Notes under the pieces: model-generated
Seen by the model: only the letters and a program-made list of their open reading frames with translations
Told to the model about the DNA's origin: nothing
The model's database searches: none
Source of the DNA: Bacteroidota bacterium
Lineage (GTDB): Bacteria > Bacteroidota > Bacteroidia > AKYH767-A > 2013-40CM-41-45
DNA: 64,000 nucleotides
Assembly (NCBI GenBank): GCA_004295015.1
Contig: SHNE01000001.1
Span: 124,001-188,000, forward strand
Reading direction: 5' to 3'
Shown here: positions 1 to 64,000 of the stretch, in pieces
How positions within the stretch are numbered: position 1 is the stretch's first letter
How the letters are laid out: each line of letters opens with the position of its first letter
Position numbers and translations under genes: made by a program

Positions 1-317
1 GCGCTATGCATCATTGTTCCCATATCCATCATCGGGTGTAATTGTATGGTAGCATTTTTAACCGCTGCACCTGATACAGAATCTTTTAAAAACAAATACA
101 ATTTGTTATAGCCTGTAAAGTAGGATGCCTGTGCCCATACTTCTACTTTGGTTCCGGCACCAATAGCATATGCTTCTGACAACAGGCTGAGACCGGCAGT
201 AGGGCTGGTGGCAACGGGTGTTGGAGCAGGATCGTCATCCTTTTTACATGCTGACAACACAAGTGATACTGATACTAATAATACTATATAGTGAAAGAAT
301 TTCTTTTTCATTTTCAT
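1..317 (-). CDS. Lipoprotein, 3' part outside window
   Basis: Reading leftward from an ATG at 317 gives about 105 residues before the window edge, so the C-terminus is missing. The N-terminus is a clear lipoprotein signal: basic MKMKKK, a hydrophobic stretch, then LSAC with the lipidated Cys at residue 24, followed by KKDDD, which is typical of outer-membrane lipoproteins in Bacteroidota. The visible mature part has a beta-rich look and a Met/His-rich stretch near the edge (HPMMDMGTMMHS). Such a stretch suggests metal contact, perhaps copper, but this is inference. A second in-frame ATG lies two codons in. It follows the small exported protein at 433-810 on the same strand, 115 bases away, and may be co-transcribed. 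Function not recognised. Confidence 0.7.
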   Translation of the reverse strand, partial: MKMKKKFFHYIVLLVSVSLVLSACKKDDDPAPTPVATSPTAGLSLLSEAYAIGAGTKVEVWAQASYFTGYNKLYLFLKDSVSGAAVKNATIQLHPMMDMGTMMHS

Positions 318-401
318 GTTCTTTATAAATTAATTGGAATAAATGATATGAATGATCGATAACCATCACTATTATTCAATGTGAGGATTCATTCATCAAA
401 G

Positions 402-419
402 GCTGATTATCAAATCAGC
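402..419 (-). terminator. Weak hairpin after the small exported protein gene
   Basis: A perfect 7-bp stem (GCTGATT/AATCAGC, loop of 4) lies 14 bases past the stop of the 433-810 gene. It is followed on the minus strand by only a short CCTTTG, so termination would be partial. It could be an attenuating hairpin between two co-transcribed genes. Confidence 0.25.
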
Positions 420-432
420 TATTCAGAAAAAC

Positions 433-810
433 TCAGGCCCGAGGTGGGTGAAAAAAATCGAAGGATGAAAGAAAAGAATACTCGATAATAGAAAAATCAG
501 TGTAACTATCCGATTTCGCTACTTTATTAAAAAACACAATCGATTGAGTTAAAATTGAGGGCGACAATTCAGTTTTTACCGTAGGCGCAGGAGTCTTTTT
601 ATCTTCATCCTGATCCTGGGCTTTAGCCAGCTGTTTATCCAGGTGGCATTTACCATTACATTTTTTTTCTGGCTTATCTTTATTAATACAGAGTGTATTC
701 GCTATAAACTCCTGATGCTGATAAAAATCAGCAATTACTCCCAGCTTTAACACCGGCGGGAAAAGCAGCGAACTGATCAATAAAAGGGAGAATAGTTTCC
801 TAATTAACAC
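433..810 (-). CDS. Small exported protein with a CNGKCH motif
   Basis: This 125-residue protein starts at a GTG. It has a hydrophobic N-terminus (about residues 5-30) that should act as a signal peptide or anchor. The mature part has a cysteine cluster, LCINK followed by KKCNGKCHL, and a charged linker rich in Lys, Asp and Pro. It ends in FHPPRA, a tail I recall from small Bacteroidota proteins found beside metal-related lipoproteins and TonB receptors; that recollection is unverified. The Cys/His cluster could bind a metal ion. The downstream partner is the Met/His-containing lipoprotein at 1-317. No catalytic motif is visible and the function is unknown. Confidence 0.6.
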   Translation of the reverse strand: MLIRKLFSLLLISSLLFPPVLKLGVIADFYQHQEFIANTLCINKDKPEKKCNGKCHLDKQLAKAQDQDEDKKTPAPTVKTELSPSILTQSIVFFNKVAKSDSYTDFSIIEYSFLSSFDFFHPPRA

Positions 811-1058
811 GATACAAATTAACTGAATTTTACTGATTCAGAACATGACATTGCTCAGTTTATCCACATATTATGGATGATCGTACTCAAGAAAAAGCAT
901 ATGACCCAGGGGCTAACTATACATCATTGTGTCCTCTGCGGATAATTCAAAGGCAGTCGCCGATTTTTTACCGGCAAGTTCACGGTGGAATTCACAAAGT
1001 GCACGGGAAGTTGCTCGGTTGATTCAATGCGAGACATCAACATTTAAATTTCTATCGC

Positions 1059-2243
1059 CTATTTCGTCAGGCCATTAAAAGGATTAAACGTCCGTCTTCG
1101 TGCTCCGTTGCCGATGGCGCGTTGAACGGAACCTTCGCCGTAACGGGCGCGCATCTTGTCCATGGCCTGGTATAATTTAATCATCTCTTCGCTGTCTTCA
1201 AACAAGTTTATCTGATAGCCTCCACCAACGAGATGACTGAAGCGTACACCGATGAGGCGCACGAGCAGGCGACGGTTGTATAGCTTTTGAAAAATTTCTT
1301 TTACGCGTGCAATGAGTGTGTGATCACAAGCTGTATAAGGAATACGGGCCTGCATGGTATGTGTATCGAAATTGGAATAACGTATTTTTACGGTTACGCA
1401 AGCGGTTACTTTATCTTCACTGCGAAGCTGGTAAGCCAGTTTATCGGTCATGCCTACGAGCAGGGCGTTTAGCTTGTCTACATCGATGGTATCCTGGCTA
1501 AAGGTTTCTTCGGTGGAGATTGACTTACGCTCAGAGTAAGGTTCGACGGGAGAGTTGTCAACGCCATTGGCTTTTCTCCAGATGACGATGCCATTTTCTC
1601 CCAGAACTTTCTCGATCAACTCGACCGGCATTTCCTGCAGGGTAAAAATCTTCTCTACACCCATACTGCGTAAAAGCTGATAGGTCTTATCCCCTACCAT
1701 CGGAATTTTATTGATCGACAGCGGAGCGAGAAAAGTTTTTTCAGCGCCTCCATCGATTTTCATTTGCCCGTTTGGTTTTGCTTCGCCGGTAGCGACTTTC
1801 GAAACTGTTTTATTGGGCGACAAACCAAAAGATATCGGCAAGCCCGTTTCTTTCGTCACACGATGACGTAATTCGGTAGCCCATTTATAGCAACCAAAGA
1901 AGCGATCCATACCGCTGAGGTCGAGGTAAAATTCATCGATGGAAGATTTCTCATAGAGAGGAACACTCTCGCTGATGATCTCGGTAACCATATCGGAATA
2001 ATAACTGTAGCGGTCATAGTCACCACGCACTACGACGGCATCCGGACAAAGTCTACGGGCGAGTTTCATGGGCATGGCAGAATGAACGCCATATGCCCGC
2101 GCTTCATAGCTGCAGGAAGCCACCACGCCTCTGTCGCCCGTGCCACCAATGAGGACAGGCTTACCTTTAAGAACAGGATGTTCAAGACAAGAGACCGAGA
2201 CAAAGAAAGAGTCGAGGTCCATATGAGCGATGGTACGAGACAT
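1059..2243 (-). CDS. dinB: DNA polymerase IV (Y-family, translesion)
   Basis: DinB copies DNA past lesions with low fidelity. The start chosen is the ATG at 2243, giving MSRTIAHMDLDSFFVSV with the first metal-binding Asp pair. Starting further upstream would translate a microsatellite. The catalytic SIDEFYLDLSG motif (Asp-Glu) lies near residue 105, and the PNKTVSKVATGEAKPNG segment and helix-hairpin-helix region (KIPMVGDKTYQLLRSMG) follow. Near the C-terminus QINLF fits a beta-clamp binding motif, and about 50 more residues follow it. Length (394 aa) is normal to slightly long. No SOS box was recognised. The 7-bp tandem repeat lies 4-38 bases upstream of the start, where the ribosome binding site would be. 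Confidence 0.95.
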   Translation of the reverse strand: MSRTIAHMDLDSFFVSVSCLEHPVLKGKPVLIGGTGDRGVVASCSYEARAYGVHSAMPMKLARRLCPDAVVVRGDYDRYSYYSDMVTEIISESVPLYEKSSIDEFYLDLSGMDRFFGCYKWATELRHRVTKETGLPISFGLSPNKTVSKVATGEAKPNGQMKIDGGAEKTFLAPLSINKIPMVGDKTYQLLRSMGVEKIFTLQEMPVELIEKVLGENGIVIWRKANGVDNSPVEPYSERKSISTEETFSQDTIDVDKLNALLVGMTDKLAYQLRSEDKVTACVTVKIRYSNFDTHTMQARIPYTACDHTLIARVKEIFQKLYNRRLLVRLIGVRFSHLVGGGYQINLFEDSEEMIKLYQAMDKMRARYGEGSVQRAIGNGARRRTFNPFNGLTK

Positions 2244-2247
2244 TTGG

Positions 2248-2281
2248 AGTGTGTAGTGTGTAGTGTGTAGTGTGTAGTGTG
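2248..2281. repeat. 7-bp microsatellite at the dinB translation start
   Basis: AGTGTGT is repeated almost five times on the plus strand (ACACACT on the dinB strand). It begins 4 bp upstream of the dinB ATG. A change in copy number would alter the leader and any ribosome binding site. A looser run of related words (AACTGTGAACTGTG, AACTGTAAC) lies at about 2393-2435. Confidence 0.9.
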
Positions 2282-2521
2282 ATTGCACAGCAACCAGAAT
2301 GCTTTATTGTAATCTAATCATTTTATTCAGTCCATAAAAACTTAAGAGAAGAAAAAAAATTGTTTGTGCTGATGATCAGAAGGAAACTTGAACTGTGAAC
2401 TGTGTAGGGCAACTCAAAACTGTAACTTAAAACTGTAAAAAAGAAGTCTGAAGGATGGGATGCGGATTTGAAAAGCCGGAAGGTCGATTCAATACATAAA
2501 ACACGCTTGAATACAAAATAC
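2282..2521. other. Intergenic stretch, no gene seen
   Basis: Between the dinB microsatellite and the terminator at 2522-2562 there is no frame with protein-like composition. It should contain the dinB promoter. The only structure seen is the degenerate AACTGT-type repetition around 2393-2435. Confidence 0.5.
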
Positions 2522-2562
2522 AAAAACGGCCACACCATTCGAACCCTGAATCGATGTGGCCG
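2522..2562 (-). terminator. Rho-independent terminator of the Lmo0937-type gene
   Basis: On the minus strand an 8-bp stem (CGGCCACA/TGTGGCCG, positions 2555-2562 and 2527-2534) encloses an inner ATTC/GAAT pairing and is followed directly by TTTTTG. It lies 19 bases after the stop of the 2581-2739 gene. This is a textbook intrinsic terminator. Confidence 0.85.
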
Positions 2563-2580
2563 CTGAGACAAGACACACAA

Positions 2581-2739
2581 TTATTTTATTATTTTATCAC
2601 CTCTGATGATTCGAAGGAGAACGGATATGAGTGCAAGAATCAACAGCAGGTGAATGATGGCGCCGATACTGTATGCGAAGTAACCGATGGCCCATAGAAT
2701 GACAAATACTACTGCGAACAAATAAAGGAAATTTCCCAT
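2581..2739 (-). CDS. Lmo0937-type small membrane protein
   Basis: A 52-residue frame begins MGNFLYLFAVVFVILWAIG and ends in TAA at 2581. It has two hydrophobic segments (about residues 4-23 and 26-44) separated by a short turn with Gly and Ser, then a basic tail (LLRIIRGDK). Sequence pattern and size match the Lmo0937 family of small membrane proteins, common in soil and freshwater Bacteroidota and often near stress genes. The molecular role is unknown. It lies 51 bases downstream of the coiled-coil lipoprotein gene on the same strand and ends in a strong terminator, so the two probably form a transcription unit. Confidence 0.85.
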   Translation of the reverse strand: MGNFLYLFAVVFVILWAIGYFAYSIGAIIHLLLILALISVLLRIIRGDKIIK

Positions 2740-2790
2740 GATTTAAAATTTAGAAGGTGAACTTATAATTTCGAAGCATGAAACGATAAT

Positions 2791-3258
2791 TTACTTTTTA
2801 TCATTCTCGACAAAATTGGAAATGGCCTTTCCTAATTCGTCCATGTCATGATTGAATTCTCTCTTGAAGGACTCCCAATTGCTTTGAGTTTTTTCCTGTG
2901 CTACTAATTTGCTTCGGAGGTCAATAACTTTGTTCTCTAGAGCGATAATTCTTTGTTCGTAATAGGTATCCAACAACTTCCCGGATTTTTTCATTTTATC
3001 TTTCAGTTCAGAAATACGTACTTCAAACTCCTGAATTTTTTGTTCCGACTTCTCCTTGAATTCTTTCCAGTCTTCGGCATTGAGCACTTGCTCGCTGTTT
3101 GCTTTCATTTCAGAAGCAGCATCTTTCAGATCCTGTTCAGCTTCCAGCAATTCCTCCCGGGCATCGTCAGCTTTTTGTTCAGCAGACTGGCAGGAGTAAA
3201 AGCCAATGGTCAACGCAATTAATGTCATAGAGGCAAAAGAAATAATCAGCTTTTTCAT
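2791..3258 (-). CDS. Coiled-coil lipoprotein
   Basis: The start at 3258 is chosen because it gives a proper lipoprotein signal (MKKLIISFAS, then GFYSC with Cys at residue 23). The open frame extends further upstream but without signal-like sequence. The mature 130 or so residues are almost wholly charged and helical (Glu, Lys, Asp, Gln), with heptad-like spacing suggesting long coiled coils. One segment repeats the theme DWKEFKEKSEQKIQEFE. There is no catalytic motif. It probably sits in the periplasm attached to a membrane. Downstream on the same strand is the Lmo0937-type peptide, and I would expect joint, perhaps stress-linked, expression. Confidence 0.75.
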   Translation of the reverse strand: MKKLIISFASMTLIALTIGFYSCQSAEQKADDAREELLEAEQDLKDAASEMKANSEQVLNAEDWKEFKEKSEQKIQEFEVRISELKDKMKKSGKLLDTYYEQRIIALENKVIDLRSKLVAQEKTQSNWESFKREFNHDMDELGKAISNFVENDKK

Positions 3259-3633
3259 GTTTGATGTTTTTAGAGTAAACTTAATGGTGAATATTTTCCT
3301 GATAAAAATTAAATCTGAAGTAAGTAGTGTTGATATGGCATGAGTACGGCTCCGGATTCGGCTTATATAAAACAAAGAGCATTCCAATCTTGACTGCGAT
3401 TAATTTGATCAAAATGTGATTTATTCACGGAAAACCATGTAACGAAAATGTGATTTCCACACTTTGTTTTCCCGGTTGAGGAAATAATTCCCCTGATTGA
3501 GTAATCCACCACTACAAGCCCTAAAAGAAAAATCCGGCTGAAAAAACTGAATCTCCCGGATTGATAGTAGGTTCGAAAAAAGATTCATCTAAAGAAAAGT
3601 ATGTATATTGAGTCTTAGCAAAAAAGATCCTCC
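3259..3633. other. Divergent intergenic region with a 12-bp direct repeat
   Basis: This separates the coiled-coil lipoprotein (minus) from the alpha/beta hydrolase (plus). No gene is seen. AAAATGTGATTT occurs twice, at 3411-3422 and 3445-3456, 34 bp apart, close to three helical turns, so it could be a double operator. A TAAGTTTA box upstream of the lipoprotein gene is one base off the TAnnTTTG consensus. Confidence 0.4.
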
Positions 3634-4458
3634 ATGAAATTGACCGGTAAAAACGCAGCAGATTTATTCATGAGCATAAATGGAATTCAACTTTGCTATG
3701 ATGATTATGGCAGTTCAGAAACAGCAGTTATTTTTATTCATGGATTTCCTTTCAACAAATCTACCTGGGATGCACAAACCAGTTTCCTTAGCCAAACTTA
3801 CAGGGTGCTGGCTTATGATATCAGGGGATTTGGAAAGTCTGATCCGGGCGAAGAAAAATTCAGCATAAATTTATTCGCCGATGACCTGATTGCTTTCATG
3901 GACGAACTGGGAATTGAGAAAGCAATAATTTGTGGATTGTCTATGGGCGGATACATTTTATTGAATGCGCTTAAACGATATCCTGAAAGATTCAATGCAG
4001 CCATTTTGTGCGACACACAATGCGTGGCAGACACCAACGAAGGCAAAGAAAAAAGACTAAAAACAATCGCGCAAATTGAAGATGGCGGTGTCAAGGAATT
4101 TACTGAGGGATTTCTAAAAGCAATTTTCCACGAAGAATCAATTAACACTAAAAGCGCTCTGGTAAACCGTATACGAAATACAATTCTATCTGCTAAAACA
4201 TCTTCCCTGACTCAAACTCTTTTAGCACTGGCAGAACGATCAGAGACTTGCTCCTCATTAGAACAGATACAAATTCCAACACTTATATTGTGTGGAGAAC
4301 AGGATGTTGTTACGAAACCTGAGCAATCAGAATACTTAAATAAGAAAATTAAAAATTCTATTTTTCAACTGATTCCGCGAGCCGGACACATGTCCAATCT
4401 GGAACAAGCCGATGTTTTTACTCGACACATCCTCCTTTTTATCAATAATTTAAAATAA
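3634..4458 (+). CDS. Alpha/beta-fold hydrolase
   Basis: This cytoplasmic-looking protein has the complete serine hydrolase set: HGFPFNKSTWD (oxyanion region), GLSMGGY as the nucleophile elbow (GxSxG), CGEQDVVTKPEQ with the acid residue, and AGHMSNLE with the catalytic His near the C-terminus. Length (274 aa, or 262 from the second ATG at 3670) is usual for the family. Homologs usually begin with a motif like MSINGIQLCYDDYG, which favours the start at 3670. The substrate cannot be read from sequence: lactones, esters or enol-lactones are all possible. It stands alone, with divergent and downstream genes unrelated. Confidence 0.85.
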   Translation: MKLTGKNAADLFMSINGIQLCYDDYGSSETAVIFIHGFPFNKSTWDAQTSFLSQTYRVLAYDIRGFGKSDPGEEKFSINLFADDLIAFMDELGIEKAIICGLSMGGYILLNALKRYPERFNAAILCDTQCVADTNEGKEKRLKTIAQIEDGGVKEFTEGFLKAIFHEESINTKSALVNRIRNTILSAKTSSLTQTLLALAERSETCSSLEQIQIPTLILCGEQDVVTKPEQSEYLNKKIKNSIFQLIPRAGHMSNLEQADVFTRHILLFINNLK

Positions 4459-4479
4459 TTTTGATCGTAAAACAATCAT

Positions 4480-4511
4480 CTTGGATGGTGTTGTGATAGT
4501 CATTATATTTG
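4480..4511 (+). promoter_or_regulatory. Bacteroidota-type promoter for the HTH/S24 regulator
   Basis: TATATTTG at 4504-4511 matches the TAnnTTTG -7 consensus exactly. CTTG at 4480-4483 is one base from the TTTG -33 box, with a 20-bp spacer. The start codon is at 4563, leaving a leader of about 45 bases where an operator could lie. Confidence 0.55.
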
Positions 4512-4562
4512 TGCTGTCGATTCTATTAAAACAGACAGACCACAATATAAAATTAAGACATC

Positions 4563-5363
4563 ATGTATTTCAACACGAATATTAAGATCCTTCGCCAGCG
4601 ACGCAATCGCACACAAGATCTTGTCGCGACAGAACTAGGCATTAGCCGCTCTACATTGAACAGCTATGAGAATGGCAGCATCAAAAATCCGACGCTTGAA
4701 GCTTTGCTGGGTTTTACTAAATATTTCAAAGTATCGATTGACACCTTGGTGAAAGTCGACATGAGTAAGTTGAGCGGTTTTCAGCTGAGCGAACTGGAAA
4801 AGGGAAACGATGTATACGTGACCGGCTCTCGTCTTCGTGTGCTGGCAACAACGGTTGATAGTCAGAACCGGGAGAACATTGAAGTAGTTCCATTGAAAGC
4901 AAAAGCCGGCTATAAAAATGGCTTTGCAGATCCTGAGTTTATTAAAAAACTACCTACGTTTCAGTTACCGATACTTTTTAATGACAGAAAATACAGAATG
5001 TTTCAGATCACCGGGGATTCCATGTTACCGATTCCGGATAAGTCATTCGTTATAGGAGAATACCTGGAAAACTGGTATGACATTAAAGACGGGCAAGCTT
5101 ATGTTATCCTTACGCAGGATGATGGACTGGTATTTAAAGTTGCGTTCAATCAGTTACGCAAGAAAAAGAGTTTAACGCTTAAGTCGCTCAATCCTGAATA
5201 CGAACCTTACGAAGTTCAGGCGAATGACTTGAGAGAAGTGTGGAAGTTCTGTAATTATATGAGCAGCGAATTACCGGAACACAGTATGGATAAGGATGAC
5301 CTGCTTACAAAATTGGCGGCACTGGAGAAGGATGTCAAGGGAATTAAAAGTGTACTGGAGTAA
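4563..5363 (+). CDS. LexA-like transcriptional regulator (HTH_XRE plus S24 domain)
   Basis: The protein has an N-terminal helix-turn-helix (about residues 6-62, with recognition helix ISRSTLNSYENG). The S24/LexA-type C-terminal domain has GDSM with the nucleophile Ser153 and a Lys192 in VFKVAF. An Ala115-Gly116 pair in KAKAGYKNGF sits where LexA and phage repressors cut themselves. Spacing (37 residues to Ser, 39 from Ser to Lys) is close to that in LexA. It could therefore be a self-cleaving repressor, though many Bacteroidota relatives are simply dimerising regulators. It has its own promoter and probably represses itself; target genes are unknown. The last 40 or so residues form a helical extension. 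Confidence 0.88.
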   Translation: MYFNTNIKILRQRRNRTQDLVATELGISRSTLNSYENGSIKNPTLEALLGFTKYFKVSIDTLVKVDMSKLSGFQLSELEKGNDVYVTGSRLRVLATTVDSQNRENIEVVPLKAKAGYKNGFADPEFIKKLPTFQLPILFNDRKYRMFQITGDSMLPIPDKSFVIGEYLENWYDIKDGQAYVILTQDDGLVFKVAFNQLRKKKSLTLKSLNPEYEPYEVQANDLREVWKFCNYMSSELPEHSMDKDDLLTKLAALEKDVKGIKSVLE

Positions 5364-5655
5364 TCTCTTCCTGTGACCTTTGTGAATCCCTTGTGTGTAT
5401 GCCGCTTAATTTTTTCGCCACAAAATACATGAAGTAAAGCAAGAAATATATACCTATTAGGATGAGAAATTAATGGCAGGCAGATGACGCAGAAAACGAA
5501 GGATTCCGTAAAGTTTTTGAGTGTTATGACTATCATTTCTAAAACGATGCGGGAGAATTAACAAAATAATAAATTTTAATTTTGTGTCATTTGTGCTCCA
5601 TTAATTTCTCTCCTTTTTCAATAATTTCGCATCAAATATTTGCCTATCTTCCGCC

Positions 5656-6288
5656 ATGGAATTCAACAAAATATTTGAGAACAACGAAAAATGGGTAACA
5701 GAAAAACTATCCCTTGATTCGGATTATTTTAAAAAACTTTCTCAGGGACAAAATCCGGAATTTTTATATATAGGATGCTCCGACAGCCGTGTTACGGCCG
5801 AAGACCTCATGGGTGTACAGGCAGGCGAAGTCTTTGTACATCGTAATATTGCTAATCTGGTAGTGAGCACGGATAACAACCTGAATGCAGTTGTCCAGTT
5901 TGCTGTTGAGTACTTGAAGGTTAAACACATCATTGTTTGCGGCCATTACGAGTGCGGTGGAATACAAGCGGCACTTAATCCTTCTGACATGGGACAACTT
6001 AACAGCTGGCTTCAAACCCTTCGGGATGTTTATAGAATTCATCGCGATGAACTGGATGCAATGACTGACACGCAGAAAAAATTCGATCGTCTTGTTGAAC
6101 TGAACGTGAGAGAACAATGTATCAATGTCATAAAAATAGATCACGTTCAAAGAGCATGGGCTAAAACACATTACCCTACCATACACGGCTGGGTATTCGA
6201 TGTACGCACCGGGAAACTTATTGATTTAGGCCTGGACATGGATCAGATTTTCGGTGAAGTCCGAAATATTTATTACCTCACCCAGTAG
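5656..6288 (+). CDS. can: Beta-class carbonic anhydrase
   Basis: It interconverts CO2 and bicarbonate, feeding carboxylases and buffering pH. The zinc site is complete: Cys41 with the Asp43-Arg45 dyad in CSDSR, then His97 and Cys100 in GHYECGG. The length of 210 aa is standard for the cytoplasmic form, and no signal peptide is present. The start follows a stretch of AT-rich DNA and no competing ATG is nearby. It is followed 73 bases later by a PhzF-like gene on the same strand; no functional link is evident. Confidence 0.96.
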   Translation: MEFNKIFENNEKWVTEKLSLDSDYFKKLSQGQNPEFLYIGCSDSRVTAEDLMGVQAGEVFVHRNIANLVVSTDNNLNAVVQFAVEYLKVKHIIVCGHYECGGIQAALNPSDMGQLNSWLQTLRDVYRIHRDELDAMTDTQKKFDRLVELNVREQCINVIKIDHVQRAWAKTHYPTIHGWVFDVRTGKLIDLGLDMDQIFGEVRNIYYLTQ

Positions 6289-6361
6289 GCAATTAGTTTT
6301 TCAATAATTCTTTTGTACCTTTCCTCTTCATGTTTTTTTTGCATGAATAAACAGAAGAATT

Positions 6362-7153
6362 ATGAAGATCTCTCTCTATCAGGTTGACGCTTTCACGAAT
6401 CATGTTTTTGGAGGAAACCCCGCGGCTGTTTGTCCGCTTGACAAATGGCTCCCTGATTCTACCCTTCAAAAAATAGCTGCTGAAAACAATTTATCCGAAA
6501 CAGCTTTCTTCGTTCCAAAAGGAGATGACTTTGAATTGCGTTGGCTTACTCCGGCTACCGAGGTAGATCTATGTGGACATGCAACACTTGCATCGTCTTT
6601 TGTTTTATTTGAAATACTTAATTACAAAAACAAAACGCTTACGTTTCATACCCGAAGTGGAATTCTGACAGTTGAAAAAACGACGGAAGGATACACGATG
6701 AATCTGCCGGCCAATAAATATCAGGAGACAGAAGTTACACCCTTACTCAGCCGGGCGGTTGGAATTAAGCCCATGAAAGCAGTGATAGGGAAGAATCTAT
6801 TAATGGCAGAAATCGGCTCAGAAAAAGAGCTCCGATCTTTAATTCCTGAAATTTATACAGTGATGCAGGTTCATCCGCATGGATTAGTTATTACGGCCAA
6901 AGGCGACAATGTTGATTTTGTTTCCCGAAGCTTTTTCCCTAACCTTGGAATTAATGAAGATCCGGTTACCGGTGCATCTCATACACTTCTCACTCCTTAT
7001 TGGGCTGCTAAACTTGGAAAGACATCCATGAAAGCTAAGCAACTTTCAAAGCGTGGTGGAGATTTGAATTGCTCACTGGTGGGCGACAGAGTTGAAATTG
7101 GCGGGCAAGCGGTGTTGTATTTGAAGGGAGAGATCGAAATAGACCCTGCATAA
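6362..7153 (+). CDS. PhzF family isomerase/epimerase-like protein
   Basis: Matches the PhzF/YddE fold of two similar halves. The first half carries QVDAFTNHVFGGNPAAVC and the catalytic Glu46 in NNLSETAF, then LCGHATLAS. The second half carries NEDPVTGASH, the matching loop. Length (263 aa) fits. PhzF itself isomerises a phenazine precursor, but no other phenazine genes are present, so a housekeeping isomerase or unknown small-molecule role is more likely. Its stop lies only four bases from the stop of the convergent MFS gene, so the two transcripts must overlap at their 3' ends. Confidence 0.9.
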   Translation: MKISLYQVDAFTNHVFGGNPAAVCPLDKWLPDSTLQKIAAENNLSETAFFVPKGDDFELRWLTPATEVDLCGHATLASSFVLFEILNYKNKTLTFHTRSGILTVEKTTEGYTMNLPANKYQETEVTPLLSRAVGIKPMKAVIGKNLLMAEIGSEKELRSLIPEIYTVMQVHPHGLVITAKGDNVDFVSRSFFPNLGINEDPVTGASHTLLTPYWAAKLGKTSMKAKQLSKRGGDLNCSLVGDRVEIGGQAVLYLKGEIEIDPA

Positions 7154-7157
7154 TTTT

Positions 7158-8378
7158 TCAGGAATGCCTCGGCTGTCCTGCCAGGGATTTCAATGCAAAT
7201 AGCAAAGCAATAAGTGTAAGCACCGCACCCATGAAAAATGGTGCGCCCGGGAAAATCACAGGAGCATCAGTCGCGGTAAAATAGGAAAACAAATATGTCA
7301 TCAGGAGTGGGCCAAAGATAGAAGTCAAACTAATGAGACTCGTTAAGGCGCCTTGCAATTCCCCTTGTTCATTATTTGGAACCTGAGAAGAAATTATTCC
7401 CTGCAAAGCCGGTCCGGCAATTCCTCCCAAGGCGAAAGGCACAATAAAGGCGAACATCATCCATCCTTTTACGGCAAAAGCAAAACAAAGAAATCCAATG
7501 GTATATAAAACTAGTCCGAAATAAACTGATCTTTTTTGTCCGAGCTTAGGAATAACTATACGAATTAATCCACCTTGAACAATTGCAATCATCAATCCTA
7601 CAAAACCGAGTGAGTAGCCTACCCAGGCTTCATTCCATCCAAATTTCTCCATGGTATAGAATGTCCAGGTACTTTGTGTTGCATGGCCGGATAAGTATAT
7701 TAAGATCAAAGAGGCAACAAGACTAAGAATCAAGGGATATCTTTTCAGATTATTCAGAGAGCCAATTGGGTTCGCGCGCTTCCAGTCAAACGGACGTCGG
7801 TTTTCAGGTGACAGAGATTCAGGTAAAATAAAATATCCGTAAAGCCAATTCAACAAGGCCAAAGCCGCTGCTGCAAAGAAAGGTATACGGGCGCCATATT
7901 GCCCCAGTATACCTCCTATTACAGGACCGATAATAAAGCCGAGGCCGAATGCAACTCCAATCAAACCAAAATTTTGTGCGCGTTTTTCAGGCGGACTAAC
8001 GTCAGCTATATATGCTCCTGCTGTTGTCATGCTGGCTCCGCAAAGTCCGGATATCAATCGTCCAATGAAAAGCCAGGCAATTGTTGGAGCAAAACCCAGG
8101 AACAAATAATCAATTCCAAAACCGAATAAAGAAATTAATAAAACCGGACGACGACCATACTTATCGCTCAGCCCGCCAAGTACGGGGGAAAAAAGAAACT
8201 GCATGATGGCATAGGAAAATGTTAACCATCCTCCATACATAGCTGCTTCACTAAGCGTTCCTCCAATCAATTGCTGAATCAAGGTCGGCATCACCGGAAT
8301 GATAATTCCCAGTCCGGTCACATCTATCAGCATCGTAAAAAAAATAAAAGTGAGGGCGGAATTCTTCTTGGCTGACAT
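7158..8378 (-). CDS. MFS exporter, TCR/Tet type
   Basis: A 12-helix major facilitator exporter. Starting at the ATG at 8378 gives [14 protein letters not shown] and puts the first helix near the N-terminus; the frame open upstream would add 28 residues unlike a transporter. Motif A is present between helices 2 and 3 ([13 protein letters not shown]). [13 protein letters not shown] in helix 1 and the motif C-like GPVIGGILG in helix 5 are typical of drug:H+ antiporters related to TetA. Chromosomal copies like this commonly export varied small molecules, so resistance cannot be assumed. It is divergent from the GNAT gene and convergent with the PhzF-like gene. Confidence 0.88.
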
Positions 8379-8479
8379 TTTATATAAACTGTGCAAAGAA
8401 AGCGAGATTTTTCGAATGGAATTAATTGTAAAACAAAAGCTTTCAGTAGTTTCGCCAACCAAGGTAATAATCAGAGGCT

Positions 8480-8980
8480 ATGGCAACAAAGAAGAAATCA
8501 AATAATCATGAAACACAAAACGTATCATTCGAAATATTCGAGGCCCAATCCTTTGATCTCAAAGCCTTAGCCGGACTCTTTGATGCTTACAGGCAATTCT
8601 ACAGACAGCCTACCGACAAAGACGGTGCAATGAAATTCCTCAGGGAACGCTTGAGTGAAAAAGACTCTGTAATTTTTATTGCATTCGATGAAAACTCAAA
8701 GGCAGTTGGCTTTACTCAATTGTATCCTCTATTCAGTTCGGTAGGAATGAAAAAGACATGGCTTTTAAACGATCTTTTTGTTGATCCTGCATTTCGTGGA
8801 AAAGGAATTTCAAAACTCTTGATTGAAAAAACTAAAGAACATGCCAGAATAACTCAGGCCAATGGAATCCATCTGGAAACAGAGAAAAGTAACTTGATTG
8901 GTCTCAAACTTTATCCATCCGCCGGATTTGTCCTGAATGACAATTCAAACTTCTATTTCTGGGCTCTAGCTGATTCATAA
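8480..8980 (+). CDS. GNAT family N-acetyltransferase
   Basis: Transfers an acetyl group from acetyl-CoA to an amine. Motif A, which binds the CoA pyrophosphate, is visible as LFVDPAFRGKGISKLLIE (the RGKGI loop), preceded by the usual beta-strand KTWLLNDLFV. ETEKSNLIGLKLYPSAGF is the usual C-terminal motif B region with YPSAGF. Length (166 aa) is right for the family. About 15 charged N-terminal residues (ATKKKSNNHE) are probably disordered. Substrate unknown. It is divergent from the MFS exporter, about 100 bp apart; linked function (modify and export) is possible but unsupported. Confidence 0.88.
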   Translation: MATKKKSNNHETQNVSFEIFEAQSFDLKALAGLFDAYRQFYRQPTDKDGAMKFLRERLSEKDSVIFIAFDENSKAVGFTQLYPLFSSVGMKKTWLLNDLFVDPAFRGKGISKLLIEKTKEHARITQANGIHLETEKSNLIGLKLYPSAGFVLNDNSNFYFWALADS

Positions 8981-9183
8981 AGGTGAGCCCAATTCCGACA
9001 GCAAATTTTCACAGGATAATAAAACTGAAACAACTCTGTAAAATACTGAATATCAAAAGCTAATACATGCTATAAGATAAGTCTGGATGAGCATAACCCC
9101 AAACACCAATTCAGCAGGCTATTTCCGGAACAATTCGGGTAAATAAATACACCTTATTTAGATGAATGCGTGCTAAAAAACCA

Positions 9184-9191
9184 TAAATTTG
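9184..9191 (+). promoter_or_regulatory. Probable -7 box of the nuo operon promoter
   Basis: TAAATTTG fits the TAnnTTTG consensus exactly and lies 37 bases before the nuoA ATG at 9229. A -33 box is weak: TTTA at 9157-9160, with a spacer of 23, slightly long. Placement just before the first nuo gene supports it. Confidence 0.45.
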
Positions 9192-9228
9192 CATTGAAAT
9201 TCGATCAAATTAATTGATTTTCAAGCAA

Positions 9229-9600
9229 ATGAATCCAGAAAGCCACCCAATAGATTACGTCCCTATAATTATCCAGTTTTTTGTAGCAGCCGGATTTGTG
9301 GTCACTACCATGCTGGCCACGCATTTTTTAGGGCCGAGCCGTAAGTCAAAAGTTAAACTAGACACCTTCGAGTGTGGGATTGAATCACAAGGAAATGCCC
9401 GTGCTCCTATCTCCGTAAAATATTTCCTTGTTGCCATTTTGTTTGTGCTCTTTGATGTGGAAGTTATTTTCATGTATCCCTGGGCAGTAAATTTTAAAGA
9501 ACTTGGCATGACCGGAATAATCGAAATGTTTTTATTCATGTTTATGTTATTGACCGGCTTCTTCTATATAATAAAAAAGGGAGCATTGAAATGGGAATAA
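9229..9600 (+). CDS. nuoA: NADH-quinone oxidoreductase subunit A
   Basis: Membrane subunit of complex I near the quinone site. Three hydrophobic helices are visible, and the conserved loop KVKLDTFECGIESQGNARAPISVKYFLVAILF is characteristic, as is the FDVEVIFMYPWAV segment. The ATG at 9229 (MNPESHPIDYVP) gives the usual length of 123 aa; an in-frame TTG at 9214 would add five residues. It opens the nuo cluster, with nuoB starting 46 bases later. Confidence 0.96.
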   Translation: MNPESHPIDYVPIIIQFFVAAGFVVTTMLATHFLGPSRKSKVKLDTFECGIESQGNARAPISVKYFLVAILFVLFDVEVIFMYPWAVNFKELGMTGIIEMFLFMFMLLTGFFYIIKKGALKWE

Positions 9601-9646
9601 TTTGTTCGGATGTTTCAGCCGGGCAAAGCAGAAAAGAAATAAAAAG

Positions 9647-10210
9647 ATGTCAGAAATAATTAATAATCCATCCGATATAAAAGTTGTAAAGGCACCTGAA
9701 GGCTTTGAAGGCCCGGGTTTTTTTGCAACATCCTTGGATAAGGTGGTTGGTATGGCAAGGAAGAATTCAATCTGGCCACTACCATTTGCAACTTCCTGTT
9801 GCGGTATTGAGTTTATGGCTACGATGGCATCCACCTATGATCTTGCGCGATTTGGTTCTGAGCGATTGAGTTTTTCTCCACGTCAGGCTGACTTGTTAAT
9901 GGTTATGGGAACCATCGCAAAAAAAATGGGACCTGTACTTCGGCAAGTCTATGAACAGATGGCTGAACCACGTTGGGTTTTATCTGTCGGGGCCTGTGCT
10001 TCGAGTGGGGGTATATTTGATTCTTACTCTGTTCTTCAAGGTATTGATCATATTATTCCTGTGGACGTTTATGTTCCCGGTTGCCCTCCGCGTCCGGAAC
10101 AAATTATTGACGGAATAATAAACATTCAGGATCTGATACAAAACGAATCACTTCGTCGGAGAAATTCCCCGGAGTATAAACAACTGCTGGCTTCTTACGG
10201 AATCGAATAA
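9647..10210 (+). CDS. nuoB: NADH-quinone oxidoreductase subunit B
   Basis: Carries Fe-S cluster N2, which hands electrons to quinone. The ligands are visible: adjacent cysteines in TSCCGIEFMA, a third in GACASSGG and a fourth in VPGCPPRPE. The start at 9647 gives MSEIINNPSD and 187 aa, the normal size; the open frame further upstream has no homologous look. The N-terminal 40 residues before NSIWPLPFATSCC are slightly longer than in many proteobacterial versions. NuoC follows after six bases. Confidence 0.97.
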   Translation: MSEIINNPSDIKVVKAPEGFEGPGFFATSLDKVVGMARKNSIWPLPFATSCCGIEFMATMASTYDLARFGSERLSFSPRQADLLMVMGTIAKKMGPVLRQVYEQMAEPRWVLSVGACASSGGIFDSYSVLQGIDHIIPVDVYVPGCPPRPEQIIDGIINIQDLIQNESLRRRNSPEYKQLLASYGIE

Positions 10211-10216
10211 TTTTTT

Positions 10217-10762
10217 ATGGAAAAACCGACGATAGAAGAAATCATTAATGCCTTGTCAGAAAAATTTGGCTCAGGCATCTTTGAATGGAACCGGGAATAT
10301 GATTTTCATATAGCCACAGTTGACAAACAGATATGGGTACAAATTTTTCGATTTCTTTACGAAAACGAAAAATTCCGTTTCCGTTATCTGACAACTTTGT
10401 GTGGCGTTCATTATCCTGATGCTCCACAACCTTTTTGCCTCGTGGGACAAGTGCATAGTCTGGAACACAATCTCAGATTACGTTTTAAGACTTTCAGCAA
10501 TGAGCATCATGTGGAATTTGACTCCCTGACAGGTGTTTTTCCGGCAGCAAACTGGATGGAAAGAGAAACCTATGATTTCTACGGATATCGCTTTCATGGA
10601 CATCCTGATCTGAAAAGAATTTTGAATGTAGATGACATGGACTACTTCCCAATGAGAAAAGAGTATCCTGTTGAAGACCGTACCCGTTACGACAAAGACG
10701 ATACTATGTTTGGACGAAAGCGTTCTGACTTCGACAGAAAGACGCTAATGGAAAAAAAATAA
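10217..10762 (+). CDS. nuoC: NADH-quinone oxidoreductase subunit C (30 kDa)
   Basis: Peripheral arm subunit without cofactors. The family signature is present as ERETYDFYGYRFHGHPDLKR, followed by ILNVDDMDYFPMRKEYP. The length (181 aa) is normal for a separate NuoC, so NuoC and NuoD are not fused as they are in enterobacteria. It lies six bases after nuoB. Confidence 0.96.
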   Translation: MEKPTIEEIINALSEKFGSGIFEWNREYDFHIATVDKQIWVQIFRFLYENEKFRFRYLTTLCGVHYPDAPQPFCLVGQVHSLEHNLRLRFKTFSNEHHVEFDSLTGVFPAANWMERETYDFYGYRFHGHPDLKRILNVDDMDYFPMRKEYPVEDRTRYDKDDTMFGRKRSDFDRKTLMEKK

Positions 10763-10830
10763 CCTTTCTCGTTTTTCAAAATGTATCTTTTTGAAAAACC
10801 TGATTGAAATAATTTAAACGATCATCGTTG

Positions 10831-12039
10831 ATGAATCCGACGATTAAACAAGAAGAAAAACACAAAGATTACACGACTCTTAACCTGGGTCCGACACATC
10901 CTGCAACACACGGAATTTTCCAGAATGTGTTGACTATGGATGGTGAGATCATTGTGAATTCAGAACCGACTATCGGTTATATTCACCGCGCCTTTGAAAA
11001 ACTGGCTGAGCATAAACCTTTTTATCAGGTAACTCCTCTCACTGACCGAATGAATTATTGTTCCTCCCCTATCAATAATATGGGATGGCATATGACGGTT
11101 GAGAAATTACTAAAAGCAGAATTGCCCCCACGCGTGGAATACATGCGTATAGTGATTATGGAGCTTGCCCGTATATCTGATCATATCGTTTGCAACAGCG
11201 TTATAGGTGTTGACACAGGTGCTATGACAGGTTTCTTATATGTATTTACATGGAGAGAATTTATTTATGAAATCTACGAAGATATCTGTGGCGCTCGTTT
11301 AACGACTAACATAGGTCGTATCGGTGGTTTTGAAAGAGATTTCTCTGAGATTGTTTGGAGAAAGATTGATAAATTTCTTGAAGAATTTCCTGCCCAACTA
11401 AAAGAGTTTGAAAACCTCCTGATGCGTAATCGCATTTTTATGGATCGCACGATTGCCTGCGGACCAATTTCTGCCGAGCGTGCGCTTGCCTACAGCTTCA
11501 GCGGACCAAATCTCCGTGCAGCTGGTGTGGATTACGATGTAAGAGTAATGAACCCTTACTCTGCCTATAAAGAATTTGATTTTGATATTCCTATCGGAAC
11601 GCAAGGAGATACATACGATCGCTTTATGGTTCGACAGGAAGAGATGTGGCAGAGCATGAGTATTATTCGTCAGGCTCTGGAGAAATTAAAAAAACTGGAA
11701 GATAAAACTTCCTTCCATGCTGATTTGCCTTCATTCTATCTTCCTCCAAAGGAAGATGTATATAATGATATGGAAGCATTAATTTACCATTTCAAAATTG
11801 TAATGGGAGAAACAGATGTTCCTAAAGGAGAAGTATATCATTGTGTTGAAGGGGGAAATGGCGAGTTGGGATTTTATCTGATTAGTGATGGAGGACGTCA
11901 ACCCTTTCGTTTGCATTTCCGCCGGCCATGCTTTATATATTACCAGGCATATAAAGAAATGATTAAAGGAAGTTACCTCAGCGATGCCATTCTCACTATG
12001 AGTTCGATGAATGTAATTGCCGGTGAACTTGATGCATAA
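10831..12039 (+). CDS. nuoD: NADH-quinone oxidoreductase subunit D (49 kDa)
   Basis: Forms the quinone-binding cavity with NuoB. The N-terminal signature [11 protein letters not shown] and the following [12 protein letters not shown] are clear. The C-terminus carries [17 protein letters not shown] and ends near DVIAGELD-type residues (NVIAGELDA). The ATG at 10831 is preferred over the adjacent in-frame TTG at 10828. The length (402 aa) is normal. The nuoC-nuoD gap is 68 bases. Confidence 0.97.
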
Positions 12040-12090
12040 TTAATTTGAGTTCGGATTTTAAATTCGAATTGACAAAGAATAGAATAAGCG

Positions 12091-12636
12091 ATGAGCGCGA
12101 CAAAAGAAATAAAATTCTCAGATGAGTCTCTTGCATTGGCAGAGAAGCTGATGAAAAGGTATCCGGAAGGGAAACATAAGTCTGCAATTATTCCTATCCT
12201 GCATATTGCACAAGCAGAATTTGATGGTTGGCTCAGTCCACAGGTGATGAACTATGTTGCTTCCATTCTGAAAATACAGCCTATTGAAGTGTATGAAGTG
12301 GCTTCATTTTATTCAATGTTTAATTTGAAGCCTGTAGGTAAATGTTTAATTGAAGTTTGTCGGACAAGTTCCTGCTGGCTCTTAGGTGCTGAAGATGTTA
12401 TTAGTCACATTGAAAAAAAATTGAATATTAAAGTTGGTGAGACTACGGCAGACGGAATGTTCTCATTGAAAGGTGTAGAATGTCTCGGTTCATGTGGTAC
12501 AGCGCCTATGATGCAAGTTGGGGCAGACTATTACGAAAACCTGACATTAGACAAGGTAGACAATCTCATTCACCGCTTCAAGTCCGAAGGGAAACGCAAA
12601 TCCTACACAGACCAAGCCGAATCTAAGTCTGTTTAA
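12091..12636 (+). CDS. nuoE: NADH-quinone oxidoreductase subunit E (24 kDa)
   Basis: A thioredoxin-fold subunit with the [2Fe-2S] cluster N1a. Ligands are VCRTSSCWLLG (Cys-x4-Cys) and ECLGSCGTAP (Cys-x3-Cys), as expected. An N-terminal helical part (KRYPEGKHKSAIIPILH) precedes them. The C-terminus has about 20 extra charged residues (KSYTDQAESKS). NuoF follows four bases after the stop, consistent with translational coupling of the NADH module. Confidence 0.96.
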   Translation: MSATKEIKFSDESLALAEKLMKRYPEGKHKSAIIPILHIAQAEFDGWLSPQVMNYVASILKIQPIEVYEVASFYSMFNLKPVGKCLIEVCRTSSCWLLGAEDVISHIEKKLNIKVGETTADGMFSLKGVECLGSCGTAPMMQVGADYYENLTLDKVDNLIHRFKSEGKRKSYTDQAESKSV

Positions 12637-12640
12637 GCAT

Positions 12641-13987
12641 ATGGGAAAGAAAATATTATTAAAGAACGATCATATTCCGGGGATTCAGTCTTACGATGTG
12701 TACCGCCAACATGGTGGATATGCCTCCGTAGAGAAAGCCTTGAAGACAATGACTCCGGAAGTTATCGTAGAGGAAGTTAAAAAGTCCGGTTTAAGAGGAC
12801 GCGGTGGTGCCGGATTTCCAACAGGACTTAAATGGAGTTTCCTAGCCAAGCCTGAAGGAGTCGCACGATATCTCGTGTGCAATGCCGATGAATCAGAGCC
12901 CGGAACTTTTAAAGATCGTTACCTGATGGAACGAATTCCTCATCTGTTGATTGAAGGAATGATTGCTTCCAGCTTTGCACTCGGAGCTAAGACTTCCTAC
13001 ATCTATATAAGAGGAGAATATTTTTATGTTGCAAGAATACTCGAGCAAGCGATTGAAGAAGCTTACGCCAAAGGCTGGCTGGGGAAAAATATTCTTGGCA
13101 GCGGATTTGATTTCGACCTGCACGTTCATGTGGGGGCAGGTGCATATATCTGCGGAGAAGAAACAGCTTTACTCGAATCACTGGAAGGGAAAAGAGGAAA
13201 TCCGCGTATCAAACCTCCTTTCCCTGCTATTGCGGGATTGTATGCTTGTCCTACCATTGTAAATAATGTAGAAACAATTGCTGCCGTAGTACCAATTATC
13301 AATGATGGCGGTGATGCCTATGCACAAATAGGAATTGGGAAAAGTACAGGAACAAAATTAATTTCAGCAAGCGGTCATATCAATAAACCCGGTGTGTATG
13401 AAATTGAAATGGGTATAACTGTAGAAGATTTTATTTATTCAGATGAATATTGCGGAGGAATTAAAGGCGGAAGAAAACTTAAGGCGGTCGTTGCCGGAGG
13501 ATCTTCAGTTCCTATTCTTCCTGCAGAATTAATATTGAAAACAGCAGCCGGAGAACCCCGGCTCATGAGTTATGAATCACTTGCTGATGGCGGTTTTGCT
13601 ACAGGCACCATGTTAGGTTCCGGTGGATTCATCGTAATGGATGAATCTACCAGCATAGTTAAAAACCTCTGGAATTTCAGCCGCTTCTATCATCATGAAA
13701 GCTGCGGACAATGCAGTCCTTGCAGAGAAGGAACGGGATGGATGGAAAAAATCCTACACCGAATTCTCGAAGGACATGGTAAGATGAGCGATGTGGATTT
13801 ATTGTGGGATATACAAGGAAAGATAGAAGGAAAAACAATTTGTCCTCTCGGTGATGCAGCAGCCTGGCCTGTTGCCAGTGCCATCCGTCATTTCAGAAAA
13901 GAATTTGAAGACTATGTTCAAAAGCCTTCATCAATAAAAGACGTTAAGCACTACTACCGTTTGCATGAGGCAGGAACGGCGTCATAA
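12641..13987 (+). CDS. nuoF: NADH-quinone oxidoreductase subunit F (51 kDa)
   Basis: Oxidises NADH through FMN. The glycine-rich FMN/NADH loop GLRGRGGAGFPTGLKW is at about residues 50-65, and ICNADESEPGTFKDR-like sequence (VCNADESEPGTFKDR) follows. Cluster N3 ligands are SCGQCSPCREGT (about residues 355-361) with the fourth Cys in TICPLGDAA (about 401). The length (448 aa) is standard. The ATG at 12641 gives MGKKILLKND. Confidence 0.97.
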   Translation: MGKKILLKNDHIPGIQSYDVYRQHGGYASVEKALKTMTPEVIVEEVKKSGLRGRGGAGFPTGLKWSFLAKPEGVARYLVCNADESEPGTFKDRYLMERIPHLLIEGMIASSFALGAKTSYIYIRGEYFYVARILEQAIEEAYAKGWLGKNILGSGFDFDLHVHVGAGAYICGEETALLESLEGKRGNPRIKPPFPAIAGLYACPTIVNNVETIAAVVPIINDGGDAYAQIGIGKSTGTKLISASGHINKPGVYEIEMGITVEDFIYSDEYCGGIKGGRKLKAVVAGGSSVPILPAELILKTAAGEPRLMSYESLADGGFATGTMLGSGGFIVMDESTSIVKNLWNFSRFYHHESCGQCSPCREGTGWMEKILHRILEGHGKMSDVDLLWDIQGKIEGKTICPLGDAAAWPVASAIRHFRKEFEDYVQKPSSIKDVKHYYRLHEAGTAS

Positions 13988-14050
13988 ATCGAAGTAATTA
14001 ATCGGCATTCCTGAAAATTCAATATCAGGATTGTGAGCTAATATAATAAA

Positions 14051-15040
14051 ATGCCTAAAGTAACTATAGACGGACACAGCATTGAGGTTCCGGATGGAAC
14101 AACGATTCTGGAGGCAGCACGAAAAATCGGCGGAAAGATTGTTCCACCTGCGATGTGTTATTATTCTACTTTGAAAACAAGTGGAGGGTATTGCCGTACC
14201 TGCATTGTAAAAGTCTCCAAAGGATCAGAGCGTGATCCCCGTCCAATGCCGAAACCGGTTGCATCCTGCCGCACAACAGTGATGGACGGAATGGAAGTAG
14301 AAAACATTACTTCACCTGATTTGATGGAAGCAAGAGCCGGTGTCGTTGAGTTCCTGCTCATCAATCATCCTCTTGACTGCCCAATCTGTGATCAGGCGGG
14401 CGAATGTCATTTACAGGATCTTTCTTATGAACACGGACTTTCCAAATCCCGTTACGAATTTGAGCGTCGCACATTTGAAAAAATAGATATCGGCGAAAAG
14501 ATAAAATTGCATATGACCCGTTGCATTTTATGCTATCGTTGTGTAAAAGTTGCAGACCAGTTATGTGATGGACGTGTACACGGAGTTATAAATCGTGGCG
14601 ATGTGTCTGAAATCAGTACATACATTAAAAATGTTGTTGATAATGATTTCTCCGGAAACATGATTGATGTTTGTCCGGTTGGCGCATTGACAGATCGCAC
14701 TTTCCGGTTTAAGAGCCGTGTATGGAACGTAAATCCTGTTGATGCCCATCGCGACTGTAAAAAATGTGCCGGTAAGGTAATGTTGTGGCAGAAAGGCCCT
14801 GAAGTATTCAGAGTCACAGGAAGAAAAGATACTTATGGCGAAGTGATCGACTGGATTTGTAATGAATGCCGTTTCGATAAAAAGCAAACAAGTGACTGGG
14901 TAATTGAGGGGCCAAGTAACATCGAACGCACTTCTGTTATCTCTCAAAATCATTATACACTTCCTGAACCGGCACACAAACCATTACTTAATGATGTAAA
15001 AATCGTTCCGGATCATTATCAAATAGACAATAAAAAATAG
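14051..15040 (+). CDS. nuoG: NADH-quinone oxidoreductase subunit G, short form
   Basis: At 329 aa this is less than half the size of classical NuoG. It keeps the electron-transfer head: ferredoxin-type [2Fe-2S] ligands Cys36, Cys48, Cys51 and Cys73; the His106/Cys110/Cys113/Cys119 cluster (HPLDCPICDQAGEC); and Cys158/161/164 with Cys208 (CPVGALT). Two further CxxC pairs (DCKKC at 236, ICNEC at about 271) mark the start of the molybdopterin oxidoreductase fold. The frame then ends, so the large inactive molybdopterin domain is absent. Short NuoG is known in Bacteroidota, so this is not a truncation by mutation. Confidence 0.93.
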   Translation: MPKVTIDGHSIEVPDGTTILEAARKIGGKIVPPAMCYYSTLKTSGGYCRTCIVKVSKGSERDPRPMPKPVASCRTTVMDGMEVENITSPDLMEARAGVVEFLLINHPLDCPICDQAGECHLQDLSYEHGLSKSRYEFERRTFEKIDIGEKIKLHMTRCILCYRCVKVADQLCDGRVHGVINRGDVSEISTYIKNVVDNDFSGNMIDVCPVGALTDRTFRFKSRVWNVNPVDAHRDCKKCAGKVMLWQKGPEVFRVTGRKDTYGEVIDWICNECRFDKKQTSDWVIEGPSNIERTSVISQNHYTLPEPAHKPLLNDVKIVPDHYQIDNKK

Positions 15041-15053
15041 TTTAATATTTCTC

Positions 15054-16088
15054 ATGCTTAGTCCAGCTTTACTGTTTACTATTATATTAATCATTGTTGT
15101 CTTTCTTATATCATTGGTGGTTGCAATGTATTCTACCTATGGTGAAAGAAAGGTAGCTGCCTTTATGCAAGATCGACTTGGCCCGAACAGAGCCGGTCCG
15201 TTTGGAATTTTGCAGCCAATGGCTGATGGCGTGAAGATGTTCATGAAGGAAGAAATCATCCCACAGGACTCAAATAAATGGCTGTTTATTCTTGGTCCAA
15301 GCATTGCCATGCTCACTGCTTGTATGGCAAGCGCTGTGATTCCGTGGGGAAAAGGACTGACTATTGATGGGCAGTTTTATTCATTACAAATTACAGATGT
15401 TAACATCGGCATACTTTATATTTTTGGAGTAGTATCAATAGGTGTCTATGGAATCATGATTGGTGGATGGGCTTCTAACAACAAGTATTCCCTGCTTGGA
15501 GCTTTGCGTGCATCCAGCCAAATGATCAGTTATGAAATTGCCATGGGTCTGTCAATTATCGCATTGGTGATGATGACAGGAACACTGAGCGTACGTGAAA
15601 TCACGGAGCAACAGGCAGGAGGACACTGGAATGCACTTTATCAACCATTAGGTTTTTTAATCTTTCTGATTTGTGCTTTTGCAGAAACAAACAGAACACC
15701 ATTCGATTTACCTGAATGTGAAACAGAACTTGTTGGGGGCTATCACACAGAATACAGCTCCATGAAACTAGGCTTCTACCTCTTCGCGGAATATATAAAT
15801 ATGTTTATTTCATCTGCAGTCATATCAACCTTATACTTCGGCGGATATAATATGCCATTTATTGAACGCTTCGTTAGCGATCCGAATTTGGTGAGCATTA
15901 TAGGTACACTTTTCTTCTTCGGAAAAATATTCTTCTTCATCTTCTTTTTCATGTGGATTCGCTGGACTATTCCGCGTTTCCGTTATGATCAGTTGATGAA
16001 TCTTGGATGGAAAGTTTTATTACCGCTATCTATTCTGAATATCTTCCTAACCGGCATAGTGATGTGGTTGATGGGAAAAGTGAATTAA
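15054..16088 (+). CDS. nuoH: NADH-quinone oxidoreductase subunit H
   Basis: The membrane subunit that forms the quinone access chamber, with eight or so helices. Hallmark loops are visible: GERKVAAFMQDRLGPNRAGP followed by GILQPMADGVKMFMKE, the AETNRTPFDLPECETELV loop with its conserved acidic residues, and WIRWTIPRFRYDQLM near the C-terminus. Length 344 aa is normal. It starts 13 bases after nuoG. Confidence 0.97.
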   Translation: MLSPALLFTIILIIVVFLISLVVAMYSTYGERKVAAFMQDRLGPNRAGPFGILQPMADGVKMFMKEEIIPQDSNKWLFILGPSIAMLTACMASAVIPWGKGLTIDGQFYSLQITDVNIGILYIFGVVSIGVYGIMIGGWASNNKYSLLGALRASSQMISYEIAMGLSIIALVMMTGTLSVREITEQQAGGHWNALYQPLGFLIFLICAFAETNRTPFDLPECETELVGGYHTEYSSMKLGFYLFAEYINMFISSAVISTLYFGGYNMPFIERFVSDPNLVSIIGTLFFFGKIFFFIFFFMWIRWTIPRFRYDQLMNLGWKVLLPLSILNIFLTGIVMWLMGKVN

Positions 16089-16098
16089 GAAATTTGAC

Positions 16099-16671
16099 AT
16101 GCAAAGTTTAACAAATAGAAGCAAAGTTGTCGTTAAGAAGGAAATGACCTGGATGGAGAAGATTTATCTTCCTGCTATCCTTGGTGGGTTAAAAATCACC
16201 CTCAAGCATTTCTTCAGGAAAAAGGTGACAATTAATTACCCTGAAGAGAAGCGTGATATTGCTGCCGTCTACCGCGGCTTACACGTATTGAAGCGCGACG
16301 AGAACGGTGCTGAACGCTGCACAGCCTGCGGATTATGTGCCGTTGCATGTCCGGCCGAAGCAATCACCATGATTGCTGCTGAACGCAAAGGAGGCGAAGA
16401 AAAATTATACCGTGAAGAAAAGTATGCTTCAACCTATGAAATTAATATGTTGCGCTGCATCTTCTGCGGATTGTGTGAAGAAGCCTGTCCGAAAGAAGCA
16501 ATTTTCCTTACCGACCAATTAGTACCAACCTTTCGTGACCGCGCTGATTTTATTTACGGAAAAGACAAACTTGTTGAACCTAAAGATGCACCGGTTGATA
16601 TCAGCAAAAGGCAAACTGCCGAGGTGAAAGAATTCAAAACGCATAAACAATACACGCACAATAAACTTTAA
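16099..16671 (+). CDS. nuoI: NADH-quinone oxidoreductase subunit I
   Basis: A ferredoxin-like subunit with clusters N6a and N6b. Two motifs, CTACGLCAVACP and CIFCGLCEEACP, supply both [4Fe-4S] sites. The N-terminal amphipathic region (MEKIYLPAILGGLKITLKHFF) docks on the membrane arm. The length (190 aa) is normal, with a charged, variable C-terminal tail. NuoJ follows after 24 bases. Confidence 0.96.
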   Translation: MQSLTNRSKVVVKKEMTWMEKIYLPAILGGLKITLKHFFRKKVTINYPEEKRDIAAVYRGLHVLKRDENGAERCTACGLCAVACPAEAITMIAAERKGGEEKLYREEKYASTYEINMLRCIFCGLCEEACPKEAIFLTDQLVPTFRDRADFIYGKDKLVEPKDAPVDISKRQTAEVKEFKTHKQYTHNKL

Positions 16672-16695
16672 GCAATAGCTTTCTATTCTAATAAA

Positions 16696-17193
16696 ATGAC
16701 GCTTCAACTATTTTACTTCCTCTCATTTCTTGCGGTACTAAGCGCATTGATGGTAGTCGTATCTAAAAACCCTGTGCATAGTGTATTGTACCTGATCCTG
16801 ACCTTTTTTGCAATTGCCGGTCACTATATATTAATGAACGCACAATTCCTTGCAGCCGTTCATATTATTGTGTATGCAGGCGCAATCATGGTATTGTTCC
16901 TTTATGTTATAATGATGCTAAACCTGAATACGGAAGTTGAACCGCACAAGAGCAAACTATTAAAAATCGCTGCAACTTTTGCAGGGGGATTATTAATGGT
17001 AGTAATGGTTGGTGTAATTCGGCAGGCTTCGGAAACCGTTCCTTTGAATCCAACAGATACTCAAATGGGATTAATTAAAAATCTCGGGAAAGTGTTGTAT
17101 ACTGATTTTATGCTCCCATTCGAATTATCCTCGATCCTTCTTTTGGCAGCTATGGTAGGTTCAGTGATGATTGGTAAAAAAGAAATTAAATAA
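16696..17193 (+). CDS. nuoJ: NADH-quinone oxidoreductase subunit J
   Basis: A five-helix membrane subunit. The conserved third helix is visible as VHIIVYAGAIMVLFLYVIMML, which holds the pi-bulge region, after the NPVHSVLYLILTFF stretch. The length (165 aa) is normal. Unlike the rest of the operon, it is separated from the next gene by 342 bases of structured DNA. Confidence 0.95.
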   Translation: MTLQLFYFLSFLAVLSALMVVVSKNPVHSVLYLILTFFAIAGHYILMNAQFLAAVHIIVYAGAIMVLFLYVIMMLNLNTEVEPHKSKLLKIAATFAGGLLMVVMVGVIRQASETVPLNPTDTQMGLIKNLGKVLYTDFMLPFELSSILLLAAMVGSVMIGKKEIK

Positions 17194-17262
17194 ACAAATA
17201 GGTTTAGTCATCTAATTCCAGATTACCATATCACACATGCCTCTACAGATCACAAACCCCTT

Positions 17263-17289
17263 CTTAATTTTTCCTGATGAAAAATTAAG
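17263..17289. terminator. Perfect hairpin after nuoJ
   Basis: CTTAATTTTTC (17263-17273) and GAAAAATTAAG (17279-17289) form an 11-bp perfect stem with a 5-base loop. AT-rich stem and adjacent A-runs could give partial termination or protect the 3' end of the nuoA-J message. It may instead be the left border of the neighbouring GC-rich element. Confidence 0.4.
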
Positions 17290-17301
17290 CAAAAAAATCA
17301 A

Positions 17302-17394
17302 GACCAATTGCCCTCCGGAGGCGGATAAAAACCCTGCCAGCCGCACATGCTGACGCTTCCAGCCTGTGCGGCTGACGAGGCCCGGCAATTGGTC
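17302..17394. repeat. GC-rich nested inverted repeat between nuoJ and nuoK
   Basis: The outer arms GACCAATTGCC (17302-17312) and GGCAATTGGTC (17384-17394) are perfect 11-bp complements. Inside lie the inner arms CAGCCGCACA (17338-17347) and TGTGCGGCTG (17365-17374), also perfect, and the palindrome CCTCCGGAGG (17312-17321). The block is much more GC-rich than its surroundings. It has no coding frame. This looks like a small mobile palindromic element or a structured RNA inserted into the operon. The remaining sequence up to the nuoK ATG (17395-17535) shows no gene. Confidence 0.75.
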
Positions 17395-17535
17395 GGGCCA
17401 ACGCGCCCATCGAAATGTGGTTTTCTAATAAAAAATTCAAATTAAATATTGCTATACAGAAGCTAAATAAGATTATCAATCCTTGGATGTTGGCTGATTT
17501 ACGAAAAAGTGATTAATCCTATAAATAAAATTACA

Positions 17536-17847
17536 ATGAACCCGACTATTCCTCTTAACTACTATATATTACTCAGCACACTACTCTTTACCATTGGTGT
17601 GTTAGGAGTACTTTTTCGCCGTAATGCCATTATCATTTTTATGTGCATTGAACTTATGCTGAATGCGGTTAATTTATTACTTGTCGCATTTTCAAGTTAT
17701 CATTCAGATCCTGCCGGTCAGATTTTTGTGTTCTTCATCATGGCAGTTGCTGCCGCTGAAGTTTCTGTTGGCCTGGCTATTCTCACCATGATTTACAGGA
17801 ATACCAATTCAACCGACATTAACTTTTTGAATAAGTTGAAGTGGTAA
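17536..17847 (+). CDS. nuoK: NADH-quinone oxidoreductase subunit K
   Basis: A three-helix antiporter-related subunit. It has the conserved glutamates in helices 2 and 3: [14 protein letters not shown] and [14 protein letters not shown]. The ATG at 17536 gives [13 protein letters not shown] and 103 aa, the usual size; an in-frame GTG at 17509 would add nine residues. It is the last nuo gene here. nuoL, nuoM and nuoN, which normally follow, are not in the window. Confidence 0.95.
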
Positions 17848-17856
17848 TCTCCCTTC

Positions 17857-18087
17857 TCTGGACTGGGATTATTGGGATTCATATGATTTTGGAGAAAGGC
17901 TTGCAGGATTACTAATAATAATTGTACAACAATTAGTTGGATGATGATTCACGGGAATATTCTACGTTGATTCATGAAGTATATATAATTTTTAAGACCT
18001 GTTTGATTTTCAATATTCCATTTCTTCAATTCTAACTTCAGAAAAGGTTCTCAAAAATCACACAAATCTTATAAATCCCAGTCCAGA
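17857..18087. mobile_element. Possible MITE-like element with terminal inverted repeats
   Basis: TCTGGACTGGGATT (17857-17870) and AATCCCAGTCCAGA (18074-18087) are perfect 14-bp inverted ends. Similarity continues inward, loosely, for about 20 more bases (ATTGGGATTCATATGATTTT against the complement of the right side). The 231-bp body has no coding frame but holds a hairpin TAATTGT/ACAATTA at 17919-17935. No target-site duplication is obvious. It fills nearly all the space between nuoK and the convergent GIN gene. Confidence 0.5.
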
Positions 18088-18101
18088 CAATGTATTCAGC
18101 G

Positions 18102-19487
18102 TTAAAAATCAGCCAAAGTAATCCCAATCGCAACAGGATATAAAGAAGGTCCTTTGTTTTCTTTAAATAAAGTGCTGGCATAATAATCAGCGAACAAGTT
18201 GAAGCCGCCATATCCAAGAGCGACACGGAAACCATATCGGAATGGATTCAGATTAAAATCATCATGCGTCTTCGGCTTATATGTTTTACCATCTTGCTCG
18301 TACTTCTGCTTAGTATGTGATCCTATACGTAAACCGAGCATAGCTCCTGCTCCGATATGAAATGCTCTCTTTTTGTCTCTGCCGGTAAAATATTCAAACA
18401 TGATTGGAGCTGTTAAATAAGAAGCAACCAATTTCGATTTTTCATACTTGATCGTAGAATTTGTATCAGCAAATGTCGAAATAGGATTGGCCGACAAGAT
18501 TGAAATGTTATTATCGAAGCGATAGTTATTCCAGTTTATACCAAGGCCGGTGAAAAACCAAAGATTACTCTTCGCAATTTCAAAATTCTTCTGCAATAGA
18601 TTCAATGAAACCGAAATGGATTTTTCCTGACGAAGCTCTAAGCCGCTAAAACCGGCAGGTAAATCAAAATTTCCGTCTTTGCTCAAATAAGAATTAAATC
18701 CGAATTCAAATCCTGCCCATATTGGTCGCGGCTCGGTTCTTCTTTGCAGCTTCAATGCATCAGGCTCATCAATAATTAAAATTTCTTTTGACCCGAAGGA
18801 AAGCCGTGTCGTATCACCTGTTGGGATTTCTGAGTGAATTGTGGTTTTTCCAACACCGGATATATTTTCTTCAAAATTAGCCGGTTTGGTTTTGTATGTG
18901 ACAGCCCCACTACCACTGATATTTGAAATAAGTTGATCAGTAACATCAATGCTGCATTTCCCAAGTCCGGATATATTTGCATTACATTTTGAAGTTTTTA
19001 AATCAATAGCTTCTACTTTACCCGATCCTGATATATTGAAATTTGACTCTGATGCTGTTCCCCTTAATACTACTTTTCCAAGGCCGCTAATATTTACGTC
19101 AACTTTCTTCGAGTTAATTTCAAGATTAATTTTACCATCCCCACTAATATCTAATTTTAAATCTTCAGTATTGAATGGCGTCCTTCCGTCTACCACTCCT
19201 TTTCCACCTATGGAGATTTTCTCCAATGAAGGCATCGTAATTTCAATTTCATTTCCGGACTTAGCATTAACCAACAAAACACCATTCTTAACGACGATCA
19301 TCGCATTATCCACATTTTCACCGGATGTAAAAACTACACTTTGTTGTGCACCTTGACTCAGAAAAATATGTCCATGAGCGGCTATGCTGATAGAACTAAA
19401 AGGGGCAAGATCCAATGGTTTAGATTGTGAAAAAACCTTGATAGAAATAAAGAGACTTAAGATTGCAAGGAAGAATTTCTGTTTCAT
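18102..19487 (-). CDS. GIN-domain (DUF2807) protein fused to an outer-membrane beta-barrel
   Basis: After a signal peptide (residues 1-20, ending VFSQ) comes a GIN/DUF2807 beta-helix (about 25-230). Its repeated ISGLGK/ISGSGK/ISGVGK turns are obvious, at least six. From about residue 250 to the end the sequence alternates in the manner of an outer-membrane barrel and ends in ITLADF, with aromatic C-terminus, so the protein is probably anchored in the outer membrane with the GIN part in the periplasm or outside. A promoter matching that of the nearby sigma factor gene sits 38-62 bases upstream, so it is a likely sigma target. Biochemical role unknown. Confidence 0.8.
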   Translation of the reverse strand: MKQKFFLAILSLFISIKVFSQSKPLDLAPFSSISIAAHGHIFLSQGAQQSVVFTSGENVDNAMIVVKNGVLLVNAKSGNEIEITMPSLEKISIGGKGVVDGRTPFNTEDLKLDISGDGKINLEINSKKVDVNISGLGKVVLRGTASESNFNISGSGKVEAIDLKTSKCNANISGLGKCSIDVTDQLISNISGSGAVTYKTKPANFEENISGVGKTTIHSEIPTGDTTRLSFGSKEILIIDEPDALKLQRRTEPRPIWAGFEFGFNSYLSKDGNFDLPAGFSGLELRQEKSISVSLNLLQKNFEIAKSNLWFFTGLGINWNNYRFDNNISILSANPISTFADTNSTIKYEKSKLVASYLTAPIMFEYFTGRDKKRAFHIGAGAMLGLRIGSHTKQKYEQDGKTYKPKTHDDFNLNPFRYGFRVALGYGGFNLFADYYASTLFKENKGPSLYPVAIGITLADF

Positions 19488-19524
19488 AACTTATAAATTA
19501 AATAGTTTTGTTGTTTATTCATAT

Positions 19525-19549
19525 GACGCCTGACCTTGGTAAAAGTTAC
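19525..19549 (-). promoter_or_regulatory. ECF-type promoter of the GIN/barrel gene
   Basis: On the minus strand GTAAC (19545-19549) and CGTC (19525-19528) lie 16 bp apart, typical of ECF -35/-10 spacing. The longer context GCCTGTAACTTTT and TCAGGCGTC(A)TAT is nearly identical to the promoter of the sigma gene at 21255-21279. The -10 lies 38 bases from the start codon. Confidence 0.75.
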
Positions 19550-19618
19550 AGGCATCAGAATCTATTGGGAATGAATGATTGGTTAAAACTCGGGAGCAAG
19601 CGGGGATAATTAAACACC

Positions 19619-20719
19619 TTACTTTACACGGGTGCGCGAAACTGAAAAGCGACCAATTTCCAGAGCATAGGTAGTTGCGTTTTTAATATGATTATCATAT
19701 CGATCCAGCTCCACTTTTGCTCCGGTAGCCGTCGCTAATTTTTCAACTCCGGCCTCAGCAATATCCCAGGCAGTCAGGGAACCGGAATTTCCGGCAGGTG
19801 TTGGGATCAAGCCGAATTCAGCAAGCTCTTCCTGAGAAAAGACTGTACTCAATTCTCCAATCTGAAACTCTGTCGCTGTACCGGGAACTATAGTATTTTC
19901 AGCTATGCTGGGATTGACTTCAGATCGAACCGAATCTCGTTTATCATTAAAAACAATCTGTGATTCAAAGGCAATATTTTCAATGACCGGGACAGAAGGA
20001 TCAATTAACTCCTGAGCAGGTGATGATGGATTATGAAAGTTATTACTCCTGGTTTTGTTTTTGGAACGCGAAGCTAAATTAGACACCGCTTTCACATTTG
20101 CCATTTTTCTTTCCTGCTCAGAACCATCCTTATTCACTGCGTATTGTCCTGAAGGGTTCTGTACTTGATAAGTAACAGGAAGGTCAGGATTAGATTTTTC
20201 TTCGACGAAAATGCGTTCTTGTCTTGAATTGACAAATGCAAAATAGCTTAGCAATAAAATTATTAATGCCGCAGCAATGGCTGTAGCCCGATAAACTAAT
20301 TTACGAAAATAAATGACCTTCGTCTCCTTCTTCAATTCATACTTCCCGGCGAATACAATAGAATGATCCGGCTGAATCTTTGTCTTTCTTAGAATCTCAA
20401 GTTCTTCAACGAATGCAGGATTGTTTTTAATGTAAATCTCCACGCTATGCTTCGCAGCATCATCCAGATCATTCTCCAAATAGGCGACCAAGCGCGAAAT
20501 ATAATTATGTTCATTGATAAAACTTTTCCGCAGCGCATCTTTGCCATTGAACGACACATTAAAATCAGGCTCTAATTGAACACTGACAAAACTTTCAAAT
20601 TCCTCGCGCAGATCAGGATTCTGGTCAAGAAATATAAACAAGGCTTTCTCATCAGAGGCATCAAGTGAAGCCTCGTGAAAATCGAGAAAGTATTGTTCGT
20701 AATTGGCGCGAGTGATCAT
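19619..20719 (-). CDS. Transmembrane anti-sigma-like protein with duplicated N-terminal domain
   Basis: Taking the ATG at 20719 gives 366 aa. Residues 5-65 and 71-131 look like tandem copies of one domain. They share the order YxxYF/YISRL...LD...NPxxxEEFE/EELE...QPD...F.GKxxL(R)K. A single membrane helix (about 144-163) follows, then a long periplasmic part ending in a small domain (TAWDIAEAGVEKLATATGAKVEL). The gene starts 13 bases after the ECF sigma stop. Position and single helix suggest an anti-sigma factor, with the duplicated cytoplasmic part binding sigma, though no zinc-finger (ZAS) motif is visible. Typical of Bacteroidota sigma partners, but not proven. Confidence 0.7.
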   Translation of the reverse strand: MITRANYEQYFLDFHEASLDASDEKALFIFLDQNPDLREEFESFVSVQLEPDFNVSFNGKDALRKSFINEHNYISRLVAYLENDLDDAAKHSVEIYIKNNPAFVEELEILRKTKIQPDHSIVFAGKYELKKETKVIYFRKLVYRATAIAAALIILLLSYFAFVNSRQERIFVEEKSNPDLPVTYQVQNPSGQYAVNKDGSEQERKMANVKAVSNLASRSKNKTRSNNFHNPSSPAQELIDPSVPVIENIAFESQIVFNDKRDSVRSEVNPSIAENTIVPGTATEFQIGELSTVFSQEELAEFGLIPTPAGNSGSLTAWDIAEAGVEKLATATGAKVELDRYDNHIKNATTYALEIGRFSVSRTRVK

Positions 20720-20732
20720 TTTTTTATTTCTA

Positions 20733-21218
20733 TTAAAGCACTCTTTCAAGACTACCTATATACTGCTTCAGAAAAACTCTGGCCCGGTATATATACACTT
20801 TTACTTGTGATGAGCTTAACCCGGTAATCTCCCCAATCTCATCATAATTATATCCTTCCAGGTCTCTTAATGTCAAGACTGCCTTTTGCTTGTCAGGAAG
20901 CAGGTTCAATGCATTATTCAAAACTTGCTTCAGGTCGCTATACTGTTCTGAGTGGAATAAACTATCTTCATTTACCTCAGTATAAGAACTCATTCGCTTG
21001 TTCTTCCTGATCTTGTCAATCATTGTATGATAGGCAGTTGTAAAAAGGTAGCTCTTTGCCTTAGCAGCTTCTATATTTGCAACATTCTTCCACATCTTTT
21101 CGAACGAATCCTGAACGACGTCACGCGCTTCTTCCTCATCCCGAATATTCTTAAGAATAAAACGGTAAACTCCGTCAGCATGTTGATCTACACATTGATT
21201 GTACTCGGAAGTAGTCAT
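20733..21218 (-). CDS. ECF RNA polymerase sigma factor
   Basis: An extracytoplasmic-function sigma factor of 161 aa. Region 2 spans about residues 8-75, with DEEEARDVVQDSFEKMWKN and the DNA-contacting AKSYLFTTAYHTMID. Region 4 (about 105-155) carries LLPDKQKAVLTLRDLEGYNYDEIGEITG and the recognition helix SSSQVKVYIYRARVFLKQ. It heads an operon with the membrane anti-sigma-like gene 13 bases downstream. An autoregulatory promoter of ECF type lies 37-61 bases upstream. Confidence 0.93.
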   Translation of the reverse strand: MTTSEYNQCVDQHADGVYRFILKNIRDEEEARDVVQDSFEKMWKNVANIEAAKAKSYLFTTAYHTMIDKIRKNKRMSSYTEVNEDSLFHSEQYSDLKQVLNNALNLLPDKQKAVLTLRDLEGYNYDEIGEITGLSSSQVKVYIYRARVFLKQYIGSLERVL

Positions 21219-21254
21219 ATATTCAAACGAAAATCGGCTATGTATACTTAATAG

Positions 21255-21279
21255 GACGCCTGAAGCGGTTCAAAGTTAC
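21255..21279 (-). promoter_or_regulatory. ECF-type autoregulatory promoter of the sigma operon
   Basis: On the minus strand GTAAC (21275-21279) and CGTC (21255-21258) are 16 bp apart, just like the promoter at 19525-19549. Shared context: GCCTGTAACTTT, 9-10 variable bases, TCAGGCGTC, then a TAT-like run. The -10 lies 37 bases from the sigma start codon. Confidence 0.75.
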
Positions 21280-21419
21280 AGGCTTTTATTATTATTCTAC
21301 CCCAAAGCTTTCGACAAAATACCCGCAATAAAACTGTTTGAATCTTTGCATGAAAAGGAAACAAAACATCAGAATTTCATTATTTCCTTAGTATTTTTAC
21401 ATCCTAAGCCTTCAAACGG

Positions 21420-22889
21420 ATGACCGAACAAGAGCAAATTTCAGTTTTCGATATGTTTAAAATCGGGGTTGGGCCTTCAAGCTCACATACCCTGGGACCT
21501 TGGCGTTCTGCCTTGGCTTTTCTGGAATCTGTGAGACTGAATAATTCTTTTAATAGTATTCTGAAAATTAAGGTTGACCTTTTCGGGTCTTTGGCTAAAA
21601 CGGGTAAAGGGCATGGGACTGACATTGCCATGATTCTTGGCCTTTCCGGATACGATCCTGTTACTTTCGATGTTGACAATCTTACAAATACTGTAAATGG
21701 AATCGTCGAATCAAAAAAATTAAAACTTGGCGGAGAGAAAGACATCGAATTTATATTTGAGAAAGATATCGAAATGCATTTTTCTAAATCACTCGACTTT
21801 CATCCGAATGCACTTACAATTACAGCGACAATTTCTGATGGGAATAAATTTGAAGAAACATATTATTCTGTAGGCGGCGGCTTTATTGTAAAAGAGGGAG
21901 AAAACCCAGCCAGTGTTGGGAAGAGAGTACAATTAAAATATCCCGGCGATAACGCTGCACAACTTTTAAAACATTGTGCCGACACCGGACTTCCTGTCTC
22001 ACAAATCGTCATGCAAAATGAGTTAAGCTGGCGTACAGAGTCTGAAATAAAAAGTGGCCTCTTGAATATATGGAAGACAATGACAGAATGCGTCTTCCGT
22101 GGCGCACAAACAAAAGGTGAATTACCGGGAGGACTAAGAGTTACCAGAAGAGCAGCATCATTGAACGCTAAACTTACTGAAGGAAAAAAGTACAGCACTT
22201 ATGATGAATGGAAGAAAGTAATTCGATCAGGTGGTAATGATTTTAAATACACTTTAGATTGGGTTACTTGCTTTGCTTTGGCAGTGAACGAAGAGAACGC
22301 TTCATTCGGTCGGGTTGTGACTTCTCCAACAAATGGCGCTGCAGGCGTTATTCCCGCTGTACTCATGTATTATAACAACTTTATCAATCCGGTTTCTTTG
22401 AATACAACTGCAGAAGAAGAATCTGCATTGCTGGCAGAAAATAATATTCGTTTTCTTTTAACTGCCTCTGAAATCGGAAGCATATTTAAAAAAGGCGCAA
22501 CGATCTCTGCAGCTATGGGCGGTTGTCAGGCTGAGATCGGTGTGTCATCTGCAATGGCTGCAGGTGCACTCACAGAATTATTAGGTGGCGATCCAAAGCA
22601 AGTGATGATGGCAGCAGAGATTGCGATGGAACATCATCTCGGATTAACTTGTGATCCCATAAAAGGACTTGTTCAAATTCCATGTATCGAAAGAAATACG
22701 ATGGGAGCTGTTAAAGCAATTACGGCTGCTCAGCTTTCATTAAACTCTGATCCATCGAAAGCAAAAGTTTCACTTGATGACGTAGTTAAGACGATGTGGA
22801 ATACGGCGATGGAAATGAATAATAAATTTAAAGAAACTGCCGAGGGTGGATTAGCGACGAATGTGCCGATTAGTTTGAGTGAGTGTTAA
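21420..22889 (+). CDS. sdaA: L-serine ammonia-lyase (iron-sulfur type)
   Basis: Deaminates L-serine to pyruvate. The beta domain comes first, with [21 protein letters not shown], and the alpha domain follows in the same chain, as in single-chain SdaA. The [4Fe-4S] cysteines are seen in [16 protein letters not shown] (about 360) and in [17 protein letters not shown] (about 413-424). Length 489 aa is slightly longer than the 455 or so of E. coli. The start at 21420 is the only one near the family's N-terminus. It is convergent with lepA with a hairpin between. Confidence 0.94.
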
Positions 22890-22908
22890 TCAAAATTGAC
22901 TAAGAAAT

Positions 22909-22932
22909 CATTCAATGACGATTCATTGAATG
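22909..22932. terminator. Bidirectional hairpin between sdaA and lepA
   Basis: CATTCAATGA (22909-22918) and TCATTGAATG (22923-22932) form a perfect 10-bp stem with a 4-base loop. It sits between the stops of two convergent genes, 20 bases after sdaA and 7 before the lepA stop. A U-tract is weak on both sides. Confidence 0.6.
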
Positions 22933-22938
22933 TGATTA

Positions 22939-24726
22939 TCAACTCAACTTCAATACCGCCAAAAACGCCTGCTGCGGAATTTCCACATTACCTACCTGAC
23001 GCATACGTTTCTTTCCTTCTTTCTGCTTTTCAAGAAGTTTACGTTTACGGGAGATGTCACCACCGTAACATTTGGCTGTAACATCTTTGCGTAATGCCTT
23101 CACCGTTTCTCGTGCAATGATCTTCGCACCGATACTGGCTTGTATGATAATTTCAAATTGCTGACGAGTAATCAGCTCTTTTAATTTCTCGCACATCTTT
23201 TTTCCAAAATCAAAAGCGTGGCTTTTGTGTACGAGTGCCGATAAAGCATCAACCGGTTCTCCGTTCAAACGAATGTCCAGTTTTACCAAATCAGACTGAC
23301 GGTAATTCAAAGGATGATAATCGAAAGATGCATATCCTTTTGAAATAGATTTCAGCTTATCATAAAAATCAAAAACGATCTCAGCCAATGGCATGTGGAA
23401 CTGAAGTTCAACGCGATCAGTTGTGAGGTAATGTTGCTTCATCAACACGCCACGTTTACCAATGCAAAGCGTCATGATGTTTCCTGTGAATTCAGATTTA
23501 GTGATTATCTGTGCACTGATGTAAGGCTCTTCAATCCGGTCAAGAAAATTTGGGTCAGGCATTTCACTCGGATTATGAATTTCCCGAACTTCGCCATTAT
23601 TCAAATAGGCTACATATGATACGTTTGGAACTGTTGTGATGACAGTCATGTCATACTCACGTTCCAATCGCTCCTGGATAATCTCCATGTGCAGCATTCC
23701 TAAAAATCCGCAACGGAAACCAAAACCCAAAGCAGCAGAAGATTCAGGCTGAAATACCAGCGAGGCATCATTCAACTGAAGTTTTTCCATTGCTGTGCGC
23801 AAATCTTCATACTCGTCTGTATCAACCGGATAAATTCCTGCGAATACCATGGGCTTCACATCTTCGAAACCTTTAATCATTTCCTCGCATGGTCGGTCAA
23901 CAAGAGTAAGTGTATCTCCAACTTTTACTTCGCGTGCCTCTTTAATACCGGAAATAATATATCCAACGTCACCGGTGCGAACAACATCGCGCGGCGATTT
24001 TTCTAATTTCAAGATTCCAACTTCATCAGCGATGTACTGTCTGCCGGTTGCGGCAAATTTTATTTTATCTCCCTTTTTTATTTCCCCATCCATGACACGG
24101 AAATAAGCAATAATTCCTCTGAAAGAATTAAATACAGAGTCAAATATTAGTGCTTTCAAAGGAGCCTCCGGATCACCCTTGGGAGCAGGAATTCTTTCAA
24201 TGATTGCATTTAATATATCATCAATTCCCAATCCCGTTTTAGCAGAAGCAGGAATAATTGAGTCACGTTCACAACCAACCAGATCAACAATCTGATCTTT
24301 TACCATTTCCGGATCGGCACTTGGAAGGTCAATTTTATTAAGGATAGGAATAATTTCCAGTCCATGCTCAAGGGCAAGATACAGGTTAGAGATAGTCTGC
24401 GCCTGGATTCCTTGCGCAGCATCAACAATTAAAAGTGCGCCTTCGCAGGCAGCAATCGAACGTGAAACTTCATAAGAAAAGTCAACGTGCCCGGGTGTAT
24501 CGATCAGATTGAGAATATATTTCTCTCCATTTTGCTCATAAGCCATCTGAATAGCGTGGCTCTTGATGGTGATGCCACGCTCACGTTCCAAATCCATATC
24601 ATCCAAAACCTGAGCCTGAGCCTCACGGTGAGTGATCGTTTTGGTAACCTCCAACAGTCTGTCAGCCAAGGTACTTTTACCATGGTCGATGTGGGCAATA
24701 ATGCAAAAATTACGAATATTCTTCAA
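22939..24726 (-). CDS. lepA: Elongation factor 4 (ribosome back-translocase)
   Basis: A translational GTPase of 595 aa, the usual length. The G motifs are complete: [15 protein letters not shown] (G1), RGITIKSH (G2), [14 protein letters not shown] (G3), [10 protein letters not shown] (G4). The specific C-terminal domain is visible as [29 protein letters not shown], the hallmark of LepA, followed by [19 protein letters not shown]. It ends 50 bases from the convergent sdaA stop. Constitutive expression is expected. Confidence 0.97.
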
Positions 24727-25079
24727 TTTCGATCTTTTCTATCCTGAACAATCAGATTTGTTTTCAATAATCTGTACAAAAACAGGGTTTGGACAGGCTT
24801 ATTTCACAGGGCTGCAAAGCTACACTTTTTTCAGCCATGAGAAAGGATTTTTTCCGCTTTTGTTTGATATACAGTCCATTGAGAACCAATACTCAGGGAA
24901 AATTGCAGCTTGGAATCCTACTCAAAACACTCCTGAAATCGTCAATCATTGTAGGGATGTGTCAGAATGCAGCCGTACGATACTTCTTCGTGCAAGCATT
25001 CTATTGCCATTGAATTAGAATTTCAATTGATAAAATTGTGGCTTACCTTGCAGAGATTTTTTGAGAGCACAAAATATTT
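24727..25079. other. Divergent intergenic region between lepA and metF
   Basis: 353 bp with no convincing gene. Two overlapping frames are open here but have no protein-like composition or family resemblance. It must carry both promoters. TAAAATTG at about 25030-25037 is one base off the TAnnTTTG box and could serve metF. No riboswitch-like structure was recognised. Confidence 0.5.
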
Positions 25080-26036
25080 ATGAAAGTAACCGAACACTTA
25101 AAGCAAGCCGCCGGCAAAACTTTATTTTCTGTTGAGATCCTCCCTCCCTTGAAAGGTAAAAGTATCCAGAGTATATATGATATTCTGGATCCTATCATGG
25201 AGTTTAAACCTTCATTCGTTGATGTAACTTATCACCGGGAAGAATACGTTTATAAAAAACGTGAAAACGGTTTACTGGAAAAATTTTCAATGCGTAAGCG
25301 CCCGGGCACTGTTGGAATTTGTGCTGCCATCATCAACCACTATAAAGTAGATACAGTTCCTCATATCATTTGTGGTGGCTTCTCGCGGGAAGAAACTGAA
25401 AACGCTTTAATCGACCTGAATTTTTTGGGAATTGATAATGCACTCTTACTCCGTGGCGATGCCATTAAATCAGAAGCTGCTTTTGAACCTCATCCATTCG
25501 GACACCTTTATGCACTGGATCTTGTTTCTCAGGTGGTAAACATGAATAAAGGAATTTACCTTGATGAAGAATTACGCGATGTGGCTCCTTCCAATTTTTG
25601 TATAGGCGTGGCAGGATATCCGGAAAAACATTTCGAGGCACCAAATCTTAAAAGTGATTTAAAATTTCTGAAGGCAAAAATTGACGCCGGAGCCGAATAC
25701 ATTGTAACGCAAATGTTCTTTGACAACAAAAAGTACTTTGAGTTTGTGGAAAAGTGCAAGGAGGCCGGAATTAATGTTCCAATTATCCCCGGATTAAAAC
25801 CGCTTACAGGTTCTAAACAATGCACATCGCTTCCTAAAATATTTCATGTTGATATTCCGGAAGATCTTGAAGAGGCAATCAGCCAATGCAAATCTGAAAA
25901 GGATGTTAAGCAAGTTGGAATGGAATGGTGCATCAATCAATCAAAGGAATTAATGAAAGCCGGAGCGCCTTGTCTGCATTATTACACTATGGGGAATGCA
26001 GAAAATACGATTCGAATTGCGAAGGAACTTTTTTAG
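25080..26036 (+). CDS. metF: Methylenetetrahydrofolate reductase
   Basis: Reduces 5,10-methylene-THF to 5-methyl-THF for methionine synthesis, using FAD. The family pattern is clear: TLFSVEILPPLKGKS (the FE.FPP-like start), PSFVDVTYH, GFSREETENALIDLNFLGIDNALLLRGD (FAD-binding), CIGVAGYPEKHFEAPN, and AEYIVTQMFFDNKKYFEF. The length (318 aa) fits the bacterial single-domain form. It is convergent with the riboflavin synthase gene. No MetH or MetE gene is nearby. Confidence 0.95.
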   Translation: MKVTEHLKQAAGKTLFSVEILPPLKGKSIQSIYDILDPIMEFKPSFVDVTYHREEYVYKKRENGLLEKFSMRKRPGTVGICAAIINHYKVDTVPHIICGGFSREETENALIDLNFLGIDNALLLRGDAIKSEAAFEPHPFGHLYALDLVSQVVNMNKGIYLDEELRDVAPSNFCIGVAGYPEKHFEAPNLKSDLKFLKAKIDAGAEYIVTQMFFDNKKYFEFVEKCKEAGINVPIIPGLKPLTGSKQCTSLPKIFHVDIPEDLEEAISQCKSEKDVKQVGMEWCINQSKELMKAGAPCLHYYTMGNAENTIRIAKELF

Positions 26037-26140
26037 AAATTAACCGGCAAGAGATTACAAAGGAATTTTTATTCCGGACTAAGTATTTTTGAAACATTTA
26101 GCTTCAATCGAAATTTGGTATTGAAAGCAAGACAATTTGT

Positions 26141-26731
26141 TTAATTCTTTTCTGACATTATTCTCGCAACATATTTCCCAATCACATCAAATTCAATATT
26201 GACTTTATCGCCCTTTTGAAGTTCCGAAAAATTTGTGTGTTCCCTGGTAAAAGGAATGATAGCAACAGAAAAAGTATTTTTGATTGAATCCACAACAGTC
26301 AGGGATACACCATTCACACAAATAGAGCCTTTTTCTACGGTAATGTGTCCCGCTAAGGCCGGATACTCAAATGAATAAATCCAGCTTCCACCCTGCTCTG
26401 CAACAGAAAGAACAGTTGCGGTCGTGTCAACATGCCCTTGTACCATGTGGCCATCCAAACGATCACCGATTTTCATACATCGTTCCAGGTTGATTTTACT
26501 TCCAACCTTTTGCAATCCAAGATTAGTTCGCCTTAGGGTTTCATCTATGGCAACAACGTCATACACGTCATCAGAAATATTCACTACAGTAAGGCAAATA
26601 CCATTGTGTGCAATGCTTTGATCAATTTTTAATTCTGAGGTAAAGGGGGAAGAAATTGAGATGCGAAGATTAGTATCTTCTTTCTTCAGTGCTGTAATTT
26701 TCCCAATTGCTTCAATGATTCCTGTAAACAT
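26141..26731 (-). CDS. ribE: Riboflavin synthase alpha subunit
   Basis: Joins two lumazine molecules to make riboflavin. The N-terminal MFTGIIEAIGKI is diagnostic. The protein is two similar lumazine-binding domains: the first with SIAHNGICLTVV, the second with GSICVNGVSLTVVDS, and MVQGHVDTTATV between them. Length 196 aa is normal. No other rib genes are here, so the pathway is scattered. The symbol ribE/ribC varies by organism. Confidence 0.96.
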   Translation of the reverse strand: MFTGIIEAIGKITALKKEDTNLRISISSPFTSELKIDQSIAHNGICLTVVNISDDVYDVVAIDETLRRTNLGLQKVGSKINLERCMKIGDRLDGHMVQGHVDTTATVLSVAEQGGSWIYSFEYPALAGHITVEKGSICVNGVSLTVVDSIKNTFSVAIIPFTREHTNFSELQKGDKVNIEFDVIGKYVARIMSEKN

Positions 26732-26804
26732 ATGTTCTGCTCAATAAATATCAATGTAAGAATACAGGGCAAAATTAAATGCTTATCATTGGGGATAAAA
26801 ATGT

Positions 26805-29516
26805 TTATCGTATCAGATGAACATATCCTTTTAATTGTACCGGCTCAACACCCTCCACCCTGTAGAAGTTTACGGTACATGTATAGTAATAGACTCCTGC
26901 AGCGCAATCTTTTCCACTCTTCTGTTCCTTGCCATCCCAGTTAATATCGCGGTCGGTACTTTCAAACACGAGCGTTCCCCAACGATTATAAATCTTGATA
27001 AGTATGTCTTTTACGTTCTTGTAAGGTGGACAATTTGTCTCCTGTATTTGTTGTGCAGTGGTTTCATCACATGGATGAAAGAAATCGTTGCGTTTATCTC
27101 CATTAGGTGTGAAGACGCTTGGCAACACGTACTGCCGGCATGTATCAACACAAACTTCCAATGGACTGATGGTTTCATTTCCGACGGAATCAATTGCAGT
27201 CACTTTATAACAACCGGCAAGAGAGTTTAAATTATCATGCAGGTATGTCGTATCCGTCGGATTAAGGACAGAGTCAATCAATTCATATCCACTAATTAGT
27301 GATGGAGCGAAATAAATATAATATTTCAGGACATCGTCTGCGCAAGAATTATTTGGATTGGTCCAGGTAAGCTTATTAAGATCGTCCAAACAAAATGATT
27401 CCACGGTTAATTCAGGAGCACAAGGATTGATATTATCTAGCGGAATTGCACATTCTCGTTGTGAACGATTCAGAATAGGATCAACAAAGCCAGGGAAGGT
27501 ATACTCACCAACACTACGAACGTAGTAACAATAAGTGTTGCCATTTACAAGTCCGGTATCAGTAAAGTTTTTCAATGTTGTTGATGCAATGGAATCATAG
27601 ACAAGCGTAACATCATTCAACTTGAATATATCATAGGAATTATTAGCCCAAGGAACATGTTCTTCCCAGGATAAAACCAAACGATTATCAGTTGGAGCTA
27701 TCGAAAGAAACACCGAGGAAGCCGTTGTACTGTTGCCCTTCAAAGTCAGAACACCATTATTTGTATAATATAACTCAACTCTATAGGACCAGGGATTGGT
27801 TTTAGTATCAAGAGGAGTATCGATGAAAATAGTATCATTCAAGTCATTGAATGTCGCTATCTGACTAAGCGAAGCACCAACAAATCCAGTTGAACGGTAC
27901 AAACGATATTGGTATGGGGGCGGGCTTTGGACGGTATCGAGCTCTGTCGGTTTGCTCCAGGCGACATACATTGATCCGGCTGTGGGACTGGTAACTTGCA
28001 CATCAACGTTGGTCATTACAGGCAAATCTTTCTTTAAAGAGGCACAGACCTGAGCAGTTGCACAGCTTTCAGAACTGTCACGATACATTGCAGTAATAAT
28101 ATAACAATACTCCACGCCTATTGCCAATCCGATGCCACCATCGTTATCCAGGTAATTTGTTAGAGGAGTATTTGCAATTAAAGTATAGCCTGAATAAGCC
28201 GGTGCACCATTATCGCAAGGACAAGGGATTGTTCCCGGATAAACACCTGAACGGCGGTAAACCTTATAGTATAATAGCTCAGTACAGGCAGGTGGATCCC
28301 AGTTCAATTGAATGGCATTCCCGTTCGCTGCAGCAACAAGATTTTTGGGAGCAGGACCGATGACGCGGATAAAAACTCCGGCAAGACTTACCAGTGTGAT
28401 TGAATCCGGAGGCAATAAATCCTCCGCCTTAAACTGTGCATAATAGGGCTGAGAACGTATATGGCTACAGTTAGTTTGCCAATAAAACTGAGAAGTGACC
28501 GTATCATTAGAGGTCGTAATCGGGATAAGGACTGCAGAATCAGAAACAGTAAAAGGTCCCCCGCTGCCCGAAAGACGCACACCATTGCCATCAGGATCAA
28601 TAGCAGTAATGTTGAATGCGAGAGTATCACCAGCAACAACGCAAGTATCAGCCAATGGCTGGATTACAGGAGGGAAATTATTACAATTGCCAATAATGAT
28701 TTGCATGTCGCGGGTAACATAACCTATTGGCGAACCATTTCTCCATTCGGTAATTCTAAAAGCGACGTTGTATTCCCAAGGGGCAAAACCGCTCACCGTA
28801 ATTGGCGAATCCCAAATTAAATCTCCGGTGATAGCATTTATTGAAAAAGAATTTGAGGTGACAGGGAAGCTATAGCCAGGGATGGGAGCTCCGTTCAGAC
28901 CCCTGCACACGGTGAGTTCATAGGAGAGTGAATCACCATCCGGATCATAGGCATTCGCATTATGAATAAAAACTCTTCCAACACAACCACGATCTATCGG
29001 TGGATAAGTAAGTACAGGAGAACTATTGGGTCCGATATAAGGGTTAATATTTAATTCTGTGCTTACATAAAACGGTACCTCTACTGAACCCGGAATATTG
29101 ACCACGCCTGAATTTCTATTGGGATCTTCAAAATGAATCAAGAAATTACCGTTTCCACTATACGTGTGGTAATTTATATAGGTGTTTCGAGTGATGTCAT
29201 TTGCCAAAGTCTCTCTATAAGTCCTATGAAAAACAACCGGTCCTGATCCGTCGCCCCAATAAACGGAATCCAATGTAGGACGATCTGCCTGAAAACTACT
29301 TGTCTTAGTATAGGTAATGATTGTTACCTCATAGGTCCAAGCGGGTGGTGGGCCAATATAACGATATGTAATTTCACCGGCACGATTGTGAGTTGCAGAA
29401 ACTTCCTTTGAACACATTGCAAAAAGCAGTAGCATGGCGAAAGCATACAGACTCCTCCGCAGAAAACTATCAGAAAAAAATGAAGATGAACAATATTTGG
29501 TATTTCTAATTTTCAC
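26805..29516 (-). CDS. Large T9SS type B (CHU_C) surface protein with FN3-like domains
   Basis: About 903 aa, exported. A twin-Arg-containing hydrophobic N-terminus (RRSLYAFAMLLLFAMCS) precedes a probable cleavage after KEVSA. No ATG lies upstream of it, so a GTG at 29516 (or TTG at 29522) is the likely start. Next come a region common in Bacteroidota (THNRAGEITYRYIGPP), two or more Ig/PKD-like parts with DPDGDSLSYE and DPDGNGVR, then FN3-like repeats (about 390-760). The C-terminus has VFTPNGDKRNDFFHP and IYNRWGTLVFESTD, the type B gliding-motility sorting domain. It would be secreted by T9SS and attached to the surface. Function unknown. Confidence 0.88.
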   Translation of the reverse strand: MKIRNTKYCSSSFFSDSFLRRSLYAFAMLLLFAMCSKEVSATHNRAGEITYRYIGPPPAWTYEVTIITYTKTSSFQADRPTLDSVYWGDGSGPVVFHRTYRETLANDITRNTYINYHTYSGNGNFLIHFEDPNRNSGVVNIPGSVEVPFYVSTELNINPYIGPNSSPVLTYPPIDRGCVGRVFIHNANAYDPDGDSLSYELTVCRGLNGAPIPGYSFPVTSNSFSINAITGDLIWDSPITVSGFAPWEYNVAFRITEWRNGSPIGYVTRDMQIIIGNCNNFPPVIQPLADTCVVAGDTLAFNITAIDPDGNGVRLSGSGGPFTVSDSAVLIPITTSNDTVTSQFYWQTNCSHIRSQPYYAQFKAEDLLPPDSITLVSLAGVFIRVIGPAPKNLVAAANGNAIQLNWDPPACTELLYYKVYRRSGVYPGTIPCPCDNGAPAYSGYTLIANTPLTNYLDNDGGIGLAIGVEYCYIITAMYRDSSESCATAQVCASLKKDLPVMTNVDVQVTSPTAGSMYVAWSKPTELDTVQSPPPYQYRLYRSTGFVGASLSQIATFNDLNDTIFIDTPLDTKTNPWSYRVELYYTNNGVLTLKGNSTTASSVFLSIAPTDNRLVLSWEEHVPWANNSYDIFKLNDVTLVYDSIASTTLKNFTDTGLVNGNTYCYYVRSVGEYTFPGFVDPILNRSQRECAIPLDNINPCAPELTVESFCLDDLNKLTWTNPNNSCADDVLKYYIYFAPSLISGYELIDSVLNPTDTTYLHDNLNSLAGCYKVTAIDSVGNETISPLEVCVDTCRQYVLPSVFTPNGDKRNDFFHPCDETTAQQIQETNCPPYKNVKDILIKIYNRWGTLVFESTDRDINWDGKEQKSGKDCAAGVYYYTCTVNFYRVEGVEPVQLKGYVHLIR

Positions 29517-29576
29517 GTACAAGGATTATAGTTTAATACAAGAATATAAAAATTCAATTTCTCTGAAAATATAAAA

Positions 29577-30704
29577 TCAATATGCAATCACCTGTTGTTC
29601 CATTAACTCCGGCAGTTCTCTATACTCGTATTGTTGTGTTCTTAACTGTGGCTCAAAGCCGGCCTGCTTAATAGCGTCCTGAATTCCTTGAGAGGTAAAA
29701 CGATGAGGCGCTCCTGCTGCAGAAACTACATTCTCTTCAATCATAATGGAACCAAAATCATTAGCTCCGGCGTGCAAACATAATTGCGCAACCTCTTTTC
29801 CTACTGTCAACCAACTGGCTTGTATATTTTGAATATTTGGAAGCATGATACGACTGATGGCGATAGTACGAATATATTCTTCACCATGAACTTCATTGCG
29901 GATACCTTTTATTCTTCTCAACAAGGTTCCTTCGTCCTGGAATGGCCATGGGATAAATGCCAGAAAACCCTTTGCATCAGCTGGTTTTTCACTTTGCACT
30001 TCACGCAACCAAACAAGATGCTGGAATCTTTCCTCCAAAGTCTCAACGTGACCAAACATCATTGTAGCGGAAGTTGTTATGTGCAATTGATGAGCCGCTC
30101 TCATCACGTCGAGCCACTCCCTACCGGAACATTTTCCTTTAGAAATTAATCGACGAACGCGGTCGGACAATATCTCAGCGCCTGCTCCGGGTAACGAATC
30201 GAGTCCGGCCTCATGCAATGCTTTTAAAACTTCTGTATGTGTAGAACCTTCGAGTTTTGTAATGTGTGCGATTTCGGGTGGCCCAAGTGAATGTAACTTT
30301 AAAGTCGGATAGAGTCTTTTCAACTCACGAAAAAGATCTACATAAAACTTCAATCCCAAATCAGGATGGTGACCGCCCTGAAGAAGCAACTGTTCTCCAC
30401 CAAGACGAAATGTCTCTTCGATTTTTTCTTTATACTGATCGATGCTTGTGATGTATGACTCTTCATGTCCGGGAATTCTGTAGAAGTTACAAAACTTACA
30501 ATTTGCGATGCAAACATTAGTGGTATTTACATTACGGTCAATAATCCAGGTGACTTTATTATCAGCATGAAACTTTTTGCGTAAGGTGTTACCTACATCC
30601 ATCAACTCGGCCGTTGGTACTTTTTCAAAAAGAGTTTGTCCTTCTTCAGCACTTAAAAATTCAAGATTCAATGCTTTTTTGAGGAGGGAGTCTGTACCAA
30701 TCAT
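29577..30704 (-). CDS. mqnC: Cyclic dehypoxanthinyl futalosine synthase (radical SAM)
   Basis: Acts in the futalosine route to menaquinone. The radical-SAM cluster motif CIANCKFCNFYR (Cys-x3-Cys-x2-Cys) is at about residues 65-72. MqnC-type signatures follow: GGEQLLLQGGHHPDLGL, SLGPPEIAHI, AGLDSLPGAGAEILSDRVR, TSATMMFGHVETLEER, FIPWPFQDEGT. These separate it from the related MqnE. The length (375 aa) is right. It means the organism makes menaquinone without the classical Men genes, matching the nearby complex I in using a menaquinone pool. The other mqn genes lie elsewhere. Confidence 0.93.
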   Translation of the reverse strand: MIGTDSLLKKALNLEFLSAEEGQTLFEKVPTAELMDVGNTLRKKFHADNKVTWIIDRNVNTTNVCIANCKFCNFYRIPGHEESYITSIDQYKEKIEETFRLGGEQLLLQGGHHPDLGLKFYVDLFRELKRLYPTLKLHSLGPPEIAHITKLEGSTHTEVLKALHEAGLDSLPGAGAEILSDRVRRLISKGKCSGREWLDVMRAAHQLHITTSATMMFGHVETLEERFQHLVWLREVQSEKPADAKGFLAFIPWPFQDEGTLLRRIKGIRNEVHGEEYIRTIAISRIMLPNIQNIQASWLTVGKEVAQLCLHAGANDFGSIMIEENVVSAAGAPHRFTSQGIQDAIKQAGFEPQLRTQQYEYRELPELMEQQVIAY

Positions 30705-30809
30705 TTCTACCGTTTAGTGTTCAAATCATTAACTAATAAAAGGAAAGAATTGTTCATTCCCGGGCTGGAAAAAAAACTGTACTTTCCGCAATCAAAAATA
30801 CAACTTAAA

Positions 30810-32243
30810 ATGCAGACTACAATCCAAAGTACCAAGGGCAATAAGAGCTCAGATTCCCTGATTTTACTTCTGGCTGACATTAAAAAGCTTCCGACGAAGA
30901 TCTTTTCAAAAGAAGAGTCCGATTTCATTAAAAAGGAAGTCAAAGCTGATCGCAAATCAGTGATCATCAATCAGTACAATCGTACAATTTTCCTTTTTTT
31001 ACCTGATTTTTCGAAAAAAGAAAGCGCCCTTCTTGAAAAATGCCGAAATGCCGGTGAGAGTTTTTTGGCTCAGATCAACAAGTTAAAACTTAAAAGAATA
31101 GTGCTTGTCGACTTAGCCGATCGGACTGATCTGACGCTTGCTATGGCTGAAGGTATGGCCTTGGGCAATTATCAATTTTTAAAGTACCGCAAGAACAAAA
31201 AGAGTCTTGAAAATTCCCTGAAGGAAATAGCGATCAAAAGCTCAGGATTGCGTAACGACAAAATCAGCGATTTACAGAACTTGATTGATGCGGTTGTGCG
31301 TGCCCGGGATCTTGTCAATGAACCTCAGTCGTTTCTGAGTGCTACTCAACTTTCTTCTGAATTTGTAAAAATGGGTAAGGAGGCAAAATTCAAAGTAGAA
31401 GTTTTCAGGAAACAAAAAATAAAGTCGATGAAAATGGGTGGTATTCTTGCTGTAAACAAAGGCAGTGTTGAGCCGCCAACATTTACGGTGATGACATACA
31501 AGCCAGCAAATGCGAAAAATAAAAAACCATATATCTTAGTGGGCAAGGGAGTTGTTTATGATACCGGAGGATTGAGTCTCAAACCAACAGCCAACTCCAT
31601 GGATTTTATGAAGAGTGATATGGCCGGATCTGCCGTCGTCGCTTCCACACTTTTTGCCATTGCCAAAATGAAACTTCCGGTTTACGTGATGGCATTGGTG
31701 CCGGCTACTGATAATCGTCCCGGTGGCGATGCCTATACACCCGGTGATGTTATCACTATGATGAGCGGACATACCGTTGAGGTTTTAAATACCGATGCTG
31801 AAGGAAGATTAATATTGGCCGATGCACTCCACTACGCCAAAAAGTTTAAGCCGGAATTAGTGATGGACTTTGCAACTCTTACCGGTGCAGCGGCAGCAGC
31901 GATAGGGTCTTACGGAATTGTGTGCATGGGTACTGCTGATGAAAAGACAAAGACTAAATTGAAAGAAGCCGGAGAAAAACGCTATGAGCGATTGGCTGAA
32001 TTTCCAATCTGGGATGAATATGATGATTTGATAAAGAGTGACATTGCCGACATGAAAAATATTGGCGGCCCATATGCCGGAGCAATTACTGCCGGAAAAT
32101 TCCTGCAACGCTACATTGATTACCCCTGGATGCATTTTGATATAGCCGGACCTTCATTTGTTAATTCGCCAAGCAGTTACCGAGGCAAGAACGGGACTGG
32201 ATACGGAGTGAGATTGATGGTGGAATTTTTCTCCAATTTATAA
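30810..32243 (+). CDS. pepA: Leucyl aminopeptidase family M17
   Basis: A cytoplasmic di-metal aminopeptidase. The signature NTDAEGRLILADAL is exact. Metal and catalytic residues are also seen in LVGKGVVYDTGGLSLKP (Lys) and DFMKSDMAGSAVV (Asp). The ATG at 30810 gives MQTTIQSTKG and 477 aa, a normal size; the frame is open upstream through a basic stretch without homology-like content. The N-terminal domain (about 1-150) is divergent, as usual. It is divergent from mqnC, about 105 bp apart. Confidence 0.94.
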   Translation: MQTTIQSTKGNKSSDSLILLLADIKKLPTKIFSKEESDFIKKEVKADRKSVIINQYNRTIFLFLPDFSKKESALLEKCRNAGESFLAQINKLKLKRIVLVDLADRTDLTLAMAEGMALGNYQFLKYRKNKKSLENSLKEIAIKSSGLRNDKISDLQNLIDAVVRARDLVNEPQSFLSATQLSSEFVKMGKEAKFKVEVFRKQKIKSMKMGGILAVNKGSVEPPTFTVMTYKPANAKNKKPYILVGKGVVYDTGGLSLKPTANSMDFMKSDMAGSAVVASTLFAIAKMKLPVYVMALVPATDNRPGGDAYTPGDVITMMSGHTVEVLNTDAEGRLILADALHYAKKFKPELVMDFATLTGAAAAAIGSYGIVCMGTADEKTKTKLKEAGEKRYERLAEFPIWDEYDDLIKSDIADMKNIGGPYAGAITAGKFLQRYIDYPWMHFDIAGPSFVNSPSSYRGKNGTGYGVRLMVEFFSNL

Positions 32244-32362
32244 AAGAACAGGCTTTGCGGAAGTCTTTAAGAAGATTGATTTCTTTGATTAAGGATATAA
32301 TTATAAGGCCAAGACTAGAGTTTCCAATTTCTATTACCTTTGTATTCAGATAGAACAATGCT

Positions 32363-33430
32363 ATGAGTCACCCGGAACAAGAAGGACGTATTAAAGTAGG
32401 CATTACCTGCGGTGATGTGAATGGAGTTGGGCTGGAGGTTATAATGAAAGCTCTTCTTGATAGCCGCATTCATCAGATATGCACCCCTGTTATTTATGCA
32501 AGTAATAAACTCGTTTCTTTCCAAAGAAAACACCTTAATCTGAACGACTTTCAGTATCAGACTGTACATGGCAGCAATGAAATTATTTTAAGAAAGACAA
32601 ATGTGATTAATTGCTGGGAAGAAGAAGTAAGTGTTGAATGGGGCAAAGCTACTGAAGCCTCCGGGAAATACGCTTTTCTAGCCTTGGAAGCTGCAGTTGC
32701 TGATTTAAAAGCCGGAAATATTCATGTTCTTGTAACAGCGCCAATAAACAAACACACGATTCAAAATAAGGATTTCACATTTCAAGGACATACAGAATAT
32801 TTAGCTGATCGTTTTGACTCGAAAGATCCGCTCATGTTCCTTGTGAGTGAAACGCTTCGTGTTGCTGTTACCTCAGGGCATATCCCTGTAAAAGAAGTGG
32901 CATCCGTTTTGTCCATCGAAAAGATCGTCAAGAAAATAAAGAGTATCGAGCACTCTCTGAAGCGTGACTTTGGCCAACGAAAACCACGTATAGCGGTGTT
33001 TGGACTAAATCCTCATGCCGGCGACGAAGGCTTGATTGGTTTGGAAGAAAAAGAATTTATTCTTCCCGCGATAAAAAAATGTTTTGACGAAGGAACATTT
33101 GTTTACGGTCCTTATTCCGCTGATGGATTTTTCGGATCGGGTGCATTTAAAAAATTCGATGCCATCCTGGCGATGTATCATGACCAGGGACTCATTCCTT
33201 TTAAAACATTGAGTTTTTCTTCCGGCGTAAATTATACAGCCGGCTTACCAATTGTACGCACTTCGCCTGATCACGGAACGGCTTATGATATTGCCGGTAA
33301 AGGGACAGCGATTGAAGATTCTTTGCGTGATGCAATTTACACCGCTATTGATATTCTGAAGAAACGAGAAGAATACGATGAAATAACGGCCAACCCTTTG
33401 GCATTTTCAAAGCAAACCAGAGACCACTAA
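32363..33430 (+). CDS. pdxA: 4-hydroxythreonine-4-phosphate dehydrogenase
   Basis: Catalyses an NAD-dependent step in pyridoxal phosphate synthesis. The start MSHPEQEGRIKVGITCGDVNGVGLEV carries the nucleotide-binding N-terminal motif. Metal-binding His residues appear in FQGHTEYLAD and MYHDQGLIPFK, and SPDHGTAYDIAGKG is the conserved C-terminal part. The length (355 aa) is normal. It follows pepA after 119 bases. A 13-bp tandem repeat begins four bases after its stop. Confidence 0.95.
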   Translation: MSHPEQEGRIKVGITCGDVNGVGLEVIMKALLDSRIHQICTPVIYASNKLVSFQRKHLNLNDFQYQTVHGSNEIILRKTNVINCWEEEVSVEWGKATEASGKYAFLALEAAVADLKAGNIHVLVTAPINKHTIQNKDFTFQGHTEYLADRFDSKDPLMFLVSETLRVAVTSGHIPVKEVASVLSIEKIVKKIKSIEHSLKRDFGQRKPRIAVFGLNPHAGDEGLIGLEEKEFILPAIKKCFDEGTFVYGPYSADGFFGSGAFKKFDAILAMYHDQGLIPFKTLSFSSGVNYTAGLPIVRTSPDHGTAYDIAGKGTAIEDSLRDAIYTAIDILKKREEYDEITANPLAFSKQTRDH

Positions 33431-33434
33431 GGTT

Positions 33435-33525
33435 AGTTTGGGTGTGGAGTTTGGGTGTGGAGTTTGGGTGTGGAGTTTGGGTGTGGAGTTTGGGTGTGGG
33501 GTTTGAGTGCGGAGTTTGGGTGCGT
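33435..33525. repeat. 13-bp tandem repeat after pdxA
   Basis: Seven contiguous copies of AGTTTGGGTGTGG, the first five identical and the last two degenerate (GGTTTGAGTGCGG and AGTTTGGGTGCGT). It fills the gap between pdxA and the convergent esterase gene. It is G-rich on the plus strand, so G-quadruplex formation or slipped-strand variation is possible. Confidence 0.95.
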
Positions 33526-33566
33526 CCTCTTTGACACGACTTTTATAGTTCCAACCAATTCAGGGA

Positions 33567-34835
33567 TCAATTGAAAGAAATTTTTATCTTTTTCTCTGTA
33601 GTACCCGTATTTAAATTCAGAATATAAAATCCAACCGGTAAATTTCCTCTTTGCACCTCAACACTATTTCTATTTGAGAATATTTCTGTTTGAAGAAGGC
33701 GGCCAGTCAGATCAAACAACTTGTAGGAATCAATTGCATCTTCTGATTCAATATTGACAACATGATTAGCCGGGTTCGGGTAAATTTTCAGTGTAGGATC
33801 TCTATCGATAACAGAAATTAAGCCGGTTGTAATAAAAGTGTTAGGCAAAGGGCTAGGATCACCAGGTGTGCAATTTAACTGGTCATAGAGGAAGTTGCTT
33901 ACAAAGCGAATGGTGGTATCCATGTATGCTGTATTTCCCAGATATGGTACATGGCCGCTTCCGAAATAGGTATACATTTCATTATAAACGCCAATGCTAT
34001 TGGCATATTCATTTGCTGCATAGCTGCCATCGACCTCCATGATGGGGAACAAACCAAGAAGATAAATTGTATCGGTTGAATAAGGCACCGTCTGATCATT
34101 CGTTCCGTGCATGCTCACAAAAGGAATATCTCCGGGGATGATATACTCTTTGAAACCTAAAGCACCACAAAGGTTAATAACGGCATTAATTTCTGATGCA
34201 TAACCCTGATTGCCACTCCCTCCTTCAATGTTCCCCATTGCTACAGTATCAATTACTGAAGGCAATTCAGAAACCTCGTTCAGGTATGCCAGATGCAAGG
34301 CTGTAAATGCTCCGGCGGAACTTCCACCTCCAAAAATAATTTCCGGATCGATTTTATAGGTATTTGATATTGCTGCATCTTTTCTGAAAAAGCGCACAGC
34401 TGCTTTCATATCCTGCACAGCTCTGTAAACAGCTTTAGTTGCATTAGTCTCCCCTATCGGTACAGGAATTCCAAGCCGGTAGCTGATGGAGGCGCAAACG
34501 TAGCCTCGTTTTGCAAATGCCATGCTAAGGCTGGTTATGTCCTGATCATTTTTGGTGCCACCAATAAAACTTCCACCATGAACCCAAACAATCAATGGTC
34601 TAAACTGAGCTGTATCACCTGAAGGTTGATATATATCCATGATTAAATTTTCAGATGCATTATTTGCATTGATATTTGAGCCATAGATTATATTACTTGA
34701 AATATCAACTGAAGAAAAAACTTCCTGATCATATCGCAAGGAGTTGCAATCGATAAAAGTCTGTGCACGCACATTGCACGAAAAAAACAGAGTGAAAATT
34801 ATCGGGAGCACCATGCTCTTTATCATTAGTCGCAT
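33567..34835 (-). CDS. Secreted carboxylesterase-like protein with T9SS type A tail
   Basis: Start chosen at 34835, giving a signal peptide ending NVRAQ (residues 1-25 or so) and about 422 aa. The alpha/beta-hydrolase part is of the type B carboxylesterase/lipase kind. It carries VWVHGGSFIGG (oxyanion HGG), the nucleophile elbow GGGSSAGAF, an acid in HGTNDQTVPY and a His in GSGHVPYLG. All catalytic parts are present. The C-terminal 80 residues (LKIYPNPANHV, LFDLTGRLLQ, LPVGFYILNL) are a T9SS type A sorting domain. It follows its paralog at 34969-36540 on the same strand. Substrate unknown; an ester or peptide is plausible. Confidence 0.85.
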   Translation of the reverse strand: MRLMIKSMVLPIIFTLFFSCNVRAQTFIDCNSLRYDQEVFSSVDISSNIIYGSNINANNASENLIMDIYQPSGDTAQFRPLIVWVHGGSFIGGTKNDQDITSLSMAFAKRGYVCASISYRLGIPVPIGETNATKAVYRAVQDMKAAVRFFRKDAAISNTYKIDPEIIFGGGSSAGAFTALHLAYLNEVSELPSVIDTVAMGNIEGGSGNQGYASEINAVINLCGALGFKEYIIPGDIPFVSMHGTNDQTVPYSTDTIYLLGLFPIMEVDGSYAANEYANSIGVYNEMYTYFGSGHVPYLGNTAYMDTTIRFVSNFLYDQLNCTPGDPSPLPNTFITTGLISVIDRDPTLKIYPNPANHVVNIESEDAIDSYKLFDLTGRLLQTEIFSNRNSVEVQRGNLPVGFYILNLNTGTTEKKIKISFN

Positions 34836-34919
34836 AATTGGAGAGGGATTATAGCAAATTAAAATGTAAGGTAAGAAATATTGCTTGATATCGCGATTAA
34901 GCACGATGAAGGATGGCAT

Positions 34920-34950
34920 AAAAAAAGCCGGCAATCAGATTGCCGGCTTT
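34920..34950 (-). terminator. Rho-independent terminator of the second esterase-like gene
   Basis: An 11-bp perfect stem AAAGCCGGCAA/TTGCCGGCTTT (34924-34934 and 34940-34950, loop of 5) is followed on the minus strand by a run of T residues (plus-strand A-run from 34920). It sits 18 bases after the stop at 34969 and separates the two paralogs. Confidence 0.9.
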
Positions 34951-34968
34951 CATTTACATTTTCAATAA

Positions 34969-36540
34969 TTAATTTCGAATACTGATCTTCTCGGTGACTT
35001 CACCTGCATCGAAACCTATCTTGATAAGATAAGAACCTGATTGCAGTGACTGAACATCCAGTTTTATCTTTTGATCTTCTAAAGTAGCAACTTTGCTGAC
35101 AAGTCTTCCCGTGATATCATATAAACTGATATAACGTACCGGTGCGTTGGTTGAAGACGCATCGATATTAATGAATCCTGAAGCAGGATTTGGGAAAATT
35201 GACAATGAACTTTTAATAGAAGATAAATTGTTAATTCCTGTTGAAAGGTTCAGAGCAGCAACGATACGTGGATTAGCATAACCCATGATTGTGTCAATGT
35301 AGGCAATGGCTTTGGATCTGCTCATGTCAGGGTTTGTAGCCAATGAACTATACCAAATGGTGTCTGTTTTACCTTGTGTAAATCCAAGTCCAAACATACA
35401 AGTTTGGTACACTGTTGTTGAATCATACCATTCCCAAGGACCAGCTTGTCCTGTTGCAGGTCCCGGAGGGTCAGGTAATTCAAAAGGGAATAATCCATCG
35501 AAACCATCATTGACTTGATTGGCGCGAACAGTGTAAGGATCAGTCCAGGTATTATTCTGGAAAGCTATATTATTTTGTAAGCTATCTGCAATCCTTATAA
35601 CTCTCCAGCTACCACTTACATCGACGACGAAATCACCTGTTGTAGGAACGATAACCGATCCGTCTTTATAAGGTGCAAAAGGATCATTGACAACGTGGAA
35701 GGCAACAAAAGGTACGTTGGGGCCGGCTTGTAACCATGAACTATCTCCCAAAGCACCACCCATATTGATTACAAATGCAACATCATTTGCAACACCCGGA
35801 GTATTTGTAGCAAGATTATATCCCGGAGCGCCACCGTAACCATCAAAATCACCCCAAATACTTTGGTTGATATAGGTCAAACCGGCAGTGAATCCATAAT
35901 TTGAATTTGTAGTTGCAGCTAGGAATTTCGGCAATTCGATCTGAGCCGGATTGTTAAGGCAAACATAAGCCATCGCAACATACCCTCCGGAACCTACTCC
36001 TGTAAGAATAAATCTTGATTCATCAATGCCATAAGTATTGGAGCCTGAGGCATCGTTTCTGAAGTAACGAACACATGCTTTCACATCCTGCATAGCACGA
36101 TAAACAGATTGCAAGAGTGTTCCGGTACGAATGTCTTGTCCGGCAGGGCCGATGGCCTGAGGATTCCAACCTAAACGATAATCCATGGCTATCGCAGTGT
36201 AACCACGACGTGCAAACTGACGACACAATTCAGTTACTGCACTATCTGATTTAATTCCTGTAGCCTGTCCATTATAAAAAATAGGGAGAAAACTTCCGGT
36301 GTGAATTACTATCACCGTTGGCCTTGCAGTCATCGTATCACCAACAGGTTGGTATACGTCAGCCTTCAGATCAATAGTGTCTGCAACTCCGGTGAGAAAT
36401 TGAATATTTTCTCCGAACACAATATTAGGAGTAACAGATACGGAGCTAAAGACTTCGCTCAAAAATCTCTGAGAAAAAAGATTGGCTGAAGAGCAAATCA
36501 GTCCCAGAGTAAGTAGGAATGGTAGTAATGGTTTTTTCAT
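34969..36540 (-). CDS. Esterase-like paralog with altered active site, T9SS type A tail
   Basis: 523 aa with signal peptide (to about residue 22, NLFSQ). It resembles the neighbouring esterase in layout: EVFSSVSVTPNIVFGENI matches the paralog's EVFSSVDISSNIIYGSN, and the AMQDVKACVRYFRNDA segment is shared. The active site is degraded. HGG is HTG, GSSAG becomes VGSGG, and no His follows the acid region (VVNDPFAPY) up to the sorting tail, so the catalytic His seems absent. It probably binds rather than hydrolyses. The T9SS type A domain (SIFPNPASGF, YDITGRLVS, LQSGSYLIKI) closes it. It ends in a strong terminator. Confidence 0.82.
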   Translation of the reverse strand: MKKPLLPFLLTLGLICSSANLFSQRFLSEVFSSVSVTPNIVFGENIQFLTGVADTIDLKADVYQPVGDTMTARPTVIVIHTGSFLPIFYNGQATGIKSDSAVTELCRQFARRGYTAIAMDYRLGWNPQAIGPAGQDIRTGTLLQSVYRAMQDVKACVRYFRNDASGSNTYGIDESRFILTGVGSGGYVAMAYVCLNNPAQIELPKFLAATTNSNYGFTAGLTYINQSIWGDFDGYGGAPGYNLATNTPGVANDVAFVINMGGALGDSSWLQAGPNVPFVAFHVVNDPFAPYKDGSVIVPTTGDFVVDVSGSWRVIRIADSLQNNIAFQNNTWTDPYTVRANQVNDGFDGLFPFELPDPPGPATGQAGPWEWYDSTTVYQTCMFGLGFTQGKTDTIWYSSLATNPDMSRSKAIAYIDTIMGYANPRIVAALNLSTGINNLSSIKSSLSIFPNPASGFINIDASSTNAPVRYISLYDITGRLVSKVATLEDQKIKLDVQSLQSGSYLIKIGFDAGEVTEKISIRN

Positions 36541-36609
36541 TTGGTTTTTCTTTGGAACAAACTTAATTCAAAATTATCATAATACAAACATGAAAAAAGT
36601 CAGGTCAAT

Positions 36610-36622
36610 CACCCTTCGGGTG
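36610..36622 (-). terminator. Short hairpin after the TonB receptor gene
   Basis: CACCC/GGGTG with a 3-base loop, 11 bases past the stop at 36633, without a strong T-run. It may act as a weak terminator before the next gene on the same strand. Confidence 0.3.
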
Positions 36623-36632
36623 TTTAAATTTG

Positions 36633-39395
36633 TTATTTGACCAGTTCGACGCGGATTGAAACGTAAGCCATTCTTCCAACACTCGGGCCACCATAAACGG
36701 TGAATTTCTTGTTATTCAAGAGATTTGAACAGCCAATTTTAAGTGTAGACTTTGCTTTTACAATACGATGTGAGATTTGTGCATCAACTAAGTCATATTG
36801 TGGCACAAAACCGGTGAATTGGGGTGAGCCTTCATAGTTAAATCCCTGAATCCATTTATAATTTACCATGAATCCGAGGTTCAAAAAACTCCATCCAAGG
36901 TCTCTACCACTAATTCCAACATTAAACTTATTCTCAGGGGAGTTGAAAGCAGGGATTAATGGATCCTCGGAATTTCCACGATCCAGGATGTTATAACTGT
37001 AGTTCCCATTGATCGCAAAGAATTTCTTGAAATAATAGGTCATTCCAACAGAAACACCTCTGGTTGTAACCCGATCTTTTGAATTGGTAGCTACGCGATA
37101 AATTTCATTTAAGCTGAATAGATTTACGGCAGGAATATATTCAACTGAAGCACCAATCTTATACCCTATGAAATCGGTATACCAGCTATAATAAGCAGCA
37201 AGGTCAACATAAAGATTTTTAAATAATGTTGTACGATAACCAATCTCAATCGTCTTTACCTTTTCCGGTCGAATCGGATCGACATTAAAATACTCTAAAG
37301 TGTCACGATTACCGGTATTGAATGCCGCGAACATACTTTCAAGTGTGACCAGGGAATCAAATCCCTCGAGATTTCCAACCAGCAAGGCACGACCGACATC
37401 ATAGTATAAATACTGATCGGCAAGGGTAGGATTTCTTATAGCAGATGAAAATGATGCGCGAATTATTTGTGTTGGCTTGAATGTATATACCGCGCTTAGA
37501 GCAGGAGAAAACAAATAGTCGAAGTTTTCATTCTTATCAAGACGGGCACTAAGATCTATACGCAACTTTTCATCAACAAATCTTTTTTGCAGGCCTGTAT
37601 ACATCCCGTATTCATGATTACGAATTACATAATCACCTGTGTCCCTAAAGATGTTCCCTCTTGAATCAGGAGCATACATTCGGTAATTAGCGCCCAGGGT
37701 AATGTCCATTATCTTTGGCCTAAACTTATATTCAGCATGAACATGATAGAGGGCAGACTTATCATAGAAGCGTGATCCTCCGTCAGTATAATAGGTATTT
37801 GTGATCGCTTTGAAAGCAGAATCAAACTGCGCAGTTCCCGGTTCGAAACGAGGATACTGACCTCCGGTCGTTACTGTTTGGTCCGCATATAGTCTGGTCA
37901 GATCATGATATTTATACAGGGAGTCTGAATAATTATCAAACAACCAGGGGTTTATGGCATTAACATAATCACTGTAATTAGCATATTGATCTCTCAAGGT
38001 ATTGTAACCCGGGAACTGAACCACTTTAGGCCTGTGTGTCGTATTCCATCTGTTACTGTAATCCTGGGCCCAACGGCTATCACTCTTAGCAGCGTCCTGT
38101 AACAATAAAGCGGTAACGAATGCATCATAAGATTTCCCGGCGTCTTCATTCGTGGCATAAGCCCGGATAAAAAATTTATCATCCTGTCTCACTTCAACAC
38201 GTTGCTGATAAAAATAAATATCCTTCAGGCTGTAACGGTTATCCCCTTGATATACGGTAGTTCCATTTCCAAAATTCGAAGACAAAATCAGCTCTATCTT
38301 TTTAGTGATTTTATAATGAAGGGCGGCATTCAGTTTTAAATTATGAGTACTATAATCAACAACGTCTTTCTCTTCATAGCCTGTACGATACCAAATTCCT
38401 AAGCCGGGGCGGAGTGTTGCAATGGCAGATGCATCGTTATTACTATTGTACTCATCTCCATATCTGTTTACTGCATCATAACCTCCCGGATTGTCTTCAG
38501 CATTTCTTGATTGAGGTGTTGCACTCAAATTGTCTGCCACCCAATCGTTAGCCTGCATGTAAAAAGCATTCAATTTATAAGCAAATTTGTCGGCGCCGGC
38601 CTTATTTTTAAATACCTGTGCCCAGCGAATCGCGCCTTGCAATAAATCTCTTTCAGCTGTTTTAAACTCAAGCTCAAGACCCGGCTTTACAAATGGACTT
38701 CTGGTTGTCATGCTAATAACACCATTAAACGCATTCGGTCCATAAAAAGCAGAGCTGGCCCCGGCAACCATATCTACCTTTAATACATCAAGATCTGAAG
38801 AACCGAGAAAATTCCCCAATGAAAAATTTAAACCCGGAGCCTGATTATCTACTCCATCAATAACCTGCAAAGATCGAACCGGTGATGTGCTGTTAAAGCC
38901 CCGGGTATTCACGATTGTAAAACCTAAAGACGCACTGGTAAGATCAACTCCTTTCATGGTTCCAAGTGCTTCATAAAAAGATGTTTGTGCACATTCTTTT
39001 ATGGCAATAATATCCATAGATTCAATCGTAAGTGGCGACTCTTTCTGCTTCTCTGAAATTCTGCTTCCCGTTACTTCCACGCCTTTCAATTCGACTTGCT
39101 TCGACTGTAGCTTCAATGTAAATGGCTTGTCCAATGAACTTACAGATAATTCCTGCGGCTCATATCCAACAAAAGAAATCACAAGAATGAAAGGTGGATT
39201 TCGATCAACCTGCAATTCAAATTTCCCGTCGATATCAGTTATCGTACCGGTATTACTTCCTTTTAATGTTACAACTGCTCCAATAATGGACTCGTTGGTC
39301 TTTCCGTCACGGATCACTCCGCTCACAGTTTGTGAACTTGCATTATAATTGAACGCAAAGAAAAACAGAATCGATAAAAAAATTCGTGAAGACAT
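36633..39395 (-). CDS. TonB-dependent outer-membrane receptor with CarboxypepD_reg-like domain
   Basis: 920 aa. A signal peptide (about 1-21, NASSQ) precedes a carboxypeptidase regulatory-like beta-sandwich (about 23-107, VSGVIRDGKTNESIIGAVVTLKG). The plug domain is at about 115-240 (NTRGFNSTSPVRSLQVIDGVDNQAPG, AFYGPNAFNGVISMTTR), followed by a 22-strand barrel. It ends MAYVSIRVELVK. It imports something bulky using TonB energy; no SusD partner is next to it, so it is not a polysaccharide utilisation pair. The esterase-like secreted genes follow on the same strand and may be part of the same surface system. Confidence 0.9.
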   Translation of the reverse strand: MSSRIFLSILFFFAFNYNASSQTVSGVIRDGKTNESIIGAVVTLKGSNTGTITDIDGKFELQVDRNPPFILVISFVGYEPQELSVSSLDKPFTLKLQSKQVELKGVEVTGSRISEKQKESPLTIESMDIIAIKECAQTSFYEALGTMKGVDLTSASLGFTIVNTRGFNSTSPVRSLQVIDGVDNQAPGLNFSLGNFLGSSDLDVLKVDMVAGASSAFYGPNAFNGVISMTTRSPFVKPGLELEFKTAERDLLQGAIRWAQVFKNKAGADKFAYKLNAFYMQANDWVADNLSATPQSRNAEDNPGGYDAVNRYGDEYNSNNDASAIATLRPGLGIWYRTGYEEKDVVDYSTHNLKLNAALHYKITKKIELILSSNFGNGTTVYQGDNRYSLKDIYFYQQRVEVRQDDKFFIRAYATNEDAGKSYDAFVTALLLQDAAKSDSRWAQDYSNRWNTTHRPKVVQFPGYNTLRDQYANYSDYVNAINPWLFDNYSDSLYKYHDLTRLYADQTVTTGGQYPRFEPGTAQFDSAFKAITNTYYTDGGSRFYDKSALYHVHAEYKFRPKIMDITLGANYRMYAPDSRGNIFRDTGDYVIRNHEYGMYTGLQKRFVDEKLRIDLSARLDKNENFDYLFSPALSAVYTFKPTQIIRASFSSAIRNPTLADQYLYYDVGRALLVGNLEGFDSLVTLESMFAAFNTGNRDTLEYFNVDPIRPEKVKTIEIGYRTTLFKNLYVDLAAYYSWYTDFIGYKIGASVEYIPAVNLFSLNEIYRVATNSKDRVTTRGVSVGMTYYFKKFFAINGNYSYNILDRGNSEDPLIPAFNSPENKFNVGISGRDLGWSFLNLGFMVNYKWIQGFNYEGSPQFTGFVPQYDLVDAQISHRIVKAKSTLKIGCSNLLNNKKFTVYGGPSVGRMAYVSIRVELVK

Positions 39396-39519
39396 CAGGC
39401 TGAGTATAGTAACTCAAACCTACATGTTTCAACAATATGAAACAAGCAGGCGATAAAGGATTTTCAACAATCTGATAAAAAACATGCAAAGAAATGCCGG
39501 ATTTTGTCAATGAGAATTA

Positions 39520-42500
39520 TCACCTGGAAATAATAAGCCGGCCGGCTTGACTTCTTTCATTCGAACTAAATCTGAAAAAATAAATACCGGAGGATAAATC
39601 TGAAGCGTCAAATGCCCTGACATGTTCGCCGGCTACAAGGTCGGATTCTATGATGGTGCGTAACAATTTGCCGCTCAAATCGAAAATCTGGAGGCGAACA
39701 AATTGTTTCGACTTTAAAGAAAACAGGAAAGTTGTACGTTCACTCAGGGGATTAGGGTAAACGTAAAAGGCAGCAAGGCTAACTTCTTCTTCTATACCAA
39801 GACTTGCATCAAGTATTTCGACTAATTCGCACTTTTCGCATAGCTGTGAGTCTGTCACACAAATCTCATACACACCGGCAGTCAAGCCTGAAACTGAGGC
39901 AGTACTTTGTCCGGTGCCTGTCCACAGAAAAGAATATGGAATAGCACCACCGCTAACTGTAACAATTGCGCTTCCATCAGAACATCCTGTGCATGTGACA
40001 TCATTATGTATCACTGTCAGGTCAAGCGGATCCGGACCATCAATGACAAATGAATCGACGAGCAAACAATTATTTCCATCAGTGATTGTCAGACTGCACA
40101 TTCCTTCACAAAGGTTTACTGCAGCAGCAGCTGTATCTCCGTCACACCATAAAAATCGATATGGCATCGTTCCGCCAGACAATTGAGCAAAAGCAGTACC
40201 ATCACAAAGGCCTCCGCAGGTTTCATCTGTACTTATAACCGTTGCAGCAAGGGCAGTAGGTTCTGTTATGCTTGCACTTGATGTTGCGGTACACAAATTT
40301 GAATCAGTAACTAAAACAGAATAAACTCCCGGCCCAAGGTTCTTCGCAGTATCGGAGCTTTGCCCGCCAGGATTCCATTCATAGACATACGGCAAGGTGC
40401 CTCCGCCTACCTCTGCAAAAATTTCTCCGTTCATAGCTCCTGCACAAGTAACATCATTCACAAACAATATCATTGCCAAGGGTGCCGGCTCTTCGATCAA
40501 TAGAGTTATTGAATCACGGCAACCTATTGAATCAATTACATTCACCGTATATATTCCTGAAAACAGTCCGCTTGCAGAGGAGCTCGTTGAAACAACCGGC
40601 GACCAGGTATAATTAAACGGTGAAGTTCCTGAAAGAGTGTTTAAAGAAACGGCTCCATCCGATCCTCCGTTGCAAGTTACCTTCACCTGACTGCTTATTT
40701 CAAGACCTGGTCCGGGGGTGTCACCTATGCTGAAACTTGCTGCCCTCATACAATTCAAAGAATCGGTTATCTGAACTGCGTATGATCCGGAAAAAAGATC
40801 CGACAAAGTAAGAGTTGTATCTCCACTCACAGGCCATAAAATGGAATATGGACTTACTCCACCGTTCAACCCTAATGTTATTTCCCCGTTATTCAAACTA
40901 CAACTCGCATCTGTGGATGTAGCAGAAATTTGAATTTGGCTTGGCTGATCCAGCACGAAGGATTGAGTAAGCGTACAAGCATTTGAATCTGTCACACGCA
41001 ATGAATAATTACCGGCGGATAAATTTTGCGCTGATACCGATGTTCCTCCTGAGGGTAACCATTGGTACGAATAAGGCGAAGTACCACCGTTAACAACGCT
41101 TGTTGCGCTACCATCATTTCCACCAAAACATGAAACGGCACTTGTTGAGACAGAAAAATTAATAGCAGGTGGCTCCAGTATGTTGACTTGTTGAATATTT
41201 ATACATCCTAAAGCATCTTGAATTGTGACGGTGTAAATTCCTGCAGACAGCCCTGTAGCTCCGGAAGCTGTTCCTCCGGATGGCGACCATGAATATGTAT
41301 ACGGAGGATTTCCATTACTTGCTATGATTGTTGCCGAACCATTACTTCCTCCATTACATGAAACATCATTCTTATTGCTTACGACAGAATTTAAACCATT
41401 TGAATTGATTACATGCACTTGCGCAGATTGACTGCAAGAATTTATATCAGTTACTCTTATTGTGTAGGTTCCTGCACTCAGGTTCTGTGCCAGAGCCGAG
41501 GTGCCTCCTGTAGGGAGCCACATATATTGGTAGGCTCCTGTTCCACCGGATGCCAAAACAGAAGCTGTCCCATCGCTACCGCCGCACATAGCCGGACTTG
41601 ACGAAGTGTTTAGTAAAATTAAAGAAGGCTGGTTAACTGTTACAGTGTTTGTATGGGTACAGGAATTCGCATCAGTTATAGTGAGAGAATAATTTCCTGC
41701 GGCCAATGAAGTTGCGGCAGAAGAAGTTCCTGCTCCTTGTGTCCATTGATAAGAATAAGGAGCTACACCACCACTCACAAATACCTGTGCTGATCCATCA
41801 GAGCTGCCAAAACATGATGCATGAGTGACAGTACTGGTATTACTGAGAGCAGAGGGTTGCGTGATCACAATACCTCTGGAATGCGTGCATCCGGCGGCAT
41901 CGGTTACATTGATTGTATAATTTCCGGCCGGCAATGAAGAGGCATTTGCCAAAGTCACACCACTTGGTGACCACGCATATGAATATGGTGCCGTTCCTCC
42001 GCTAAGCTGAATGGATGCAGTTCCGGAGGACGAGGCAAAACAAAGAGGGGAGACTGAATTCGTTACAGAAGAAAAAGAAGGCGGCTGAGAAATTGTTATT
42101 GAACGAGAGCCCTGACAACCATTTTGATCAGTTGCTGTCAGTGTATATATTCCTGCACTAAGGCCGCTTGCGCTATTACTTGTTCCACCAAAAGGAGACC
42201 ATTGGTATGAGTAAGGTCCCACACCTCCGCTAACATTCACAACAGCAGTTCCACTGTTTCCACCCGGGCAAGTGACTGCAGATTGCGAAACAACTGTGAC
42301 GGCCGGAGCTCCCGGATTTGAAATATTAACTGTTACCGAGCATATACAACCTCTGGCATCAGTAATAGTCACAGTATGACTTCCCGGGCAAAGCGTATTT
42401 ACTGTTGCCGTTGTTTGCCCCCCGGACCATGCATATGAATATGGAGCAGTGCCGCCGTTTACAGTGATGGTTGAAGTTCCATTGCAGCTTCCGCCCGCAC

Positions 42501-44547
42501 AGGTTGCGTTTTGTGCAGTGGCACTTGCCGTTAATAATGCTGGCTGTGTAATGCTTGTTGTAGCCGTTCTTTTACAACCAATAGCATCTTCAAAATCGAC
42601 TGAATAAGTTCCCGGACAAAGGTTTTTTAATGTGTCGGTACCTGCGCCTGTGTCCCACAAATAGGTCTTTTTATATGGACTCACACCCAAGGCAACAGCC
42701 TGGCCATCGCAAGCATTCAAACAACTTACATTTTGTTTGGCAATGGCAAAAGAACAATTACAATTTCCCGGAAGATTAGAATCCATGTAGGAAAGGCGCG
42801 CACTAATCCAGTTCTTCAAATTTGTTATTTCACCTGCGTATGTTGAAGGATATGGCGACGGATTCGGCCAGACATAAGTTCCAAGGATGGGCCACGCAGT
42901 AAAATTCCAGTCTTTTGATTCGTTTAGAACTAAGGCGATCGAATCAATAATGCCGTGAATATGTGCAGTGCTGAGAATACCGGAACGATATTCAATCCAA
43001 CGGCATTTCATCTGATTTGCATAATTAGAATCCTGTAGCATGCGCTGCCACCAAAAAGGAGGTTGGTAATTATCACCCGTACAGCTAAATTGATAGGACC
43101 ATCCGGAAGTGGTATTTCCATTACAGTAGTTTGCATTTCCCCATGCGATGTCATAGTCCCAAACAGGACCAGCCTTTAGTGTTTTTTCTTTGTCCTTATA
43201 GAGATATGATGAAATACGGTAACCATCTACATTCTTACTTATTTCATTACTAAAAAAATAATCAATGAATGAACCGTTACCTATATACTTCGCATAACCA
43301 AGTGTGCTATCCATAAAATTGGATCCACTCAATCTGCTTTCAAAACTATCTACATAAGCTTGTATATATGCCTTCTGCGAAATAACAATGCTATCCGGTT
43401 TTGGATAGTCGTACTGAAAATAAATCTTCTGATTATTTGAATGGTTCACCGGAAGGTATGGGGAATTCCACCCTGCTCCTCCTCCACCGGTTGTTTTATC
43501 AATTTTTATAATATATCCCCCTGAGATATCCGGATATGTCGTCTCATTTGTATAAAGTTTTTTGATGTCTACCCTGGACTTATCCCGTTTTACTGATTCC
43601 ATTAAAACATAAATACCTTTGTAGACCCCGTTGATTACCACATCAACAAATCGTGTACGTACAGCGTAGTGCCCCATTTCATTGGATAATCGATATGCCA
43701 GCACATTTCGGCAAAATGATTTATCGGTATAGTTTGCACTCAATATCCAATCATGCTCAAGTGGCATTCCCAATAAAGAAACATTCGAATCTACTTGCGT
43801 GTTAGGTCCACGTGTTTCAAAGCCATAGGATTTTTTAGGAAACTGTTGAGAGCTTGAGCCTCGTACTTCAATTGCAATTTTTCCAGAATAATTATTAAAA
43901 GGATCACTCAAATGGTTGCGTACTCCCGGGCCATTATAAATGATACCCATGTCACAAATTATTTTAGGATCATCAACAATATTCTGACCATTAGTATTAA
44001 TGACTACTATAGGCAAATTGGATTGATCAAAAATAAAAGTCTTAGCCGGAGTATTTCCAAAGGTCAATTTCCAGCTCACCAAGGTACCTGTCACACCATT
44101 GTTGTTATCGTCAATCACCCTAAGTTGCCAGGTACCATTGCCGTTCTGGCCATTATTAACCCGCCACAAATCTCCTTCCGGACGATAGGTACCCGTAAAT
44201 GGAGCAGAACCGGATGTAATAGATGTAGCAGCATCATGTCTGAAAACAGTATTGACATAATTATCTGAGGTGCCACCATTGTCGGTTGTTAACTCTATGC
44301 GAGTACCATCAGGGGCAGCAAGAAAACAATCAATGTCGGCATCTCTCGTGTGATTTATAGAAATAGTAACAGATTCGAGACCAAAGTTGAAGTTCATGAT
44401 GGAAGGTGACAATCCACTCACGTTCAAATTGAATCGGGAAGTATCCGTCAGGGTAATAATGGAGCCGCCGCCACCGGTAAAAGTCTGTGCTGAACTGACC
44501 AAACTATTACACATCAAAAAAAATAAAAACCCAAGCAGATTCTTCAT
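39520..44547 (-). CDS. Giant T9SS protein: P-domain, CotH kinase-like domain and 13 SprB-type repeats
   Basis: 1675 aa. Signal peptide (to about 20, VSSAQ). A proprotein-convertase-type P domain follows (about 25-165; TRDADIDCFLAAPDG, NGNGTWQLRVIDD). A CotH-like region (about 175-600) has KSYGFETRG, LEHDWILSANYTDKSFCRN, YKGIYVLMESVKRDKSRVDI and GPVWDYDIAWGN. From about 605 to 1580 I count 13 repeats of roughly 75 residues with the SprB pattern C..(N/D)G...V.GG..PYSY.W......L.AG.Y...(T/V)D...C. A type A sorting domain (YVYPNPLSERT, IFDLSGKLLRT) ends it. Probably a long surface adhesin-like fibre with a kinase-like head. The repeats make it prone to length variation. Confidence 0.9.
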   Translation of the reverse strand: MKNLLGFLFFLMCNSLVSSAQTFTGGGGSIITLTDTSRFNLNVSGLSPSIMNFNFGLESVTISINHTRDADIDCFLAAPDGTRIELTTDNGGTSDNYVNTVFRHDAATSITSGSAPFTGTYRPEGDLWRVNNGQNGNGTWQLRVIDDNNNGVTGTLVSWKLTFGNTPAKTFIFDQSNLPIVVINTNGQNIVDDPKIICDMGIIYNGPGVRNHLSDPFNNYSGKIAIEVRGSSSQQFPKKSYGFETRGPNTQVDSNVSLLGMPLEHDWILSANYTDKSFCRNVLAYRLSNEMGHYAVRTRFVDVVINGVYKGIYVLMESVKRDKSRVDIKKLYTNETTYPDISGGYIIKIDKTTGGGGAGWNSPYLPVNHSNNQKIYFQYDYPKPDSIVISQKAYIQAYVDSFESRLSGSNFMDSTLGYAKYIGNGSFIDYFFSNEISKNVDGYRISSYLYKDKEKTLKAGPVWDYDIAWGNANYCNGNTTSGWSYQFSCTGDNYQPPFWWQRMLQDSNYANQMKCRWIEYRSGILSTAHIHGIIDSIALVLNESKDWNFTAWPILGTYVWPNPSPYPSTYAGEITNLKNWISARLSYMDSNLPGNCNCSFAIAKQNVSCLNACDGQAVALGVSPYKKTYLWDTGAGTDTLKNLCPGTYSVDFEDAIGCKRTATTSITQPALLTASATAQNATCAGGSCNGTSTITVNGGTAPYSYAWSGGQTTATVNTLCPGSHTVTITDARGCICSVTVNISNPGAPAVTVVSQSAVTCPGGNSGTAVVNVSGGVGPYSYQWSPFGGTSNSASGLSAGIYTLTATDQNGCQGSRSITISQPPSFSSVTNSVSPLCFASSSGTASIQLSGGTAPYSYAWSPSGVTLANASSLPAGNYTINVTDAAGCTHSRGIVITQPSALSNTSTVTHASCFGSSDGSAQVFVSGGVAPYSYQWTQGAGTSSAATSLAAGNYSLTITDANSCTHTNTVTVNQPSLILLNTSSSPAMCGGSDGTASVLASGGTGAYQYMWLPTGGTSALAQNLSAGTYTIRVTDINSCSQSAQVHVINSNGLNSVVSNKNDVSCNGGSNGSATIIASNGNPPYTYSWSPSGGTASGATGLSAGIYTVTIQDALGCINIQQVNILEPPAINFSVSTSAVSCFGGNDGSATSVVNGGTSPYSYQWLPSGGTSVSAQNLSAGNYSLRVTDSNACTLTQSFVLDQPSQIQISATSTDASCSLNNGEITLGLNGGVSPYSILWPVSGDTTLTLSDLFSGSYAVQITDSLNCMRAASFSIGDTPGPGLEISSQVKVTCNGGSDGAVSLNTLSGTSPFNYTWSPVVSTSSSASGLFSGIYTVNVIDSIGCRDSITLLIEEPAPLAMILFVNDVTCAGAMNGEIFAEVGGGTLPYVYEWNPGGQSSDTAKNLGPGVYSVLVTDSNLCTATSSASITEPTALAATVISTDETCGGLCDGTAFAQLSGGTMPYRFLWCDGDTAAAAVNLCEGMCSLTITDGNNCLLVDSFVIDGPDPLDLTVIHNDVTCTGCSDGSAIVTVSGGAIPYSFLWTGTGQSTASVSGLTAGVYEICVTDSQLCEKCELVEILDASLGIEEEVSLAAFYVYPNPLSERTTFLFSLKSKQFVRLQIFDLSGKLLRTIIESDLVAGEHVRAFDASDLSSGIYFFRFSSNERSQAGRLIISR

Positions 44548-44696
44548 GTTAGAAGGTAGACACTAAAATTACCTGAAAAACGATCTGTAAAATCGCTTCA
44601 GGGTGATAATTTCAAGGTTCTTTTAGAAAATATATTAAAAATTGTACCCGGACTGACTAGAAAAGTTTGATCAAAAAAGGCAAAAATCATTCATTA

Positions 44697-45194
44697 TTAA
44701 GCCAAGTCAATCATTATTTGATTTTTTTCGACCTTATCGCCTTTCGTAATTCGAACCTTACGAATAACGCAGTCTGACGGGGCTTTCAGGACATTTTCCA
44801 TTTTCATTGCTTCAAGAATAAGTATTCCATCACCCTTTTGAACACTTTGTCCATTTTCAACAAGTACACTTAATACCAAACCCGGCATCGGAGCTTTAAT
44901 ATCATTTATCTTTCTACCGGCCAATGCATCAATGCCCATCTCTCTCAACAACTCATCATATTTATCTCTCAAATTGATGTTGTAAGTATGATTATTCACC
45001 TTGATAATAAATGTTTTTTCCTCCGGATTCATTTCAACCAGTTCGGCAGATATCGACTTATTATCACGTAAAATGTGAAATTTTCCTTTTTTATACTCCA
45101 ATATATCAGCATCGAATTTCTTTCCGGAAATCTCCTTTATTTCGCGGCTATACTCCGCCGTAAATTCCTTTTTATTGACGATAATTTTATACAT
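44697..45194 (-). CDS. Biotin/lipoyl carrier protein (acyl-CoA carboxylase type)
   Basis: 165 aa from the ATG at 45194 (MYKIIVNKKE). The C-terminal 70 residues form the biotinyl domain: IKAPMPGLVLSVLVENGQSVQKGDGILILEAMKMENVLKA, with biotinyl-Lys in EAMKMEN. The N-terminal part is a lipoyl-type strand region, as in carriers for propionyl-CoA or oxaloacetate-type carboxylases. The carboxylase and transferase genes are not here, so it must work with partners encoded elsewhere. It is divergent from the M1 peptidase gene. Confidence 0.9.
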   Translation of the reverse strand: MYKIIVNKKEFTAEYSREIKEISGKKFDADILEYKKGKFHILRDNKSISAELVEMNPEEKTFIIKVNNHTYNINLRDKYDELLREMGIDALAGRKINDIKAPMPGLVLSVLVENGQSVQKGDGILILEAMKMENVLKAPSDCVIRKVRITKGDKVEKNQIMIDLA

Positions 45195-45337
45195 GTCCCA
45201 AAGGTAAGGAATTGATCTATGCAAAAATATTCTGCAAGAAATACCTTATCCAACAATCAAAATACCGAATCACAGCAGGAAAAAAATGACCTTTCATGGT
45301 GATTTTAAACTCTGCAAATAAAGTATCTTCGCAGACT

Positions 45338-47938
45338 ATGAAGATTATATTTTCGGCACTGCTGGTACTTGTGCTCTTTATCGTTTCATGTAAAAGCACG
45401 GAACCGGGAAAGCCAAACTTGCAAAATAACCCATCTCCAAAGAATGCTCCTGCAATAGATCTATATCACGGCTCCTACACAAAAACGTTTGACCTCATTC
45501 ACACAAAACTTGAGATCAAACCGAATTGGCAGAACAAAGAACTTTACGGACAAGCCAGTATTCAACTTAAACCGCATTTTTATTCCAGCGATGATTTAGT
45601 TCTAAATGCTAGAGGGATGGAGATCCATTCTGTTGCCTTAGAAAAAGATGGGCTGGAAATGCAAACCACTTTTAGATATGAAAATAACCTTCTTAGAATA
45701 AAGCTTGACAAATTTTATTCTAAGGACGATACAGTGGAGGTGATTATAAATTATACTTCTCGCCCGGATTTATTACCTGAAGGTGGCAGTGCAGCAATTA
45801 GAAAAGACAAAGGATTATATTTTATTAATGCAGATGGAAGCGATCCGGATTTACCAACACAACTATGGACTCAAGGTGAAACAGAGTCCAACTCTGTGTG
45901 GTTTCCAACTATAGAAGACCCGGGACAAAGAATGACTCAGGAAATCTACCTCACTGTAGATTCCGGTTTCAAAACCCTGTCGAATGGATTGCTTCTGACT
46001 TCCATAGCCAACCCCGATGGATCACGCACTGACTATTGGAAACAAACTCTTCCATTAGCGCCTTATTTAACAATGATTGCAGTGGGAGATTTTGCCATTG
46101 TCAGAGACGAATGGAGAGGCAAGGAAGTAAGTTATTATTTAGATAAAAATTATGAAAAGTATGCCAATATGATTTTCGGTTTGACCCCTGAAATGATGGA
46201 CTTCTTTTCTGAAAAGCTTGATGTGGATTTCCCCTGGGAAAAATACAGTCAGGTTGTAGTACATCATTTTGTAAGTGGTGCCATGGAAAACAACACAGCC
46301 GTCGTTCATGGAACAAACATGCAACAAGATCCACGGGATTTTAAAGATTATAACTATGAAGACATTATTTCACATGAACTATTTCATCACTGGTTTGGCA
46401 ATCTCGTAACATGCGAATCCTGGGCAAATGTGACTTTAAATGAAGGGTTTGCCAGTTACGGAGAATATCTATGGAGAGAATATAAATATGGAAGAGAAAA
46501 TGCTGATGTCTTCGGCCAACTTGATCAATCGATATATTTAAAAGCCTCCAAAAAAACTGATGCTCCACTGATACGATTCCGGTATGAAGAAAGAGAAGAT
46601 GTCTACGATGCAATCTCTTATCAAAAAGGAGCCAGGGTCCTACACATGCTTCGCAAATTAATTGGCGATGATGCCTTTTTCACCTCCATCAGCAACTACC
46701 TTAAAGCATACAAATTTTCTACTGCAGAATTTCATCAGCTGAGAATTGAGTTTGAAAAAGTGTGTGGGCAGGACTTGAACTGGTTTTTCGATCAATGGTA
46801 TTTAAAATCCGGAAAACCTTCCTTAGACATTTCAACGAATTGGGATATGGGACAGAACAGTCTCATCATTTCTATAAAACAAATTCAGGATCTGAAAAAA
46901 AATCCCGTGTACAGATTGCCAATGGATGTTGATTTTTATTTTGGGAGCAAGACAGTAAGAAAAACAATTGTTCTTGATAGCTTAAAGCAGGATTTCATAT
47001 TTAACTTTGAAGAAGAGCCAAAGCTGGTCAACGTTGATGCAGAAAAATCATTGTTACTTGAAAAGAAATCAGAAAATAAAAAGACAACAAACTGGATTTT
47101 TCAATATCAACATGCTCCATTATACCAAGACCGATACGAAGCAGTAGAAGCTTTGTCGAAAACTTACAAAGTTAAAAGCCCGGAGTCGGAAATTATTTTA
47201 CAGGCACTGAATGATAAAAACCCAAGCATCCGTCTCCTGGCATTACGCAATGTTAAGGAGCTGGCCCTTAATGCAGCTGAACAAGTAAAACCCATTCTTG
47301 TACATCTTGCTCAAAACGACTCAGATTCATTTGTTCGTGCCATGGCATATGAAGCACTTGGAGAATACTATTCCTTTAAAGAGTTTTCAGATTTTTTTTC
47401 AAAGGCAATCCCTGACTACTCATATTATGTAGAAGCCACCGTTTTTGAAATTATTAGCAGTAAAGATTACGAACTAGCAATAACTTTATCCGATACCTTA
47501 GAACCAGACTCTTCCGCTACGGTATTGAGTGTGCTCGCCTCTTTTTACAGTGAACACCCTGACTTAGAAAAGTTCGACTTTTACAAAAGAGCCGTGAGAA
47601 AAAGCTCCGGCTGGTCTCAATATAGAATTATAAATTACTTTACTACCTGGTTAAAATCACAAAAGGTTGCTCTTATCAGAGAAGGAAGCGAAATACTTTT
47701 GTCTTTAGGCCTAAAGACAAACAGCAAACATATTAGAAACAATTGCACCGCCTCTTTAATCCGACTTCAGAACGAACTGACCGAGAGAATAAAATCGATT
47801 AAAAAATCTCAAACACAAAAAATAATTAACAAAGCTGACGGGGAATCTGTAAGCATAGATGAAGTAGACCTTATACAACTGGAATCCTTAAGTAAGGAAC
47901 TGGAATCGAAAATTAAGCTTTTAGAGAAAAAAACCTGA
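45338..47938 (+). CDS. M1 family aminopeptidase lipoprotein
   Basis: 866 aa from the ATG at 45338; the frame open upstream lacks a signal. A lipoprotein signal (Cys18 in LFIVSCKS) places it on a membrane facing the periplasm or surface. The M1 elements are complete: SGAMEN at about residues 314-318, HELFHHWFGN (His346, Glu347, His350) and the downstream Glu in NEGFASYGEY. The C-terminal 270 residues contain HEAT-like helical repeats (IILQALNDKNPSIRLLALRN). It trims N-terminal residues from peptides; substrate preference cannot be read. Confidence 0.93.
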   Translation: MKIIFSALLVLVLFIVSCKSTEPGKPNLQNNPSPKNAPAIDLYHGSYTKTFDLIHTKLEIKPNWQNKELYGQASIQLKPHFYSSDDLVLNARGMEIHSVALEKDGLEMQTTFRYENNLLRIKLDKFYSKDDTVEVIINYTSRPDLLPEGGSAAIRKDKGLYFINADGSDPDLPTQLWTQGETESNSVWFPTIEDPGQRMTQEIYLTVDSGFKTLSNGLLLTSIANPDGSRTDYWKQTLPLAPYLTMIAVGDFAIVRDEWRGKEVSYYLDKNYEKYANMIFGLTPEMMDFFSEKLDVDFPWEKYSQVVVHHFVSGAMENNTAVVHGTNMQQDPRDFKDYNYEDIISHELFHHWFGNLVTCESWANVTLNEGFASYGEYLWREYKYGRENADVFGQLDQSIYLKASKKTDAPLIRFRYEEREDVYDAISYQKGARVLHMLRKLIGDDAFFTSISNYLKAYKFSTAEFHQLRIEFEKVCGQDLNWFFDQWYLKSGKPSLDISTNWDMGQNSLIISIKQIQDLKKNPVYRLPMDVDFYFGSKTVRKTIVLDSLKQDFIFNFEEEPKLVNVDAEKSLLLEKKSENKKTTNWIFQYQHAPLYQDRYEAVEALSKTYKVKSPESEIILQALNDKNPSIRLLALRNVKELALNAAEQVKPILVHLAQNDSDSFVRAMAYEALGEYYSFKEFSDFFSKAIPDYSYYVEATVFEIISSKDYELAITLSDTLEPDSSATVLSVLASFYSEHPDLEKFDFYKRAVRKSSGWSQYRIINYFTTWLKSQKVALIREGSEILLSLGLKTNSKHIRNNCTASLIRLQNELTERIKSIKKSQTQKIINKADGESVSIDEVDLIQLESLSKELESKIKLLEKKT

Positions 47939-48056
47939 TCTTAACTACTCTGAAGACAATATGAACAATTTGTTTTCGTTATTCGATTGCATATTACTAC
48001 ATTAATTTTAATTTTCTTTGTTACTACCTAAAAAAAATAACTACTCAAATAAAATC

Positions 48057-48701
48057 ATGATGAAAACACTCGTTTGTATTATTTCAGGACTGATAACCTT
48101 AGGCACCTCCACAGCCCAAAACTCTAACAATAAAACATCAGGATCGGCATCCACATCATCCTTTGGCAGAAATATTATTGCAATTAGCCCTGTGCAACTA
48201 ATGGCGATGAAACACCTCGACTCTCAGGACAATACAGATGCAGGAATCTATATTAGCTATGAAAGAATTTCTGCTAATGAGTATTTCGGATTTAAATTAC
48301 CGGTTAGCTTTTCTTTGAAAAGCCCCTACTATTATTTCATGCCGGCCTTAAAAATATATCCTTTTAAGCAAGGCCCTGTAAAGTTTGCATTTGGTCCGCA
48401 ATTTTATGTAGCCACCGGAGAGTTTGAATACAACTACACTTCCTATGACTATCCGGTAACCCAAAACATCACTCAAAAATTTGACAGAACACAGGTTGGA
48501 TTTTTAATTAATACAAGTGTCAACTTCACAGTACTTCAAAATTTATATATAGGATTGGAAGCTGGCTTGGGGATAAACTATTATGACAGCAATGCCGATA
48601 ATTCAAAGATCTATTACGAAAACTACTATTATAACAGAGGCAATAACGGAAACTTTTATCCGGCTTTACATGGAAATTTTTCCATGGGCTATCGATTCTA
48701 A
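48057..48701 (+). CDS. Small outer-membrane beta-barrel protein
   Basis: 214 aa from ATG 48057 (MMKTLVCIISG), signal peptide ending STAQ. The mature protein alternates polar and nonpolar residues, with aromatic girdle residues (YYYFMPALKIYPF, FGPQFYVATGEFEYNY), and ends GNFSMGYRF with a terminal Phe, typical of an outer-membrane barrel. Eight strands seems likely. Family not identified. It follows the M1 lipoprotein gene by 118 bases. Confidence 0.7.
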   Translation: MMKTLVCIISGLITLGTSTAQNSNNKTSGSASTSSFGRNIIAISPVQLMAMKHLDSQDNTDAGIYISYERISANEYFGFKLPVSFSLKSPYYYFMPALKIYPFKQGPVKFAFGPQFYVATGEFEYNYTSYDYPVTQNITQKFDRTQVGFLINTSVNFTVLQNLYIGLEAGLGINYYDSNADNSKIYYENYYYNRGNNGNFYPALHGNFSMGYRF

Positions 48702-48781
48702 TCAGCAGTAAATCCGGTATTACTTGTTCAGAAGGCTCGATTTGATGCCATGTTTTGCTTATTTTGCGGGTAAAACCAAGT

Positions 48782-49942
48782 ATGAAGTATCTGCAAATTA
48801 TAAACTTACAATATAACCGGAATACACCTTCCGGAAAATATATTGTCAATTTTGCACTACTACTTATTGTTTTGCTTAGTGCAACCAACCATTTATCCGG
48901 ACAAGGCCTTTCTGATTCCACCAGAGGAACATATGGACTTGAACTAAAATCAACATACGGTTTTGTAATTGCACACAGACCTGTTCTTGAAATTCTACAA
49001 GAGCGCCATACTTATGGAATAGAGCTTTCATACCTTACACCTGCCGACGGAAGCAAATCCTTCCACAAGAAATTTCTTTATCCGGATGTTGGCTGGACAC
49101 TTGCCTGGTTTAATCTTGGAAACCCAAAACGATTGGGCTCAGGCATAGCGGTTTATCCATTTGTAAATTTTCCACTTCAACTCAAGGAAGACTGGCGTCT
49201 ACACTTTCGCTATGGAATCGGTTTAGGATACATTGAAAAAATTTTCGACGTAAGAAGCAATACCAAAAACGCTGCGATTGGCACTCACATTAACGGTGTG
49301 ATGCATTTCGATTTACATATAGAGAAAATTATCGGAACCAGATCTCTCATTGAATTTGGAGCAGGAATAACCCATTATTCGAATGGGAGCACAGGTATAC
49401 CTAACCTTGGAATCAACGTTGCTACTGCAAACCTTGGCTTGATCCATTACTTCGGTGATTCCAGGGCTATCCGAAAAGCCACGGAGGAGGAGATAAAAGA
49501 AAAGGCACATTTCCAGCTATTCTTTGCCGGTGCATTCAAAAAAATATATCCTCCTGAAGGAAAAATGTATTATGCCGGCACTTTCTCCGGCTGCTATGTA
49601 AACCCAATAAAAAATAAATCTTCCTGGGGAATTGGGCTGGATTTATTTTATGACAATTCACTAATAGAACGTTTGGAAAGAGAAAACAAAACAAATATCA
49701 GCACGGGAGATAATTTCAGACCCGGAATTTTCGGCTCATATGAATTGAGGCTGGGGCACGTTGGAATGCTATTTAATATGGGAATATACCCTTACACTAA
49801 ATGGAAAGGAGATGGAAATTTCTACCATAGAATCGGGTCTCGATATTATTTCAACAAACTATTCCTGTTGATGAACCTGAAAACACATTATGCAAAAGCA
49901 GACTTTATTGAATGGGGCATTGGATATAGCTTCAAAAACTAA
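48782..49942 (+). CDS. PagL-like acyloxyacyl hydrolase (lipid A deacylase type)
   Basis: 386 aa from the ATG at 48782. A hydrophobic N-terminus (about 22-40, NHLSGQ) acts as signal. Residues about 50-225 look like PagL, with the catalytic dyad GITHYSNGST (His198, Ser200) and NLGIN after it. The other half (about 240-386) is a further beta-strand-rich stretch not found in the short (about 170 aa) PagL. PagL removes the 3-position acyl chain of lipid A and is in the outer membrane. The length suggests a Bacteroidota variant. Neighbours are an OM barrel and a GIN lipoprotein. Confidence 0.75.
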   Translation: MKYLQIINLQYNRNTPSGKYIVNFALLLIVLLSATNHLSGQGLSDSTRGTYGLELKSTYGFVIAHRPVLEILQERHTYGIELSYLTPADGSKSFHKKFLYPDVGWTLAWFNLGNPKRLGSGIAVYPFVNFPLQLKEDWRLHFRYGIGLGYIEKIFDVRSNTKNAAIGTHINGVMHFDLHIEKIIGTRSLIEFGAGITHYSNGSTGIPNLGINVATANLGLIHYFGDSRAIRKATEEEIKEKAHFQLFFAGAFKKIYPPEGKMYYAGTFSGCYVNPIKNKSSWGIGLDLFYDNSLIERLERENKTNISTGDNFRPGIFGSYELRLGHVGMLFNMGIYPYTKWKGDGNFYHRIGSRYYFNKLFLLMNLKTHYAKADFIEWGIGYSFKN

Positions 49943-49994
49943 CTGATACAATGAATTGGATTGTAAAAAAATGACTGTCTTCTTCGTTAAAAAA

Positions 49995-50756
49995 ATGAAA
50001 AACATAAACCTGAGGTCGAATATTTATAAACTGGCATTCATCCTGACAAGCATATTGCTTTTTAGCAAGTGCCAGAAGGATCACATGCTTGATTGTTTTA
50101 GGAGTACAGGAAAAACTATAACACAATACCGTTATGCCGGATCGTTTACCAAGATAGAGTTGAAGAATTCTATCAATCTTCAACTGTATTCCGACACGAC
50201 CTCATTCATTCAGGTCACAGCAGGAGAACATCTTGTTGACGGAATTATCACTGAACTGGAAGGCAACACACTTTATATTCGAAACGAAAACCGATGTAAC
50301 TGGGTACGTACATTTGAAAATGAGTACACCGTTAAAATCGGGATGCCGAACATTGAGCACATTTCTTATTTTGGCTCCGGAGAAATTCGTTGTATGGACA
50401 CCTTAAGAACCAAAGAATTTACCTTTGATTCATGGAACGGATCCGGGAGTATTTATTTTCTATTCAACTGCGAAAAAACCCATCTCAATAACAATGCAGG
50501 AAGAACCGATATTCATGTCAAAGGGAAGTCAGGCGTAAGCTTTGTTTACATACATGACACTTCATCTCTCGACGCAAGTGAAATGGAGTCCGGCTATACC
50601 TACATTAGAAACAGTAGCACCGGTGACTGCAAAATTTTTGTCACCAAAGAGCTGGGAGCAGAAATTAAGTATTCGGGGAACATTTATTACCGAGGAAATC
50701 CTTATCAAATTTCTCTCGACAGGTCTGGTGATGGAGAACTGATTAAAATACAATAA
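49995..50756 (+). CDS. GIN-domain (DUF2807) lipoprotein
   Basis: 253 aa from the ATG at 49995; a lipobox Cys26 (LLFSKCQ) follows the hydrophobic stretch. Earlier in-frame starts would extend the n-region only. The mature part has the GIN beta-helix pattern (FTKIELKNSINLQLYSD, IGMPNIEHISYFGSGEI, WNGSGSIYF), with repeat turns of the type SGSG. It is the second GIN gene in the window, unrelated in placement to the ECF-linked one. It ends two bases from the stop of the convergent rnhA. Confidence 0.8.
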   Translation: MKNINLRSNIYKLAFILTSILLFSKCQKDHMLDCFRSTGKTITQYRYAGSFTKIELKNSINLQLYSDTTSFIQVTAGEHLVDGIITELEGNTLYIRNENRCNWVRTFENEYTVKIGMPNIEHISYFGSGEIRCMDTLRTKEFTFDSWNGSGSIYFLFNCEKTHLNNNAGRTDIHVKGKSGVSFVYIHDTSSLDASEMESGYTYIRNSSTGDCKIFVTKELGAEIKYSGNIYYRGNPYQISLDRSGDGELIKIQ

Positions 50757-50758
50757 AA

Positions 50759-51214
50759 TCAGGCGACATTATCTTCGTACCATTGATCAATATGAAGATG
50801 AGAATTTGATGAGGCCTCGACGGCTAATTCATCGCAACGGTTATTCAGCGGATTGTCTGCATGTCCTTTCACCCATTTAAATTTCACTTTGTGTTTGCGG
50901 TAAACCTTTAAAAATCGTATCCACAAATCAGGGTTCTTTTTACCGGCAAAACCCTTTTTTTCCCAGCCTATTAGCCATCCCTTTTCTACAGAGTCTACCA
51001 CATATTTTGAATCAGAATAGATTGTCACATTTTCACCGGGACTTTTTAAAGCCTCCAGACCAATAATAACACTGAGTAATTCCATGCGATTATTAGTGGT
51101 TAGTCTAAATCCTTCCGAAAGCTCCTTGCGGAGTTTTCCGTAAATCAAAATTGTGCCATATCCACCTGGCCCGGGATTCCCTCTGGAACTACCGTCGGTA
51201 TAAATTGTAATCAT
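50759..51214 (-). CDS. rnhA: Ribonuclease HI
   Basis: Cuts RNA in RNA-DNA hybrids. All catalytic acids are visible: Asp7 in YTDGSSRGNPGPGG, Glu45 in NNRMELLSV, Asp68 in YSDSKYVVDS and Asp in NNRCDELAVE. The length (151 aa) is normal. It comes 24 bases after the WG-repeat gene and is the end of a kbl-WG-rnhA run. Confidence 0.96.
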   Translation of the reverse strand: MITIYTDGSSRGNPGPGGYGTILIYGKLRKELSEGFRLTTNNRMELLSVIIGLEALKSPGENVTIYSDSKYVVDSVEKGWLIGWEKKGFAGKKNPDLWIRFLKVYRKHKVKFKWVKGHADNPLNNRCDELAVEASSNSHLHIDQWYEDNVA

Positions 51215-51238
51215 AAAATATGTTCAGATAGAAATAGA

Positions 51239-52219
51239 TCAGTTGAGCTGTTTCCAAATAGTTCTTCCATTTCTATCGATGTACTCCCACTTCCCATTGT
51301 TACGCACACTGGCAACACCATTTTTAAAAGCAGAGACATTACTGAATTTTGGATTGATTTGAATTTCACCAAACTTATCAATGAATGCCCACTTCCCTTC
51401 AATCTTGACTGCAGCCAAACCTTCGGAAAAGCTTCTTTCTTCATCAGGATCTGTAACTCCGTCTTCAAACTGAGGGTTGATCGTATACTTTCCTTCCAGA
51501 TTAATAAAGCCCCATTTATTACCGATCCGTACTGCGGCAACACTCCCACTAAAATCCATTGCTTCAGCAAACTGATAATCGATAACAACTTTCCCTTCTT
51601 TATTAATGTAACCCCATTTCCCATTCAGTCGCACAGCAGCCAGGTCTTCACGAAATGAATTAGCCCTCTCAAACTGAGGATTAATTACATAACGTGCTCC
51701 TGTGTTTACATATCCCCATGCTAAACCAATTTGTACCGGCGCAAGTCCGTAAGAAAATCCTTTCGCCATATTAAACTGAGGGTTGAGTACAATTTTTCCG
51801 CTTTTGTTAATGAAAGCCCAGGAGCTGGAAATCTTAACCGCGGCCAGGCCTTCTGAAAAATTATCTGCTTCGTCAAACTGGGGATTGACAATAATTTTTC
51901 CGGACTCATCAATGAAACCCCATTTATTGGCTGTTCTCACTGCAGCAAACCCCTCCTTGAAGGCTTTCACTTCAGAAAACTGAGGGTTTACTACTAGCTT
52001 TCCGGAAACATCAGTAAATCCCCACACATTTCCGGACTTAACAGGAGCCAGGCTTTCTGAAAAACCACCGGCATTTTCAAATTGGGGATTCAGTACCATT
52101 TTACCACTGCCATCAATGTAACCCCATTGGTTTCCGGCTTTAACAGGATATAAAAAACTTTGCCCATTAAGAACACACGACAGCAGAGTAAGAACGGCCA
52201 ATGCAACATTTTTTTTCAT
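51239..52219 (-). CDS. WG-repeat protein
   Basis: 326 aa: signal peptide (to about residue 20), then nine repeats of about 33 residues of the WG type (WGYIDGSGKMVLNPQF, WGFTDVSGKLVVNPQF, WGFIDESGKIIVNPQF and so on), each ending in NPQF followed by a turn and (F)xEGLAxVK. Such repeats build a beta-propeller-like or solenoid fold for protein binding. No catalytic motif. It is exported, yet lies three bases after kbl and 24 before rnhA, two cytoplasmic enzymes, so co-transcription need not mean shared function. Confidence 0.85.
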   Translation of the reverse strand: MKKNVALAVLTLLSCVLNGQSFLYPVKAGNQWGYIDGSGKMVLNPQFENAGGFSESLAPVKSGNVWGFTDVSGKLVVNPQFSEVKAFKEGFAAVRTANKWGFIDESGKIIVNPQFDEADNFSEGLAAVKISSSWAFINKSGKIVLNPQFNMAKGFSYGLAPVQIGLAWGYVNTGARYVINPQFERANSFREDLAAVRLNGKWGYINKEGKVVIDYQFAEAMDFSGSVAAVRIGNKWGFINLEGKYTINPQFEDGVTDPDEERSFSEGLAAVKIEGKWAFIDKFGEIQINPKFSNVSAFKNGVASVRNNGKWEYIDRNGRTIWKQLN

Positions 52220-52222
52220 AGT

Positions 52223-53410
52223 CTAATTTAATACCATTAATTTCTGTCCGACTTTAATAAATGCAGCAATAGCTTTGTCAAGATGGTGTTGTTCATGTGC
52301 TGCTGATAACTGTACACGTATACGAGCATTTCCTTTTGCAACAACAGGATAGAAAAACCCGGTAACATAAATCCCTTCGTCCAACAACTTTGCAGCGAAA
52401 TCCTGTGCAAGCTTTGCTTCATATAGCATAATGGGGACTATTGGATGTTCACCAGGCTTAATATCGAAGCCGGCCTCAGTCATCTTCGTGCGAAAATACT
52501 TTGTGTTTTCCCAAAGTTTATCACGTAATGAAGTAGTCTCACTAAGCATATCGATAACCGCTATTGAAGCTCCGACAATTCCCGGAGCAAGCGAGTTTGA
52601 AAACAAATATGGTCTTGAACGCTGTCTAAGTATATCAATAATTTCTTTGTGCCCGGAAGTAAAACCACCCATAGCACCTCCCAGAGCTTTTCCCAGAGTC
52701 CCTGTAATTATGTCAATTCGACCAATCACATTATGATGCTCATGTGTGCCTCGACCGTTTTTTCCCATGAAACCCGAAGCATGACACTCGTCGATCATAA
52801 TCAATGCCTTGTATTTATCGGCAAGATCAGCGATCTTATCCAACTGAGCAATGGTACCATCCATGCTAAATACTCCATCCGTAACAATCATACGATGGCG
52901 TAGATGCTGTGTCTCCTTGAGAACCTTTTCAAGTTCTTCCATATTGTTGTGCTTGAAACGAAAACGTTGTGCTTTACAAAGTCTCACACCGTCAATTATT
53001 GATGCATGATTAAGTTCATCACTAATAATAGCATCCTGTTCATTCAGCAAAGGCTCAAACACTCCACCATTAGCATCAAAAGCTGCAGCATATAAAATCG
53101 TATCCTCTGTTCCTAAAAACTCAGAAATCTTATTCTCCAGAGTCTTATGTATATCCTGAGTACCACAAATAAATCTAACCGAAGACAATCCATACCCTCG
53201 TGAGTCGATTGTTCTTTTTGCAGCCTCTATGACCTTTGCGTTGGACGAAAGTCCCAAATAATTATTTGCGCAAAAATTAATCACTTCCTTTCCATTTGCA
53301 ATGATGTCTGCTCCCTGAGGAGAGGAGATGATTCGCTCAGTTTTGAACAGACCTGCGGCTGATATTTCTTCCAGTTCTCTTTGTAAAACAGGTTTTAGTG
53401 TAGAATACAT
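52223..53410 (-). CDS. kbl: Glycine C-acetyltransferase (2-amino-3-ketobutyrate CoA ligase)
   Basis: A PLP enzyme that, with threonine dehydrogenase, splits threonine to glycine and acetyl-CoA. It shows INFCANNYLGLS, DELNHASIIDG, DECHASGFMGKNGRGTHEH and the PLP-Lys241 in ITGTLGKALGGAMGG. The length (395 aa) fits kbl. No tdh gene is adjacent. The related serine palmitoyltransferase and AONS families share these motifs, but FCANNYLGLS and GRGTHEHHNVIGRIDI favour kbl. Confidence 0.92.
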   Translation of the reverse strand: MYSTLKPVLQRELEEISAAGLFKTERIISSPQGADIIANGKEVINFCANNYLGLSSNAKVIEAAKRTIDSRGYGLSSVRFICGTQDIHKTLENKISEFLGTEDTILYAAAFDANGGVFEPLLNEQDAIISDELNHASIIDGVRLCKAQRFRFKHNNMEELEKVLKETQHLRHRMIVTDGVFSMDGTIAQLDKIADLADKYKALIMIDECHASGFMGKNGRGTHEHHNVIGRIDIITGTLGKALGGAMGGFTSGHKEIIDILRQRSRPYLFSNSLAPGIVGASIAVIDMLSETTSLRDKLWENTKYFRTKMTEAGFDIKPGEHPIVPIMLYEAKLAQDFAAKLLDEGIYVTGFFYPVVAKGNARIRVQLSAAHEQHHLDKAIAAFIKVGQKLMVLN

Positions 53411-53571
53411 GGTAAATGTTCTTTATCCGATCTGATTCTGATCGTGTTTATTTCATGTAAAAGTCCGAAAAAAATATGGAATAATTGGGCCATTTACTAT
53501 AGAGCAGAGGAATTGCCACCTCCTTTAGGCTATGGGTACATGACTCAAAGCCGTTTGGCTTAAGCTATATC

Positions 53572-53729
53572 AATTGCCACCTCCCTTTAGGGCGTGGGTA
53601 TATATTGCGGAGACTGTTTGGCTTTAGCCACATCATATTACCGGTAAACAGCTCATTGCAGGGATATGATTTGGCTAAAGCCGATGGCTGCTAATTCATT
53701 CTTCCACGCCCTGAAGGGACGTGGCAATT
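53572..53729. repeat. REP pair module A
   Basis: First of three 158-bp inverted modules; bounded by AATTGCCACC at left and CGTGGCAATT at right. One base differs from copies B and C in the left arm (CACCTCCC instead of CACGTCCC). Confidence 0.9.
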
Positions 53730-53936
53730 TGGTTGAATCTTCGATTCATTTTTTTAAACCCTTTGATATATCCTGAGCATTTCTATTTTACAAACTCAAG
53801 TCAACAAAACGAAATTTCCTCGTCTAGAAAAAGTACGGCATAAACCCTAAAACCATTTGGCTTTAGCTAAATCAATTGCCACGTCCCTTTAGATCGCGGG
53901 TTTGTGGTACAGCAACAGATTGGCTTTAGCCAAATC

Positions 53937-54094
53937 AATTGCCACGTCCCTTTAGGGCGTGGGCGTGTATTGCAAAGGTTGTTTGGCTTTAGCCACATCA
54001 TATTACCGGTGAACAGCTCATTGCCGGGATTTGATTTGGCTAAAGCCGATGGCTGCTAATTCATTAATCCACCCCCTAAAGGGACGTGGCAATT
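53937..54094. repeat. REP pair module B
   Basis: Second 158-bp module. Its right arm is altered (CCACCCCCTAAAGGGACGTGG), weakening that hairpin. Copy-to-copy distance from A is 365 bp because of an extra half-module. Confidence 0.9.
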
Positions 54095-54237
54095 AGGTTG
54101 AATCTTCGATTCAATTTTTTAACCCCTTTGATATATCCTGAGCATTTCTATTTCACAAACTCAAGTCAACAAAACGAAATTTCCTCGTCTAGAAAATTGC
54201 GGCATAACCCCTAAAACCATTTGGCTTTAGCCAAATC

Positions 54238-54395
54238 AATTGCCACGTCCCTTTAGGGCGTGGGTATATATTGCGGAGACTGTTTGGCTTTAGCCACATC
54301 ATATTACCGGTGAACAGCTCATTGCCGGGATTTGATTTGGCTAAAGCCGATGGCTGCCAATGCATTCTTCCACGCCCTGAAGGGACGTGGCAATT
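54238..54395. repeat. REP pair module C
   Basis: Third 158-bp module, 301 bp from B. After its right edge the spacer is shortened (GATTCAACTC then TCTAGAAAA), as if the spacer's middle was deleted. The RAYT-like gene ends 82 bases on. Confidence 0.9.
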
Positions 54396-54476
54396 TAGTT
54401 GAATCTTCGATTCAACTCTTCTAGAAAAAAAATGAAATTTCATACAGAACAATTCACTTGCTTCATCTTAAAATTT

Positions 54477-54926
54477 TTATTCAATTGAATTGCGTCCGAA
54501 GGAATTTGGAAAATTATTTGCTCTTAAAAACTCTTCATACTCCTCGTTAAAAGTTTTGCGTTTATGATGCTCCTCCTGATTGAGAATATAGGCCCGTACT
54601 TTATCAATTGCAGAATGACTGACAGACAAAGCAATATATTCATCCTGCCAACCAAACTTCTCCCTCGTCAACCTATTATTGTTTACCCAATAGGACGACT
54701 CGCCTTTAATCAGCATCGCTATATTCGATAGGGTTTGCTCCTTCCCAAGAGAAACTATAAGATGAATATGATCCGATACACAATTTAACGTATCAATATA
54801 GATTCCTTTCTTGATACTATTAGATTTTATATGCTCTAGCAGTTTTGGCTTCAATTCATTGCTTATTAAGTGCCGTCTGTTTTTCGTCGACCAGATGAAA
54901 TGAATTAACACGTTTGAATAAGGCAT
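54477..54926 (-). CDS. REP-associated tyrosine transposase (IS200/TnpA-like)
   Basis: 149 aa from the ATG at 54926 (MPYSNVLIHFIWSTKNRR). HUH endonuclease elements are seen: DHIHLIV (His-x-His), and the Tyr in KVRAYILNQEEHH, which attacks DNA. The IHFIWSTKNR-type start and NRLTREKFGWQDEYIALSVS are typical of single-domain transposases of the REP-associated (RAYT) group. No IS200 end sequences flank it, but the palindrome array next to it is what such enzymes act on. It starts 31 bases past dprA on the same strand. It looks intact. Confidence 0.9.
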   Translation of the reverse strand: MPYSNVLIHFIWSTKNRRHLISNELKPKLLEHIKSNSIKKGIYIDTLNCVSDHIHLIVSLGKEQTLSNIAMLIKGESSYWVNNNRLTREKFGWQDEYIALSVSHSAIDKVRAYILNQEEHHKRKTFNEEYEEFLRANNFPNSFGRNSIE

Positions 54927-54957
54927 CTCTGATTGGGTTAAAATATAATTCAATTTT

Positions 54958-56106
54958 TCAAATCAATTCATACACTTTTCCGGGTAAAGATCGCAACACC
55001 CCTGAAAACTCAAGGCCAAGCAGAATAGACGAGACTTTGCTCACAGGCATCCCTGCTTTGATTGCTAACAAGTCGATTGCCACAACTCCATCCTCCTGTA
55101 ATATTGAAATAATCTTTTTCTGTTCCGGGTCGAGTTCCAAAAACAAATCAAGCTGCTTTTTCATTTTTTTTATCTTCTCCTCCTCTTCTAAATCCCAATT
55201 CATTGCACGTGCAATATCATCAGCAGATGTTACCAAGGTTGCTTTATTCTCGCGAATGAGTTGAAGACATCCTTGAGAACACAAATCTTTCACTCGACCC
55301 GGAAATGCAAAAACATCGCGGTTATACCCATTTGCAATTTCTGCCGTAATCAGTGCGCCACCTTTAATTCCGGATTCTATCACAATCGTAGCATCACACA
55401 TCCCTGCAACAATCCTGTTCCGCGAGGGAAAATTTTCACGATCAGGCTTGGTGCCACTGATATACTCTGTAAGTATACCCCCACACTTAATCATCTTCTC
55501 GGCAGTAGATATATGTGCAGATGGATAAATACGATCGAGTCCATGAGCAGTAACTGCAACCGTTGGAATCTGATGAAAAGTGGCCGAACGATGAGCAATA
55601 ATGTCAATACCATAGGCAAGTCCGCTAACAATGAGAACATCATATTTCAAAAAATCTTCCACTAATGATTCCGTCAACTCTCTACCATAAGGACTATACT
55701 GCCTTGTGCCAACTATTGCCACTACTCTATTCGAATTCAACTCTGCTTTACCTTTGAAAAAAAGAAGAATGGGGGAATCCTCACAATATTTTAGTCGGGC
55801 AGGATAATCCTTATCCAAATAAAAAAGTGATTGAATGGAATGCTTTCTGATGAAGACAACTTCTCTTTCGGCTTTTACAAGTATCTCTTTCGAATGCAAA
55901 CCGATTGCTTTCTCAGGACCTATCCCGGGAATTTTTTCCAGATGTGATTTAGGAATTTGGAAAATTTCCTGCACGCCACCACAGTAACTTACAAGAATTC
56001 GAGCCAGTACCGGTCCAATTCCGGGAGCTAAGCTCAATGCGATCTGATATTTCAAAATGTCTTCACACTTATCCAATAGAATCCTTTCTCCCCATAAAAA
56101 AAGCAT
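54958..56106 (-). CDS. dprA: DNA processing protein DprA/Smf
   Basis: Protects incoming single-stranded DNA and loads RecA during natural transformation. The start at 56106 gives 382 aa, close to typical; the frame is open to 56259 without similarity. It shows a helix-hairpin-helix N-terminus (LAPGIGPVLARIL, IPGIGPEKA), the Rossmann core motifs GTRQYSPYG, VSGLAYGIDIIAH and FPSRNRIVAG, and KGGALITAEIA. The C-terminal winged helix (about 320-382, IISILQEDGVVAIDLLA) is present. The RAYT-like gene follows it. Confidence 0.93.
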   Translation of the reverse strand: MLFLWGERILLDKCEDILKYQIALSLAPGIGPVLARILVSYCGGVQEIFQIPKSHLEKIPGIGPEKAIGLHSKEILVKAEREVVFIRKHSIQSLFYLDKDYPARLKYCEDSPILLFFKGKAELNSNRVVAIVGTRQYSPYGRELTESLVEDFLKYDVLIVSGLAYGIDIIAHRSATFHQIPTVAVTAHGLDRIYPSAHISTAEKMIKCGGILTEYISGTKPDRENFPSRNRIVAGMCDATIVIESGIKGGALITAEIANGYNRDVFAFPGRVKDLCSQGCLQLIRENKATLVTSADDIARAMNWDLEEEEKIKKMKKQLDLFLELDPEQKKIISILQEDGVVAIDLLAIKAGMPVSKVSSILLGLEFSGVLRSLPGKVYELI

Positions 56107-56281
56107 CTTCGAATGGCCTGGAATAACCATTCTCGAAAACAAATGAATTTTGCCTGAAAAATCTAATTCCGTGAAGCATATATTGATTATTCTTACCTTT
56201 CTCCTCTGCTGATTCGGAGAATTCATACTTATGAATATTGTGCAAGAATACACAGACAAAAACTACCCTGCAATCCAATAT

Positions 56282-58588
56282 ATGCTGAAAAGAATAATAC
56301 CTCTCCTCCTATTTATTACTCTATATTATCCTTCTTATTCGCAACAGGCCAGCATCAGCGGAAAGGTCACTTCTTCCAATTCAAAGGAAGCACTTCCTGG
56401 TGCATCTGTGTTTGTAGATGGAAAGGCACTTACTGTCACCGATGAAAATGGAATTTATTCTATAAACCTCAGCTCAGGAAAGCACGAGTTGATTTTTCGT
56501 TTTATCTCATTCATTGATAAAAACATTTCGGTTGAACTGCGCGAAGATGAAAAAAGAGAACTAAATATTGCTTTGAACGAATCAAGTCGTGAATTGAATC
56601 TGGTAGTTGTGAGTGCGGGAAAATTTGAACAAAAACTGGAAGAGGTTACTGTCTCCATGGAAGTAATAAAACCAAAGCTTATTGAAGATCGAAACATTAC
56701 GAGTATGGACGATGCTTTGCAATATGCTGGCGGTGTATCTATTATTGACGGACAAGCAAATATTCGTGGCGGAAGCGGATGGAGTTATGGTGCCGGAAGC
56801 AGGGTGACCGTGCTCGTTGATGATCTTCCTCAACTTACGGCTGATGCAAATGATACCAAATGGAGTTTTTTACCCGTAGAAAACCTCGAACAAATTGAAG
56901 TGATCAAAGGAGCATCCTCTGTGCTTTTTGGTTCATCTGCTTTAAATGGAGCGATCAATATCCGCACTGCTTATCCGAAAGAAAAACCTCTCACAAAAAT
57001 TACCACCTTCACCGGTTTTTATGACCACGCAAACTTTACAATAAACGACACAACTTATAAGGCTGATTGGTGGGGAAGTATTCCACAATACTACACCGGA
57101 TTAAATTTTCTTCACAGCCGACAAATAGGCCGATTAGATGTTGTTGTTGGCGGAAACATGTTTATTGATGAAGGTTTTCGCAAAGGAGAATATGAAAACA
57201 GACTTCGGATCAACAGTAATTTAAGATACAGGTTCAAAAAGATTGAAGGACTTTCTATCGGTGTTAATGTCAACAGCATGAGAACTGAAGGTACTTTATT
57301 CTTCTTATGGAAGAATGATACATCAGGAGCATACATTCCGGCCACAAATACATTAAGTGACTATACTACCTACAGAACAAATGTGGATCCTTTCATTACT
57401 TACTTTGACAAGAAAGGAAACACACATAAAATCCGCACACGCTGGTTCAACACAACAAACCAGAACAATACAAATCAGGAATCAAAGGCAGATTTATACT
57501 ATGGAGAATATCAGTATCAACATCGCTTTAAAAAAAACCTTACTATAACTTCAGGACTTGTTGAGCAACTTTCAAAAGTTCGCAGTGAATTATATAATAA
57601 TCACGAAGCAAGGCAACTGGCCTTGTATGCACAAGGTGATTATCAGTGGAAAAGATTAACAATTTCTCTTGGCGGACGCGTTGAACAAAACAAACTTGAC
57701 AGCATTACCGATGACTGGAGGCCTGTGTTTCGTTCCGGTTTAAACTTCAGACTTTTTGATGCAACACATTTGAGAGCCTCTTACGGACAAGCATACCGAT
57801 ATCCTTCTATCGCCGAGAAATATATTTACACCTCTGTCGGAGGAATTATAATCTATCCAAACTATGATTTAGGAGCAGAAAAAGGATACAGTCAGGAAGT
57901 GGGACTCAGGCAAGGATTTAAACTTTCCTCATGGAGCGGCTTTCTTGATGTAGCAGGTTTTGAAAACCGCTATAATAACATGATGGAGTTCAGTTTTGGT
58001 GCATGGGATGTGTTCACTGCTCCATCAGGAGGCTTTGGTTTTAAATCATTGAATGTAGGTGATATCAGAATCCGGGGAGTTGAACTTTCGCTTCTTGCAC
58101 AAGGGATGTTGTTTAATTCTGTAAAGTCAACAATTTCGGGCGGATATACCTATATAGATCCAAGACAACTTTCTTACGACAGCTTGTTCATAGCTAAAGT
58201 AGGACAAAGTAATATTATGGGTACCGATTCAAGCAATTTTTTAAAATACCGATATAAACATCTATTAAAAGCTGATGTGGAATTTGAATGGAAAGTGATA
58301 TCAGTCGGACTGAGCATGCGCTATCACAGCAGGATGGTAAACATTGATAAAATTTTTACAAGCGTTGTAATAGACAACTCCTTCGCTCCCGGACTGGGAA
58401 TTGGGCATTATCAGGAATATAAAACTTCCGGTGATGCCATTTTTGACTTAAGAACTTCTGTACAAGTGATCAAAAATATACGGGCAACGTTTATTGTTAA
58501 AAATCTGTTCAACCACTTGTATATGGCGAGACCCGCCGATATGCAGGCACCCCGTATCTTTGTGATTCAGGCAGCACTGACACTTTAA
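56282..58588 (+). CDS. TonB-dependent outer-membrane receptor
   Basis: 768 aa from the ATG at 56282 (MLKRIIPLLLFITLYY; signal to about 21, SYSQ). CarboxypepD_reg-like domain about 23-108 (ISGKVTSSNSKEALPGASVFVDG). Plug about 115-235 (IRGGSGWSYGAGSRVTVLVDDLPQ, IEVIKGASSVLFGSSALNGAINIRT), then the barrel; it ends FVIQAALTL. A shorter receptor than the one at 36633-39395, more like vitamin B12/siderophore/heme-type receptors, but the ligand is not evident. It is divergent from dprA and precedes kdsB by 74 bases. Confidence 0.92.
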   Translation: MLKRIIPLLLFITLYYPSYSQQASISGKVTSSNSKEALPGASVFVDGKALTVTDENGIYSINLSSGKHELIFRFISFIDKNISVELREDEKRELNIALNESSRELNLVVVSAGKFEQKLEEVTVSMEVIKPKLIEDRNITSMDDALQYAGGVSIIDGQANIRGGSGWSYGAGSRVTVLVDDLPQLTADANDTKWSFLPVENLEQIEVIKGASSVLFGSSALNGAINIRTAYPKEKPLTKITTFTGFYDHANFTINDTTYKADWWGSIPQYYTGLNFLHSRQIGRLDVVVGGNMFIDEGFRKGEYENRLRINSNLRYRFKKIEGLSIGVNVNSMRTEGTLFFLWKNDTSGAYIPATNTLSDYTTYRTNVDPFITYFDKKGNTHKIRTRWFNTTNQNNTNQESKADLYYGEYQYQHRFKKNLTITSGLVEQLSKVRSELYNNHEARQLALYAQGDYQWKRLTISLGGRVEQNKLDSITDDWRPVFRSGLNFRLFDATHLRASYGQAYRYPSIAEKYIYTSVGGIIIYPNYDLGAEKGYSQEVGLRQGFKLSSWSGFLDVAGFENRYNNMMEFSFGAWDVFTAPSGGFGFKSLNVGDIRIRGVELSLLAQGMLFNSVKSTISGGYTYIDPRQLSYDSLFIAKVGQSNIMGTDSSNFLKYRYKHLLKADVEFEWKVISVGLSMRYHSRMVNIDKIFTSVVIDNSFAPGLGIGHYQEYKTSGDAIFDLRTSVQVIKNIRATFIVKNLFNHLYMARPADMQAPRIFVIQAALTL

Positions 58589-58662
58589 AATTGTTCATTG
58601 TTGATGAAAATTGTATCATCAAATTTACAAACGTAGGCTTTTCCTTATTACTTTTGATCTGG

Positions 58663-59400
58663 ATGAAAATACTCGGCATAATTCCTGCGCGCTTCGGCTC
58701 CACACGCTTTCCCGGTAAGCCATTGGTTGATATCGATGGAACAAGTATGGTTCAACGTGTATACGATCAATGCATAAAATCAAAACGTCTGTCAAAGGTT
58801 GTAATTGCTACCGATGATGATCGTATCTTCAATCACGTCAGAGAATTTGGCGGAAATGCCGTCATGACTTCACCTAAACATCAAAGCGGAACAGACCGTT
58901 GTGCAGAGATATTAAAACAAGAAAATACAGGAGACTGGGATGTGGTGATTAATATCCAGGGAGATGAGCCATTTATTCACCCCGACCAGATCGATTTGCT
59001 TTGTGCCACTTTCGACTCCTCCGAAACACAAATATCAACCCTTGTAAAAAGAATTACATCGACAGATGAGTTGTTCAACCACAACAATGTTAAAGTGGTT
59101 ATGAACAAGAAAAATGAGGCAATATATTTTAGCCGTTCACCAATTCCTTATAACAGAAACTTTCCTGAACAGGAATGGCTAAAACATTCAAGTTATTTTA
59201 AGCATATAGGAATTTACGGCTACAGGGCAGATATCTTAACCGAGATTGCAGATTTAGCAAAAACCAATCTTGAAACCACAGAATCCCTGGAACAACTCAG
59301 GTGGATTGAAAACGCTTATGTTATACAAGCGGCAATAACTTCGCTTGAAAGTATCGCCATTGATACACCCGAAGACTTAGCAAAAATTAAAAACAGCTAA
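58663..59400 (+). CDS. kdsB: 3-deoxy-manno-octulosonate cytidylyltransferase
   Basis: Activates KDO as CMP-KDO for lipopolysaccharide. The start at 58663 gives MKILGIIPARFGSTRFPGKPL, the family's N-terminal signature, and 245 aa. It further shows VVINIQGDEPFIHPDQID, and HIGIYGYRADIL with ETTESLEQLRW near the C-terminus. It implies an LPS outer membrane, matching the PagL-like gene. The frame before 58663 is open but codes nothing familiar. Confidence 0.96.
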   Translation: MKILGIIPARFGSTRFPGKPLVDIDGTSMVQRVYDQCIKSKRLSKVVIATDDDRIFNHVREFGGNAVMTSPKHQSGTDRCAEILKQENTGDWDVVINIQGDEPFIHPDQIDLLCATFDSSETQISTLVKRITSTDELFNHNNVKVVMNKKNEAIYFSRSPIPYNRNFPEQEWLKHSSYFKHIGIYGYRADILTEIADLAKTNLETTESLEQLRWIENAYVIQAAITSLESIAIDTPEDLAKIKNS

Positions 59401-59427
59401 GCAATACCATTTGTATTTCCAATAAAC

Positions 59428-60186
59428 TTACTTCACCCTTTTTACTTCAACCATCCAATCCCAAGGATATGGATCACGCAACCATTTTGGCGGAGAATCT
59501 ATTTCTGTTTCCCAGTCGTACTCTACTTTCTCTATAGCCTGAATCTGGAAAGATGTATCATGAAACAGAGAGAACAACTCCGGAAACATATAATGTTTTG
59601 TGGGTGCATCGTTAATATACACAATTCCCTCTTCAAGTTCAGCTCGTCTTTCGCCGGAGAGATGCATTAATTCACCCTGTGGAATTTCCGAAATCTTTAA
59701 ACCCTCTTTATTATATAAATCTATAAGTCGCCAGGTCGAAAGTGACATCGATTCAAATGCCGGAAGCACGAAAATGGCAGTTCCATTTTTATTCAAAAGA
59801 CTTAAGGCATTTGCCAGAATTCTGTAATTACGCTTATTGTTTCCTGAAATAGCAACATTACAACAAATGAGAAAATCAGTTGGATTAAGATCAACTTTGG
59901 CCAATGCAAGATCCATCCGTTTAAAGACTACATTTTCAGGAGCAATCTCCCTTGCTCTATCGATGCATTTACGAGAAATGTCGACGGCAAGAACCTCTGC
60001 AAACAAAGGCGATAACAAGGACAAAGCATTTCCGATTCCACAACCAAAATCAATAACAGTCTTATCCTTGTCAGCATAATTTTTAACATACTTCTTTATG
60101 ATACCTTTTGTATCGTTTCGATAAACATTAAACACATCTTCTTCGTATGTTTCAGCATTCTTATCCCAAATTATCCGGTCGCTCAT
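59428..60186 (-). CDS. Class I SAM-dependent methyltransferase
   Basis: 252 aa with the SAM-binding motif I VIDFGCGIGNALSLL at about residues 39-53, an acidic motif II (VLAVDISRKCIDRA), and a post-I region (DFLICCNVAISG). The central part gives no substrate clue. The N-terminus (MSDRIIWDKNAETYEEDVFNVYRND) resembles methyltransferases of small molecules. It is convergent with kdsB, 27 bases between stops. Function unassigned. Confidence 0.85.
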   Translation of the reverse strand: MSDRIIWDKNAETYEEDVFNVYRNDTKGIIKKYVKNYADKDKTVIDFGCGIGNALSLLSPLFAEVLAVDISRKCIDRAREIAPENVVFKRMDLALAKVDLNPTDFLICCNVAISGNNKRNYRILANALSLLNKNGTAIFVLPAFESMSLSTWRLIDLYNKEGLKISEIPQGELMHLSGERRAELEEGIVYINDAPTKHYMFPELFSLFHDTSFQIQAIEKVEYDWETEIDSPPKWLRDPYPWDWMVEVKRVK

Positions 60187-60510
60187 GTGATTGGTTTTTA
60201 TTTAAGAAGTTATCATAATCAAACATAAGAATACATTTCACAGGTTTTGTTCCTGCGAAAAAAATCAATGAACAATTATAATGTTCGTATCCTCTCTTTG
60301 CACCTGTAATCAAGTTGATAAATCCGGCGAGAAGGCCGTTTTCCGGTCATTGAGAAATAATATGCTGAAAATCTTTCAATACTAAACTTGTAAAACCACC
60401 GAATAATTAAATCAATTTTGTAAATTTATTGATTCAGGGCATTCTGAATTTCATCAGCACATGATAAATGTATGCACATTTCAAGAATGCCACGAAAGAA
60501 AAAACCAGCT
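60187..60510. other. Intergenic region upstream of the T9SS beta-lactamase-fold gene
   Basis: 324 bp without a gene. It should hold the promoters of both divergent genes. TAAATTTA at about 60421 is one base off the TAnnTTTG consensus. No strong hairpin or repeat was seen. Confidence 0.4.
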
Positions 60511-61821
60511 ATGAAAAACATTTTACTTCTCTTCACTTTAATTTTAATTGCCGTATCAACTAAATCTCAGACGACATACTTCCCACCGCTAACCGGAAAC
60601 ACCTGGGACACCTTATCGCCCGGCTCGCTCGGGTGGTGTCAGGATAAAATTGACTCCTTACTTGATTACATCGGAACCAATAATTCAAAAGCATTTATTC
60701 TGTTGGTTGACGGAAAAATTGTGTTAGAAAAATACTATGATAATTTTACTATGGATAGTTTGTGGTATTGGGCTTCGGCCGGCAAAACAGTAACATCTTT
60801 CATGACGGGCATAGCACAACAGGAGAATTATCTGAATATCACGGACACAACTTCACAATATCTTGGACAAGGGTGGACAAATTGTACATCAGGACAGGAA
60901 GAAAAAATCACGATATGGAATCAGTTAACGATGACCAGCGGCTTAGACGATGGAACCGGTGACCCATATTGTACTGATGATACTTGTTTAAATTACCTGG
61001 CCGATGCAGGTACACGATGGGCATATCACAATGCACCCTATACTTTGCTTGATGCTGTCATTGAAAATGCAACCGGACTCACACTAAATACATACACTAC
61101 ACAAAAACTGAAAACCCCAACCGGTATGACGGGATTTTTTCTGCAATCAGGCTATAACAATGTTTATATCAGCACAGCAAGGAGTATGGCAAGATTTGCC
61201 TTACTGATTCAAAATCATGGCAACTGGAATGTAAATCAAATCATGACCGATACCAATTATTTCAATCAAATGGTTAATACCTCACAGTCATTGAATAATT
61301 CTTATGGTTATCTATGGTGGCTGAATGGAAAATCCTCTTTCATGGTTCCACAATCACAGATTGTCATTCCCGGCTCTTTAAATCCAAGCGCCCCTCCCGA
61401 CATGATTGCAGCACTCGGTTTAAATGGGCAGTTTATAAATGTTGTGCCGAGTCAGAACTTAGTCTATATACGCATGGGAAATGCTCCCGGCCAGGGCGAA
61501 GTGCCTTTATTTTTCAATGATACGATATGGCAAAAACTAAATGATGTGATGTGCTCCACAACTTCGAGCGATTATAATGTAGAAAAAAATATTATCAGGA
61601 TCTATCCTAACCCCTCACATGGAATCAGCGTGATAGATGTCCCGGGGCAAGGATTTGAATTAACCCTTAGCGACATGCTTGGCAGAATTGTTTATGCTGA
61701 TAAAAACTGTTTCAGTAAACATGAATTGGACACAAGAAATTTTCCTGCCGGCTTGTATCAAGTACGTGTTAGCATTGGCACAAATCAACTTATTCATGCT
61801 AAGCTGATCATCAGCAAATAA
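60511..61821 (+). CDS. Secreted beta-lactamase-fold serine hydrolase with T9SS type A tail
   Basis: 436 aa from the ATG at 60511; signal peptide to about residue 20 (STKSQ). The class C-like fold shows the nucleophile Ser89 in SAGK (Ser89-x-x-Lys92) and the second motif Tyr172-x-Asn174 in YHN. Such serine hydrolases include esterases and D-aminopeptidases as well as beta-lactamases, so drug hydrolysis is not implied. The C-terminal 75 residues (IRIYPNPSHG, LSDMLGRIVY, FPAGLYQVRV) are the T9SS type A domain. Confidence 0.88.
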   Translation: MKNILLLFTLILIAVSTKSQTTYFPPLTGNTWDTLSPGSLGWCQDKIDSLLDYIGTNNSKAFILLVDGKIVLEKYYDNFTMDSLWYWASAGKTVTSFMTGIAQQENYLNITDTTSQYLGQGWTNCTSGQEEKITIWNQLTMTSGLDDGTGDPYCTDDTCLNYLADAGTRWAYHNAPYTLLDAVIENATGLTLNTYTTQKLKTPTGMTGFFLQSGYNNVYISTARSMARFALLIQNHGNWNVNQIMTDTNYFNQMVNTSQSLNNSYGYLWWLNGKSSFMVPQSQIVIPGSLNPSAPPDMIAALGLNGQFINVVPSQNLVYIRMGNAPGQGEVPLFFNDTIWQKLNDVMCSTTSSDYNVEKNIIRIYPNPSHGISVIDVPGQGFELTLSDMLGRIVYADKNCFSKHELDTRNFPAGLYQVRVSIGTNQLIHAKLIISK

Positions 61822-61853
61822 AGCACCAGGTGCAGAATGAAAGACAGACCGGA

Positions 61854-63659
61854 CTAATTTCCAATCAAAATCTTTTCAACCTGTACTGATTTTTCTGAAT
61901 ACCAAACAAGCGAGTATATTCCGGTAGCCAGATCTGAAACTGGAATTTGCAGCGTTCTTTCTCCAGAATTATTGACATTCATCTCCTTTACCAATAGTCC
62001 ACGTATATCGATAAGGCGAATTGTACCTGAACGTTTCGAATTCAAAAACAACTCCACAACATCCTTATTAATACGCTTTATTCTGAAAGCAACTTCGTTA
62101 TTCAACTCAGCTACACCGGGCATAATGTATGGAAATAAGGCCGAGGTTAAAACGCAACCATTTGAATCAGTAATTCGCACAGAATAATCTCCGGTAAATT
62201 GTGGAGTAATATCAGAACCTGTTTCTCCAACAATGGTATCTCCATTAAACAACCATTGGTATGTAATCGCCGGGGTAGAAACTAAAAAATTACCCAGCAT
62301 ATTGATGACAGGCACGCTGGTATTATAGAAAGTGATCTCAACATTTTCTGACTGGGCTGACAGTCCGCTTGAAGTGTCTGTTACAATTACATAATACACA
62401 CCGGCTGTATCAACTGTAATAGATTGTGTTGTTTCATTTGTTGACCATAAATAGGTGTATCCTGAATCAACGCTGAGTGTTACATCAGTACCGGGGCAAA
62501 TCACTGTAGAGGCACCCGACTGCACACAAACCGGAGGTAAAAGCATCGCCAAACTGTCTAGCTTTAAAATCAATCCGTAAGTATTCACTCCATCACTTGT
62601 ACTTCCATTTAAAAGATACCCTCCATCCATGCAATGGCGAATTCTGTTTGCTGCAACAGTTCCAATACCGGAATAGGTTCTGCTCCACAATGAATCACCG
62701 GTACTACTCAACCTGAGAAAAATTACTGTATCCATTTGATTAATTAAACACATAGCGCCATTATCCGGAGTAGACAAAACCGAAAGTACTTCTGCACTCC
62801 TTCCCCAGTCAAAGATTTTCTGCCACATCACATTTAGCATATCATCCAACTTAACAACGTAGGGATAATCATAAGAAGCAGCACCGGGAGAAAGTGTTGC
62901 ACCAATAAAATAATTTCCATCCGGACTGTCATCTACGACTGCATTGTGGAAAAACATACCTCCACCCTGGAAAGTATCGGGCACAACGAAAGTATTTAAA
63001 GTCATTCCCAAACTATCCAGCTGACGGATAGCGGGAGCTGTTGCTCCGACAACACTAAACGAAGAAAACAAGTACTGAGCAGCGGAATTCAGGTTCACGG
63101 AAGAAGAGTTAATATTACTACCACCTCCATTAGCATCCCACACATCAGACAAGGTTAAATCAACTTTCGAAAAACTTGAAGCATCAGAACCTCCAAACAT
63201 ATCGAGGAAAATACCTGCAACATATCCTGATCCTGCCGAAGATCTGACGGAATAAACCGCACCACCCATATCACCCGGAGGCAATACTCTGCTACCTGTC
63301 AGATTTCCATTAGCATCAAGTAACAATAAGGTAGGCTCTGAACCAAATGTTCCGGTAGAATCAGGGGAAGCTCCCCCTGCAATATATCCACCGGTAAAGG
63401 GATCAGGGGCAACGTCATATATTTTTTCATCAGCTGTTCTCACAGTTGGAAAGCTGACCCACATTCTATTTCCGCACGCATCCAACTTCATGAGGCCGCC
63501 ACCATTTGAGTCAAGACAAACAATATAAGTGCCGTCAGGATTCTGCTCGGCTCCATTTATTTTTGAAATATCCAGAAGAGTTTCAAAAGTACGTTGAGCT
63601 GTTGTATCATAAATTGAAAGCGCCAAACACAGGATTGCTGCCAGAGTAATTTTTTTCAT
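61854..63659 (-). CDS. T9SS type A secreted protein with Ig-like domain
   Basis: 601 aa. Signal peptide to about 21 (DTTAQ). Residues about 25-370 have repeated beta-strand blades of the GGYIAGGASPDSTGTFG/GGYLLNGSTSDGVNTYG type, akin to a beta-propeller of surface proteins. An Ig-like part (about 385-440, STVICPGTDVTLSVDSGYTYLWS) and a PKD-like part follow. The C-terminal domain (IRLIDIRGLLVKEM, LATGIYSLVW) is a T9SS type A tail but lacks the usual YPNP. It is convergent with the 60511 gene. Function unknown. Confidence 0.8.
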   Translation of the reverse strand: MKKITLAAILCLALSIYDTTAQRTFETLLDISKINGAEQNPDGTYIVCLDSNGGGLMKLDACGNRMWVSFPTVRTADEKIYDVAPDPFTGGYIAGGASPDSTGTFGSEPTLLLLDANGNLTGSRVLPPGDMGGAVYSVRSSAGSGYVAGIFLDMFGGSDASSFSKVDLTLSDVWDANGGGSNINSSSVNLNSAAQYLFSSFSVVGATAPAIRQLDSLGMTLNTFVVPDTFQGGGMFFHNAVVDDSPDGNYFIGATLSPGAASYDYPYVVKLDDMLNVMWQKIFDWGRSAEVLSVLSTPDNGAMCLINQMDTVIFLRLSSTGDSLWSRTYSGIGTVAANRIRHCMDGGYLLNGSTSDGVNTYGLILKLDSLAMLLPPVCVQSGASTVICPGTDVTLSVDSGYTYLWSTNETTQSITVDTAGVYYVIVTDTSSGLSAQSENVEITFYNTSVPVINMLGNFLVSTPAITYQWLFNGDTIVGETGSDITPQFTGDYSVRITDSNGCVLTSALFPYIMPGVAELNNEVAFRIKRINKDVVELFLNSKRSGTIRLIDIRGLLVKEMNVNNSGERTLQIPVSDLATGIYSLVWYSEKSVQVEKILIGN

Positions 63660-63749
63660 GGTTGAAAGTTTTTTTAGAATGGCGAGTTTACAAAAAAATG
63701 ACGGGAAGTCAAACTGAAAGACATCTATTCACCTTATCCAATGAAAATA

Positions 63750-64000
63750 TCAACTCTTTGCCAAACCTGACTTGTAAAACTCCAGGCAGCGTTTTCGTGC
63801 AAAACCATAATCAATGATCGGATCCGGGTAGGTAGATTTACCATAATCAGGAATCCATTTCTTGGTATACTCAAAATCCGGATCGAATCTTTGGGTTTGA
63901 GAATCCATGCTGAAAATCCGAAAATAAGGGGCAGCATCTACTCCGGTTCCTGCACACCATTGCCAGCCGCCATTATTGGCTGCGAGATCAAAATCCAGCA
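63750..64000 (-). CDS. Photolyase/cryptochrome C-terminus, partial
   Basis: The frame enters at the window's right edge and ends at 63750, so only the last 83 residues are seen. They read [44 protein letters not shown] and [19 protein letters not shown], the FAD-binding C-terminal domain of DNA photolyase, with the NNGGWQW and FRIF..Q...FDP motifs. Repairs UV cyclobutane dimers using light. The 5' part lies outside. Confidence 0.93.

Follow-up and report, generated by a model that had tools for sequence, protein, structure and literature searches.

We analysed a 64,000-nucleotide stretch of contig SHNE01000001.1 from a Bacteroidota bacterium (hereafter the window), in which an array of hairpin-rich repeats adjoins a Y1 (HUH) transposase gene, tnpA (Table 1). 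The array consists of three full modules of ≈156 bp together with half-units, and each module is built of two compound ends in mirror orientation (ATTG...CAAT). A compound end has the order 5'-ATTG, outer hairpin, 21-22 nt and inner hairpin (GGCTTTAGCC); in the window the outer hairpin is CCACG(T)CCC-TTTA-GGGCGTGG and the inner hairpin GGC-TTTA-GCC. This anatomy, i.e., three modules that are mirror pairs of two-hairpin units, plus half-units, beside a transposase gene, had been described in the initial annotation and is seen alike in the sequence, in the repeat search and with the covariance model. The module size given there, 158 bp, is adjusted here to a unit of about 156-158 bp from ATTG to CAAT.

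Table 1. Features of the tnpA locus and its repeat array (positions refer to the window; R1, covariance model).
Feature	Position	Strand	Basis
Half-unit, one compound end (outer and inner hairpin), degenerate	53512..53572	+	R1, 35.9 bits, E 5e-8
Full module 1, two inverted compound ends	53573..53728	.	R1, 70.5 bits (+) and 75.3 bits (-); inverted repeats I8, I19
Spacer 1, near-identical to spacer 2	53730..53873	.	Direct repeat D1
Terminator-like palindrome TTGAATCTTCGATTCA(T) and subsequent T-run, just outside module 1	53733..53749	.	Sequence
Half-unit, one compound end	53875..53937	+	R1, 57.5 bits
Full module 2	53938..54093	.	R1, 72.7 (+) and 71.9 (-) bits
Spacer 2, ending in inner-hairpin fragment	54095..54237	.	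Sequence, repeat search, R1
Inner-hairpin fragment at end of spacer 2	54196..54238		R1
Full module 3	54239..54394	.	R1, 75.3 (+) and 73.6 (-) bits
tnpA, 149-aa Y1 HUH transposase of subclass-1.2 type (DHIH, WQ, YILNQEEHH)	54477..54926	-	Pfam, tree, AF2, flanks

Direct repeat D1 spans a module and the beginning of the ≈143-bp spacer, and its copies 1 and 2 show 92% identity over 277 bp. The earlier reading of near-identical spacers and tandem copying is supported. Treated as single-stranded DNA, one module (module 3) folds end to end with -50 kcal/mol (z = -10.4; none of 200 shuffled sequences was as good), and a single end forms the two hairpins given above (z about -2.1 to -2.5). A search against Rfam returned only a spurious match to MIR8562, far below the gathering score. 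The palindrome TTGAATCTTCGATTCAA lies a few bases outside every full module, always on the same side (53733-53749, 54098-54114 and 54399-54415), and a T-run follows it after modules 1 and 2. The same relation between palindrome and module recurs in the array on contig C1 of this genome (L023), as if the putative terminator were part of the amplified unit.

The tnpA gene is intact, and the DHIHLIV and RAYILNQ motifs noted earlier are both present in its product, which matches Pfam Y1_Tnp (E = 2e-25) and is the sole such match in its own 3.86-Mb, 99.98% complete genome. The designation "RAYT-like" is not supported: the protein scores 31.7 bits with the NCBIfam RAYT model NF047646 (cut-off 80) and 65.6 bits with the NCBIfam IS200 model (cut-off 55), and the latter model matches all 56 aligned relatives at E ≤ 0.001. 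In a tree of 80 rows the window clade (42 rows) forms one group (100/100), the 26 Bacteroidota RAYTs form a separate group, and the 12 IS200 proteins are positioned on the side of the window clade. Records labelled Neomarinimicrobiota, Cloacimonadota, Chlorobiota and Ignavibacteriota (L105, L124, L123 and L125) are interspersed among Bacteroidota in this tree, which suggests either transfer between phyla or mis-binned contigs. Both HUH histidines, Y113, Q117, H120 and H121 are invariant in the alignment of 56 proteins, and the motif NP(L/V)(R/K)xG is absent after the catalytic tyrosine (YILNQEEHH in the window, YIxNQEEHH as consensus of the 56 relatives). Between related tnpA copies dN/dS ranges from 0.05 to 0.21, and on this measure the relatives' genes are under purifying selection. 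The AF2 model (pLDDT 88) has ISDra2 and IS608 as its best PDB matches by E-value; the monomer fits the RAYT structure 4er8 at 2.7 Å vs 4.5-16 Å for IS200 chains, and this better fit could mean that the tyrosine helix acts in cis, which a monomer prediction cannot decide. The window protein is not a true RAYT, and its clade lies nearer to IS200.

Quentin et al. (2018; PMC6006769) describe TnpA_Y1 subclass 1.2 as a low-copy group of Bacteroidetes and Cyanobacteria for which REPs are listed as "no", which generally lacks the typical terminal secondary structures of IS200 and does not share IS properties. By its motifs and its place in our own tree, rather than by those authors' HMM, the window protein appears to match this subclass: the likeness covers DH[IV]H, WQ and Y---Q--HH, a length of ≈148 aa, occurrence in Bacteroidetes and low copy number. 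The difference is that we find two-hairpin inverted ends and gene-less modules where neither REPs nor terminal structures were reported, a finding that corrects the reported trait of the subclass and not the membership of the window protein. The automatic REP search of Quentin et al. required GT[AG]G (PMC6006769) and would miss the tetranucleotide NTWG described below.

When 84,980 species genomes were scanned, 80 loci of relatives were obtained. Among 61 genes with ≥44% identity, GGCTTTAGCC is present ≤180 bp upstream and in the expected orientation in 48, and its complement is present downstream in 38 (control windows, 17 of 2940). Hairpins with any loop cluster in the 200 bp to either side of the gene, where their density is 4.0-4.5 per kb; farther out than ≈600 bp it drops to about 0.1-0.5 per kb. 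Their loops are TTTA/TTCA upstream and TAAA/TGAA downstream, i.e., the ends are inverted. Under strict criteria we counted 37 two-hairpin ends in ≈40 kb beside the genes vs 10 in 1.09 Mb of strand background, with a distance from loop to loop of 35-49 nt (mode 36-37). The pairing percentage of these ends is partly circular, since stems were picked for pairing, and fairer tests are the background rate and the 46 different outer stems found over 83 ends. Throughout this set the tetranucleotide directly 5' of the outer stem reads N-T(90%)-W(100%)-G(84%), and the 3' side of the stem is unconserved.

Inverted two-hairpin ends bracket the gene in relatives across Bacteroidota, Ignavibacteriota and Chlorobiota, and distant members (Spirosoma, Ignavibacteriota, Chlorobiota) have the same layout with other stems, e.g. 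CCAACGGA-TTTA-TCCGTTGG with AACCAG-TTCA-CTGGTT. When gene-bearing copies at different sites are compared, homology starts within 6 nt of NTWG in 62 of 78 pairs and stops within 6 nt of its mirror in 29 of 35. Homology between such copies stops at the ends, which therefore bound an element of ≈566 bp, the median length of the gene-bearing unit. In several relatives (L063-L075) the tnpA coding frame runs at its end into the downstream inner hairpin. Some loci (L064, L065, L069, L070, L115 and L116) have, upstream of the left end, a stack of truncated stubs like ATTGCCACGACCTTC that leads into a complete AATTGCCACGACC... end, a pattern suggestive of repeated entry of elements into their own outer hairpin or of slippage there.

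The genes dprA and kbl are close neighbours in seven relatives of the family (56-161 bp apart in the six that were measured, with both gene ends placed). In the window the gap between them is 1547 bp and the insert is tnpA plus the array, the empty site of the same genus being defined by gene order and not alignable at base level. The start of tnpA is only ≈32 bp from dprA, and because no inner hairpin lies within reach of the gene on that side, the window tnpA, unlike its relatives, is without bracketing ends of its own. Another site of variable occupancy is found in Cyclobacterium jeungdonense, where a 2.1-2.7-kb cassette of tnpA and array is missing at a site occupied in three congeners; in this species tnpA lies at another position of the same contig.

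In the own genome the compound-end covariance model detects 39 ends, all on contigs C1, C3 (the contig of the window), C23, C26, C30 and C40; this number, spread over 4-6 places, is a minimum because arrays are cut by contig ends. The starts of contigs C1, C26 and C30 and the end of C23 fall within arrays or adjoin them, from which we conclude that the arrays broke the assembly. The end of C23 and the start of C1 carry the same subfamily, and another is common to the starts of C26 and C30; each pair may be the two sides of one array. Altogether the genome holds three sequence subfamilies, with outer stems GTCCC/GGGC, GGCC/GGCC and GCCC/GGGC. Most ends sit in tandem arrays, that on C1 having six modules with a 241-bp period, and C40 carries one solitary degenerate module between genes. 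An exact 21-mer was found in this genome in module clusters only, and the reversed control pattern gave 0 matches. The single genome of the same genus gave no match to the compound-end model, and those genomes of the family that did (G001, G005 and G006) also carry related genes.

Since most ends are in tandem arrays at few places, much of the copy number in this genome could be due to local recombination. Another possibility is that the modules are cognate to TnpA, but that the arrays here are now spread only by homologous recombination and slippage, the transposase being inactive or tamed for another job. The tandem (module + spacer) periods, the few dispersed loci and the loss of its own ends by the window gene are all consistent with it. 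We nevertheless consider it doubtful, if a real possibility, given that the gene is intact with all catalytic residues, that its relatives are under purifying selection, and that a solitary module on C40 and three subfamilies occur within one genome.

Gene-less modules are also present in other genomes. The pattern GGCTTTAGCC-N30..60-GGCTAAAGCC occurs in 22 of 392 Bacteroidota genomes, and the reversed control pattern in none. The protein is present in 18 of the 22 module-bearing genomes vs 151 of the 370 others (Fisher p 1.6e-4), and its closer relatives in 12 vs 46 (p 7.5e-6), where both p-values are optimistic since the genomes are not independent by descent. In four of the 22 the protein was not detected, and gene loss is a possible reason. 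The Saccharicrinis sp. LH_M88 MAG has 12 dispersed gene-less modules on 11 contigs, bounded by ATTGCC...GGCAAT; insertions inside a gene were sought among them and none was found, i.e., all seem intergenic. Each of four Cyclobacterium species has 8-16 gene-less modules; compared with two of the other species, one carries an additional (spacer + module) unit in tandem. The core of the module varies from species to species and does not correspond to the element with the gene simply deleted. A dispersed insertion of a single module, paired with an empty site resolved at base level, was not found.

As the genes of relatives are bracketed by the same ends, and homology stops there, the modules would be gene-less derivatives. 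Our favoured explanation, which we hold with considerable confidence, is that they are REPIN/MITE-like derivatives of a family of small IS200-related elements, mobilised by TnpA and amplified in tandem. The modules might instead be terminators or regulatory hairpins of the host with the transposase as a chance neighbour, and they are indeed intergenic and each is followed by a terminator-like palindrome in the window; against this stand the bracketing of the gene throughout the phylum, the common tetranucleotide and the co-occurrence across genomes, and we give this idea practically no credence. The initial proposal of a REP/BIME (REPIN)-like array, with repeats that belong with the neighbouring transposase, is supported. 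Of the two observations that the initial annotation said would count against it, one was not made, since copies of the module are present at other places in the genome and in related genomes; the other was, in that the protein groups with IS200-type enzymes whose genes have ends of their own.

Several traits are shared with RAYT/TnpA_REP and their REPs, BIMEs or REPINs (REPtrons, e.g. in E. coli): extragenic GC-rich hairpins in inverted doublets, a 5' tetranucleotide (NTWG at the position of GTAG in REPs), arrays, a gene kept by selection, and a single full-length Y1 gene adjoining them, with three doublets within 1 kb. The differences are the other protein clade, the missing NPxRxG motif, two hairpins per end, NTWG in place of GT[AG]G, gene-bearing mobile units in relatives, and a lower copy number, as the minimum count of 39 ends is below the abundance of REPs and REPINs (>100 copies per genome). 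True RAYTs are frequent among Bacteroidota, where 40 of 148 genomes exceed the NCBIfam cut-off, and their subclasses 2.4 and 2.6 are already known from this phylum (PMC6006769). The flanks of class-2 RAYTs from the same phylum show a TTYA compound end in one of 52 cases, and several have single perfect hairpins in inverted pairs. At five such loci (L209, L211, L212, L222 and L226) these hairpins are long, e.g. TTGTCACGGTCGTACCGTGACAA, and this type of end differs from that of the window clade. True RAYTs being common there, occurrence in Bacteroidota is no novelty as such; what does look new is the two-hairpin, REP-like end of subclass 1.2. A canonical RAYT/REPIN system, i.e., a class 2 TnpA_REP with GTAG REPs in a Bacteroidota genome, would fit the inverted doublets, the tandem arrays, the 5' tetranucleotide, the one stable gene copy with low dN/dS and the alignment of the AF2 model to 4er8. 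It is nonetheless very improbable, as the protein falls outside the RAYT clade (100/100) and below the RAYT cut-off, and lacks the NP(L/V)(R/K)xG motif after the tyrosine (PMC2817692), while the repeats have two hairpins per end, a different tetranucleotide and far fewer than 100 copies.

In IS200/IS605 elements each end has a single imperfect hairpin that is recognised on one strand, and terminal inverted repeats are absent (PMC2817692). IS608, ISDra2 and their MITE-like derivatives resemble the family described here in having a Y1 HUH transposase and hairpin ends, in an element size of ≈0.6 kb and in being the best PDB matches; here, in contrast, the hairpins are double, inverted and mostly perfect, TnpB is absent, and at either end the tetranucleotide sits at the base of the outer hairpin. 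An ordinary IS200/IS605 insertion sequence with MITE-type derivatives, and nothing more, would agree with the position of the protein on the IS200 side of the tree, its score over the IS200 cut-off, and gene-bearing elements with their own ends where homology stops. We think this rather unlikely, since compound ends were found at 0 of 24 IS200 flanks of the same phylum, the copy number is low, the genes persist at one site through speciation, and the subclass is described as lacking IS properties (PMC6006769).

TIRYT transposases are described as falling into four groups, which are distinguished by amino-acid signatures of their own (Di Nocera et al. 2013; PMC3733652). TIRtrons are similar in that terminal inverted repeats, in part double palindromes, lie on both sides of a Y1 gene and also form repeat families; this comparison is by description and not by protein sequence, and the window clade may overlap with TIRYTs. 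The CGTC-tagged repeats (PMC3733652), which are without a known transposase, were rejected as a match, as their loops and stems differ by description (stems of 8-9 bp with AT at the first two positions, CCA tails). A literature search for the hairpin core gave chance matches only, and the match in PMC2817692 is most likely the H. influenzae REP GGGCTTtAGCCC in its REP table.

Returning to gene-less derivatives mobilised by TnpA, we infer the following mechanism. The complete element of ≈566 bp consists of NTWG, outer hairpin, ≈20 nt, inner hairpin and tnpA, followed by both hairpins in inverted orientation. In IS200-type TnpA a dimer provides two sites for hairpin binding, as established for IS608 and ISDra2, and with hairpins about 37 nt apart from loop to loop one dimer could thus seat on one end. 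On single-stranded DNA (lagging strand), TnpA would recognise both hairpins of an end, reading their TTYA loops together with NTWG, and would cut and rejoin at the outer edge of NTWG. Because the ends are inverted, the TTYA loops lie on the top strand at one end but on the bottom strand at the opposite end, an arrangement shared with BIMEs and not with IS608. The enzyme may act in cis on gene-bearing copies and in trans on gene-less ones, and modules seeded in this way would multiply locally as tandem (module + spacer) units. In the window the gene has lost its bracketing ends and would remain next to arrayed copies of its targets, which resembles a REPtron.

REP-like two-hairpin ends, both gene-bearing and gene-less, look new for a subclass listed without REPs, although a prior description could have been missed. 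With these ends, a transposase subclass described as having none is now assigned a DNA partner, the ends are defined and can be tested at the bench, and a recurrent class of intergenic hairpins in Bacteroidota is explained. Moreover, the data address the question of how RAYT/REPIN systems originated from mobile IS200-type elements, as autonomous elements of ≈566 bp and a stay-at-home gene with gene-less arrays represent two states side by side in one phylum-wide family. Finally, we see an even chance that subclass 1.2 represents a second lineage of REP-associated transposases, derived from IS200-like elements independently of the class-2 RAYTs and with the compound two-hairpin end as its hallmark, and that the genome studied here captures the transition between an autonomous element and a REPIN population.
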